From: a virus | Virus record (IMG/VR): IMGVR_UViG_3300042566_001108 | Span: 1-37,735 of that record | Strand: one strand, 5' to 3' | Length of the DNA: 37,735 nucleotides | In this document: positions 1-37,735 of the stretch, one piece after another | Layout of the letters: every line of letters begins with the position of its first letter | Position numbering within the stretch: position 1 is the first letter of the stretch | Notes under the pieces: generated by a model | What the model was told of the DNA's origin: nothing | Seen by the model: only the letters and a program-made list of their open reading frames with translations | Databases searched by the model: none | Position numbers and translations under genes: made by a program

Positions 1-754
1 GTGCTGCTGCTCCTGAATGGGTGACATTATCAGTTGATGATGCAACATTCTCAGGTGTTCTTTCACTTGGTAAAGGTGGAACAAATAAAAACTTAACAGC
101 GTCTAATGGTGCTATTGCATACTCTGATGCTGATTCAATTGAGTTACTTGCACCTGGAACATCAGGACAAGTTTTACAATCAAACGGTGTCGCTGCCCCA
201 AGCTATGTAAATAAATCTATTTCTGCAAAAGCTGAGAATGCTTCAAGTGTTACACTTGAGGAAATCCAGGTTTCTAATAATCAATTAACTCAGACTGATG
301 CAAATAAACAAAAGATTGAAACTGGAAACAAAAACATTTTAGTAAACCCATCATTTGAACACTCAACATTCTCAACAGGGTGGACAAGTGGAGCAGGATC
401 ATTTTCACAAAATCTAACGGTTGAAATTGACGGTTTAAAAGCTGCTGAAGTTACACTTTCTGCTCAGGCATTAGCAATAACTCAAGACTCTACACTTTAC
501 GCTGCTCAGTTCGCTGACGGCGTTCAAGGTTTAGCATCTGTTCGAGTTAAAACATCATTAAGTGGAATTAGGGTATGTTCTCGTCAAGCTGGTGTAACAT
601 CGACAACTAATTGCGTGAATGTTCAAGGCAATGGTAAATGGGGACTTTATAAGGTTCCTATGATTCTAGGTGCTACTTCAAACGGTATCTCAATTCATTC
701 AAACGGAACTTCATTAACTGGCACTGTCTATTTAGACGATGCTTTTGTTGGAGC
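1..754 (+). repeat. Diverged copy of fibre N-terminal region (pairs with 35759-36512)
   Basis: This segment aligns base for base, without gaps, to 35759-36512 (offset 35758). Most differences are silent; only about eight to ten residues differ over some 250 codons (for example N/S, S/A, Y/F, T/I). Similarity stops abruptly after the residues LDDAFVGA, at 754/36512. Confidence 0.9.
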
Positions 755-2399
755 TACTAGCTTAACTCAAGAAATAAATGTTGTTGGAAATTGGGTATCA
801 TTTACTCCAACAGGTTCTTTCACAACAAACACAACATACAAGGGAAGGTATAGACAAGTAGGTGACTCAATTGAAGTATTTACCGAACTTAATTTTACTG
901 GTGCTCCAAATGCGGCTCAACTATCAATTAACTTACCAGGCTCATTTACAATAGACACTTCTAAACTTACTTCTCCAACAACGCCGGAATTGGGTTTTGG
1001 AGACGGTACAGCTAATGACAATACAGTTAACGCTTTTCAGTTAGTTCCCAAATGGTCAACAACGACTGCATTGTTAGTTCGTTACATGAATAATGCACCT
1101 CCTATCTCCAATGCCCCTGCTGTTACACAGGCTGCTCCATTTGCAATTGGATCAGGTGACTCATATTACATCCACTATTCTGTTCCTGTTACTCAATTCT
1201 CAAATTCATCTTCTGTCTACTCATCAACTAACGCAGATACAGATTGGGCTAGTTGTGGTCATACAACATCATCATTCACTGGATTTGGTACAGTTTCAGC
1301 TATTGAAACTCAGTGTAAAAGACAGGGTGGTGATTTATTGATGAAGGGTAAGTTCATTACAGGTATCCCAACAGGAACAGAGGCTAGATTGGCATTACCA
1401 ATTTGGAACGGAGTTCAATTAATAAGTGCAAATAGTTCTATAATTCCTAGCATACAAATAGCCGGAAGATACGGGGCAACATCTAGTATTGGAAGTTCTC
1501 CAAATGGTGCTGGTAATACGCTAATTGAGCCAAGTGTTTCTTATTTTACATTTTCTGGTGAAACAACTACTGGGGTTAGCTTAAGTAAATTACTGGGTAC
1601 TGCATTAACGTCAAATAATAATCAATTATCGGTCAATCTCCGTATCCCAATCGCTGGCTGGCAGCAATCTAACCTGATCATAGGTCAATTTTCGGGGTTA
1701 GAATCATGCTTAACCACTTTGGACTGCACTGATACTTTCTCGGCTAAAATTTCTGCAACTGGTGTAACCTCTGAAGAGAACGTCGATTTCTTGTCAGGTA
1801 ACTGCTCAGTGGCTACAAACGTTTATACATGTACATTTAATGCTAGCATTTTTACAGTTGCACCAAATTGTGTGATTTCTCCTTTAGAGCTTTCAGCAAT
1901 TAACGGAACTATGGGAATGATAAACTCTCAGTCATCATCGTCACTTGTTTACAAAACAGTAAGACATGACTCTGCTGCATTAGCCGCACCTGTAAATCTT
2001 GTCTGCCAAAAACAAGGGGTCGACTACGTAGGAAAGACAGCTAAGGCTGTTGCTAGTGACCAGAATCTAAGAACACCTGGCGTGACAAACGGAATTGTTT
2101 CCTCTGTAACAACTTCATCTAATTGCACATCATCTCCATGCACCATTCAAACAAATTTAGGAAATTTGGCATCCTCTGTAACAAGAAACTTTGCAGGAAG
2201 CTATTATGTAAATTTAAATACTCAATATCAATCAAATGTGTGGAGTTGTAGTTGTTCTGGAGTTACTTTTGGGACAGGTGTAAATAATTGTCAAACATAT
2301 AGATTCGACAATACAAAAATAGAAATCAACCTAACTGGTCTAACTGGAACACTTAGAGATGGAGCCTTTAATTTAATATGTCATGGGCAATTACCTTAG
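1..2399 (+). CDS. Tail fibre, version A (5' end missing)
   Basis: The reading frame is open from the window edge (first full codon at 3) to a stop at 2399, so the start is outside the window; the GTG at 21 is only the first start-like codon. Residues up to about base 754 match the fibre at 35152 almost exactly, including the phrase GTSGQVLQSNGVAAP, so about 200 N-terminal residues are missing. The centre (755-1670) is specific to this version and ends in a phrase SVNLRIPIAGWQQSN. The C-terminal part (1671-2399) has many Ser/Thr/Asn and paired Cys residues. I infer a receptor-binding fibre or adhesin. Joined in frame to 35152-35758 it would encode about 1001 residues. Confidence 0.75.
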   Translation, partial: AAAPEWVTLSVDDATFSGVLSLGKGGTNKNLTASNGAIAYSDADSIELLAPGTSGQVLQSNGVAAPSYVNKSISAKAENASSVTLEEIQVSNNQLTQTDANKQKIETGNKNILVNPSFEHSTFSTGWTSGAGSFSQNLTVEIDGLKAAEVTLSAQALAITQDSTLYAAQFADGVQGLASVRVKTSLSGIRVCSRQAGVTSTTNCVNVQGNGKWGLYKVPMILGATSNGISIHSNGTSLTGTVYLDDAFVGATSLTQEINVVGNWVSFTPTGSFTTNTTYKGRYRQVGDSIEVFTELNFTGAPNAAQLSINLPGSFTIDTSKLTSPTTPELGFGDGTANDNTVNAFQLVPKWSTTTALLVRYMNNAPPISNAPAVTQAAPFAIGSGDSYYIHYSVPVTQFSNSSSVYSSTNADTDWASCGHTTSSFTGFGTVSAIETQCKRQGGDLLMKGKFITGIPTGTEARLALPIWNGVQLISANSSIIPSIQIAGRYGATSSIGSSPNGAGNTLIEPSVSYFTFSGETTTGVSLSKLLGTALTSNNNQLSVNLRIPIAGWQQSNLIIGQFSGLESCLTTLDCTDTFSAKISATGVTSEENVDFLSGNCSVATNVYTCTFNASIFTVAPNCVISPLELSAINGTMGMINSQSSSSLVYKTVRHDSAALAAPVNLVCQKQGVDYVGKTAKAVASDQNLRTPGVTNGIVSSVTTSSNCTSSPCTIQTNLGNLASSVTRNFAGSYYVNLNTQYQSNVWSCSCSGVTFGTGVNNCQTYRFDNTKIEINLTGLTGTLRDGAFNLICHGQLP
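1671..1797 (+). repeat. 127-bp perfect repeat of the contig's right end
   Basis: Bases 1671-1797 are identical to 37609-37735. The match begins abruptly (T at 1670 against A at 37608) and runs to the last base of the window. Both copies are in the same reading frame (N L I I G Q F...). A length of exactly 127 is a common assembler k-mer size, so this is probably an assembly-graph overlap showing that both fibre versions enter the same C-terminal segment. Confidence 0.92.
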
Positions 2400-2409
2400 G
2401 AATACCATA

Positions 2410-3012
2410 ATGAAAAAATTATTAGTAAAAATTAAAGTCATAGATATTCCTTATTCACCAGCAGTTGAGGCTATTTCTCAAAAGTGGACTAAGGAAGAAC
2501 TAGAAGTATTTGAGCAACCAATGATTGAGGTTGACGGGGTTCTAGTAAATGATGAGTCATATACTTACCACCCAGAGATCCCTGCAATTCCTGAGCAGTT
2601 AGAAGTCTCTCATGAAGAAATTATTGCTCAGACTCAAGGTGAAGAAGCTGAATTACAAGTCTGGTTAGATGGTGATAAGCACAAATATCCTGAAGGTTAT
2701 TGGGTTGAATGGATAGACATTACAGAGGAAGTTAATAAGCAAAAAGCTATTGATGCTAAGATTGCTTTAGGTCAAAAAGCTAGACTTACATGTGATAAGG
2801 TTCTTGATCTTATCTCAGGCTATAACCTAGACAGAGAGTTATCTGTTGAACAAATCACATCAATGCAAACTGCATTTGCACCTATTGAGCTTGCTTTAAG
2901 GTCTGGTAGACCAAGCCTTGCTAAATACCATATTGCTAATGTTTCAGTTGATGGTGTTCTTGTATCTCAAGAAATGAAAGACCTAGCTCTTGAGTTATTA
3001 GCGGATTACTAA
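2410..3012 (+). CDS. Hypothetical protein downstream of tail fibre (possible fibre chaperone)
   Basis: A 200-residue acidic protein. The ATG at 2410 is chosen over an upstream in-frame ATG at 2383 because AGGA lies 9 bases before it and it follows the fibre stop at 2399. The first half is rich in Glu and Pro (PEIPAIPEQLEVSHEE) and has a WVEWIDIT phrase; the C-terminal part is predicted helical (ARLTCDKVLDLISGYN). I do not recognise a family. Position directly after a fibre gene is where many phages carry a fibre-assembly chaperone, so that is a positional guess only. It overlaps the next gene by one base (TAATG). Confidence 0.8.
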   Translation: MKKLLVKIKVIDIPYSPAVEAISQKWTKEELEVFEQPMIEVDGVLVNDESYTYHPEIPAIPEQLEVSHEEIIAQTQGEEAELQVWLDGDKHKYPEGYWVEWIDITEEVNKQKAIDAKIALGQKARLTCDKVLDLISGYNLDRELSVEQITSMQTAFAPIELALRSGRPSLAKYHIANVSVDGVLVSQEMKDLALELLADY

Positions 3013-3236
3013 TGAAGAAATTAACCATTTGGATAATTATTTCTACATTGGTTATTCTGATTGGTTATGATGCTTTTGTAGTTTTGACTGAAGGAACAGA
3101 AGCTTCAATAAGCAGTATTATTATAGTAGCATCTTATGAGTTACCAATTATTCCTTTTGCGTTTGGTTTTTTATGCGGTCATTTCTTTTGGAGAATGAAG
3201 CCTAATAAGGATACAAGCAAGATTGACAAGGATTAG
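3012..3236 (+). CDS. Small membrane protein, holin-like
   Basis: A 74-residue protein with two hydrophobic segments (about residues 4-24 and 34-58) separated by a short polar loop, and a charged Lys/Asp-rich tail. The second segment ends in GFLCGHFFWRMKP, a pattern I associate with small phage membrane proteins near lysis genes. Start and stop overlap the neighbours closely, so it is translated with them. A holin or holin-accessory role is inferred from topology and from the membrane-anchored gene that follows; it is separated from the endolysin gene by three tail genes. Confidence 0.7.
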   Translation: MKKLTIWIIISTLVILIGYDAFVVLTEGTEASISSIIIVASYELPIIPFAFGFLCGHFFWRMKPNKDTSKIDKD

Positions 3237-3238
3237 TC

Positions 3239-3406
3239 ATGAATAACGATCAAGAGTGGCGGCAACACCTTTTCGAAGAGATTAAAGAAATCAGAAAAGA
3301 CGTATCAGATATTAAGTCGGAAATGGTTACTTTAAAAATCAAAGTTGCTGGGTTTAGTTCATTTATTGGTGCATTAGCTTCTTATTTGTGGAGTAAGTTA
3401 TCGTGA
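3239..3406 (+). CDS. XhlA-like short protein (amphipathic helix plus C-terminal membrane segment)
   Basis: A 55-residue gene. It starts at ATG 3239 just after the previous stop and its TGA overlaps the GTG start of the next gene (GTGA at 3403). Residues 1-33 form a heptad-like charged helix (LFEEIKEIRKDVSDIKSEM), and residues 34-52 form one hydrophobic segment ending in WSKLS. This layout is that of haemolysin XhlA-type proteins found beside holins in phage lysis modules. The family assignment is by architecture, not by a specific motif. Confidence 0.7.
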   Translation: MNNDQEWRQHLFEEIKEIRKDVSDIKSEMVTLKIKVAGFSSFIGALASYLWSKLS

Positions 3407-5937
3407 CATATGAAGAAGCTTCTTTGCTCCCAAAGAGTGAGAAAATATCCTTAGTTACTTGTGAAGCAGTTAAACCAGTAAAGTTGTTTACAGTTTACTC
3501 TGGTCTCACCTATAAGAAAATTGTTCCTCACTTTGTAAAAACTGTAAAAGTTTCTGGTATCGAGTTAAACGAAGGGTATGACGAAGATTCCCTGGGTGTT
3601 GGTGATTATTACTTCGATGCTGTAAATAAAACTCTTTATATTAATATCGGTCAGATTCCAAAGCTAGAATCAATTTCGGTTGTTTATAAATTCTTTTTTT
3701 CAAACACTCCACTTGTTTTGCCATGGAACTTAACAGATGGCGAACCTGTTGAATGGCTTCCGTATATCCAAAATATTGGATCAATTGGACAACAATTAGA
3801 TGACGAAAATACTGGAATCGTACTAGAATCTCAAAGCTCGGTTGAGCTTCTTAATAATGAGGGATTCTTTGATTCTATAATTGATTCGTTGATATTCGAA
3901 AACCAATCAATAGTTTTTTATTCTTGGTTCAATAATCTGTCTCGAACTGAGATTAAAAAGATATTTGAAGGTGTTATAGAGTCAAAGGATTTCTCGCCAA
4001 ATAAAGTCACATTAAGAGTAAAAGATTACGTTTTTAGGTTAAAGAATCAGGTCAATTTGGGCCTATTCTCTGAGTCTGATGGTGATGTTCTTGAGTCAGT
4101 ATTAGGTACACCAAAGAGACGTATTTATGGGCAAGTAAAGCAAGCTAAATGCGCACCCATTGATTGTGTTCTTGATGGCTATCCATTAACTGGAACCGTC
4201 TCTTTAACAGTTGACTCAACCACCATGACTGGTGTTGGAACTCAATTTTTAAAAGAACTTAATCAAGATGACGAGTTAATTTTTAGCATACAAGGCGAAG
4301 AAGTTCTTTATAGTGTTGACCTTATTGCAAGTAATACAAGCTTAACTTTAACAAAGAAAGCTGAACAAACACTCATTAATCAATCAATACTAGTTGATCC
4401 AAAACATAAATACAGATTTAAAAATAGAAGATGGCATATTGCTGGTCACAAGATTAGACAAACTGAAGCCATGATTGTAACTGTAATCAATGCAAGAACA
4501 TTTGTTATTGATGATGTGTCTGAGTTTGTTTCTGGTGACGTTGTCAGGATTAATAATCAAACAACACAGGTCACAAGAATTTCAAGTGACCAGATTATAC
4601 TAGAACAAAACATATTCCCTGTTCCAGTTGTTGGCGACATTATAGAACGCTTTCCTGTTACTAAGTTACATTATGGTGAAAGAGAATTATTACCATTTAG
4701 AGATTTTACTCTTACTAATACAACTGAAGCCATTATTGAACTTGATCCATTAGCTGAATTTAACATTGCTAGGGAGATGGTTACAGATCACAACCTATCA
4801 TTTAGAGATGGTCGTTACGATGTTTCATCATCGGCAAATGCTGATTTAAGAACAATTATTAAGCCAGGTGACTTCATTAGACCAACTACACAAAATAATG
4901 AAAACTGGTATGAAGTGCATCATGTAGGGCCACAAATTGTATGGCTTAAAACAATTTTTTCTAACAATGGATCTAACTCAAATCACCCCGCTAGAATCAA
5001 GTCTGTTGATACAGTATCAGATGATTCACTTATTACGGTTGATTGCTATGGTAAAGACACTGATTCAACTTGGATGCGGACAGCTTCAGATTGCGTAAAA
5101 GACCTAGTTGTAAACGACGCTGGTTTTACTGCGATCGATACAAGCTCATTTATTCAAGCTAAGGATGACTGTAAATATACACTCTCAATGGTTATCCCTG
5201 AGAATATAGGCGATGAAGCACCAACAATTAGAGACGTAATTAGCAACATCAATCAATCAGTTTTTGGATCTCTTTACGGAAACTCATCTCAAGAAATAGC
5301 CTACTCAATCGTTAATACTAGAAGACCGCCAACAATGGCAGCCTTAAGAGACGATGACATTCTTTCGTGGGAAGTTCAAACCAACCAAAAGATAGTAAAT
5401 AATGTTAAAGTTAATTATTTGCCTTTCGTTGATAAAGTTACTGGTGAAAATGGGTTTGGCGTTGTTATTTATCAAAATGCATTTGTTGATGAAAACATTG
5501 GAATTAAAAACACTATTGAAAAAACTTGCTACCTATTTAATCCGTCTGATGCGGAAACAATAGCCCAAAGAATAGCGTTCTATTATTCTTTATCTCAGTC
5601 TATTTTGACGCTGAAGGCTAAGGCTAACTTCTTTACTTCATCAGTAAATGATCGGGTTTATATTGACCTAGACAGGCTTTATGCTCGATATGGTGGTAAG
5701 TCAGCAATGAAGATTGGGGTTATTTCTGGCGTTAAAAAGTCAGCATATAACTCTGAAATTATTATGAACGATTTAGGTAATATCTTTAATAGATGCCCTT
5801 CCATTGCTCCAAATGATACGGATAGTTTTACAAACTCAAGTGATGATGAAAAAATAAAGTTCGGATACATACTAGACTCTGATACCTTAATCCCTGGAAA
5901 CGACGAAGAGGATTTAGGTTCTGGTTTAATAGGATAA
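3403..5937 (+). CDS. Large tail protein (tail-tip/baseplate-like structural protein)
   Basis: An 844-residue protein starting at GTG 3403, overlapping the previous stop. It is the largest complete ORF of the window. It is rich in beta-strand patterns, has no signal peptide or coiled coil, and contains a segment (about residues 264-420) with repeated short strands (GTVSLTVDSTTMTGVGTQF) resembling an inserted beta domain. The neighbours are fibre and appendage genes upstream and downstream. In siphoviruses a protein of this size after the distal tail genes is usually the tail-tip hub or fibre-bearing protein. The role is inferred from size and position; no catalytic motif is seen. Confidence 0.75.
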   Translation: MTYEEASLLPKSEKISLVTCEAVKPVKLFTVYSGLTYKKIVPHFVKTVKVSGIELNEGYDEDSLGVGDYYFDAVNKTLYINIGQIPKLESISVVYKFFFSNTPLVLPWNLTDGEPVEWLPYIQNIGSIGQQLDDENTGIVLESQSSVELLNNEGFFDSIIDSLIFENQSIVFYSWFNNLSRTEIKKIFEGVIESKDFSPNKVTLRVKDYVFRLKNQVNLGLFSESDGDVLESVLGTPKRRIYGQVKQAKCAPIDCVLDGYPLTGTVSLTVDSTTMTGVGTQFLKELNQDDELIFSIQGEEVLYSVDLIASNTSLTLTKKAEQTLINQSILVDPKHKYRFKNRRWHIAGHKIRQTEAMIVTVINARTFVIDDVSEFVSGDVVRINNQTTQVTRISSDQIILEQNIFPVPVVGDIIERFPVTKLHYGERELLPFRDFTLTNTTEAIIELDPLAEFNIAREMVTDHNLSFRDGRYDVSSSANADLRTIIKPGDFIRPTTQNNENWYEVHHVGPQIVWLKTIFSNNGSNSNHPARIKSVDTVSDDSLITVDCYGKDTDSTWMRTASDCVKDLVVNDAGFTAIDTSSFIQAKDDCKYTLSMVIPENIGDEAPTIRDVISNINQSVFGSLYGNSSQEIAYSIVNTRRPPTMAALRDDDILSWEVQTNQKIVNNVKVNYLPFVDKVTGENGFGVVIYQNAFVDENIGIKNTIEKTCYLFNPSDAETIAQRIAFYYSLSQSILTLKAKANFFTSSVNDRVYIDLDRLYARYGGKSAMKIGVISGVKKSAYNSEIIMNDLGNIFNRCPSIAPNDTDSFTNSSDDEKIKFGYILDSDTLIPGNDEEDLGSGLIG

Positions 5938-5940
5938 AAC

Positions 5941-6450
5941 ATGGCATTTAACCCAATTGATAGCAATACCATTAAAGTTGGTGATCCAATCACTAAGGAC
6001 ATTCTTGATTTAATCAAGGCAAACTTTGACGATCACGAGTCTAGAATTAATTCACTAGCAACATCCGGTGGAACTGTTTTTATATTTAATGGTGACGTTA
6101 GTTTTGTAAATTACTCTTCACTAAGACCTGATATTTTCTATTATACTGCACGACAGGATTTCTCAGTAAATGACTTTCGAGCAAGGTTATTTACTAAGAA
6201 TGGGATTACATCAGGAACCCTTTCAATGAAACTTGAAAAGTCTAACAATCCAAATGATGCTAATTTTGCAACAATTTTGACACAAGATATTTCATTTAAC
6301 TTTGCTACTGATACGGATTATACAGAAAGAGTTGGGTCTCTTAACGCATCTTTAAATGACATAACAACTGGTCAAATTTTAAGGGTTAAAATAACCGGAA
6401 TTCCGGCCGGATTTACAGGTAAAATTCTCTTATCAATAGGGGCGCAATAA
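5941..6450 (+). CDS. Putative tail appendage protein
   Basis: A 169-residue protein with AGGA placed before ATG 5941. The N-terminus (PIDSNTIKVGDPITKDILDL, then KANFDDHESRINSL) is a helical attachment-type segment often seen at the start of small virion appendage proteins; the remainder alternates polar and hydrophobic residues as in a beta-sandwich. It overlaps the next gene by one base. I infer that it docks on the large tail protein encoded just upstream. Confidence 0.7.
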   Translation: MAFNPIDSNTIKVGDPITKDILDLIKANFDDHESRINSLATSGGTVFIFNGDVSFVNYSSLRPDIFYYTARQDFSVNDFRARLFTKNGITSGTLSMKLEKSNNPNDANFATILTQDISFNFATDTDYTERVGSLNASLNDITTGQILRVKITGIPAGFTGKILLSIGAQ

Positions 6451-6986
6451 TGAGCTTAGTTAATCAACCTATTTTTAGAAAAGGTACATTAGTCATTCCC
6501 ATTTCAAATAAGTTTACTTCAAGCTCAAGTAATTTTAGCACAACTGTTTCAATGGGTAATTTTCCTATTCAATCGCAATTTTGCACTTATGATGCAACCC
6601 AAATTAATTTTACAGAGTCTTCAAAATATAGAATTTCTTTTTCTTTTTATAGTAAGGGGCTAATTTTCTTACAATCGATTTCTGCATCTAGCGGTGGATT
6701 TAGACTAGAAACTTCATCTACATCAATTGGTAATTTAACAATTGCATACGTTGGTGGTGTTATAGAAAACACATTTGGACCAACTTCTTATTACGATTTT
6801 GCTTCAGATTCTTTAATTGCTTCTTCTGTTGCTTCTAACGGGTTATTTACAGCTTATTTTAACGGGAGCAAAGAGGTCACTCTGCAATCTGGTGATTTTT
6901 TAAGATTTGTATTTGGTGGAAACTCTGTTTCTTCAGGCAGCAGGGTTGGATACATTGGTTATATTTATATTGAACAGATTTCATGA
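6450..6986 (+). CDS. Putative tail appendage protein
   Basis: A 178-residue Ser/Thr/Phe-rich protein, predicted all-beta (for example SKYRISFSFYSKGLIFLQSI and a closing VGYIGYIYIEQIS). There is no signal peptide. It starts one base before the previous stop and overlaps the endolysin start by four bases, so it sits in the same translationally coupled string. A structural role on the tail is inferred from composition and context; the family is not recognised. Confidence 0.65.
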   Translation: MSLVNQPIFRKGTLVIPISNKFTSSSSNFSTTVSMGNFPIQSQFCTYDATQINFTESSKYRISFSFYSKGLIFLQSISASSGGFRLETSSTSIGNLTIAYVGGVIENTFGPTSYYDFASDSLIASSVASNGLFTAYFNGSKEVTLQSGDFLRFVFGGNSVSSGSRVGYIGYIYIEQIS

Positions 6987-7372
6987 TTCTTTTTAAAGAA
7001 AACCAAGCTAAGGAATTAAAGGTTGAGTTTACCCAAATTGAACCAGTCTTGAGAAAATTACTTATTGAGATGGCGCAATGGGTTGCTTCTAAAGGTCATA
7101 AGTTTGTAATCACCGACCTATTAAGTGAAAAATTAGAAGACGAGAAGCTTAAAAGAGTGTCAAAGAGCCACCAGGAAGGAAGAGCAGCGGACATTAGAGT
7201 AAGAGACTGGCCAAAAGAACTTAGAAAGCTGTTTGAAGAATACTTTGAAAAGCGTTATTCTCATATAGCGGCGATCTCTAAAAAGAGCGGAACACCCAAC
7301 CTTATAGAGATTCATGACAATGGAAACGGAATTCATTGCCATATACAAGTAAGAAAACAAAAAAAGGATTAA
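6983..7372 (+). CDS. Endolysin, M15-like peptidoglycan peptidase
   Basis: A 129-residue protein with the zinc-binding signature of the M15/VanY peptidase group: SKSHQEGRAADIRV at residues 60-73 gives His63 and Asp70 (SxHxxGxAxD), and GIHCHIQV near residues 116-123 gives the C-terminal HxH pair (His118, His120). These peptidases cut peptide stems of peptidoglycan. There is no signal peptide, so export would need a holin, and membrane proteins follow directly. The start overlaps the previous gene (ATGA). This is one of the firmest functional calls in the window. Confidence 0.88.
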   Translation: MILFKENQAKELKVEFTQIEPVLRKLLIEMAQWVASKGHKFVITDLLSEKLEDEKLKRVSKSHQEGRAADIRVRDWPKELRKLFEEYFEKRYSHIAAISKKSGTPNLIEIHDNGNGIHCHIQVRKQKKD

Positions 7373-7375
7373 TTT

Positions 7376-7597
7376 ATGGAAGAGTTATTAGCAAAAATTT
7401 TAGAATTACTATCAAGCGTTGAGGGTGCATCTGTAACTGTTGCAATCGTGCTTGATTTTGTTTTTAGAATGATCCCATCTAAGAAGCCACTTGGTGTACT
7501 TCACATGATCGCATCAAGCGCAAAACTACTTGGAGAAGCACTTTTAAAACTTGCTGCTTTACTAGACAAAGTTCTTCCGCAAAAGATTAAAGAATAA
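7376..7597 (+). CDS. Small membrane protein, probable holin
   Basis: A 73-residue protein. Residues about 17-33 (GASVTVAIVLDFVFRMI) form a hydrophobic segment, followed by PSKKPLG and a second amphipathic or hydrophobic stretch (LGEALLKLAALLDKVLP). It starts 4 bases after the endolysin stop and overlaps the next gene by one base. Position directly behind the endolysin makes it a holin candidate, although only one segment is clearly membrane-spanning. Confidence 0.65.
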   Translation: MEELLAKILELLSSVEGASVTVAIVLDFVFRMIPSKKPLGVLHMIASSAKLLGEALLKLAALLDKVLPQKIKE

Positions 7598-7827
7598 TGG
7601 ATTTATCCTTAACGCTTGGGCTTCTTAAAGAGGGGCTCAAGCTATGGAACAATAAAGAAGCTACTAAATACATTGATAGGGTTATTAAATTAGAAAAGGC
7701 ATATCACGATGAAATGGCAAAACCACTTGATGATCGGTCTGATCTTCGCATTGACGATATCTTGCTCCAGCTTAGAGTCATCTCCCAGAGTTTCATCCAC
7801 TACCCTGGCAAAAACAGAAACGAGTGA
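7597..7827 (+). CDS. Lysis-cassette hypothetical protein overlapping a lipoprotein gene
   Basis: A 76-residue charged, mostly helical protein (KLWNNKEATKYIDRVIKLEK). It has no clear N-terminal membrane segment, so it does not look like a classic inner-membrane spanin. Its 3' half is overlapped in the +1 frame by the lipoprotein ORF starting at 7709, the arrangement typical of Rz/Rz1 pairs. Whether this protein is a spanin partner or a cytoplasmic protein is undecided. Confidence 0.65.
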   Translation: MDLSLTLGLLKEGLKLWNNKEATKYIDRVIKLEKAYHDEMAKPLDDRSDLRIDDILLQLRVISQSFIHYPGKNRNE

Positions 7828-8047
7828 GCTTGTACAAATAGCCCCTGAGATTCCATTTAATACCGACGAGGCATTTCTACCCTTAAGACAACGTCAAGAT
7901 GGGAAAATTTTACCCAGCTACCAATGGCGACAATGCGTAAAAAGATTCGTCGTTTGCGTTAAATGGGAAAAGAAAAGAGTCTATTTTGAAGACCTATCTT
8001 GGTTTTTATCTAACGGATTCGGATTAACTAAACAAAGAAAACCTTGA
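7709..8047 (+). CDS. Embedded lipoprotein, o-spanin (Rz1)-like
   Basis: A 112-residue protein in a different frame, beginning inside the preceding gene (119-base overlap). It has a short signal sequence with hydrophobic core and a candidate lipidation cysteine at position 19 (LIFALTISCSS). The lipobox is imperfect (Thr-Ile-Ser-Cys). The mature part is polar with two further Cys residues and ends in a basic tail. An outer-membrane lipoprotein encoded within the lysis cassette matches the Rz1 role in final outer-membrane disruption; this is inference from layout and signal peptide. Confidence 0.65.
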   Translation: MKWQNHLMIGLIFALTISCSSLESSPRVSSTTLAKTETSELVQIAPEIPFNTDEAFLPLRQRQDGKILPSYQWRQCVKRFVVCVKWEKKRVYFEDLSWFLSNGFGLTKQRKP

Positions 8048-8178
8048 AAAAGAAAGAAGAAAGCGATCAAGCTATTCAAGAGCAATATCTTCAAGCCAAA
8101 TTAAAAGGCGACACCAAGCTTGCTAAAATGCTTGAGGCGATTATGAAAAGACTAGGAATAAAGATCCCTAGAATCTAG
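8044..8178 (+). CDS. Small basic protein, end of rightward late operon
   Basis: A 44-residue ORF starting at TTG 8044, overlapping the preceding TGA (TTGA), with a stop at 8178. It is Lys/Glu-rich and predicted helical (QAIQEQYLQAKLKGDTKLAK). It is supported by the coupled start and by codons like its neighbours; the non-ATG start and small size leave doubt. It ends 8 bases before the convergent RusA-like gene. Confidence 0.45.
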   Translation: MKKKEESDQAIQEQYLQAKLKGDTKLAKMLEAIMKRLGIKIPRI

Positions 8179-8186
8179 TGTTATGC

Positions 8187-8582
8187 TTAATTCTCAAGAG
8201 TATTGCGACTAAATTTGATAACAGTCTTGTCATAGTAACCTCTCTGTTTTGTAACCACTAGTCTTGTAATAAGCGAATCATCTAAACCAATTTCAGCAAA
8301 CACAGTGTCTAGTGTTGCTTTTAATAGGTTATCGCAATCAAGATACCTTTTCCTAATGTTTCCGCTCTTCGTGTAAAATCTATTCGAATGAAAGTTAATC
8401 TCAACCTCTAAACCCTCTGACTCAGTAAACATTCCGTTGATTGAACTGGTGTCAAACCCAGAAAGTAATGCGCTAAGCGTCTTTTTAAACTCTCTTCCCT
8501 CTTTTGAAATGATCGTTCTTCCCCTGAATTGCCTATATAACTTGTTTAAACTTATAGGGATTAAATCTAGCTCGATAATCAT
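8187..8582 (-). CDS. rusA: RusA-family Holliday junction resolvase
   Basis: A 131-residue protein with the RusA signature: YLDCDNLLKATLD (Asp82, Asp84, Asn85, Lys88, Asp92) followed by GLDDSLI (Asp101, Asp102), the acidic residues that bind catalytic metal. RusA enzymes cut four-way DNA junctions. It is the last gene of the leftward operon; its ATG overlaps the stop of the tiny ORF upstream (ATGA). Together with the ERF-like protein, SSB and exonuclease in the same operon it forms a recombination module that probably resolves junctions before packaging. Confidence 0.9.
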   Translation of the reverse strand: MIIELDLIPISLNKLYRQFRGRTIISKEGREFKKTLSALLSGFDTSSINGMFTESEGLEVEINFHSNRFYTKSGNIRKRYLDCDNLLKATLDTVFAEIGLDDSLITRLVVTKQRGYYDKTVIKFSRNTLEN

Positions 8583-8695
8583 TTGACTTGTCCTTGTCGC
8601 ATTGAAACAATAAATAAGTGGTCTGTCTTACCCACTCCGTCTATTCCTGTCTGGATTTCCTCAGCTTCATGGATGAAGTTGAGGGAGTCCTTCAT
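8579..8695 (-). CDS. Tiny hypothetical protein between protease and resolvase genes
   Basis: A 38-residue ORF. Its ATG overlaps the stop of the metalloprotease gene (ATGA at 8692-8695) and its own TGA overlaps the resolvase ATG in the same way, so it fills the gap in a chain of coupled genes. It contains TGIDGVGKTDH, which looks like part of a P-loop but is far too short for an ATPase. The function is unknown. Confidence 0.6.
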   Translation of the reverse strand: MKDSLNFIHEAEEIQTGIDGVGKTDHLFIVSMRQGQVK

Positions 8696-9129
8696 CTTTC
8701 GTAAATTTCAGAAACATGTCTTTTAAAAATATTGGCAACTAAATACGGAACGGTCTGAAGATTGTAACCAGTAACTCGATTACCTTTGTGAGAATAACCG
8801 CATATATGAGTCATTTCATGGTAAAGATTTTCCACTCTATCCAACCAATTTAAACCAAGCTTTCTAGTGTTCACATAGATGATATTATTCTCAGCATAAC
8901 CAATTACATTAGAAAAAGGGTTTAATGTTTTATACGGTTTAATTATAACTGTAATATTCTTTGGAAATTTTTCTAACACTGAAGCAATCGTTACTGGTGA
9001 ATGAAGAGTGTGGTTAAAAAAATCCTCCTCTCTTACCCTATTTAAAAAGTCTTCGTCGTTATAATGCTTCATTAAAACTGATGCAGCTTTACGAACATTC
9101 TCGTCATTTATCTCGCATATTATGCGCAT
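8692..9129 (-). CDS. Metzincin-like zinc metalloprotease
   Basis: A 145-residue protein carrying HEMTHICGYSH at residues 104-114, an exact match to the extended zinc-binding motif HExxHxxGxxH of metzincin peptidases. A Met lies in the motif itself, but a clear downstream Met-turn is not seen. There is no signal peptide, so it would act in the cytoplasm or virion. The upstream part contains predicted beta strands (NITVIIKPY, NNIIYVNTR), as expected for a minimal protease fold. It belongs to the early leftward operon, coupled to the next gene by ATGA. The substrate is unknown; anti-host or regulatory proteolysis are possibilities. Confidence 0.75.
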   Translation of the reverse strand: MRIICEINDENVRKAASVLMKHYNDEDFLNRVREEDFFNHTLHSPVTIASVLEKFPKNITVIIKPYKTLNPFSNVIGYAENNIIYVNTRKLGLNWLDRVENLYHEMTHICGYSHKGNRVTGYNLQTVPYLVANIFKRHVSEIYER

Positions 9130-9132
9130 AAT

Positions 9133-9225
9133 TTACCACCCAATTTCTGTATGATATGAAATAATTCCAGCACATACGAACATTATTAATGCATAAATAA
9201 CCATTATTATGTCTGTTTTATTCAT
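9133..9225 (-). CDS. Tiny membrane peptide
   Basis: A 30-residue ORF, almost wholly one hydrophobic segment (MVIYALIMFVCAGIISY) with a short polar end. It begins within the end of the preceding 52-residue ORF (8-base overlap) and stops just before the metalloprotease start. The overlap pattern matches the rest of the operon. The function is unknown. Confidence 0.45.
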   Translation of the reverse strand: MNKTDIIMVIYALIMFVCAGIISYHTEIGW

Positions 9226-9376
9226 GGCGTATAATCGCTAGGCATTGTTGTAAAACTTGATTTGATCTAACTCGATCATATTCAACCGAATCAACTCCAT
9301 CCTGGAATCCAAGAACTTTACCGGTATGATAACCAAAGAATAAAAATAAAACATATAAAGCAATATTAAAAAACAT
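9218..9376 (-). CDS. Small single-pass membrane protein
   Basis: A 52-residue ORF. An N-terminal hydrophobic segment (MFFNIALYVLFLFFGYHTG) is followed by a polar, probably cytoplasmic or periplasmic tail. It overlaps the 3' end of the upstream gene by 11 bases. The topology resembles an uncleaved signal anchor. A role in membrane interference is possible but nothing specific supports it. Confidence 0.5.
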   Translation of the reverse strand: MFFNIALYVLFLFFGYHTGKVLGFQDGVDSVEYDRVRSNQVLQQCLAIIRHE

Positions 9377-9746
9377 TGAATATCTCCGTATCTATGTCCA
9401 TTTCGAAAACCATGTTTGAATTATCGGCTCGACATAATGCCTTCCCAGATGAGTTTATCCCAACATAGGTGAACCCATAATTGTATTTATCATAGTCTTG
9501 GAGAGTGAAGACTGTCCCGATTGCCCATGATCTAGCGACTAATTGGGCAAGTGTTTTTGGATCATCGCCCCGATATTTACCAGCAAATACTCTTACTAGG
9601 TGCGGAACAATGTAATAAGGAATGTCTTGCATTGAAAAAAGAAAAGATCGAACTTCAGTGTTGTTTGTTTCAAAACTCGTCAAGAGTTCCAAGGTTAGTT
9701 CTGGTGATCTTTCTAGATCGTCGGCCAATTGATTCATCGTTTTCAT
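9366..9746 (-). CDS. Hypothetical protein in early operon
   Basis: A 126-residue protein. I place the start at 9746 rather than 9761 because the sequence AGAGGTATTA directly precedes this ATG, the same ribosome-binding context used at 11764, 15637 and 16284. It begins inside the 3' end of the exonuclease gene (77-base overlap). The N-terminus is helical (NQLADDLERSPELTLELLTS); the rest is mixed. No family is recognised. Confidence 0.7.
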   Translation of the reverse strand: MKTMNQLADDLERSPELTLELLTSFETNNTEVRSFLFSMQDIPYYIVPHLVRVFAGKYRGDDPKTLAQLVARSWAIGTVFTLQDYDKYNYGFTYVGINSSGKALCRADNSNMVFEMDIDTEIFNVF

Positions 9747-10326
9747 TAATACCTCTTTCATAGTTGTAAAGCTCCTCTCTATTCGTCATAGGGAGAAGTC
9801 TTTTTATTATTTCCACAGTTGCCAAGCAATCTGATTCAGCATTGTGGTGATTGAGTTTAATACCTAATTTCTTGCATATATTATCTAGCGAGTTTGATTC
9901 AAAAGTAAAGCGGTCATGTAATACTTTCGCTAGGGAGTGTGTTGAGTATGGTTTAAGTTTATTAACTTCAAAGTATGGCAAATCACCCATATTAAGCATT
10001 TGCAAACGAAGTATTGCATAATCGTAAGGAACAATTTTACCATACATTTTGACGTTTGAGTGACACCAAAACTCAGTCGCTTCAGTCATTCGAATAAAGC
10101 TTAAAATGTCCTCGTAAACATCGCTAAATTTCTTATATGTGCTTGCTTCACGTTCACTTATTCCATGAACCGCCTCAGCTTCTTTAGACCATTTCCATGG
10201 GCGACATTGTATAGACAATGTATTAACCACGTTAAACGAATCATCTAAACATGCAAAGAAGCCTGTAATGATTTCTGCTTCAAATACATTTAAACTCGTC
10301 GTTTCAAAATCTGCAACTAATATCAA
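9670..10326 (-). CDS. DnaQ-type 3'-5' exonuclease
   Basis: A 218-residue protein with the three exonuclease motifs of the DEDD family: ADFETT at the N-terminus (Asp6, Glu8), YDYAIL near residue 102 (Asp102) and HNAESD near residues 161-166 (His161, Asp166), making it DEDDh type like the polymerase III epsilon subunit. It removes nucleotides from 3' ends, either as a proofreading-like or a recombination end-processing activity. There is no polymerase domain. It lies between SSB and a hypothetical gene and overlaps SSB by four bases. The C-terminal tail is rich in Arg and Asn. Confidence 0.88.
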   Translation of the reverse strand: MILVADFETTSLNVFEAEIITGFFACLDDSFNVVNTLSIQCRPWKWSKEAEAVHGISEREASTYKKFSDVYEDILSFIRMTEATEFWCHSNVKMYGKIVPYDYAILRLQMLNMGDLPYFEVNKLKPYSTHSLAKVLHDRFTFESNSLDNICKKLGIKLNHHNAESDCLATVEIIKRLLPMTNREELYNYERGINENDESIGRRSRKITRTNLGTLDEF

Positions 10327-10637
10327 GCAACTTCCTTTGCAGAAGTAAATTGAGATTCAACAACTACAATTTGAGTCTTGGTGACTCCATCTTTCTCATA
10401 GTAATCTAGCGTTCCCTCGACAAATAATTCTTTACCATCGTGCAAGTATTTACCCAAAAGTTCAGCAAGCTTTCCATAGGCAACGCACGAGTGAAATAGT
10501 GCTTTATCTTTCTCACCTTCGCCCATGCGCTTATAAGTTGTAAGAGTAAAAAATGTAATTGGCTTTCCATTTTTACTTGTCATTGTTTTTGTGTTGTAAA
10601 CTTTACCCAATAAAATAACTTGATTCACACCTAACAT
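10323..10637 (-). CDS. ssb: Single-stranded DNA-binding protein
   Basis: A 104-residue OB-fold protein of the bacterial SSB type: VNQVILLGKVYNTKTM at the N-terminus, then ITFFTLTTYKR, FHSCVAYGKLAELLGKYL and ELFVEGTLDYYEKDGVTKTQ, which follow the SSB strand order. It is shorter than cellular SSB and lacks the acidic C-terminal tip that recruits partner proteins; it ends in SAKEVA. It binds single-stranded DNA during replication and recombination. It starts 3 bases after the ERF-like gene's stop. Confidence 0.9.
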   Translation of the reverse strand: MLGVNQVILLGKVYNTKTMTSKNGKPITFFTLTTYKRMGEGEKDKALFHSCVAYGKLAELLGKYLHDGKELFVEGTLDYYEKDGVTKTQIVVVESQFTSAKEVA

Positions 10638-10640
10638 ATA

Positions 10641-11216
10641 TTAATTCCTTTTTGCTTCACCGATTAATCTTGATGCTTCATCTTTTGTGATATTTTCTTC
10701 GAACTTAATTCCCATCTTTCTAAGTGCGTTCTTTTGTGCATCACTAGCGGCACCTTGCAGTGGTCTTTGTTGACCGATACCATCTACTTGAAAAGTAGGT
10801 TTTACAATTTCTTTAACTGGTGCTTTTACTGATTGAGATTGAGGAATGGAAACTGAGTTTCCGTCATCATCCTCATCCGCAGTTGAAATTCCTAATAGTG
10901 CTTGTAATTGGTAACGCTTGTAATATGTAATAAGAGATCCCATTTTTTGGGGATCTTGTAATACTGGCATAATCATTTCAGAGGATAATTCTTCACCTGA
11001 TTCATGTAAAAGTTTAGTGACTAATAGTGTTGATGATTCATTCACCTTCATAGTTTGAACCACCGCCAAACCATTAAGAGCAAGCGGACTTCTAACTGCA
11101 TCTAAAATACCAGAAAGGGTCAGATAGTCTGATTTAAAAAATGGGTTCTGAGCGTCTTTTCTTATTGGTTTAAATTGTGAATGGAATTTTACGAGTGCTT
11201 GACTTAGATTTTTCAT
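10641..11216 (-). CDS. erf: ERF-family single-strand annealing protein
   Basis: A 191-residue protein. The N-terminal 120 residues carry ERF hallmarks: NPFFKSDYLTLSGILDAV, then GLAVVQT, a HESGEELSSEM segment and GSLITYYKRYQLQALLGIS followed by DEDDDGN. ERF proteins anneal complementary strands and promote phage recombination or circularisation. The C-terminal part is a linker and a small helical module (NALRKMGIKFEENITKDEA). AGAGG precedes the ATG by a normal distance. The start lies inside the end of the zinc-finger gene (47-base overlap). Confidence 0.9.
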   Translation of the reverse strand: MKNLSQALVKFHSQFKPIRKDAQNPFFKSDYLTLSGILDAVRSPLALNGLAVVQTMKVNESSTLLVTKLLHESGEELSSEMIMPVLQDPQKMGSLITYYKRYQLQALLGISTADEDDDGNSVSIPQSQSVKAPVKEIVKPTFQVDGIGQQRPLQGAASDAQKNALRKMGIKFEENITKDEASRLIGEAKRN

Positions 11217-11403
11217 TTTTTACCTCTTTTAATTTAATATTAAATTTTCTAGCTACTTCTTCGATTGCTTTATCTAGCTTTTCTTTTGTTAATCTTTTAT
11301 AACAAGCGCATCGGGTTTGACTAACAATTTCTTCCTCATTATCAAATGCTGAAATAAGTTCATACTCTTGACGGCAAACAGAGCAACGTATTATTTCGCT
11401 CAT
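11170..11403 (-). CDS. Small zinc-finger protein
   Basis: A 77-residue protein. Start at 11403 (MSEII) is chosen over an upstream ATG at 11433 because GAGGACACC precedes it. It has CSVC near the N-terminus and CAC after about 25 residues, a likely zinc-binding knuckle set, followed by a Lys-rich helical tail. It overlaps the ERF-like gene by 47 bases. Possibly a nucleic-acid or protein adaptor; the function is unknown. Confidence 0.65.
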   Translation of the reverse strand: MSEIIRCSVCRQEYELISAFDNEEEIVSQTRCACYKRLTKEKLDKAIEEVARKFNIKLKEVKNEKSKSSTRKIPFTI

Positions 11404-11570
11404 GGTGTCCTCAAGAATTTTTGAAGATACCAACCAACAGGCCCATGTTCATCGTGTCCAGCGTACCAAATGCCTTCGTGGTCTATCTTTATTTCTGTTA
11501 TCTCAAACATGAAACAAATCTTATCTTTCTCAAATATGACTTCCTGTCCAATCATAAATCGAGTTTCCAT
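11400..11570 (-). CDS. Small hypothetical protein (beta-rich)
   Basis: A 56-residue protein. Start at 11570 (METRF) follows a near-perfect ribosome-binding site GGAGG six bases upstream; the longer frame from 11621 lacks one. The sequence alternates as a small beta barrel (FMIGQEVIFEKDKICFMFEI). It overlaps both neighbours by one to four bases. The function is unknown. Confidence 0.65.
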   Translation of the reverse strand: METRFMIGQEVIFEKDKICFMFEITEIKIDHEGIWYAGHDEHGPVGWYLQKFLRTP

Positions 11571-11764
11571 TATATGCCTCCAAGGGAATAGCAAAAATCT
11601 GTTTGGTATTTTGGGGCGCAATAGACATTTGCCATATAACTAGACTCGCCAGTTTGGGCGATCCTGGTAGCAACGCAATAATTAAGAGCTTCTTCTTTTG
11701 AATAGCATCTTTGGGTGGTGTTCTTGCCGCAGGAAATAAGTAGTAATAAGGCTAGTAATTTCAT
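11570..11764 (-). CDS. Small Cys-rich lipoprotein
   Basis: A 64-residue protein with a very short lipoprotein signal, MKLLALLLLISCG, whose lipobox LISC fits the Leu-x-x-Cys consensus with Cys12 as the lipidation site. Four more Cys residues in the mature part (positions about 20, 30, 49 and 58) could form two disulfides, consistent with a periplasmic or outer-membrane location. The ATG is preceded by AGAGGTATCAA. Small lipoproteins made early by phages often block superinfection by masking receptors (as T5 Llp does); that role is inferred only. Confidence 0.72.
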   Translation of the reverse strand: MKLLALLLLISCGKNTTQRCYSKEEALNYCVATRIAQTGESSYMANVYCAPKYQTDFCYSLGGI

Positions 11765-11774
11765 TTGATACCTC

Positions 11775-11972
11775 TTAATTCAAGTGAATCATTGAAACAA
11801 GTTCTTCTAGCTCATCTAGTGCTTTTTTTGCTCTTGATAAATTTCTAATTGTTTCTATTTTCGGATCATCTGATTCAATTTCATCATTAATGGCAAAATC
11901 AATGCGACATCTTGCATCAGTAAAAGAGCAATCAATTAAATCTAAAACTTGTTTTAAATCTTTCTTTTTCAT
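11775..11972 (-). CDS. Hypothetical protein, first gene of leftward operon
   Basis: A 65-residue, helical, acidic protein (RNLSRAKKALDELEELVSMI) with a Lys-rich start. AGGGGTACAAA precedes its ATG, and a sigma70-like promoter lies about 30 bases further upstream. Early, promoter-proximal small proteins in phages often target host functions, but there is no motif to support a specific job. Confidence 0.7.
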   Translation of the reverse strand: MKKKDLKQVLDLIDCSFTDARCRIDFAINDEIESDDPKIETIRNLSRAKKALDELEELVSMIHLN

Positions 11973-12001
11973 TTTGTACCCCTATTGTTTAGTAGGTCTT
12001 A

Positions 12002-12028
12002 ATTATAGCACAATTCTGACCATGTAAA
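12002..12028 (-). promoter_or_regulatory. Leftward early promoter
   Basis: On the minus strand TTTACA (12028-12023) and a perfect TATAAT (12007-12002) are separated by 15 bases, with TG two bases ahead of the -10 (TGTGCTATAAT), an extended -10 feature. It faces the leftward operon that begins at 11972. The ten bases ACCATGTAAA covering the -35 recur at 17924-17933 upstream of another leftward ORF. Confidence 0.7.
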
Positions 12029-12051
12029 TAAGCTATTGTAATTCATACAAG

Positions 12052-12082
12052 GTACCATAATCGTACTGTACTAATATCGTAC
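12052..12082. promoter_or_regulatory. Possible operator: four regularly spaced GTAC tetramers
   Basis: GTAC occurs at 12052, 12063, 12068 and 12079. The spacings are 11, 5 and 11 bases, so the outer pairs lie one helical turn apart and the set is symmetric. CGTACT is repeated at 12062 and 12078. The cluster is just upstream of the leftward promoter, where an activator or repressor could bind. The XRE-type regulator at 15378 is a candidate ligand, by inference only. Confidence 0.4.
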
Positions 12083-12156
12083 TAAGTATTATCAATTATT
12101 TAGGGTTTACAAATCATATTGTTTTTCTTAAATATCTAATACGGCCCTGGGGGATT

Positions 12157-12224
12157 CTTGTTTCGCCCCTCACGTTGCCAATTGGAAAGGTCGTACATGG
12201 TTGCGTGCTCTAGTCTGAAACAAG
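12157..12224. ncRNA. Foldable GC-richer segment, possible structured RNA
   Basis: An outer perfect 8-bp inverted repeat (CTTGTTTC at 12157-12164 with GAAACAAG at 12217-12224) encloses an inner helix (12171-12179 with 12199-12207; C-G, A-T, C-G, G-C, then wobble pairs, one mismatch and two C-G pairs). The segment is clearly richer in G and C than the surrounding intergenic DNA. No known RNA family is recognised, and an origin or protein-binding site would look similar. Confidence 0.35.
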
Positions 12225-12329
12225 CTTGTTAACTTCGGCTCCGAAAAGCATAATAGCTTAAGGTTATAGAAGAAAATGAGGACAGGATGAATAAGCTATA
12301 AGGTTTTTATCTTAATGGTTGTTTTCATC

Positions 12330-12413
12330 TTAGTTCTCTTCTTGTTTCTTCTCACCAAAAAGCATGTTTATTAATACATACTTACTAAGAATTTCTTCTG
12401 TTACTAGTTGCAC
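12330..12413 (-). CDS. Possible tiny leftward peptide
   Basis: A 27-residue frame from GTG 12413 to TAA 12330 with plausible composition: VTEEILSKYVLINMLFG followed by a charged tail EKKQEEN. There is no clear ribosome-binding site. It is listed because the composition resembles a small amphipathic phage peptide; it may be chance. Confidence 0.25.
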   Translation of the reverse strand: MQLVTEEILSKYVLINMLFGEKKQEEN

Positions 12414-12484
12414 CCAAAGATTCTTTCTGACTGCTTAACATTACATAATTTGACTTAACTAGAATTGATTGTAACCATAATATC

Positions 12485-13450
12485 ATGAGTAAAGTTACCT
12501 TTCATGATTTAGTGGTAAAACTAAAAGAATTAGCTAATGAGTTAGGTAAGACACCAACTTTAAGAGATTTTACAGATTCTGGTGTTTCAAGAAGACAAAT
12601 AGATAAATACAAATATTCTAAGATAGTTGACGCCGCTGGTTTACAGCCAAATGCTCATTCTAAGACTACACCTCCAATAGAAGTAGTGATTAAGCCACCA
12701 AGAATTCTCTTTTTTGATATTGAAACTGCCCCTATAACTGGTTATTCGTGGGGAATTTATGAACAAAATATTTTAAAAGTAATTAACGATTGGTTTGTAC
12801 TTTCTTTTTCTGGAAGATTTTTGGGCGAAGCAAAACACAATTACATGGATCAAAGAAATTCAAAAAATATTAGCAATGATGAAGAATTAATAAAATATTG
12901 TCACAAAGTATTGTTAGAAGCGGATATTTTGGTTTCCCATAATGGAGATCGATTCGATATAAAAAAATTAAATGCAAGGTTTATAAAATATGACCTACCT
13001 CCGATAAACCACTATAAATCTATAGATACTTTAAAAATAGCAAGAAAGTTTTTTTCATTTACTAGCAACAAACTTTCTGACTTGGCTAATTATTTGAATT
13101 GTGAAAACAAAAAATCAACACATTCAAAATATCCTGGTTTCTCAATGTGGGAGGAGTGTCTCAAGGGAAATAAAGAAGCATTTAAAGAAATGGAAGCCTA
13201 TAACAAAATGGACGTTGATGTTTTAGAAAATGTTTATAATAAATTAGCAAAATGGGACAATTCAATAAATTTTTCTTCATTTTATCAAACGCAGATTTGT
13301 ATTTGTGGTGAAAAAGAGTTTAAAAAAGACGGTGTAAAATTTACAAAGTCTGGTAGCTTTCAAATATATCGATGTAAAAAATGTGGTAAAACATTTACAG
13401 CAAAAGAAAATTTAATACATAAAGAAATTAGAAAATTATTACCCAAATGA
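12485..13450 (+). CDS. HTH-repeat / DEDD exonuclease / zinc-ribbon fusion protein
   Basis: A 321-residue protein with three parts. Residues 7-53 (KELANELGKTPTLRDF ... SKIVDAAGL) resemble the helical DNA-binding repeat that accompanies homing endonucleases. Residues about 73-257 are a predicted RNase H-fold exonuclease: FFDIETAP (Asp78, Glu80), LVSHNGDRFDIKKL (Asp158) and YNKMDVDVLENVY (Asp243/Asp245). Residues 272-303 form a zinc ribbon (CIC, then CKKC). It acts on DNA or RNA ends, presumably directed by the flanking DNA-binding parts. No Shine-Dalgarno sequence precedes ATG 12485. It overlaps the following HNH gene by four bases. Confidence 0.75.
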   Translation: MSKVTFHDLVVKLKELANELGKTPTLRDFTDSGVSRRQIDKYKYSKIVDAAGLQPNAHSKTTPPIEVVIKPPRILFFDIETAPITGYSWGIYEQNILKVINDWFVLSFSGRFLGEAKHNYMDQRNSKNISNDEELIKYCHKVLLEADILVSHNGDRFDIKKLNARFIKYDLPPINHYKSIDTLKIARKFFSFTSNKLSDLANYLNCENKKSTHSKYPGFSMWEECLKGNKEAFKEMEAYNKMDVDVLENVYNKLAKWDNSINFSSFYQTQICICGEKEFKKDGVKFTKSGSFQIYRCKKCGKTFTAKENLIHKEIRKLLPK

Positions 13451-14127
13451 ATATTTGTAAAATATGCAATAAAGAATTTAATCAAACAAAACAAAGAAAA
13501 ATTCTTTGTAGTTCTGAATGTAACGAACAAAATAAAAAATTAATTAAGAGAAATTATTATTTAAGGAATGTTGATTTGTGTAAAAAAAGATCAAAAGATA
13601 GAGTTTTAAATGGCTATAAATGGGCACCAACTAATGAACAAAAAGAAAAATATAAAGAAAAAAGAAAAAAATACTACAGAATTAACAAGCTTAATAATCC
13701 AGAAAAAATAAAAAAAATTTACGATAAGGCAAATAATACAGAGAAAAGAAAAAAATACATGAAAGAATATTCTAAAAATTCAGAACAAAAACAAAAGGAA
13801 AAAGAAAGGGTTGCAAAATACAGAGCAAAACCATCAACCAAAGAAGTAAGATATACTGATCATTACAAAAGAAAATACGGAATTACAGCACAAGATTACG
13901 ACATTATGTTAATGAGCCAAAATGGTTTTTGTAAAATATGCAAACAACCAGAGACAAAACTATTTAGAGGAAAATTGACAAGGTTAGCAGTGGATCATTG
14001 TCATAAAACAGGGAAAGTTAGAGGATTGCTTTGCTGGAGTTGTAACACGACATTAGGAAAAGTAAAAGATTCTATTGATTTGTTATTAAATATGGCAAAT
14101 TACTTAAAAGAAAGCATTCAGAATTAA
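13447..14127 (+). CDS. Endonuclease VII-like HNH nuclease
   Basis: A 226-residue protein. The C-terminal half matches recombination endonuclease VII: YKRKYGITAQDYDIMLMSQN, Cys162 and Cys165, AVDHCHKTGKVRGLLCWSCN (Asp183, His184, His186, Cys196, Cys199, Asn200) and a final helix. This His-Me fold cuts branched DNA or acts as a homing nuclease. The N-terminus has its own Cys cluster (CKIC, C21, C25) and the middle is a very Lys/Asn-rich helix. The coding sequence is unusually A-rich compared with neighbours, suggesting separate acquisition. Coupled to the preceding exonuclease gene (ATGA). Confidence 0.82.
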   Translation: MNICKICNKEFNQTKQRKILCSSECNEQNKKLIKRNYYLRNVDLCKKRSKDRVLNGYKWAPTNEQKEKYKEKRKKYYRINKLNNPEKIKKIYDKANNTEKRKKYMKEYSKNSEQKQKEKERVAKYRAKPSTKEVRYTDHYKRKYGITAQDYDIMLMSQNGFCKICKQPETKLFRGKLTRLAVDHCHKTGKVRGLLCWSCNTTLGKVKDSIDLLLNMANYLKESIQN

Positions 14128-14185
14128 GTGATTCGGTCGGGCAATATTCTGTTTAATATCTAGTCGTTCTTGATACGATTAAGGA

Positions 14186-14509
14186 ATGAAAAAACTACCT
14201 AAATCTGTGATGATTTTTGGCCGTAAGATTCCTGTTTTAACCTTATCCTCAGAAGAGATAAAAAAACTTTACCCTGATTTTACCCATGCTCCTCAAGGTC
14301 TTTGGGACTCTTGCCAAAGAACTATAATAATTAATAATGAGTTTCCAATACAAGACCAAGGCTACACCCTTAAGCATGAAATTGCTCATAGTGTTATGAC
14401 CTTTGTAGGCCTTGATTTAATTATTGATCCAAACGTGCAAGAGATAATTGTTCAAACTATGGCGACACTTCTAGAGGACGTTTTAAAGCAAGCGAATAGT
14501 CTAAAATGA
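14186..14509 (+). CDS. Putative zinc metallopeptidase-like protein (HExxH)
   Basis: A 107-residue protein with HEIAH at residues 64-68 inside a predicted helix (TLKHEIAHSVMTFVGL) and a later helix containing Glu86, an arrangement found in small phage proteins related to zincin or ImmA-like peptidases. AAGGA precedes the ATG. There is no signal peptide. It is not the same family as the metzincin-like protein at 8692. The substrate is unknown. Confidence 0.7.
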   Translation: MKKLPKSVMIFGRKIPVLTLSSEEIKKLYPDFTHAPQGLWDSCQRTIIINNEFPIQDQGYTLKHEIAHSVMTFVGLDLIIDPNVQEIIVQTMATLLEDVLKQANSLK

Positions 14510-14766
14510 GCGCAAGAGTTCTGTTTATAAACACAGGTTATCTTCCAACGCATGACGAATGGGTTAGGTTAGAAAATATTCAAAGAGAGATTTCTGGATG
14601 GCGCGCCGAGTTGTTTCGAGAGTGGGAATTAAAGCGATTTACACCAGGCGAAAGATACTTATCTAAACAGAGATTCCATCATGGAGTAAGAGATAACTGG
14701 AAGATTTATCAAGGGTTTAATATAAAAAATACAAACACCCTTTACTTGCCTAATAACCTAGCCTAA
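14506..14766 (+). CDS. Hypothetical protein
   Basis: An 86-residue protein overlapping the previous stop (ATGA). It is rich in Trp and Arg (EWVRLENIQREISGWRAELF), mixed helix, without membrane segment or recognised motif. The coupling suggests a shared role with the HExxH protein, but nothing else supports that. Confidence 0.65.
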   Translation: MSARVLFINTGYLPTHDEWVRLENIQREISGWRAELFREWELKRFTPGERYLSKQRFHHGVRDNWKIYQGFNIKNTNTLYLPNNLA

Positions 14767-14800
14767 GGTTTACCCTACATAAAAATAGTAGGGGTTTAAA

Positions 14801-15397
14801 ATGGTTTATATTGATTACGTCAAAAGAGCTAAAGAATTACTAACACAAATTGAATGTCATCAGGTTGAAATAGCTTATCTTGCCACAATCGTTTGCGAAA
14901 TAAAACATGGCGGAAGACAAACATCTAAAGAATACAATTTAACAAAGTTTGCTAAAGACATTGGAGTCAATCGCAAAACCCTTTCAGGGTGGGTTTTAGT
15001 TTATAAAAACATTATAAAAAAAATAGGAATACATTATAAAGAGGTAACAAAAGCTGACTGGGAAAAGGCTAGTTTAATTGACGATTACCTAAGGCAAGAG
15101 ATTCGAATCATGCAAACAATCGAAGGAAACAAAAGAAAAAAAGGCGCATACAAAGAACTCTCAGAAGACTATATAAAAGATATATATGGAAAAGCCTATT
15201 CAACTATTGAGTTGCAACAAAAAATAAATAATTGGAACAGATATGTAATCTTTATAAAAAACAACCTACAATCAAAAGAGTTAAATTTAGTTAGCGCATC
15301 GTCTTTGTTGTCCATAAAAGAAAACATGGATGCCGCATCGGATATCATACTAAGACATTTAACAATGGGGAAAAAAAATGATTCATCAATCAAATGA
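14801..15397 (+). CDS. HTH DNA-binding protein
   Basis: A 198-residue protein with AGGGG before the ATG. Residues about 44-70 (YNLTKFAKDIGVNRKTLSGW) form a helix-turn-helix; the remainder is long helices rich in Lys and Ile. It overlaps the XRE regulator gene downstream by 20 bases. It could be a regulator or replication initiator; no ATPase or helicase motifs are present. The family is not identified. Confidence 0.7.
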   Translation: MVYIDYVKRAKELLTQIECHQVEIAYLATIVCEIKHGGRQTSKEYNLTKFAKDIGVNRKTLSGWVLVYKNIIKKIGIHYKEVTKADWEKASLIDDYLRQEIRIMQTIEGNKRKKGAYKELSEDYIKDIYGKAYSTIELQQKINNWNRYVIFIKNNLQSKELNLVSASSLLSIKENMDAASDIILRHLTMGKKNDSSIK

Positions 15398-15677
15398 AGT
15401 GGCTAAACTTATGAGAGAGAAACGAAGGGAACTTAAAATGTCTCAAAGAGAATTATCTTCTAGAGTTGGATTTTCAACAAAGGAAGGTCAATTTATAAGT
15501 AACGTAGAGCGTCAGAAATGTCAGTTTCCTATTCGCTACATAAGTAAACTTGCAAATGCTCTTGAAGTTTCAGAACAAACCATCATAGAATTAATGGCTC
15601 AAGACTATAAGAACGCAATTATTAAAGAGGTATTAAATGCATCTGAATTATCTAATCAAGCAAATAATCAGCTATGA
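15378..15677 (+). CDS. XRE-type HTH regulator
   Basis: A 99-residue protein whose residues about 8-65 follow the Cro/CI-type fold: LMREKRRELKMSQRELSSRV, then EGQFISNVERQKC and YISKLANALEVSEQTI. It has no protease or dimerisation domain beyond a short C-terminal helix. It begins within the end of the upstream HTH gene. It probably regulates early or late transcription; the GTAC cluster at 12052 is a possible target, by inference. Confidence 0.82.
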   Translation: MIHQSNEVAKLMREKRRELKMSQRELSSRVGFSTKEGQFISNVERQKCQFPIRYISKLANALEVSEQTIIELMAQDYKNAIIKEVLNASELSNQANNQL

Positions 15678-15864
15678 ACATTCATTAGAAAATAAACTCG
15701 ACATGCTAACAGAAATAGCAATCATGACGAGCAATAATAAGGTATTAAAGGCAACTGAAGAGGTCAGACATGAGTTGGTACGTATCGAAAAGAATTCTAA
15801 AGACGGGTCAGACGATATTCGAAGTCACGAACACCCAGGTCACATTAGTAATTTTCAGTTATAG
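15637..15864 (+). CDS. Hypothetical small helical protein
   Basis: A 75-residue protein that begins 41 bases inside the regulator gene. AGAGGTATTAA immediately before its ATG strongly supports this start. The sequence is helical and acidic/basic mixed (HSLENKLDMLTEIAIM), ending in a His-rich polar tail. The function is unknown. Confidence 0.65.
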   Translation: MHLNYLIKQIISYEHSLENKLDMLTEIAIMTSNNKVLKATEEVRHELVRIEKNSKDGSDDIRSHEHPGHISNFQL

Positions 15865-15894
15865 AGAATTAATCAAATTTCTTGAGGCTAACCG

Positions 15895-16272
15895 ATGACA
15901 ATCAGAAAATCAATTTCACACCCAGAATTACTAGTTGGATCAAACGGCTCTATTTATCATGCTGACACTGGTCAAAGAATTAATCTTATTCAAGATCATG
16001 GAACTACTATGCGTGGTCATATGATTGCCTATAAACATCTTGGAAAGACCAAGCAGCTATCAGTTTTAAGGCTAGTCTTTGAAGCTCATATAAAGAAATC
16101 AAAGATACAATATAATGATTATGTGGAAGTCATTGATGGGAATGACTATAACCCTGATGCAAGTAACTTAACCACAGGGTCAAGGTATAGAAAACCGGCT
16201 AAGAAAACTAAGACCAACAAAGATGGCGAAGCTTACTCTACATGGATGGGTATTGATGAGGTATATTGCTAA
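15895..16272 (+). CDS. HNH/NUMOD-like DNA-binding protein lacking a clear catalytic centre
   Basis: A 125-residue protein with GAGG before the ATG. The segment SNGSIYHADTGQRINLIQDH, then KTKQLSVLRLVFEAHI and DYVEVIDGNDYNPDASNL follows the layout of NUMOD4/HNH proteins, where the last part would hold HxDgNxxNN. Here the catalytic His is replaced (VIDGNDYN), so nuclease activity is doubtful. It may be a degenerate homing endonuclease now used for DNA binding. This is inference from pattern similarity. Confidence 0.55.
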   Translation: MTIRKSISHPELLVGSNGSIYHADTGQRINLIQDHGTTMRGHMIAYKHLGKTKQLSVLRLVFEAHIKKSKIQYNDYVEVIDGNDYNPDASNLTTGSRYRKPAKKTKTNKDGEAYSTWMGIDEVYC

Positions 16273-16283
16273 AGGGGTATTAA

Positions 16284-16589
16284 ATGAACGATAAAGACAA
16301 AGAAGCATTTGAGAAGTGGGAGCTAGATTATTTTGGACAAAATGATAATTGCCCTCACTATATGTTACATATCAAAAATACATGGCAAGCCGCTTGTGAG
16401 TATAAGCAAAAAGATTATAAAACAATATTGGATGCTATGTATTTGATAAGCCAAAATTATAAAAACCTGGAAGCCAAAAATAAAAAGTTAAAAGATGCTC
16501 TTGAGAATTGTTTGATAATGAGTCCATTAGACCCATTTGAGAGAGGTGACATGATTAGAGAAGCACTAAAAGAAATACCAATTGAGTAA
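16284..16589 (+). CDS. Hypothetical protein
   Basis: A 101-residue protein with AGGGGTATTAA before its ATG. It starts with DKEAFEKWELDYFG and has WQAACEYKQKDY, a layout common in small phage proteins of unknown role; the second half is a helical or coiled segment (YKNLEAKNKKLKDALENC). No enzymatic motif is seen. Confidence 0.7.
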   Translation: MNDKDKEAFEKWELDYFGQNDNCPHYMLHIKNTWQAACEYKQKDYKTILDAMYLISQNYKNLEAKNKKLKDALENCLIMSPLDPFERGDMIREALKEIPIE

Positions 16590-16664
16590 CCGAAAGGTTT
16601 GGTTTAACAAAACTGCCGTGATTTTGTGTGTGTCCTCATTGCTCAATGTGGGGAATATTTAAAT

Positions 16665-16937
16665 ATGAAAAACTACAAATCAAATAAGCCATGTATTGCG
16701 TGTGGTGAGTCTAAAGATGGATTTGTCTGTTTTCATCACGTGAAGACTAGAAAATCAGGCGGAACAGATGAGGAACATAATCTAATGCCTTTATGCGCTT
16801 GGTGTCACACAACGATTCATAAGATTGGATTGGTTACGATGGCAAAAAAGCATGTCTCAATTCATAATTGGCTAGTAAAGAACGGTTGGGAGTTTCATAT
16901 GGGCAAATGGATACTTTTAAAGGAAAACAATGATTAA
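16665..16937 (+). CDS. HNH endonuclease-like protein
   Basis: A 90-residue protein with a compact HNH motif: CIAC near residues 10-13, FHHVKTRKSGGTDEEHNLMP (His24/His25, Asn39) and CAWCHTTIH (Cys44, Cys47, His48, His52). All metal and catalytic positions are present. I start it at ATG 16665 (GGGG 11 bases upstream) rather than at an upstream frame extension from 16626 that lacks a site. Its end overlaps the methyltransferase start by 8 bases, which could indicate a linked nuclease/methylase pair. Confidence 0.78.
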   Translation: MKNYKSNKPCIACGESKDGFVCFHHVKTRKSGGTDEEHNLMPLCAWCHTTIHKIGLVTMAKKHVSIHNWLVKNGWEFHMGKWILLKENND

Positions 16938-17685
16938 TTTGATGCATGGTGATTGCTTAGAGTTAATGAAATCAATATCAGACAAGTCTATTGACATGGT
17001 TTTGACTGACCCGCCATATGGGACAACGGCTTGTAAATGGGACGTTGTTATTCCGTTTGAATTAATGTGGGAACAAATCAGAAGGGCAACCAAACCAAAG
17101 GGCGCAATTTTATTGTTTGGAAGTGAGCCTTTCAGTTCACATTTAAGAATAAGTAATTTAAAAATGTTTAAGCATGATCTAGTGTGGGAAAAAGACAAGC
17201 CATCGGGTTTCTTAAACGCAAAAAAATATCACATGAAATATTATGAAATGATCCATCTTTTTTGTAATGGAGTTCCCCTATATAATCCACAATTCATTTC
17301 AGCAAAACCCATGAACACAGTTTATTATGGAGGTAATTCAAAAAGTGATAATTATGGAAATTATAAAAAGGTAGAAAATACAAGAAAAAATACAGATATC
17401 AGATACCCGAAAGACGTTTTAAAATTTAACACTGTTAATGGTCAATCAAAGGAAAAATTTCATCCAACTCAAAAACCTGTACCTCTTCTTGAATACTTAA
17501 TCAAAACATACACACTAGAAAATGAAACCGTCCTAGACTTTACCATGGGCAGCGGCTCAACTGGTGTGGCTTGCAAAAATCTTAATCGAAAATTTATTGG
17601 AATTGAAAAGGATGAAAAATACTTTGAGATTGCTAAAAATAGAATAGAAAGTCACAATTCACAGGGACTAGGTTCATCAGAATAA
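16930..17685 (+). CDS. DNA methyltransferase (DPPY type)
   Basis: A 251-residue AdoMet-dependent DNA methylase. The catalytic DPPY lies at residues 27-30, the phrase HPTQKP at 178-183, and the AdoMet-binding DFTMGSGSTG at 203-212, so the motif order (catalytic first, AdoMet site last) is that of beta-class adenine-N6 or cytosine-N4 methylases. The variable region between (about 95-175) would recognise the target. It probably protects phage DNA from host restriction or pairs with the HNH protein encoded just upstream. No standard restriction endonuclease gene is seen. Confidence 0.92.
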   Translation: MINLMHGDCLELMKSISDKSIDMVLTDPPYGTTACKWDVVIPFELMWEQIRRATKPKGAILLFGSEPFSSHLRISNLKMFKHDLVWEKDKPSGFLNAKKYHMKYYEMIHLFCNGVPLYNPQFISAKPMNTVYYGGNSKSDNYGNYKKVENTRKNTDIRYPKDVLKFNTVNGQSKEKFHPTQKPVPLLEYLIKTYTLENETVLDFTMGSGSTGVACKNLNRKFIGIEKDEKYFEIAKNRIESHNSQGLGSSE

Positions 17686-17897
17686 ATGATAATTGTCTCT
17701 GGTAGGTTGTCAGGCGTTCCAAGCTCCCAATGATATGACTCGGCTTCAGATCCTTCATAACTTTCAGAATAACTTGATTCTATACTGGAATTAGTATTTT
17801 CTTCTTTTATACTGTAATCCGAATAAATAGCTTGTAATAGATAATCATTAGGGTAGAAAACTGGCATTGATAGAATAAAAACTATAATATTCTTCAT
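17652..17897 (-). CDS. Possible small secreted or membrane-anchored acidic protein
   Basis: An 81-residue leftward ORF in a gap between rightward genes, overlapping the methylase end by 34 bases. It has an N-terminal hydrophobic start (MKNIIVFILSMPVF) and a Ser/Glu-rich tail (SSYSESYEGSEAESYHWE). No strong ribosome-binding site is visible, but the sequence ACCATGTAAA at 17924-17933 upstream repeats the -35 region of the main leftward promoter. A stand-alone gene of this type could be a moron-like insertion. It may not be expressed. Confidence 0.45.
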   Translation of the reverse strand: MKNIIVFILSMPVFYPNDYLLQAIYSDYSIKEENTNSSIESSYSESYEGSEAESYHWELGTPDNLPETIIIYSDEPSPCEL

Positions 17898-17999
17898 TTT
17901 TATAGGATAAACCCTATTGACGAACCATGTAAAGATTACTTAGTCTGAGAATAAGAGTCGGTGACTCGCAACCAGAATCCAGTGGATTGAGGTTTATTT

Positions 18000-18179
18000 A
18001 TGGAAGAAATTGGTGCAATTAACGCTATTCTTAGCGCAATCAAGACACGTGTTGACGGTTCAGTCAGCATCACAATCGAAGCAAACCCAAGCGAAATAGA
18101 AGTAATTAATAAGCTAATGCAGTCTTATTTGATTGATAAGCGAGTCTTTACTGTCGCATTTATTCGGGTGGATGAATGA
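18000..18179 (+). CDS. Small hypothetical protein upstream of terminase
   Basis: A 59-residue protein with GAGGTTTATTT before ATG 18000 and a stop overlapping the small terminase start (ATGA). It reads as a small alpha/beta fold (TRVDGSVSITIEANPSEIEV). The coupling and normal codon use support it. It is the first gene of the packaging and head block, about 100 bases after a TTGACG (17917) that could be a -35 box, although no good -10 follows. Confidence 0.7.
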   Translation: MEEIGAINAILSAIKTRVDGSVSITIEANPSEIEVINKLMQSYLIDKRVFTVAFIRVDE

Positions 18180-18610
18180 AAAAGCATCCAGGTGGAAGAC
18201 CTTCAGATTATGATCCTAGACATATAACTGAAATGTTAGAGTTCTTTCAAAATTGGGAACCATTTAGAGAAGTTGAAAAAGAAATTGCCTCAGGTGGGCG
18301 AAAAGTTGTGATTAAAGAACGCCTTGTAAACTATCCGCCAACACTAAACAAATATGCAATTAAGCTTGGAATAGACAGAACCACCCTTAAAAGATGGGCG
18401 GAAGAACACCCAGAGTTTTGCATCACATATAAAGCGTGTAAGACAATTCAGGAAGAATGGCTGTCAGACAGAGGAACGACTGGAGAGTATCACGCAGGGT
18501 TTACTCAATTAATGCTAACAAACCATTCAGATATTAAGCAAAAGATCACGCATGAAGTAGAATCTTCAAAGATTGAAATTAACATTGATAAGAAAGATAG
18601 TGATTTATGA
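18176..18610 (+). CDS. terS: Terminase small subunit
   Basis: A 144-residue protein: GGRPSDYDPRHITEMLEFF at the N-terminus, a helix-turn-helix in the middle (LNKYAIKLGIDRTTLKRWAE) and EEHPEF followed by a helical oligomerisation-like segment, typical of small terminase subunits that recognise the packaging site. It is followed by an inserted HNH gene and then the large subunit. Start and stop overlap neighbours by four bases each. Confidence 0.82.
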   Translation: MKKHPGGRPSDYDPRHITEMLEFFQNWEPFREVEKEIASGGRKVVIKERLVNYPPTLNKYAIKLGIDRTTLKRWAEEHPEFCITYKACKTIQEEWLSDRGTTGEYHAGFTQLMLTNHSDIKQKITHEVESSKIEINIDKKDSDL

Positions 18611-19107
18611 TTGAAACATGGAAAAGAATTAATGAAACAGACTATGAGGTTTCTAGTTTTGGTTTGGTAAGACATATAAAAAATGGAATTAAAAAAATAA
18701 ACATTCACAAAAATGGTTATGCATCAGTCTCTATTTGGTCAAAAGGAAAAGAAAAAAGGCTGTTGGTTCATAGATTGGTTGCAATGTCTTTTATTGGGGA
18801 TATTAAAGATTTGGAAGTAAATCATAAAGATTTTAATAAGCTTAATAACTCTGTTGATAACTTAGAAATTGTAACATCGGCTCAAAACATTAAACACGCA
18901 AAAGACGGTAAACGATTTAAGGGAAACAAATTGATTTCGGGAGAAAAAAACCCTTCAGCAAAACTAACAATTGAAGAAGTTTTGATAATTAGAAAAATGA
19001 AATCTAATGGCTCCAAATATGCTGAAATTCTTTCAAGGTTTAATATAAAAAAATCACAGCTTACAAATATAGTTTCTGGGAAATCATGGAAAAATGTTCC
19101 AGTTTAG
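18607..19107 (+). CDS. Homing-endonuclease-like HNH protein (NUMOD4 type) between terminase genes
   Basis: A 166-residue protein with a NUMOD4 start (WKRINETDYEVSSFGLVRH), a NUMOD/HNH core (LLVHRLVAMSFIG, then VNHKDFNKLNNSVDNLEIVT, giving the HKDxNxxNN signature) and a C-terminal helix-turn-helix (RKMKSNGSKYAEILSRFNI) for DNA targeting. These are free-standing homing nucleases. It overlaps the small terminase stop by four bases and the large terminase start by 14, so it sits between the subunits without breaking either. Its coding sequence is more A-rich than the flanking genes. Confidence 0.85.
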   Translation: MIETWKRINETDYEVSSFGLVRHIKNGIKKINIHKNGYASVSIWSKGKEKRLLVHRLVAMSFIGDIKDLEVNHKDFNKLNNSVDNLEIVTSAQNIKHAKDGKRFKGNKLISGEKNPSAKLTIEEVLIIRKMKSNGSKYAEILSRFNIKKSQLTNIVSGKSWKNVPV

Positions 19108-20359
19108 AAAAACTGATAAACAGGTAGAGGCAATAAACAAGTTATCTGGCAAAGCTAGACACATAATGCTTTATGGTGGATCTAGGTCGGGAAAAACGTT
19201 TATTTCAGTTTACGCAATCATTGTTAGAGCTTGCAAAATAAAATCTAGGCACGTTATTTTAAGGCTAAACTTTAACCACATTAAGACATCAATTTGGCTC
19301 GATACTCTTCCAAAGGTTTTAAAGATTGCATTTCCAAACTTACCAGTTGAATGGAACAAGTCAGACTATTACGTCACACTTCCAAATGGATCTGAAATAT
19401 GGGTTGCTGGATTGGATGACGAGAAAAGGGTAGAAAAGATTTTAGGTAAGGAGTATTCAACAATTTATTTTAATGAATGCTCTCAAATACCGCACAAATC
19501 AATTCAAATTGCTCTTACCAGGTTAGCTGAAAAAAATGACTTAAGAAAGAAAGCTTATTATGACGAAAATCCACCATCAAAAAAGCATTGGTCATATTGG
19601 TTGTTTATTAAAAAACTAGATCCTGTTGATAACGTACCGATAGAATCAGATAAATATGATTCACTTATAATGAACCCCAAAGATAATATTGAAAACATTG
19701 ATGAGGATTATATTTCTGAAGTTTTAGATAACTTATCGGAAACACAAAAGAAAAGATTTAGAGATGGCGAGTTTACCTCTGATGATGACGGGGTTGCATA
19801 CTATTCTTTTGATAGAGAAAAGCATGTTTGCGAGATACCTAAAAAGGCTCTTGTTGGTCAAAGACTTGTTGGCATGGACTTTAACGTACAGCCAATGACT
19901 GCCGTTGTGTGTCATTATTCCAACAAGATTTTTCATATATTTGACGAAGTGTTTTTAGAAAACTCCGATACTTTTAAGATTACCGATCATTTAATAAGAA
20001 ACGGTCATAAAGGGGCTAGTATTTTCCCAGACTCAACAGGAAAAAATAGAAAGACTTCAGGTAAGTCGGATCATCACATTTTACAGGAAGCAGGATTTAA
20101 TGTTCAATATACTAGAAACCCATTAGTAATTGATCGGGTTAATAATATAAACAGGCTTCTCATGGAAGGTAGAATTGTGATTTCTCCAAACTGTAAAAAG
20201 TTAATAAATGACCTTGAGAAAGTTAGCTGGAAAGATGGTCAGTTAGACCAAAAAACAGATAAGATGCTTACACATATTACGGACGCTTTAGGGTATTTGT
20301 GTTGGGCAATTGAACCACTTAAAGAAAAGCAGCCTGAATCTAAATTTACTCAACTATAG
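19094..20359 (+). CDS. terL: Terminase large subunit
   Basis: A 421-residue DNA-packaging motor. The Walker A motif GGSRSGKT is at residues 28-35, Walker B with the catalytic Glu (TIYFNECSQ) at 123-131, and the nuclease acidic residues are in VGMDFNVQ (Asp262), IFPDSTGK (Asp313) and ITDALGYL (Asp397). It translocates DNA into the prohead and cuts it. The start is within the end of the homing-type gene; the site before the ATG (TGGAAAA) is weak, so translation is probably coupled. Confidence 0.95.
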   Translation: MFQFRKTDKQVEAINKLSGKARHIMLYGGSRSGKTFISVYAIIVRACKIKSRHVILRLNFNHIKTSIWLDTLPKVLKIAFPNLPVEWNKSDYYVTLPNGSEIWVAGLDDEKRVEKILGKEYSTIYFNECSQIPHKSIQIALTRLAEKNDLRKKAYYDENPPSKKHWSYWLFIKKLDPVDNVPIESDKYDSLIMNPKDNIENIDEDYISEVLDNLSETQKKRFRDGEFTSDDDGVAYYSFDREKHVCEIPKKALVGQRLVGMDFNVQPMTAVVCHYSNKIFHIFDEVFLENSDTFKITDHLIRNGHKGASIFPDSTGKNRKTSGKSDHHILQEAGFNVQYTRNPLVIDRVNNINRLLMEGRIVISPNCKKLINDLEKVSWKDGQLDQKTDKMLTHITDALGYLCWAIEPLKEKQPESKFTQL

Positions 20360-20367
20360 GATTAAAT

Positions 20368-21711
20368 ATGCTTAAACAGAAAAGAAAACAGATTATCGAA
20401 TACATTAAAGCTCATCGTGAGTTTTTAAAACTTAACTCAGAAGCTTTAGATATTTACGAAGGTAATTTACTTCCTTACGTTGATAACATTTTAAGGTCTT
20501 CATTATCCGCCACTTATTACAATTCAATTAAAGATAGAGTGTTGCCTATTAATATCCTGCAAAGATTCATTGATAAGGTATCAACTACCTACTCGAAACC
20601 ACCAATTAGATCGGCAGAAGATGAAAGAACATCGGAGTTTGTTAGCTTCTATGAGAAAGCATTGAACATTAATAACTCTGGGAACATTGCTGATGTTTAC
20701 TCGCACCTATTTAAAGGGTTTGCATGGGAGCCGTACATTAATAAGAACGGAAAACCAGCATTAAGAGAGCTACCTTTTAACTCATTCCTAGTTATGTCTG
20801 ACTCTATGGTGAACCCAGAAGAAGAGACAGTCTTTATTAAGTTCATGGGTAAACAAACTAATGATGATGACTCAATGCTATTGTTTGTTTATACGGATGA
20901 AGAGTTCGATGCTTTTTATATGAACGGAACTGAAGCATCTCAGTACTTAGTAGAAAATCAAGGTGTGAATGTAATCGGAACAATCCCTTTTATTTACGGA
21001 AAGAGACAAAAAAATAGACTAATACCAGTGATTGATACCGACATGCTTGCGATCACTAAAGCTATTCCTTGCATGATTACAGACGGGGCAGGGGCCCAGC
21101 TTTACCAGTCATTCAGCATAATTTATGGTATTGATATTTCTGCTGAGAATTTAAAAATGTCACCAAATGCCCTTTGGTCTATTAAGTCAGATCGGGAGAG
21201 TGATAAGAATCCACAACTAGGAATATTACAACCAAGTGCTGACACCGATAAGATTCTTCAGTTTATTTCAACTACATTTGCTCTTTGGTTAGAGACTAAA
21301 GGTGTTCGTGTTGGTTCTGTTGGGACAACCGATGGGGCAAATTTGTCTAGCGGTATCTCTAAGATCATTGATGAAATGGACGTTTGGGAGCTTAAAAAGA
21401 AATCACAAGCTTGGTTTAAACAAGATGAAGAAGAACTTTGGAATGTTAAACTTCCTAAGATCCACAATTATTGGATTAAATCAGGTCAAGTTCAACCGTC
21501 ATTATTGCCGCCAATTATGCCCGATGAGTTAGAGGTTAGTGTTGACTTTGAAGCACCTAAACCAATGATCTCTAGATCAGAAGAAATTGCACAAATTAAG
21601 TCTGAACTAGAACTAGGAACAATGACAATTGAGCAAGCAATTAAGAAACTACACCCAGAAATGGATGATGCCATGATTGCCGAGACTGTTGGAAATAGAG
21701 CGTTATTATAA
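20368..21711 (+). CDS. Portal protein (SPP1 gp6-like)
   Basis: A 447-residue protein with AGGA before the ATG. It follows the large terminase and shows the usual portal pattern: an N-terminal helical region (YEGNLLPYVDNILRSSLS), LQRFIDKVSTTYSKPPIR, a central crown/wing region and a C-terminal helical part ending with a Glu-rich tail. Size and position fit the dodecameric portal that docks the terminase and forms the DNA channel. It overlaps the next gene by one base. Confidence 0.87.
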   Translation: MLKQKRKQIIEYIKAHREFLKLNSEALDIYEGNLLPYVDNILRSSLSATYYNSIKDRVLPINILQRFIDKVSTTYSKPPIRSAEDERTSEFVSFYEKALNINNSGNIADVYSHLFKGFAWEPYINKNGKPALRELPFNSFLVMSDSMVNPEEETVFIKFMGKQTNDDDSMLLFVYTDEEFDAFYMNGTEASQYLVENQGVNVIGTIPFIYGKRQKNRLIPVIDTDMLAITKAIPCMITDGAGAQLYQSFSIIYGIDISAENLKMSPNALWSIKSDRESDKNPQLGILQPSADTDKILQFISTTFALWLETKGVRVGSVGTTDGANLSSGISKIIDEMDVWELKKKSQAWFKQDEEELWNVKLPKIHNYWIKSGQVQPSLLPPIMPDELEVSVDFEAPKPMISRSEEIAQIKSELELGTMTIEQAIKKLHPEMDDAMIAETVGNRALL

Positions 21712-22226
21712 TGGCAAAGCTTTCTATCAAGATCCCATTTACTCAACCGATTAAGCCTAAAGAAAGGGTGAAGATTGCTGATGCGCTACTGACTCACATT
21801 GTTGGTAGAACGATGGCTGGACTTGATAGAGACAACAATAAATTTGCTAAATACACAAAGAAATATGCAGAAGAAAAAGGTGTTGGTGTCAGTGATGTTG
21901 ATCTTCTTTTATCTGGTGAAATGCTTTCGGAGCTACAAGTTTTAAAGGTAGACGCAAATGGTGTTGAGATTGGTTACAAAGGAAGTAAAGACCTTATTGG
22001 CAAAGTCGAAGGGAATATTTTAGGCACTTATGGACAACCAGAACCAATACCAGGAAAAGCACGTGACTTTCTCGGAATATTGCCAGACGACGTGGAAGTT
22101 ATCATTGATTCATATATTGACGAGGATCTTAAGGATCTTAGTGAGGAAGAGTTAGACGCAATTGCTAGGGATGCGGCGAGAGAAATATTAGGTGACATAC
22201 AATTCGATACGGAAATTGATGAGTAA
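21711..22226 (+). CDS. Head completion / tail completion-like protein
   Basis: A 171-residue protein beginning at the portal stop. The phrase SDVDLLLSGEMLSELQVLK, then a glycine-bearing strand region and ARDFLGILPDDVE resemble small phage proteins of the Mu gpG/tail-completion type. The C-terminus is acidic and helical. The connector role is inferred from pattern and context. Confidence 0.6.
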   Translation: MAKLSIKIPFTQPIKPKERVKIADALLTHIVGRTMAGLDRDNNKFAKYTKKYAEEKGVGVSDVDLLLSGEMLSELQVLKVDANGVEIGYKGSKDLIGKVEGNILGTYGQPEPIPGKARDFLGILPDDVEVIIDSYIDEDLKDLSEEELDAIARDAAREILGDIQFDTEIDE

Positions 22227-22707
22227 GAAACTAGAACAATTATCTAAACAACTTCAGGTGAAGATTAAACTAGCACAAGTAAAGGCAGCTAGGGAAATTG
22301 CCGCATTGATTCCAGAGTTGATTAAGTTAAGAACAAGAAGTGCTGGCGATGGTGTTGATGGCCCATTAAAAGCACTTGAACCATCAACAAAGAAATCTAG
22401 GGAAAGATACAAAGATAATCTTCATCCCGATACCTCACCAAACGAATCAAACTTGACAGCTACAGGACAATTACTGGATTCTATTAAAGGTAAGAACATA
22501 GGAACAAAAGTTATTATTGAACCATCTAAAGGTAAACGCAAAGGCGAGCTTTATGGTGGCAAATCAACGCTTTCTAACAGGGAAGTTTTGAAATATGTCG
22601 AGCTTAATGGGCGAAAGTTTCATGAGCTATCGAACGAAGAAAGAGAAGAGATTATTAAAATAGTTGAGCAAATAATTAAGGATGAGATTAGTAGTGTCAT
22701 AAAATAA
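22219..22707 (+). CDS. Structural protein (neck or head completion)
   Basis: A 162-residue basic protein. I start it at ATG 22219, within the end of the previous gene, because a start at 22192 lacks a site and would add nine atypical residues. It contains IKLRTRSAGDGVDGPLKAL and SPNESNLTATGQLLDSIKGK, a pattern seen in small proteins between portal and scaffold genes of siphoviruses. The exact role is unknown. Confidence 0.65.
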   Translation: MSKKLEQLSKQLQVKIKLAQVKAAREIAALIPELIKLRTRSAGDGVDGPLKALEPSTKKSRERYKDNLHPDTSPNESNLTATGQLLDSIKGKNIGTKVIIEPSKGKRKGELYGGKSTLSNREVLKYVELNGRKFHELSNEEREEIIKIVEQIIKDEISSVIK

Positions 22708-22740
22708 TTGACACCTTACCGAAACAGGGGGATTCTATTT

Positions 22741-23334
22741 ATGTCAGATCAAACAGGAGTCAGTGACTCCACTCAAGCGAACAGTGTTCAGACTGAGACA
22801 AGAACTGCGAACGATGTTGTTAAGTATGAGACTTACTCAAAAGTCTTATCTGAAGCAAAAAAGCTCAAAGAGAAAGTCAAAGAATACGAAACTGCTCTTC
22901 AACAATCTCAAGAGCAAAAACTTAAAGAACAAAATGAATGGAAGGCTTTAGCTGAGCAGTATAAGTCAAAGCTAGACCAAACATCACATGTTCTACAAGA
23001 GCAAGAAAAGAGCATCGTAAACGGTTTAAAGTTTCATGAATTTGAGAAGCATCTTGGCGGTAAACTTAAGGATAAAGATTACGCCACGTTTGTTGAGTTT
23101 GATAGGATTGTACTGAACCCAGAGACAAAACAAGTTGATGAGGACTCAGTCAAATCGGTTGCTGCGGATTTCATTAAGAAACACGCAAGTTTAGTGGAAT
23201 TTCAAGGATCTGGAAAACTACCAAACCAAGCAGCAAAAAACTACATTCCAATGGGCAAATCAGTAAGTGATATGACCTCGGATGAATTACAAAAACACAT
23301 CCTGCAATTAGCAGCGATTGGAAAAATTAAATAA
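22741..23334 (+). CDS. Putative scaffolding protein
   Basis: A 197-residue protein. The start is ATG 22741, preceded by GGGGGA, not the upstream in-frame ATG-like codon at 22708. It is highly charged and helical with a long coiled-coil region (about residues 25-90; EAKKLKEKVKEYETALQQSQ) and a folded C-terminal part. Position immediately upstream of the capsid gene and composition are those of a scaffold that templates prohead assembly. Confidence 0.8.
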   Translation: MSDQTGVSDSTQANSVQTETRTANDVVKYETYSKVLSEAKKLKEKVKEYETALQQSQEQKLKEQNEWKALAEQYKSKLDQTSHVLQEQEKSIVNGLKFHEFEKHLGGKLKDKDYATFVEFDRIVLNPETKQVDEDSVKSVAADFIKKHASLVEFQGSGKLPNQAAKNYIPMGKSVSDMTSDELQKHILQLAAIGKIK

Positions 23335-23351
23335 CAAATAGGGAGACAAAT

Positions 23352-24209
23352 ATGTCTGATTTGATTACCGCTAACACAGAATTGGGCTCAACTAAAGAAA
23401 GCCTTATCGCTTCAGTTGTTCAAAAAGAACTTGCGTTCCAAGCTAAACTCACTCCATTCTTCACTGACCTTTCTAGCCTTGCTATGCCTGGTTACGATAG
23501 AATTTCTGTTCCAAAGCTTTCTAGCTTTACAGTAATTGATCGTGCTGAAGGTTCTTATGGGGACGCTAGTCAGCTATCGGCGAGCGTGGATACCATGCTA
23601 CTCGATAAAGTGGCCTACGTCTCATGGATCATTGATTCTGTAACTGCAACTCAGTCAAATATTCCAGCACAACTTGAGTTCGCAAAAAGGGCTGCCGCAG
23701 CAAGTGCAAGATATGTTGACAGCGCCATCCTAACAGAACTTGGAAACATTGCTCATGCTTTCATAAACACTGGTGCTGATGCTAACGTAACATACGCAAA
23801 CATCCTAAAAATGGTTCGTGAACTTGAAGAAAACAATGCAAACATGGCTGATTGTGTTTGGTTGGTTTCTCCTGCTCAAAAAGAAGCTCTCTTTGGTCTA
23901 GCTGAGTTCAAAAACTTCCAACAATTTGGCCAAGCAATTCTTCCTGGTGGAGTAATTGGTCAAATCCTTGGTATTCCAGTTGTAATGCACTCAGGAATGG
24001 TATCTTCTCAAGTTTACCTTGCTGAAAAAACTGGTCTTGCTTACGCATTCCAAAAGTCTGCAACATACGGCGAACAAGATGAAATTGGCTACGGTGTTGG
24101 TGCTAAAAAAGCAGCAATCGAACAAATTTTTGCCGTTAAGGGTATGCAACTTGGAATGAGTGGTGCCGCTTCTGGTAAGTCTCCACTTGTTATCGGTCTT
24201 AACGACTAA
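23352..24209 (+). CDS. Major capsid protein
   Basis: A 285-residue protein with GGGAGA before the ATG. It has an HK97-fold-like order: an N-terminal helix region (VVQKELAFQAKLTPFFTDLS), strand YDRISVPKLSSFTVI for the E-loop zone, a long spine helix (EFAKRAAAASARYVDSAILT), the A-domain phrase MADCVWLVSPAQKEALFGL and a final domain with GQILGIPVVMHSGM. No protease domain or long cleaved delta region is evident. It is followed by a strong terminator. Confidence 0.92.
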   Translation: MSDLITANTELGSTKESLIASVVQKELAFQAKLTPFFTDLSSLAMPGYDRISVPKLSSFTVIDRAEGSYGDASQLSASVDTMLLDKVAYVSWIIDSVTATQSNIPAQLEFAKRAAAASARYVDSAILTELGNIAHAFINTGADANVTYANILKMVRELEENNANMADCVWLVSPAQKEALFGLAEFKNFQQFGQAILPGGVIGQILGIPVVMHSGMVSSQVYLAEKTGLAYAFQKSATYGEQDEIGYGVGAKKAAIEQIFAVKGMQLGMSGAASGKSPLVIGLND

Positions 24210-24227
24210 TTAAGTTTTTTACTTTAC

Positions 24228-24257
24228 GGGCTACTCAGAAATGGGTAGCCTTTTTTT
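24228..24257 (+). terminator. Intrinsic terminator after capsid gene
   Basis: Stem GGCTAC (24229-24234) with GTAGCC (24245-24250), extendable by an inner C-G pair, is followed by seven T. The U-tract ends one base before the ATG of the next ORF (24258). It probably limits readthrough so that the capsid gene is expressed above the later genes. Confidence 0.88.
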
Positions 24258-24464
24258 ATGACTAAGAAACCAACGCACGTTAAGCATTACTTAAAGAGTA
24301 AATCTCCTGAAACGCTTAGAGTGTTGATGCTGAAGAATAACATAGAAAAGAAGTGTTACTTTGAATATCATGTTGTTCATGACGGCCAAAACTGGTTTGC
24401 TTGGTATGAGTTTGACTCAGATTCTCTAGAGGAAATGGTGAAACTGAATGAAATCGAATCTTAA
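24258..24464 (+). CDS. Hypothetical protein directly after the terminator
   Basis: A 68-residue protein (KPTHVKHYLKSKSPETLRVL, then CYFEYHVVHDGQNWFAWYE) of a kind that looks conserved in composition. The ATG abuts the terminator U-tract, leaving no ribosome-binding site; a later start at the ATG 24324 is possible, behind AGAG. It overlaps the following gene by 17 bases. The function is unknown. Confidence 0.6.
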   Translation: MTKKPTHVKHYLKSKSPETLRVLMLKNNIEKKCYFEYHVVHDGQNWFAWYEFDSDSLEEMVKLNEIES

Positions 24465-24711
24465 CGATAGAGAGTTTGATAAGTTCAGGGAAGCACCAAA
24501 TGATAAATCGTCTGTTTCTGTTTCTGTTGATGCTGCACTTCCTATTGAATCTGCTGGCGTTGATTGGGACGAAATAATAACGACTTTTCCTTCAAATACT
24601 CAGGAACTTTACACTTATAAAAAAAGCACCTCAACTGTTCAAACTGTTTTAGTTACGTATCAGAATGGTGATAAGAAAACTATTTTAAATATGACCAGGA
24701 CGAGGTTTTAA
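24448..24711 (+). CDS. Small virion-associated protein
   Basis: An 87-residue protein with N-terminal NDREFDKFREAP, a beta region and C-terminal VTYQNGDKKTILNMTRTRF. The phrase DWDEIITTFPSNTQELYTYK fits small proteins that sit between capsid and fibre genes in siphoviruses. I infer a structural role; there is no motif of an enzyme. Confidence 0.65.
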   Translation: MKSNLNDREFDKFREAPNDKSSVSVSVDAALPIESAGVDWDEIITTFPSNTQELYTYKKSTSTVQTVLVTYQNGDKKTILNMTRTRF

Positions 24712-24900
24712 ATGCCTTGGAGATTTGATCCCCAGTCAATTGATTTAGTTTTTGTTAATACAACCACTCAAATGGTTGAGTCTGGATCTCTTGATTTTGG
24801 AGACAACTTTCAGAGTGACCTTACAATCGATACTGGAGACAGATCAAACGAAGTCTCTATTATTGACGGTGGTTTAAGGGTAGTCGATGGCAGTATTTAA
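24712..24900 (+). CDS. Small hypothetical structural protein
   Basis: A 62-residue protein beginning at the base after the previous stop. It contains DLTIDTGDRSNEVSIIDGGL, an unusual Asp/Gly-rich phrase. It overlaps the next gene by 14 bases. Conservation of order with the preceding small ORF suggests a shared virion role. Confidence 0.6.
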   Translation: MPWRFDPQSIDLVFVNTTTQMVESGSLDFGDNFQSDLTIDTGDRSNEVSIIDGGLRVVDGSI

Positions 24901-25267
24901 AGTTCCTAAAATAACAGCTTCACAGCGAGAACAATTAATTCTAGCTAGTGCAGAAATTGTTTATGATACGACTGAAGGTATTTATTATGGCGGGGATGAC
25001 AACCTTTTAGGTGGGTTTCCCTTGGGTACTGGTGCTGGTTCATCTAACGTTGCAACCATTACTCTCTCTCAACAAGATATTGATAATAAAAAAGTAACTT
25101 TATCAACCGAGCCTTTTTATCCCAATGCGGTGTCCATGACTATCGTTGGCGGAATTTCTCAGGTCAACGGTATTGATTTTGAAGTCATAGGAAGTGACAT
25201 AAGTTGGGATGGATTAGGTCTCGATAATTTTTTAGAAATTAGCGATACATTAATCATCCAATACTAA
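24887..25267 (+). CDS. Virion protein with C-terminal beta domain
   Basis: A 126-residue protein. Residues 1-52 form an N-terminal region that ends in a Gly-rich linker; residues about 60-126 form a beta domain (VTLSTEPFYPNAVSMTIVGG, then DISWDGLGLDNFLEISDTLI) similar to the C-terminus of the next protein. It is probably displayed on the capsid or tail. No signal peptide. Confidence 0.65.
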   Translation: MAVFKVPKITASQREQLILASAEIVYDTTEGIYYGGDDNLLGGFPLGTGAGSSNVATITLSQQDIDNKKVTLSTEPFYPNAVSMTIVGGISQVNGIDFEVIGSDISWDGLGLDNFLEISDTLIIQY

Positions 25268-25281
25268 CAAGGAGTACAAGG

Positions 25282-26370
25282 ATGGCTCAACAAATTAAGA
25301 AGAAGTTTTTATCTCCAGAAGTTATTAACTACTTCGACGATCAAATTAATTTGGTCGAATCAAGCGTTACATCAGAAGAGACAGCACGTATTGCTGGTGA
25401 CCTAGCTTTAGACGGAAAAATTACAGCATTAGATGCAAAAGTTAGCGGTGATTTACAAGAGGCAGTATCTGACCTTGAATCATCAATTTCTGCTGAAGAA
25501 TTAGCTCGTCAATCTGCTGACTCTGCTTTAAGTGGTCGTATCACTGCTTTAGAGGGTCAAGTTGGTGAAGACCTTCAGGAAGCTATCTCTGATTTAGAAG
25601 CTGCAATTGCTGCTGAAGCTACATCAAGAGGAAATGCTGACTCAGGACTTCAGTCACAAATTGACACAGAAAAAGGAAGGGTTGACGCTATTCTTTTAGC
25701 TTCACAAGCTGACAAAGATACGTTCGCTGAAATCGTTCAGTTAATTAACTCTGTTGATACTGAAAATGATTCTGCATTTGCTGGTTATGTTCTTTCGAAC
25801 AACGCTGCACTTGCTCAAGAAGTATTAGACAGACAGTCTGGCGATGCCTCTACACTTCAAGCCTCAAAAGATTATACAGACGCTCAAATTGATTTGATTC
25901 CAGCGGTTGATCTTTCTGGTTATTACACAAAAGCTGAAGTTGATGCAAAAGAAAGCGCACTTGCTTCTGACATTTCTGATCTTGATGTTTATGCACAAGA
26001 TTTAAGAAGCGATGTTGATTCGTTAGAAGTTTACGCTCAGGATATTCGTTCTGATGTTGATGAAAACTCTTCTAGCATTTCTTCTCACGCAACTAGATTA
26101 ACAGCTTTAGAAGCAAAAACTGATGGCCCTTTATTCTCTAATGAAAAGCTAGTTGTTGGTGCGAATCTTGAGTATGTAGAATTATCAAGACAATGTTTAA
26201 AAATCATGTCTTGCTCTGTTGGTCGCATGGCAGTTCACGAAGGCGAAGATTTCACAGTTTCAGTTGTTGGCGGTAAAACTCGTTTAACTTGGATCGGTTC
26301 ACTTCTTCACCCTGGTGGTCAAGAAGCAATCGAAACTGGTGACAACGTATTCGTAGTTTACGCATATTAA
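25282..26370 (+). CDS. Coiled-coil fibre-like virion protein
   Basis: A 362-residue protein with AAGGAGT before its ATG. Residues about 20-130 are alanine-rich heptad repeats with recurring units such as DLQEAISDLEAAIAAEATSR and GRITALEGQV; a second repeat pair YAQDLRSDVDS / YAQDIRSDVDE lies near residues 236-260. After residue 285 comes a beta domain similar to that of the preceding protein. The design (long trimeric coiled coil plus globular head) suits a capsid-attached fibre or whisker. Confidence 0.75.
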   Translation: MAQQIKKKFLSPEVINYFDDQINLVESSVTSEETARIAGDLALDGKITALDAKVSGDLQEAVSDLESSISAEELARQSADSALSGRITALEGQVGEDLQEAISDLEAAIAAEATSRGNADSGLQSQIDTEKGRVDAILLASQADKDTFAEIVQLINSVDTENDSAFAGYVLSNNAALAQEVLDRQSGDASTLQASKDYTDAQIDLIPAVDLSGYYTKAEVDAKESALASDISDLDVYAQDLRSDVDSLEVYAQDIRSDVDENSSSISSHATRLTALEAKTDGPLFSNEKLVVGANLEYVELSRQCLKIMSCSVGRMAVHEGEDFTVSVVGGKTRLTWIGSLLHPGGQEAIETGDNVFVVYAY

Positions 26371-26380
26371 GGAGTAAATT

Positions 26381-28129
26381 ATGGCAACAATTTATGTTAA
26401 GAAAGATGGTTCAGGAAACGCATTAACAATACAAGAGGGAATATTACTTGCTCAATCTGGCGATACTGTTGAGATTGAAGCTGGTCTTTTCGAGGAAAGT
26501 GTTGATCTTTATAAATCAGGAATTACTCTAAAGGGTGCAGGAAAAAACCTAACAGAAGTTCGTGGTGTTTTAGAGGTAAACATTTCTAAACCTTGTACTT
26601 TTTCATCAGGTTCAACTACTTTAAGCGTTCCAGGAGGAACAAGTGGTTGGTTGGTAGGAAGATTCCTTTCAGGTGTAGGGCTTCCAACTAATGCTAGAAT
26701 TGTTTCTGTTTCTAGCAACTCTGTTGTAATTTCTCACGCTACAACTGCAGCAAAGACAAACCAAAACATTATTATGTCTGCGGTTCCTTCTGCTATTGGT
26801 GTTCGTGGCGCAAATCACACGATCCAAGACATGAAGATCACTGCTGTTCAAGCATTAGAATCTCGTTGTCTTGCCGATAACGCAGCAATCTTTTTTAGAA
26901 ACACCGGTAACGGAGAAGTTCCGGCCACTGGTTACACTTTACAAGATTGTATTATCGTAGCGAGAGGTGAGTCGGCTATTATGACCGATGCTACTGCGGC
27001 AATTGGAAACGGAATTATCAGAAGAAATATTATTGAAGGACAAACATTTGTTGGTGCTGCTGCTGCTCAGGTTCCAGCATTTGGAACAATGACAAAAACC
27101 GGTACTGTTCTTTCAGCTAGAACTGTTCAGTTCGATGACCTAAGTGGTATTACTGCTCCACATGCAGGAAACACTCAAGGAAGTGAGATCACCCCTGGTT
27201 TAAGAGTGGCTTCCATTAGTGGAAATGTCGTCACTGTTACTGCTAACATTCCTGACGCTGTTGGAACTAGCCGATCATTCTCTTTTGCAAACGTACAATT
27301 TAACTATCCTAACGTAGCAAGACAGTTGATTGTTATTCAGGGTGTAAACACTGCAACTCAGTTTTTAGATAACACTGTTTCTGGTTCAACTGGAAGCGGT
27401 ATATGTTTCAACACTGTTGCAACAATTGACCCTATTGGTGCTACTGTCACAGGAAACTCTTTCAATACTGTTTCAGATCTAGGCTTTGTTGTAAGAGCAA
27501 GAGGATTAAATTCTGTTGTTCAAAACAACGTAAGCACAGGTACATCAACTGGTTACTACATTCTACCTAACTTTGCTGCTAACGTAGCCGTGACTGTTGG
27601 TACAATGGTTTTAAGCTCTGGAAGATTTTTCAATTGTATCCAAGCTCATACTTCAAACGCTTCATTTGCTCCAACTGTTGCAGGCGGTGCTCCTTACTGG
27701 TCTGAGATTACATTAGAGCAAGTAAACGCCTCTGGAGTTTATGGAACAGGCTTAATGGTTATCGGAACTAACACCAACATTGTTGAATACTTACTTAGTA
27801 AGTCTCAGGCAAACGCTGGTGACTTGGTAGAAATTTCATTTAGCAAATCAATGCTTAAACAAATTTCTTCAGTAGCAAATGACCCAGCGTTTTCAAACGA
27901 AGCAAACTGGAATTTAGTAGGTATTGTTTACAAGAAAGAGTCAAAAAGAATGACGTCAGCATTTAAGGGAGAGTTTGATGGTACTAATCAAATGAAACTT
28001 AAGTCTGGTCTTTCAGGTGAAGTTTTCCAACTCCACAAGTTCATTATCTCTAAAGCGGATAGAACTTTAAAAGTTGTAAAAAGATCCGAGATTACAAACG
28101 CTTCTAGTTTTGACATCACTTTAAAGTAA
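26381..28129 (+). CDS. Right-handed beta-helix protein (tailspike or head-fibre like)
   Basis: A 582-residue protein. The opening ATIYVKKDGSGNALTIQEGI with SGDTVEIEAGLFEESVDL and GITLKGAGKN is the pectate-lyase-type start of a parallel beta-helix. The repetitive strands continue to about residue 400 (GSGICFNTVATIDPIGATVT), followed by a C-terminal domain. Such folds bind or cleave polysaccharides; catalytic residues cannot be assigned. The location among head genes rather than tail genes is unusual. GGAG precedes the ATG. Confidence 0.78.
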   Translation: MATIYVKKDGSGNALTIQEGILLAQSGDTVEIEAGLFEESVDLYKSGITLKGAGKNLTEVRGVLEVNISKPCTFSSGSTTLSVPGGTSGWLVGRFLSGVGLPTNARIVSVSSNSVVISHATTAAKTNQNIIMSAVPSAIGVRGANHTIQDMKITAVQALESRCLADNAAIFFRNTGNGEVPATGYTLQDCIIVARGESAIMTDATAAIGNGIIRRNIIEGQTFVGAAAAQVPAFGTMTKTGTVLSARTVQFDDLSGITAPHAGNTQGSEITPGLRVASISGNVVTVTANIPDAVGTSRSFSFANVQFNYPNVARQLIVIQGVNTATQFLDNTVSGSTGSGICFNTVATIDPIGATVTGNSFNTVSDLGFVVRARGLNSVVQNNVSTGTSTGYYILPNFAANVAVTVGTMVLSSGRFFNCIQAHTSNASFAPTVAGGAPYWSEITLEQVNASGVYGTGLMVIGTNTNIVEYLLSKSQANAGDLVEISFSKSMLKQISSVANDPAFSNEANWNLVGIVYKKESKRMTSAFKGEFDGTNQMKLKSGLSGEVFQLHKFIISKADRTLKVVKRSEITNASSFDITLK

Positions 28130-28138
28130 TTTAACAGG

Positions 28139-28162
28139 GCAGGGGAGAAATCCCCTGCTTTT
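28139..28162 (+). terminator. Intrinsic terminator with GAAA tetraloop
   Basis: A perfect 8-bp stem, GCAGGGGA (28139-28146) with TCCCCTGC (28151-28158), closes a GAAA loop and is followed by four T. It lies 9 bases after the beta-helix gene stop. Confidence 0.85.
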
Positions 28163-28176
28163 ACAGGAGGTGGGTT

Positions 28177-28317
28177 ATTCCACTTAAAAAAGGTTACTCA
28201 AAAAAGACAATTTCATCTAACATTAAAAAAGAGATGAAAGCAGGAAAATCACAAAAGCAATCTGTTGCCATAGCTCTTTCTGTTGCTAAGAAAGCAAAAA
28301 AAGGTAAGAAAAAATGA
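28177..28317 (+). CDS. Small basic protein, apparent ATT start
   Basis: A 46-residue frame reading (I/M)PLKKGYSKKTISSNIKKEM followed by KQSVAIALSVAKKAKKGKKK. This is the pattern of a small, widely seen phage protein that normally starts MPLKKG. Here the codon in the start place is ATT (28177), exactly six bases after a perfect AGGAGG (28165-28170). The stop overlaps the next start (ATGA). No ATG, GTG or TTG lies in frame until codon 20. The function is unknown. Confidence 0.68.
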   Translation: MPLKKGYSKKTISSNIKKEMKAGKSQKQSVAIALSVAKKAKKGKKK

Positions 28318-29147
28318 ATAAGAGAGTCTTTTATTCTGACAATGGAATTTTAAGGGATCTTTCAGTCAACCTTAACAAGTATGACGAAACAGAGTCATCT
28401 TTTAATTACGTTGCTGGTGAGGACTTTATTTATATAGGTGCAAGGCTACCATTTAACAGCTTGTACATTAAATTAATTGATAAAAACACACTTCCTGCTA
28501 ACATGTATGTAGAGGTCTTTGATGGCGACTCTTGGAACTTTGTTAATGAACTAATTGATGAGACTGGTGCATTTCACGTTTCTGGCCACATCACATTCGT
28601 TCCCGACAGAGATTCTGGGTGGTCAAGAGAAGACACTTCAGGCGATGGCGATAATATACCAGGTCTAGAATCACTTAAGATTTATGACCGCTACTGGATG
28701 AGGATTTCTTTTGATGAGAACTTATCTCTTGGTTGCTCTTTATCTTGGGTTGGGAGCATTTTCAGTGACGATAGTGATCTTGGTTCTGAGTATCCTGACC
28801 TTGTTAAGGCAAGCGTTTTAACATCATTTAAAGCAGCAAAAACAAACTGGGAAGAGCAACACGTAAAGGCTGCTCAGGTTATAGAACAAGACCTAATGAT
28901 TAATGGTGTCATTGTTGATCCTGGTCAAATGCTTGAAAGAGAAGATTATAGACTAGCATCTGTTCAAAAAGTAGCTGAGATTGTGTTTAATGCTTTTGGG
29001 GATGACTACATCGATCAAAGACAAAGAGCACGTGAAGAATATCAAAAAAGACTTTCTAGTCCTGTTAAAAAGATTGATAAAAACGCAAATGGAATTGAGG
29101 AAGTATCAGAAAGCTTAGACAACACTAGCGGTTGGTTAAGCCGATGA
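28314..29147 (+). CDS. Head-tail connector-like protein
   Basis: A 277-residue protein coupled by ATGA to the small basic gene. The first half is beta-rich (LYIKLIDKNTLPANMYVEVF); the second half is helical (EEQHVKAAQVIEQDLMINGV, then REEYQKRLSSPVKK). Its place between the capsid block and the tail-tube gene suggests a neck or adaptor role; the family is not recognised. Confidence 0.65.
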   Translation: MNKRVFYSDNGILRDLSVNLNKYDETESSFNYVAGEDFIYIGARLPFNSLYIKLIDKNTLPANMYVEVFDGDSWNFVNELIDETGAFHVSGHITFVPDRDSGWSREDTSGDGDNIPGLESLKIYDRYWMRISFDENLSLGCSLSWVGSIFSDDSDLGSEYPDLVKASVLTSFKAAKTNWEEQHVKAAQVIEQDLMINGVIVDPGQMLEREDYRLASVQKVAEIVFNAFGDDYIDQRQRAREEYQKRLSSPVKKIDKNANGIEEVSESLDNTSGWLSR

Positions 29148-29599
29148 GTTCAAAAATATCAACAATTTACGACAAATTATTGGTTGAACTAGCGGCACTT
29201 TATCCTAATAAGACAAGAATCCCATACGCTTATTCACTTGGTGACAATAATGCCAGATTCTTGATCGATGGTTATGGGCTTGTTATCGGTTCAAGTAATT
29301 TTGAGCCTTACGAGTTCTGTAATTTCATGAATATTAGGGAAGTGACCGTTGTTTTAACTAAGGAAGTTTTTAGAACTGACAGCGATCCAGCCGTGATTGA
29401 TTCAATTACTAAGGCATTGTTGGAAAATGTGTACGATGTGCAAAAACTTTTCTATTCTTATAATGAGCTAGGAATACCAAATGATATTGCTAAGGTTGAT
29501 ATTGGATCGGTCTCAGGTGTTGAGGAAGTTATATCAGGCAAGCAATCTTTTTTGAGTATGACAGCAACTTTTCAATTTTACATATTAGAGAGTCTATAA
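29144..29599 (+). CDS. Putative tail terminator/completion protein
   Basis: A 151-residue protein. Start at ATG 29144 overlaps the previous stop (ATGA) and is preferred to the in-frame codon at 29132. It is an alpha/beta protein (SKISTIYDKLLVELAALYPN, ending FLSMTATFQFYILESL). Position immediately before the tail-tube gene fits the tail terminator of siphoviruses. The role is positional inference. Confidence 0.65.
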   Translation: MSSKISTIYDKLLVELAALYPNKTRIPYAYSLGDNNARFLIDGYGLVIGSSNFEPYEFCNFMNIREVTVVLTKEVFRTDSDPAVIDSITKALLENVYDVQKLFYSYNELGIPNDIAKVDIGSVSGVEEVISGKQSFLSMTATFQFYILESL

Positions 29600-29608
29600 G
29601 GAGTATAT

Positions 29609-31099
29609 ATGGCAGTTGGATTAAATAGAGCGAGTATTTTCGCAATTAAAAAAGAAACTACCGCAGGGGAATATCTTCCACCAGTCGCTGGTGCTGAATT
29701 TGTTCCACTCAGACCAGGAAACACACTAAACTTTGAACCTGAGCAGCTTGAATCAGACGAGCTTCTTAATGATATTGGTGCATCAAAATCTTTCGTTGGT
29801 AAAGAATCAGTTTCAGGCGCACATGCTGCTTACCTAAAGCACTCTGGTGTCGAAGGTCAAGAACCTGAAGTTGGTGTTTTATACGAATCAGTAATGGGAG
29901 CAAAGACAGTAAACGCTACTGAATACACTTCACAAGCTGGGTCAACTGTCTCTCAAATTGCCGTTACAAGTGCAACAAACTTTGAAGTTGGACAAGCTCT
30001 TTTAATTAAGGATGCCACTTACGGTTATAAGATTCGTAACGTAGCTTCTAAGTCTGGAAACAACTTAATTCTTAACTTTAATCTTGATAACGCAATTTCA
30101 ACTGGAAGAAGTTTAGGAAAAGCAATCGTTTATAAGCCAGTAGCTCAGGGTCATCCAACATTTTCAACAACTAAATTCCTTGGAAATGGTCACGCAATCG
30201 AAGCTTCTGCGGGTAACACTGTAACTGAAGTTTCTTTGACTGCTGACGCTAATGGTTTTGGTGAGGTTGAGTTCTCTTACCAAGGGACTAAATATTTCTT
30301 TAATCCAATCACAATTGATGGAACAAATAAGTTTATTGATTACACAGATGACCAAGGAACAAGATCAGTTTCGGTTGCTGAGAAGATATATAAAACACCA
30401 ATTGAGTTAGCTGATGCAATTCAAACTGCTTTAGATGATTCTTCTACTGAGACAATGAGTGTTGTTTATAACAATACAGATGGTAAGTTTACAATTTCAT
30501 CTGGTTCAACAGTTTTCACACTTAAGTTTGGAACTGGAACAAATGCAGCAAATACAATTGCACCAATGATCGGTTTCACAACTGACGATCAAACTGGCGC
30601 ACAATCTTATCCTTCATCTTTCGCTCAACAATACAATTCTCAAATCACTCCATCTTACGATGCTGCGGATGCAATCATCATTAAAGGTGCTGAGTTATTT
30701 ATCGGCTCACAATCTGATAATCTTTGCGTATGCGCTCAATCTGTTTCTTTAACAATTAGTAAAGCAGTTGAGGACGTTGACTGTATTTGTGAAGAAACTG
30801 GTGTAAGTGAAAAAATTCCTACTGGAAGAACTGTTGAGATGAGTATTACTGCCGTTCTTAATAAGCATGATGCTTCATTACTTGACGCACTACTTAAGAA
30901 CAAAGGTATCTCAGCAATGCTAAATGCTGGGCCTAAAACAGGCGGTAACTGGGTTCCTGGTAAGTGTTTCAACGCTTACGTTCAGAACTGTACAGTAAGT
31001 GCTTATACGACAACAGGTGACAACTTTATCCAAGCTGAGATAACTTTAAGAGGATTCGTAACAACAACCTCTAAAGACTTATACTTAAATTTCGTATAA
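29609..31099 (+). CDS. Major tail tube protein (with inserted domain)
   Basis: A 496-residue protein with AAGGAG before its ATG, the last large gene before the tail chaperones, which is where the tail-tube gene sits. The N-terminus (GLNRASIFAIKKETTAGEY) and C-terminus (SKAVEDVDCICEETGVSEK, then NFIQAEITLRGF) have tube-protein features. It is longer than a typical tube protein (200-300 residues); residues about 200-330 look like an extra beta domain that may project from the tail surface. Confidence 0.78.
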   Translation: MAVGLNRASIFAIKKETTAGEYLPPVAGAEFVPLRPGNTLNFEPEQLESDELLNDIGASKSFVGKESVSGAHAAYLKHSGVEGQEPEVGVLYESVMGAKTVNATEYTSQAGSTVSQIAVTSATNFEVGQALLIKDATYGYKIRNVASKSGNNLILNFNLDNAISTGRSLGKAIVYKPVAQGHPTFSTTKFLGNGHAIEASAGNTVTEVSLTADANGFGEVEFSYQGTKYFFNPITIDGTNKFIDYTDDQGTRSVSVAEKIYKTPIELADAIQTALDDSSTETMSVVYNNTDGKFTISSGSTVFTLKFGTGTNAANTIAPMIGFTTDDQTGAQSYPSSFAQQYNSQITPSYDAADAIIIKGAELFIGSQSDNLCVCAQSVSLTISKAVEDVDCICEETGVSEKIPTGRTVEMSITAVLNKHDASLLDALLKNKGISAMLNAGPKTGGNWVPGKCFNAYVQNCTVSAYTTTGDNFIQAEITLRGFVTTTSKDLYLNFV

Positions 31100-31111
31100 G
31101 CGAAGGATCTC

Positions 31112-31405
31112 ATGAAGTGGTTAGAAAAGAAGACTGAAAAGGGCATTCTGAAATATCGGATGCCCAACATTCAAGAGGGTTATTCATTTTTGAGCCTTGT
31201 TGAAAGAATAGAGTCAGCGCAAGACTTGTGGAAAGTTAAATCTAAATTCTTAGAGTCAATGGCAGGTCTAATCGATTTCAAATCGGCTGGATATGCGACA
31301 TATTTTGATTTTTTAGAGGATAAAGAAAACAATTCTGAGCTATGTTCAGAAATTTGTGATGAAGTCTTTAATGACGTAACGAGTTTAGTTAAAAAAAAGA
31401 CTTAA
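31112..31405 (+). CDS. Tail assembly chaperone (gpG-like, 0-frame product)
   Basis: A 97-residue protein between the tail tube and tape-measure genes, the position of lambda gpG. It is helical and acidic (EGYSFLSLVERIESAQDLWK). Near its 3' end lies an A AAA AAG slippery site, with the next frame open to 31635, so a portion of ribosomes would make a longer fusion (about 174 residues). This chaperone coats the tape-measure protein during tail assembly. Confidence 0.82.
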   Translation: MKWLEKKTEKGILKYRMPNIQEGYSFLSLVERIESAQDLWKVKSKFLESMAGLIDFKSAGYATYFDFLEDKENNSELCSEICDEVFNDVTSLVKKKT

Positions 31406-31430
31406 TTGAGGATGCTGTAAACGCAGCCTC
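31393..31430 (+). promoter_or_regulatory. Programmed -1 frameshift signal
   Basis: The heptamer A AAA AAG occupies 31393-31399 in the 0 frame of the chaperone gene. After an 8-base spacer, GAGGATGC (31408-31415) can pair with GCAGCCTC (31423-31430) with one A-G mismatch around a 7-base loop. Slippery site, spacer length and hairpin match known -1 frameshift elements. Confidence 0.82.
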
Positions 31431-31635
31431 GAATAACATGGGATATGATGAGTTGTTTAATATTACAAATGACTCTGAGTTATCCAAAAATATTTATGAG
31501 CTATCTAAGGATGTTACTAGATACTCATATTTTAAATTGTCGGTTGATCTAGGTGTTAGATATGGGCCTGATGATTTAAGCTTTACCGATATGATCTTAT
31601 TTTCATGGATTGCGAATAGGAAGAAAAATGGCTGA
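31399..31635 (+). CDS. Frameshift extension of the tail chaperone (gpT-like part)
   Basis: This frame is open from just behind the slippery site to 31635. It continues the chaperone as DLIEDAVNAASNN and then MGYDELFNITNDSELSKNIY, giving a fusion of 96 plus 78 residues. An internal ATG at 31438 exists but has no ribosome-binding site. The end overlaps the tape-measure start at 31628. The extension would recruit tail-tube subunits, as lambda gpGT does. Confidence 0.8.
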   Translation, partial: DLIEDAVNAASNNMGYDELFNITNDSELSKNIYELSKDVTRYSYFKLSVDLGVRYGPDDLSFTDMILFSWIANRKKNG

Positions 31636-33541
31636 AAAAATTGAGTTTGATTTAGAAGTAAAGAAAAATGAATTAAATTCAGCCTTAGATTCTGGAGCAA
31701 AGAAAGCATCAGAGCTTAACGGAATACTAAAGACCGCCGCTGGTGTTTTTGTTGGTAACATTGCGACTAAGGGATTCGAGCAACTTACAAAGGCAATTGA
31801 TAATTCAATAGATTTTGCAAAAGAGTCGATCAAAGCATACTCGGAACAAGAAGACGCATTAAATAAGTTAGGTCAAGCACTAAGAGCATCAGGAGATTTT
31901 TCTGAAGAGGCGATTGCTGACTTTTCTGATTTTGCAACAGAACTACAAAGAACATCAAAGTTTGGTGATGAGGTTGTTTTATCTCAACTTGCATTGGCAA
32001 AATCACTTGGTGCAACTAATACAAAAGCTAAGGAAATTGTTCAGGCTGCTGCTGAGTTGTCGGCAGTATTTGGCGGATCACTAGAAGAGAATGTTGCAAA
32101 GCTTGGAAGAACTCTTTCAGGTGAGGTTGGAAGACTTGGTAAATTAATTCCACAATTAAAAGAACTAACTGCCGAACAATTAAGAGCTGGTGAAGCCGCC
32201 GCAATCATTAATCAAAGGTTTTCTGGTAGTGCAGCATCAGAACTAGATACTTACACAGGCTCAATCATTGCTTCGTCTAATGCCTTTAGTGATCTTCAAG
32301 AAGAAATAGGGTCGGTTTTAGTTGATGTTTTGAGACTTAAAGACATTAATAAATTCTTAGCTACTGTTTACCAAACACTAACAGATAAAGTGCTAGGTTT
32401 CAGAGAATCTTTATCTAGAGGCAATGACGGATTTAAAGAAAATGAAGGGTCAATTACAAGACTTTCAGGGAAAATTGCTGAACTTACTTCAGAAATAGAA
32501 ATTCAAGAGTCACGCTTAGCTGACTATGAAAAACAAGCAAAAACATCATTTAGTGCTGCTGGGCAAGTAACTTTTGCTAAACAAGAATTAAAGTCTTTGC
32601 GTGCTGAGTATGATGAAACAATTAAGACAATTAATAAGTTTTACGAGGAACAAAATAAACCACCTCCGACAACTGGTGAAGATCCAGCTAAAAAATTAAC
32701 TGAATCTCAGAAAATACTTAATCAAGAAATACTTTCACTTAAAGAACAAGCAAAACTTCAAGAGAGAACATTAGAGGAACAATACGCAAACCAAGCTATT
32801 ACAGACGAATTTGCAAGAAATGAAGCTGAACTTCAAAGAATTGCTGACTTTGATTTGCAAAAATCTGAACTTGAATTTACTCTTAAGCAAAAGAGATTAG
32901 AGGCTACTTTAAGTGGTCAAGACGAAATATTAGCACTTCAAAAATTAGGACTTGAAAAAGAACTTGCTCAAAACAAGATTTATGGTGATTTAAAAACAAA
33001 ACAAAAGCAAAATGAAACTAAACAGCTAGAATCAACATTTGCTCAACAAAATAAACTAGACCAACAAACACTTCAAACAAGATTGGGTTATTTACAAGCC
33101 TTTGGAAATTTAGCTAGTGCAGTTGCAAAAGATGGGTCTAAGGAACAATTTTATATTCAAAAAGCTGCGGCAATTGCTGGGTCTATTGTTGCAACACAAC
33201 TTGCGGCTGCTCAGGCATTAGCAAGTGCGCCACCTCCTGGAAATATAGCATTAGCCAAAACGGTTACGACTATCGGAGCAATCAACACCGCTGCGATTGC
33301 GGCAACAGCAATTAAAGGGTTTGAAAACGGTGGTATTGTTGGTGCAACTAGAGGGCCAGACAATCAAATAGCATCTGTAAGAACTGGCGAGATGGTGTTG
33401 AATGCTGACCAACAAAAAAACTTGATGAACATGATTAATCAGGGAACAATGGGTTCAGGTGAAATTGTAATTCAAATCGATGGTAGAACAATCGCAAGAG
33501 CGGTTAGAGATCAAATAAACAATGGGTTTAAATTAGCATGA
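31628..33541 (+). CDS. Tape measure protein
   Basis: A 637-residue protein. Start at ATG 31628 (AGGAAG upstream) is preferred to 31610. It is mostly long helices (for example FDLEVKKNELNSALDSGAKK, then many Lys/Glu heptads in the centre) with hydrophobic segments near residues 30-45 and 520-560 (AGSIVATQLAAAQALASA, then TTIGAINTAAIAATAIKG), as expected for a tape measure that spans the tail and inserts in the host membrane. At roughly 1.5 angstrom per residue it suggests a tail of about 95 nm. No lysozyme domain is seen. Confidence 0.88.
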   Translation: MAEKIEFDLEVKKNELNSALDSGAKKASELNGILKTAAGVFVGNIATKGFEQLTKAIDNSIDFAKESIKAYSEQEDALNKLGQALRASGDFSEEAIADFSDFATELQRTSKFGDEVVLSQLALAKSLGATNTKAKEIVQAAAELSAVFGGSLEENVAKLGRTLSGEVGRLGKLIPQLKELTAEQLRAGEAAAIINQRFSGSAASELDTYTGSIIASSNAFSDLQEEIGSVLVDVLRLKDINKFLATVYQTLTDKVLGFRESLSRGNDGFKENEGSITRLSGKIAELTSEIEIQESRLADYEKQAKTSFSAAGQVTFAKQELKSLRAEYDETIKTINKFYEEQNKPPPTTGEDPAKKLTESQKILNQEILSLKEQAKLQERTLEEQYANQAITDEFARNEAELQRIADFDLQKSELEFTLKQKRLEATLSGQDEILALQKLGLEKELAQNKIYGDLKTKQKQNETKQLESTFAQQNKLDQQTLQTRLGYLQAFGNLASAVAKDGSKEQFYIQKAAAIAGSIVATQLAAAQALASAPPPGNIALAKTVTTIGAINTAAIAATAIKGFENGGIVGATRGPDNQIASVRTGEMVLNADQQKNLMNMINQGTMGSGEIVIQIDGRTIARAVRDQINNGFKLA

Positions 33542-34296
33542 ATAGCTTCGAAATATACTCAGACAATCTTATTTATCAGTCCATCATTTCTACAAATAGC
33601 GAGAATGCACTATTTCCGGTTACTAACATACTAGACTTTAGACGCTCTAAGGTTTACAGGTCAACAGCATCGTCTTCAAACATTGTGTTCGACTTTGGTG
33701 AAACTTCCCAGGTTGATTCATTCTTTATCGTTGGTGATAAAAGAAACGGTCTAGGTGTTCACACAATTACCCTGCAATTCAATCACACTAACTCTTGGTC
33801 AACACCAGCAGCAAGTGAAGTAATGACAATAAACGCAGAACATAACGCAGGATTAACAGAATTTGCACTTAAAGAGTACAGATTTTGTAGAATGGTTATG
33901 ACCTCAACCTTAGATTATGTTGAAATAGCTAATATATTTATAGGCAAAAAACTAGAGATAGGAAGATCGATCAATTTTAACTGGTCAATTAAAGACAATG
34001 AATTAAGTCAAAAACAGACGAATAGATACGGTCAAATATTCTCTGATGTTTTAATGAGACAAAGAGTTATTAATGCCTCTATGAGCTTTTTAGATAAAGA
34101 CCAGCTAGACAAGATTAATTCTGTTATTGATTACTATGGTGAAACAAAACCATTCTTCATTAAGATTGGTTGCGAAAACATGGTAAACAATTACCTTAGA
34201 TTCTCAGGGTTATTTTATTTTAACGATATTCCAACAATTTCAAACCCTTACTTTAATAAGTACAATCTTTCATTTACCTGCACCGAGGCAACATGA
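33538..34296 (+). CDS. Distal tail-like protein
   Basis: A 252-residue protein coupled to the tape-measure gene (ATGA). The N-terminal half resembles a discoidin-like beta-sandwich (SSNIVFDFGETSQVDSFFIV), the C-terminal half a second beta domain (LRFSGLFYFNDIPTISNPY). The place directly after the tape measure is that of the distal tail protein in siphoviruses. The family call is by position. Confidence 0.7.
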   Translation: MNSFEIYSDNLIYQSIISTNSENALFPVTNILDFRRSKVYRSTASSSNIVFDFGETSQVDSFFIVGDKRNGLGVHTITLQFNHTNSWSTPAASEVMTINAEHNAGLTEFALKEYRFCRMVMTSTLDYVEIANIFIGKKLEIGRSINFNWSIKDNELSQKQTNRYGQIFSDVLMRQRVINASMSFLDKDQLDKINSVIDYYGETKPFFIKIGCENMVNNYLRFSGLFYFNDIPTISNPYFNKYNLSFTCTEAT

Positions 34297-34739
34297 GTGT
34301 TCTACTTGTTGAAACTCTCCAAGATGAACTTGTTCAGGACATAGATTTCACAGAGACTCAAAGGGTAGAAATTGCCGCTTTTATTCCATACATTTATTTC
34401 CATAATGTAACTGGTGCAGTTTTTACTTTTGAAATAGAGAAGAATTCAGAGATAGTTTTCTCCCAGGACTTTTCCTCTGAAGATATTAGAAATTCAGTTA
34501 ATGCTAGTTATGCGCATGTTTTCTACCCAATAATACCCGTCAATCCTGTTCAACTAGATGAAGCTTCTTATAAGTTTAGAATTAAACGTAAAAGTGGATA
34601 TTTGGCAGGAAGCGAGTTTATTGGCTGGATTAAGCAATATGTGGACGTTCAAAATATCATGAGCTACACGCCAACAGATGACAGTGAGAACACTTTTGCT
34701 ATAAGATTTAAGAGACTTCGAGAAGGAATAACCGTATGA
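34293..34739 (+). CDS. Tail-tip associated protein
   Basis: A 148-residue beta-rich protein (VEIAAFIPYIYFHNVTGAVF) overlapping both neighbours by four bases. There is no signal peptide, membrane segment or enzymatic motif. Part of the distal tail block by context. Confidence 0.65.
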   Translation: MSVLLVETLQDELVQDIDFTETQRVEIAAFIPYIYFHNVTGAVFTFEIEKNSEIVFSQDFSSEDIRNSVNASYAHVFYPIIPVNPVQLDEASYKFRIKRKSGYLAGSEFIGWIKQYVDVQNIMSYTPTDDSENTFAIRFKRLREGITV

Positions 34740-35155
34740 GAATAATCACTTTTGCCGATGGGTTCGTTTCTACTAGCCCGCCAGATATTGAGGGAAGAGA
34801 TCAAGAAAGTTTCAATCTTCTTAATAACCAGACAAATACAACTTTATTCACAATTGATTCAGCACAATATAAGTCAGCTTTTATTGATTTTGAGCTTACA
34901 AGATCCGATGTGTCGAATAGCTATGTTCAAACTGGTTCTATTACACTTTTTTACAATGGAACTAACTGGATATTCACATTCGGGCTAACTCAAAACGATG
35001 AAATGATAGCTGAGGCACTTGATAACGCCTATAATGTTGTCTTTTCGTTTACAAACGCCCTTGGTGTTGGCACTCTAAAATACAGCAGCGGAAACATGGG
35101 CGCTTCCTATAGCGGAAAATTTAAGATTTTAATCACAAGGATTAAGGTAGTATGA
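34736..35155 (+). CDS. Tail-tip associated protein
   Basis: A 139-residue beta-rich protein (YVQTGSITLFYNGTNWIFTF) coupled on both sides by ATGA overlaps, immediately before the fibre gene. It is probably a fibre adaptor or tip component. The family is not recognised. Confidence 0.65.
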   Translation: MRIITFADGFVSTSPPDIEGRDQESFNLLNNQTNTTLFTIDSAQYKSAFIDFELTRSDVSNSYVQTGSITLFYNGTNWIFTFGLTQNDEMIAEALDNAYNVVFSFTNALGVGTLKYSSGNMGASYSGKFKILITRIKVV

Positions 35156-37735
35156 ATTTGAAAACATTTATTTTTGTATTCTTTTCGTTTGTTTTACTTG
35201 CCACGTTAGCGACTGGCCAAACAAACCCATATAACAAGCTAGATAAATTAAAAGTTAACGATCTAATTGCTCAAAAACTTGAGGTACAATCAACTACAAA
35301 GGGAGCGATTCCTTGTCCGTCAATGACTCAAACTCAAAGAAACGCAATCCCTACTCCATTGGAAGCGTCTTGTGTTTTTAACCAAGATTCAAACAGCCTA
35401 AATGTTTACGATGGTTCAGGATGGGTTGAGGTTGGTGCTGGCGGAGCTGGCGGTGGTGGGATTAATAATTGGGAAACTGCTTATTTCTATGACATTGGCG
35501 ATGTTGTTATTGAGTCTAATAAGATTTATCAGTGTAACACCGCTCACACTTCATCAGTATTTGCGACTGACATAGCTAAATGGACAAAACTAGTTGCCCC
35601 TATTTCTTTAACAACTGAAGTCACCGGTGTTTTACCAATGGCGAATGGCGGTAGTGAGAAAGCATTAACACCAGTTCTTGGTGGGGTTGTTTATACTGAC
35701 GGTGGCTCAATGGAAGTTCTTGGCGCTGGAACAAGCGGTCAACTTCTTAAATCAAACGGTGCTGCAGCCCCTGAATGGACTACATTATCAGTTGATGACG
35801 CTACATTTTCAGGTGTTCTATCACTTGGTAAAGGTGGAACAAATAAAAGTTTAACAGCATCAAATGGTGCAATTGCCTATTCTGATGCCGATTCAATTGA
35901 ATTACTTGCACCTGGAACTGCTGGTCAAATCCTCCAGTCTAACGGTGTCGCTGCTCCTAGCTTTGTAAATAAATCTATTTCTGCAAAAGCTGAAAATGCT
36001 TCAAGTGTTACACTTGAAGAAATTCAGGTTTCTAATAATCAATTAACTCAGACTGATTCAAATAAACAAAAGATTGAAACTGGAAACAAAAACATTTTAG
36101 TAAACCCATCTTTTGAGCACTCAACATTCTCAACAGGGTGGACAAGTGGAGCGGGATCATTTTCACAAAATCTAACGGTTGAAATTGACGGTTTAAAAGC
36201 TGCTGAAGTTACTCTTTCTGCTCAGGCATTAGCAGTAACTCAAGACTCTATACTTTACGCTGCTCAATTCGCTGATGGTGTTCAAGGTTTAGCATCTGTT
36301 CGAGTTAAAACATCACTGAGTGGAATTAGAGTTTGTTCTCGTCAAGCTGGTGTCACATCGACAACCAATTGCGTGAATGTTCAAGGCAATGAAAAGTGGG
36401 GACTTTATAAGGTTCCTATGATTCTTGGAGCTACTTCTAACGGTATCTCAATTCATTCAAACGGAACTTCTTTAACTGGCACTGTTTATTTAGACGATGC
36501 CTTCGTAGGTGCGGTTGATTTGCAGGCTACTGTTGACGCTTCAAGAGTTGCTGGAGAAGCTTATTTTGCCGGAACTGCATCGTGTGTTTGGACAAGAACA
36601 TCAACAACTGTTGGAGCATTTACAACATCGGCAACGTGTCCAGGCCCAACAATTGTTACGTCTACAATGGGCTCATGGCAAACAACAGACTCAGATTTAC
36701 CAAGAGTCACAATTAACAATCTACCTGCTGGAACATACAAAGCTAAGTTTATAGTAAGACAGTTTATGGGAACAGCAATAACAAGCAATCCTGTTTTAGC
36801 TATAAATGATGGTTCAACAACTTGTGAGCCAATTGCCGTTAATGAATCAGTTACTGCGGCGGTTGGTCAGATTGTTGAATGTACTTTTATTTATAATCAA
36901 TCAGGTAACAGAGTTTTTGAGTTGTATGGAGCATCTCCACTCAATGCTGTTACAGTAGCAAACTTAGCTACCGCACCAAGAGCATCAACAAAATTCATAC
37001 TTGAATACTTCGGCTCATCTTCAGTCTATTCAACTCCAAACATAACAAACGCAGATAGGATTGGGGAAATAGTTCAAACCACAAACGCAGTAGCTCCAAA
37101 TGGTTTTATCTCAGCAATGAATAAATCAATTGGTCAAACAGGGTCAGGGGCTACTTTTACAGGTAACTCTTATTATGCTCTTTATGAACATATTTGGGGT
37201 CTAGATGGATTAACCACTACGGCTGGAAATGTTTATCGTATCTCAAGTGCAAAGGGTGCAAGTGCTAGTGCAGATTTTGCAGCTAATAAAATTATCACTA
37301 TCGACTACGAAACAAATGCACCTTTTATTCGTGGTAAAGCAAGTGCTGCAAGCATTGGGGCTTATACTGACTCAGACAACAAGCAACATAATCATATTCA
37401 AGCTCATAACGTGGGAGGCAACCCTGTAGAAACTCCACAATACGGATTTTCAGGAATTCCAAATTCAGTCGGAGGTGCTGGCTGGAAAGATGCAATGACT
37501 AACGCAGCTCCAATTGGGACACTTCCAAATACTTCCAGTTCTGGTGGAACAGAATCAAAACCTAAAAACGTTTCACTCTTTATGTATATCCGATATACAG
37601 GCGATTCAAACCTGATCATAGGTCAATTTTCGGGGTTAGAATCATGCTTAACCACTTTGGACTGCACTGATACTTTCTCGGCTAAAATTTCTGCAACTGG
37701 TGTAACCTCTGAAGAGAACGTCGATTTCTTGTCAG
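35152..37735 (+). CDS. Tail fibre, version B (3' end beyond window), with signal-peptide-like N-terminus
   Basis: The frame from ATG 35152 (ATGA overlap with the previous stop) stays open to the window end, 861 codons. It begins with a typical Sec signal, KTFIFVFFSFVLLATLATGQ, with a possible cleavage after Ala-Thr-Gly and no lipobox, which is odd for a virion protein. Then come a Gly-rich linker (VGAGGAGGGG), a short domain (NWETAYFYDIGDVVIES), and repeats of GTSGQLLKSNGAAAPEW type. After the shared region the version-specific module ends in HNHIQAHN and ESKPKNVSLFMYIRY, a phrase like the end of tail-collar fibres. It rejoins version A in frame at 37609; through 1671-2399 it would be about 1061 residues. 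Confidence 0.82.
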   Translation, partial: MNLKTFIFVFFSFVLLATLATGQTNPYNKLDKLKVNDLIAQKLEVQSTTKGAIPCPSMTQTQRNAIPTPLEASCVFNQDSNSLNVYDGSGWVEVGAGGAGGGGINNWETAYFYDIGDVVIESNKIYQCNTAHTSSVFATDIAKWTKLVAPISLTTEVTGVLPMANGGSEKALTPVLGGVVYTDGGSMEVLGAGTSGQLLKSNGAAAPEWTTLSVDDATFSGVLSLGKGGTNKSLTASNGAIAYSDADSIELLAPGTAGQILQSNGVAAPSFVNKSISAKAENASSVTLEEIQVSNNQLTQTDSNKQKIETGNKNILVNPSFEHSTFSTGWTSGAGSFSQNLTVEIDGLKAAEVTLSAQALAVTQDSILYAAQFADGVQGLASVRVKTSLSGIRVCSRQAGVTSTTNCVNVQGNEKWGLYKVPMILGATSNGISIHSNGTSLTGTVYLDDAFVGAVDLQATVDASRVAGEAYFAGTASCVWTRTSTTVGAFTTSATCPGPTIVTSTMGSWQTTDSDLPRVTINNLPAGTYKAKFIVRQFMGTAITSNPVLAINDGSTTCEPIAVNESVTAAVGQIVECTFIYNQSGNRVFELYGASPLNAVTVANLATAPRASTKFILEYFGSSSVYSTPNITNADRIGEIVQTTNAVAPNGFISAMNKSIGQTGSGATFTGNSYYALYEHIWGLDGLTTTAGNVYRISSAKGASASADFAANKIITIDYETNAPFIRGKASAASIGAYTDSDNKQHNHIQAHNVGGNPVETPQYGFSGIPNSVGGAGWKDAMTNAAPIGTLPNTSSSGGTESKPKNVSLFMYIRYTGDSNLIIGQFSGLESCLTTLDCTDTFSAKISATGVTSEENVDFLS
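35759..36512 (+). repeat. Fibre N-terminal region repeated at 1-754
   Basis: Ungapped counterpart of 1-754. It starts at the left window edge's equivalent and ends where the two fibre modules diverge. The substitution pattern is mainly third-codon-position, indicating selection for the same protein sequence. Confidence 0.9.
37609..37735 (+). repeat. 127-bp terminal repeat identical to 1671-1797
   Basis: The final 127 bases are identical to 1671-1797 and in the same reading frame. If this is an assembler overlap, the path continues at 1798 and the genome closes at 35,938 bp (1798 to 37735). Confidence 0.92.

Follow-up and report, generated by a model that had tools for sequence, protein, structure and literature searches.

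Known systems

Proteins with the EndoVII motif are of two kinds, resolvases, in which the motif is mostly N-terminal, and an endonuclease clade, in which it is mostly C-terminal (PMC6083498). The latter contains intron endonucleases and F-CphI of cyanophage S-PM2, a DHHRN homing endonuclease associated with an intron in psbA, which is the characterised EndoVII-type homing case described in that paper. The list of DHHRN residues used below has the same source. Intronless homing by free-standing endonucleases is described for T4, where several of these enzymes were shown to be active (PMC2988022). Three of them, SegF, SegG and MobE, considered there in connection with marker exclusion, are of the GIY-YIG or HNH type.

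We analysed a stretch of 37,735 nucleotides, positions 1 to 37,735 of IMG/VR virus record IMGVR_UViG_3300042566_001108 (further called the window). It comes from an uncultivated phage, in which an exonuclease gene is followed by an EndoVII-type nuclease gene. The 226-aa product of the latter is probably a free-standing EndoVII/DHHRN homing-type endonuclease like F-CphI, inserted between the resident exonuclease gene and the next gene and spreading by cutting empty alleles. As with SegF, SegG and MobE in the account of PMC2988022, an optional free-standing nuclease lies between two conserved genes, and neighbouring alleles are exchanged in linkage. However, the T4 enzymes belong to other nuclease types and several have demonstrated activity, whereas the window protein is of the EndoVII type and known from sequence. 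The locus thus appears to be a clear instance of a selfish phage gene of known type, not a new two-enzyme machine.

The exonuclease

The gene at 12485..13450 (plus strand) encodes a 321-aa DEDDy 3'-5' exonuclease of the phrog_403 family, identified by Pfam, PHROG, a family alignment and the predicted structure. It has an HTH-like HNH_repeat (about residues 6-50), a PolB-type core (about 71-261) and a zinc ribbon (272-300). The PHROG match (E 3.5e-79, residues 45-317) covers the core and the zinc ribbon, and the Pfam match is to RNase_H_2 (E 5.7e-15). In the family alignment (A3; the window and 24 relatives, with near-copies L025, L035, L036, L038 and duplicate contigs left out), the DEDDy residues D78, E80, D158, Y239, D243 and the four zinc-ribbon cysteines CxC...CxxC are invariant in all 25 sequences. 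The predicted structure has a mean pLDDT of 84.4, and its core aligns with P. calidifontis PolB over 170 residues (VIA-align Z 17.6, rmsd 2.5; VIA-align was run on Foldseek matches only, and the exonuclease core fills the match list). Family B polymerases have the same kind of DEDDy core as their proofreading domain. In contrast to them, the window protein is free-standing; it has a zinc ribbon, begins with the HTH-like repeat and lacks a polymerase domain. Judging from its sequence, it is most likely an ordinary phage replication and recombination exonuclease, serving as the target or the neighbour of a homing gene.

The N-terminal repeat is weak: PF18780 matches with E 9.1e-5 and 23.2 bits, below the curated cut-off of 26. 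We nevertheless count it as real, since it recurs just under the cut-off in three relatives scanned (E 5e-5 to 1.2e-4) and is conserved in 17 of the 25 aligned family members, 16 of them recognised by the sequence pattern and one, L009, missed by the pattern and added from its Pfam match. Four short helices are predicted at residues 6-50. Among the 17 repeat-bearing members EndoVII adjoins the exonuclease in the window only. Therefore the repeat belongs to the exonuclease family rather than to a homing module, and we rejected it as a sign of homing, as it does not travel with the nuclease. The sole basis of the homing-type label is the name of the Pfam family.

The leader of the exonuclease gene (12399..12484, plus strand) is almost the same as in the close relative L022. 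Further upstream, the non-coding region 12116-12398 differs from both L022 and another close relative, L003, and aligns with L007; it has no Rfam match.

The EndoVII-type nuclease

The inserted gene occupies 13447..14127 on the plus strand; its assignment comes from Pfam, PHROG, a motif check, the alignment with empty sites and a tree. The Endonuclease_7 match (PF02945, E 1.1e-24) covers residues 139-221 of 226, and thus the catalytic domain is C-terminal. The N-terminal region is rich in Lys and Arg and contains a CxxC...CxxxC motif. The DHHRN residues are complete (DHCH, R, CxxCN), with DHCHKTGKVRGLLCWSCN at 183-200 and, in addition, C162 and C165. An earlier note, made from the sequence alone, had described an EndoVII-like HNH gene beside a 321-residue protein that joins an N-terminal repeat, a DEDD exonuclease and a zinc ribbon, both genes being more A-rich than their surroundings. 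The nuclease assignment was borne out, all three parts of the exonuclease were recovered (the repeat below the Pfam cut-off), and the two genes do stand out as A-rich, having the lowest GC3 of the 36 window genes.

Residues 123-221 are 45.5% identical to F-CphI. As described for F-CphI in PMC6083498, the motif is C-terminal with all DHHRN residues, and the gene is optional and adjacent to a conserved gene. An intron, such as the psbA intron with which F-CphI is associated, was not found in the window by the Rfam scan, and the neighbour is the exonuclease gene (neither the Rfam nor the tRNA scan gave any match in the window). Moreover, the basic N-terminal region is longer than in F-CphI, and the homing activity of the window protein is only a prediction. 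Among solved structures the best match is the restriction enzyme Hpy99I (E 1.3e-5); the AlphaFold model is poor (mean pLDDT 58). In a tree of 21 rows the protein falls into a group that contains F-CphI and two intron-encoded endonucleases and is separated from resolvases of the T4 gp49 type, with modest support (82/57 for the split, 93/85 for a 14-row inner group) and long branches. We found no copy of the gene at a second site. Its nearest viral relatives (L011-L013) share 46-48% identity with a part of the protein.

One alternative is that the protein is a Holliday junction resolvase forming a recombination module with the exonuclease. Gene order gives this some appeal. In some Autographiviridae the order is DNA polymerase, exonuclease, EndoVII, phrog_403 exonuclease, and several podoviruses have EndoVII directly upstream of the phrog_403 exonuclease, as does the distant phage L028. 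This arrangement was seen in all five podoviral regions fetched, including NUT11, where the unannotated gene was taken from the ORF; a sixth region, pphageBV72, obtained by the exonuclease search, has a different HNH gene in the EndoVII slot. However, in the window the order is reversed, and the podoviral proteins of HHBS14, SnaR1 and PSTNGR1 have the N-terminal resolvase layout as opposed to the C-terminal layout of the window protein. T4 endonuclease VII (gp49) and the podoviral resolvases share its catalytic motif, but they carry it N-terminally and form a separate group in the tree; the gp49 layout, an N-terminal catalytic domain with a resolvase-type C-terminal part, is not that of the window protein. 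The window phage has instead a RusA-like resolvase (8187..8582, minus strand; PF05866, E 4.6e-7; phrog_34), and therefore does not need the EndoVII gene as a resolvase. An argument of this type is made in PMC6083498 for podoviruses that have another resolvase and thus no need of EndoVII in this role. Finally, the gene is absent from close relatives. Overall, a resolvase module is improbable. An EndoVII gene next to an exonuclease gene may thus encode a resolvase or be a homing gene; domain order helps to tell which. On the minus strand, recombination genes (for an RNase_T exonuclease, SSB and ERF) lie at 9670-11216, with RusA further along.

Is the pair conserved?

We examined 29 virus records, the window included, which were fetched via the exonuclease. 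PF02945 was found in two of them, the window and L028, where EndoVII lies just upstream of the exonuclease. Close relatives L002, L003 and L022 contain the empty site, the exonuclease without EndoVII. The gene downstream of EndoVII in the window lies 54 bp behind the exonuclease gene in L002 and L003. This downstream gene is a conserved IrrE/M78-like gene (14186..14509, plus strand), whose Pfam match is sub-threshold in the window and above the cut-off in L004; in relatives lacking the insert it comes directly after the exonuclease. A search with the two proteins joined gave two-piece matches in 15 of the 40 rows listed, 11 of these 15 being Stenotrophomonas phages.

Thus the exonuclease and EndoVII were rejected as a conserved pair: EndoVII is found in two of 29 records, and the podoviruses inspected have the reverse order. 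The co-occurrence check proposed in the earlier note revealed no conserved pairing, and the fused or coupled exonuclease-nuclease system suggested there found no support, as 27 of the 29 records lack EndoVII and three relatives have empty sites. The note had also named what would speak against its reading, relatives with the two genes independent and the N-terminal repeat absent. Indeed, the genes are independent in nearly all relatives, but the repeat is kept in 17 of 25. From its idea of homing aided by end processing, the homing-type cutter and allele exchange at the locus remain; the fused or coupled two-enzyme system does not.

The strongest form of that idea is a cut-and-resect pair, where the nuclease would cut competitor DNA and the co-translated exonuclease would resect it, making homing faster or destroying competing phages. 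The two ORFs overlap by 4 bp (ATGA) and have a common base composition: GC3 is 0.169 in EndoVII and 0.176 in the exonuclease, compared with a mean of 0.262 (sd 0.046) in the other 34 window genes. T4 exonucleases influence homing and co-conversion according to PMC2988022, and by that example help from an exonuclease is plausible in general; for the present pair such help is hypothetical. However, 27 of 29 records fetched via the exonuclease have no EndoVII. The exonuclease has an ATGA overlap with the next gene also in L004, L005, L006 and L040, where the next gene is the M78-like one, and therefore the coupling to EndoVII is not special. We consider such a pair very improbable.

Allele exchange at the locus

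The most informative comparison is with L022, which matches the window without mismatch over 12427-12552 and 14228-19116 and has four mismatches in 14124-14227. Between these stretches lies a differing tract, 12553..14123 (plus strand), consisting of the exonuclease from codon 23 and EndoVII. The L022 exonuclease is a different allele, 53% identical to that of the window in amino acids, and EndoVII is absent. Since the flanks are identical and the tract is different, the tract was exchanged. This provides a natural pair of genomes with and without a probable free-standing homing endonuclease of the EndoVII type, and the right flank is the same in both over 4.9 kb.

The right junction (14124..14185, plus strand) is TTAAGTGATT with the spacer behind it; it comes after the inserted gene, whose TAA stop it provides. 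The joint lies in TTAAGTGA. In L003 and L022 these bases hold the final exonuclease codon and the stop, in the window the TAA stop of EndoVII.

A third exonuclease allele occurs in L003 (65% nucleotide identity with the window). The next gene of L003 is 94% identical to that of the window, the region 14801-15397 is 99% identical, and most aligned stretches are within 87-97%. In the comparison of L002 with L003 the exonuclease is 84% identical, inside the 70-85% range of their other genes compared. As read from the aligned genomes, one exonuclease allele has thus replaced another here, once along with the nuclease. The alleles of L003 and L022 differ although neither phage has EndoVII, and therefore allele swapping does not need the EndoVII nuclease.

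Four SNPs lie to the right of the insert, and at each of them the window has the base of L003; L022 may therefore be recombinant on its right side. It may even have lost the EndoVII gene, and the alignments are compatible both with gain in the window lineage and with loss in L022. Additional right-flank scans returned L022 and L003 in one case, and L022, L003 and L031 in the other. A scan of genome contigs gave nine distant relatives and no close prophage. Named phages among the matches listed share no more than about 30% identity with the window TerL.

The most likely course of events is the following. The EndoVII gene would have inserted at the 3' end of the exonuclease gene, between it and the next gene. 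Co-infecting relatives without the nuclease would then be cut in the exonuclease gene or at its 3' junction, and the break would be repaired by copying the nuclease gene along with the exonuclease allele linked to it, in the manner of the intronless homing of T4 free-standing endonucleases. The optional gene with its empty site, the exchanged tract, the homing-type group, the intact catalytic residues and the resident resolvase are established in the sequences; from them we infer the cutting activity, the target site and co-conversion as the cause of the exchange. The lowest GC3, shared by the two genes, also speaks for this course. However, codons 1-30 of the exonuclease, largely shared with L022, have a GC3 as low as the rest of the gene, and the case for co-transfer from base composition is weaker for it.

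Ordinary recombination could also have swapped the exonuclease and EndoVII block as a part of general phage mosaicism, with no role for the nuclease activity. Three other places (the methyltransferase gene at 16930, 15895-16272 and 12116-12398) also differ between the window and L003, and exonuclease alleles differ among genomes without EndoVII. However, the boundary coincides exactly with the inserted nuclease and unrelated nucleases cluster there, which fits homing better, and the catalytic residues of EndoVII are intact. Mosaicism of this sort is thus an unlikely, though not negligible, explanation.

Nuclease genes beside the exonuclease

A profile scan covered 23 of the 29 records, small or distant ones being left out, and 21 non-redundant records (760 kb; without L024 and L025, near-copies of L008) were used to count 26 over-cut-off matches to PF02945, PF13392 and PF01844. 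Seven HNH-type matches are located 1 kb or less from the exonuclease, whereas the rate in the rest of the sequence predicts 1.09 (Poisson P 1.4e-4). When the window is left out, the numbers are six and 1.04 (P 7e-4). These probabilities are indicative only, given the post hoc nature of the test and the relatedness of the records. The matches are EndoVII in the window and L028, HNH_3 in L009 and L040, NUMOD4-HNH_3 in L029, and an HNH match in L030 with an additional HNH_3 past the next gene. The count excludes an HNHc_6 gene upstream of the L009 exonuclease. Such clustering agrees with PMC10448857, where homing genes are described to cluster at essential genes and at exchange boundaries. Thus nuclease genes seem to have landed repeatedly beside this phage exonuclease gene.

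A bolder reading is that the exonuclease gene is a shared battleground, where unrelated nucleases (EndoVII, HNH_3, NUMOD4-HNH, HNH) settle time and again and one allele replaces another among phages that are identical elsewhere. The reason would be that the exonuclease has two roles, as the carrier of the cut site and in the processing of the ends, each nuclease spreading with the allele that best serves and survives it. We regard this as rather unlikely, and prefer the simpler reading of a free-standing homing endonuclease next to a resident gene.

Several other loci deserve mention. A minus-strand HNH_3 gene follows the exonuclease in L009 (6962-7450), in the same place as EndoVII in the window. 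A NUMOD4/HNH_3 gene (18607-19107) lies between the small and large terminase genes of the window; HNH_3 matches are present in the L003 and L022 records as well. The region 15895-16272 differs between the window and L003. The DNA methyltransferase gene at 16930-17685 is 3% covered in L003, while both its flanks are conserved, and thus it is another exchanged locus. In L008 the ORF at 3725-4195 starts with a long Gly-Leu repeat, and ORFs on the opposite strand have Pro-Arg and Asp-Pro repeats.

Follow-up and report, generated by a model that had tools for sequence, protein, structure and literature searches.

The window analysed here comprises the whole of the IMG/VR virus record IMGVR_UViG_3300042566_001108 (37,735 bp), and since the record is complete both window edges are contig ends. 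Homologues of terminase, major head protein, tail tube, tape measure, Erf annealing protein, exonuclease and methyltransferase are encoded, and judged by this gene content the window represents the genome of a small tailed phage. An ORF at 35152-37735 on the plus strand (version B), which belongs to the tail gene cluster and overlaps the upstream gene at 35152, and a second plus-strand ORF at 3-2399 (version A) are two versions of one fibre gene.

On their 5' side the two versions share 754 bp (35759-36512 in B, 1-754 in A), which align without a gap at 91.8% identity. Of the 62 mismatches 50 fall on third codon positions, and in translation 9 of 250 residues are changed, corresponding to 96.4% protein identity. 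A chance match between the versions is excluded by the BLAST E-values of 0 and 7e-63. The centres, 916 bp in version A (755-1670) and 1096 bp in version B (36513-37608), have no alignable DNA in common. Behind them, positions 37609-37735 repeat positions 1671-1797 exactly over 127 bp, and the record stops at 37735. Both joins are in frame: continued through the repeat, version B encodes 1061 residues, and version A placed behind 35152-35758 encodes 1001 residues, the latter protein being a homology-based splice and not a sequence seen joined. The alignment confirms the two-version structure put forward in the preliminary description, including the reading frame kept by the spliced version A.

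Version B opens with a predicted signal peptide (MNLKTFIFVFFSFVLLATLATG, 35152-35217), which displays a hydrophobic N-terminus, modeled by AF2 as a helix of residues 2-20, and a signal-peptidase-like site. The following N-terminal region (35218-35758) is found only before version B and contains a CBM_5_12-like motif at about residues 106-136 (Pfam PF02839, E 3e-5, below the curated cut-off). The shared 5' flank harbours shaft repeats and a domain at about residues 310-456, which models as a CBM4/16/22-like jelly roll (Z up to 12.4, rmsd 2.5, 130 aligned residues); the fold search places the same jelly-roll type in phage tailspikes, e.g. CBA120 TSP4 and K2-2 TSP. The centre of version B consists of modules B1 (36513-37059) and B2 (37060-37608), that of version A of modules A1 (755-1193, with homologues at the related loci L041, L084, L134 and L048/L050) and A2 (1194-1670, with homologues in L039, L041-L043, L087, L122, L126, L135 and others). 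The shared C-terminal modules C1 and C2 (1671-2399) complete the protein, and a partner gene follows on the same strand (2410-3012).

The AF2 models reach mean pLDDT values of 53 and 59. For B1, the only significant profile hit was PDB 8OKW (E 8.9e-5), and the fold search matched its model to 8okw_B (Z 13.4, rmsd 2.7, 131 aligned of 152). B1 is predicted to be a TNF-like lectin-type domain, matching the tip of Bdellovibrio Bd2734. No match was obtained for B2 in Pfam and IMG/VR searches, and fold searches with B2, A1, A2 and the C modules returned no named fold, the models being weak or one domain filling the list. An S74 domain (PF13884) was absent from the profile search.

Among cultured phages and plasmids, version A has no relative and version B yields only weak shaft-repeat matches in six records. 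In IMG/VR, relatives exist for B1, while a pattern scan with the whole ORF of version B and with B2 found none. The search for a host recovered a single relative-bearing contig, L120 (8.2 kb), in a Chitinophagaceae MAG; the other 394 genomes drawn from the phylum of this MAG contain no fibre relative. Glutamine occupies position +1 in 13 of 35 signal peptides, the proportion typical of Bacteroidetes being 48% or more (PMC5837995).

A de Bruijn assembly joins two branches at the first k-mer common to both. The metaSPAdes command used at JGI (-k 33,55,77,99,127) has 127 as its largest k (PMC11584781). The 3' repeat is exact over just this length, follows immediately upon the last mismatch (bases 37608 and 1670 differ) and lies at a contig end; for these reasons it is an assembly-graph branch vertex, whose length was set by the assembler. 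Exact 127-bp overlaps are also found between the contig ends of two relatives (G006 and G010), and in a third (G020) 127 exact bp at the end lie within a 450-bp end overlap of 97% identity. The perfect identity of the 3' flank had previously been taken as a sign of recent exchange on that side. This argument has to be abandoned, since a vertex is necessarily identical where the paths join. Even so, the 3' side comprises at least 127 identical bp, as against an average of 9.6 mismatches per 127 bp (minimum 3) in the 5' flank, the extent of identity beyond them not being given by the repeat, and versions A and B both run into the same downstream sequence. The contig thus is an example of an assembler k-mer posing as evidence of recent exchange. 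In a separate case, that of IMGVR_UViG_3300042476_000424 (G007; loci L080 and L081), the contig breaks inside B1 and its ends overlap by 251 bp at 99.6% identity.

A circle of 35,938 bp is formed when the record closes through version B. In L039 the genes that flank the two window ends are contiguous, in the order 34736-fibre-2383, with a single fibre gene between them. Each relative searched carries one fibre locus, which in two distant cases consists of two adjacent ORFs. The versions had been attributed either to co-existing strains or to two loci in one genome; the single locus of the relatives argues for the former, and judged by the contig structure version A is most simply a side branch from a co-existing strain.

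Mapping of nine segments of versions A and B onto the fibre ORFs of relatives (n = 37) revealed a beads-on-a-string architecture, composed of an N-region, the CBM, at least one β-rich module, C1 and C2. Directly after the CBM lies B1 in 10 fibres, a C1-type module in 8, A1 in 2, A2 in 1 and another module in 6. The 5' border of the two centres is a module border that recurs in relatives, and their 3' border lies before C1, a module that comes after A2 in many relatives. The fibre of L039 reads CBM, B1, A2, C1, C2 and is a natural recombinant of the two versions; its N-terminal region, like those of L122, L124 and L149, is homologous to that of version B. Sharp borders, conserved flanks, the recurrence of both borders and the B1-A2 hybrid of L039 all support an exchange of binding cassettes, as originally proposed. 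At L048 and L050, adjacent fibre ORFs with signal peptides show an altered module order, with C1 before A1.

Modular receptor-binding proteins are well known in phages (PMC10684548; PMC3909814). As in the mosaic receptor-binding proteins and metaviromic islands described there, where co-existing strains differ in fibre or C1q-like binding modules and domains are shuffled within fibres while the flanks are conserved, alternative modules here occupy one locus in close relatives, with conserved sequence on both sides. For the two-module structure the best reading is variation among strains in a modular binding protein, a variation of known kind (PMC3909814, PMC10684548).

As for the route, homologous exchange between related phages at module borders is, we infer, the likeliest, because an Erf homologue is present and the backbone has a sharp edge relative to L003. 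The Erf-like ssDNA annealing protein (10641-11216, minus strand; phrog_2324, E 1e-42) is a plausible driver of such exchange. L003 is 99.94% identical to the window over 14124-22640 (8.5 kb) and at most 89% identical, or without similarity, beyond it, which marks a sharp and recent recombination edge in the backbone, a mosaic edge outside the fibre gene.

The designation "tail fibre" had been taken as given in the preliminary description. It is called into question by the N-terminus and the cysteines of the protein, which point to possible export. Signal peptides were scored with a heuristic rule of our own and not with SignalP, complete fibre ORFs and other ORFs being drawn from the same loci. 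Sec-signal-like N-termini are present in 25 of 25 complete fibre ORFs and in 12 of 181 other ORFs (Fisher p 2e-23), and they precede unrelated sequences of the VAPYG, QQTIDK and QVSSV types. The cysteine content of the fibres is about fourfold that of other long ORFs (2.27% versus 0.59%, p 7e-14). Both p-values overstate the evidence, as relatives share ancestry and are not independent samples. Moreover, cysteines change in pairs: of one pair in C1 both members are present in 30 segments, both absent in 9 and one alone in none, with a further C1 pair invariant in 39 segments. The corresponding counts are 15, 2 and 0 for a pair in A2, and 8, 3 and 0 for one in B1. Because these cysteines are gained or lost together, disulphides are indicated, which in turn would point to an oxidising compartment. 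Export signals combined with disulphide-type cysteine pairs are unusual for a phage tail fibre, and neither is described for the mosaic binding proteins in the accessible parts of PMC3909814 and PMC10684548. The fibre gene is read as encoding a putative phage-borne, exported modular adhesin, the odds of export being somewhat better than even.

The best explanation, to which we assign a probability of about 0.6, is that of co-existing strains with one fibre locus and module recombination, the gene product being a Sec-exported, periplasm-folded and glycan-binding modular protein. The sample would have contained at least two strains of a small tailed phage differing in the middle of the fibre gene. 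On assembly, the graph would have joined the versions at the first shared 127-mer, resulting in a contig that starts inside version A and ends with version B. The alternative centres would have arisen when related phages recombined at the borders of modules. The protein would most likely be exported by Sec and fold in the periplasm; it may bind cell-surface glycans, in which case module exchange would alter what is bound. A more specific proposal, held at a little under even odds, is that a widespread environmental phage fibre family is Sec-exported and disulphide-bonded in the periplasm; the infected cell would then expose the fibre as an adhesin like those with which predatory bacteria recognise prey, or the fibre would join the tail only at lysis. 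The A and B alleles would in either case diversify a secreted adhesin and not a tail fibre built in the cytoplasm. Fibre mosaicism itself is ordinary; what specialists should look at is the predicted export and the disulphide-rich nature of the family, and if the fibres truly are exported a whole class of environmental "tail fibre" genes would need reassignment.

The closest competitor is a tail fibre of the ordinary kind, built into the virion, whose receptor binding varies between strains; its hydrophobic N-terminus would serve as a tail attachment element and not as a signal peptide. Modular receptor-binding proteins being familiar from phages, such a fibre would fit the position within the tail cluster and the overlap with the upstream gene. 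It would also fit the partner gene, a small gene without signal peptide that lies directly 3' of the fibre in most relatives and whose members in two relatives match the tail fibre assembly family phrog_4912. Partner and location together favour a virion fibre, and the combination of Sec export with a cytoplasmic partner is unusual; the N-terminus may have another role, or an exported fibre may meet the virion late or serve the infected cell. However, Sec-like N-termini occur in all complete relatives, even before unrelated sequence, and they speak against this reading, as do the covarying cysteine pairs and the fourfold cysteine content. In the two proteins of cultured or named phages that were checked, both weakly similar to the shaft, an N-terminus of this kind is absent. 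On balance, a plain virion fibre is regarded as rather unlikely.

The temperate phage lambda encodes Lom, a small barrel in the outer membrane. Lom is a surface protein with a signal peptide and its gene lies in a phage tail region, features that the present protein would share. In contrast to Lom, the present protein is a long modular fibre, and its genome has no detected integrase.

Bd2734, whose tip is matched by B1, is a MAT fibre; MATs are secreted trimeric adhesins of Bdellovibrio bacteriovorus proposed for prey recognition (PMC10769870). The present fibre shares with them a signal peptide (by the heuristic rule), a β-rich fibre of about 1,000 residues and interchangeable adhesive domains, among them the homologous TNF-like domain (PDB 8OKW). 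It differs in being encoded in a phage tail cluster, without an S74 domain, and in the placement of the TNF-like module, which is internal here, followed by B2 and C1-C2, whereas it is terminal in Bd2734. The conserved β-rich N-terminal domain of MATs, about 130 residues after the signal peptide, has no PDB homologue (PMC10769870). Due to the resemblance of B1 and the signal peptide the fibre is broadly MAT-like, but with its TNF-like module in an internal position it is not classed as a MAT. A MAT relative carried by the phage and exposed on the surface of a predatory bacterium, infected or lysogenic, whose binding would change with module exchange, would account for the signal peptide and the homology to Bd2734. 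Yet the internal position of the module speaks against it, and among 19 records there is no tyrosine integrase and only one serine recombinase, which makes this reading improbable. The serine recombinase (PF00239) lies at contig positions 668-1093 of G031, the sole relative with one. Should export prove real, shared modules would allow a test of the link from phage fibres to MAT adhesins, which so far has been noted as a resemblance.

An assembly chimera, in which version A stems from an unrelated phage and was falsely joined, could explain why no upstream junction is supported at the contig start, where version A lies: there is no k-mer overlap with 35632-35758, and the contig start matches no other stretch exactly over more than 11 bp. 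It is nevertheless very improbable, as version A runs in frame through 1671 into the shared C1-C2 modules, and the order A2-C1-C2 occurs naturally in L039, L041 and others. Two copies of the gene, or a programmed switch (DGR, invertase, shufflon) in one genome, would place both versions with their shared flanks on one contig but are hardly tenable, given that no reverse transcriptase (PF00078) was found in the 19 records, with control genomes positive, no resolvase or integrase (PF00239, PF00589) in this genome (G000) and no inverted repeats at the module borders, that whole modules differ between A and B, and that there is one fibre locus per record and the circle closes through version B alone.

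Three further observations concern other parts of the window and one relative. An ORF at 7709-8047 has a lipoprotein-like N-terminus (LTISCSS), and in relatives its homologues lie a few kb 3' of the fibre; it may be a lysis (spanin) gene. Positions 26381-28129, upstream of the tail genes, encode a protein of 582 residues with a CBM_5_12-like motif, the second in the window (E 0.001, below the cut-off). Finally, IMGVR_UViG_3300044608_001003 (G014; loci L085 and L086) has a terminase gene at each contig end, the two differing and sharing 26% and 57% identity, respectively, with the terminase of the window. The flanks at its ends are homologous (639 bp at 96% and 386 bp at 92% identity), and this may be a second example of a locus whose alternative versions lie at the ends of a contig.
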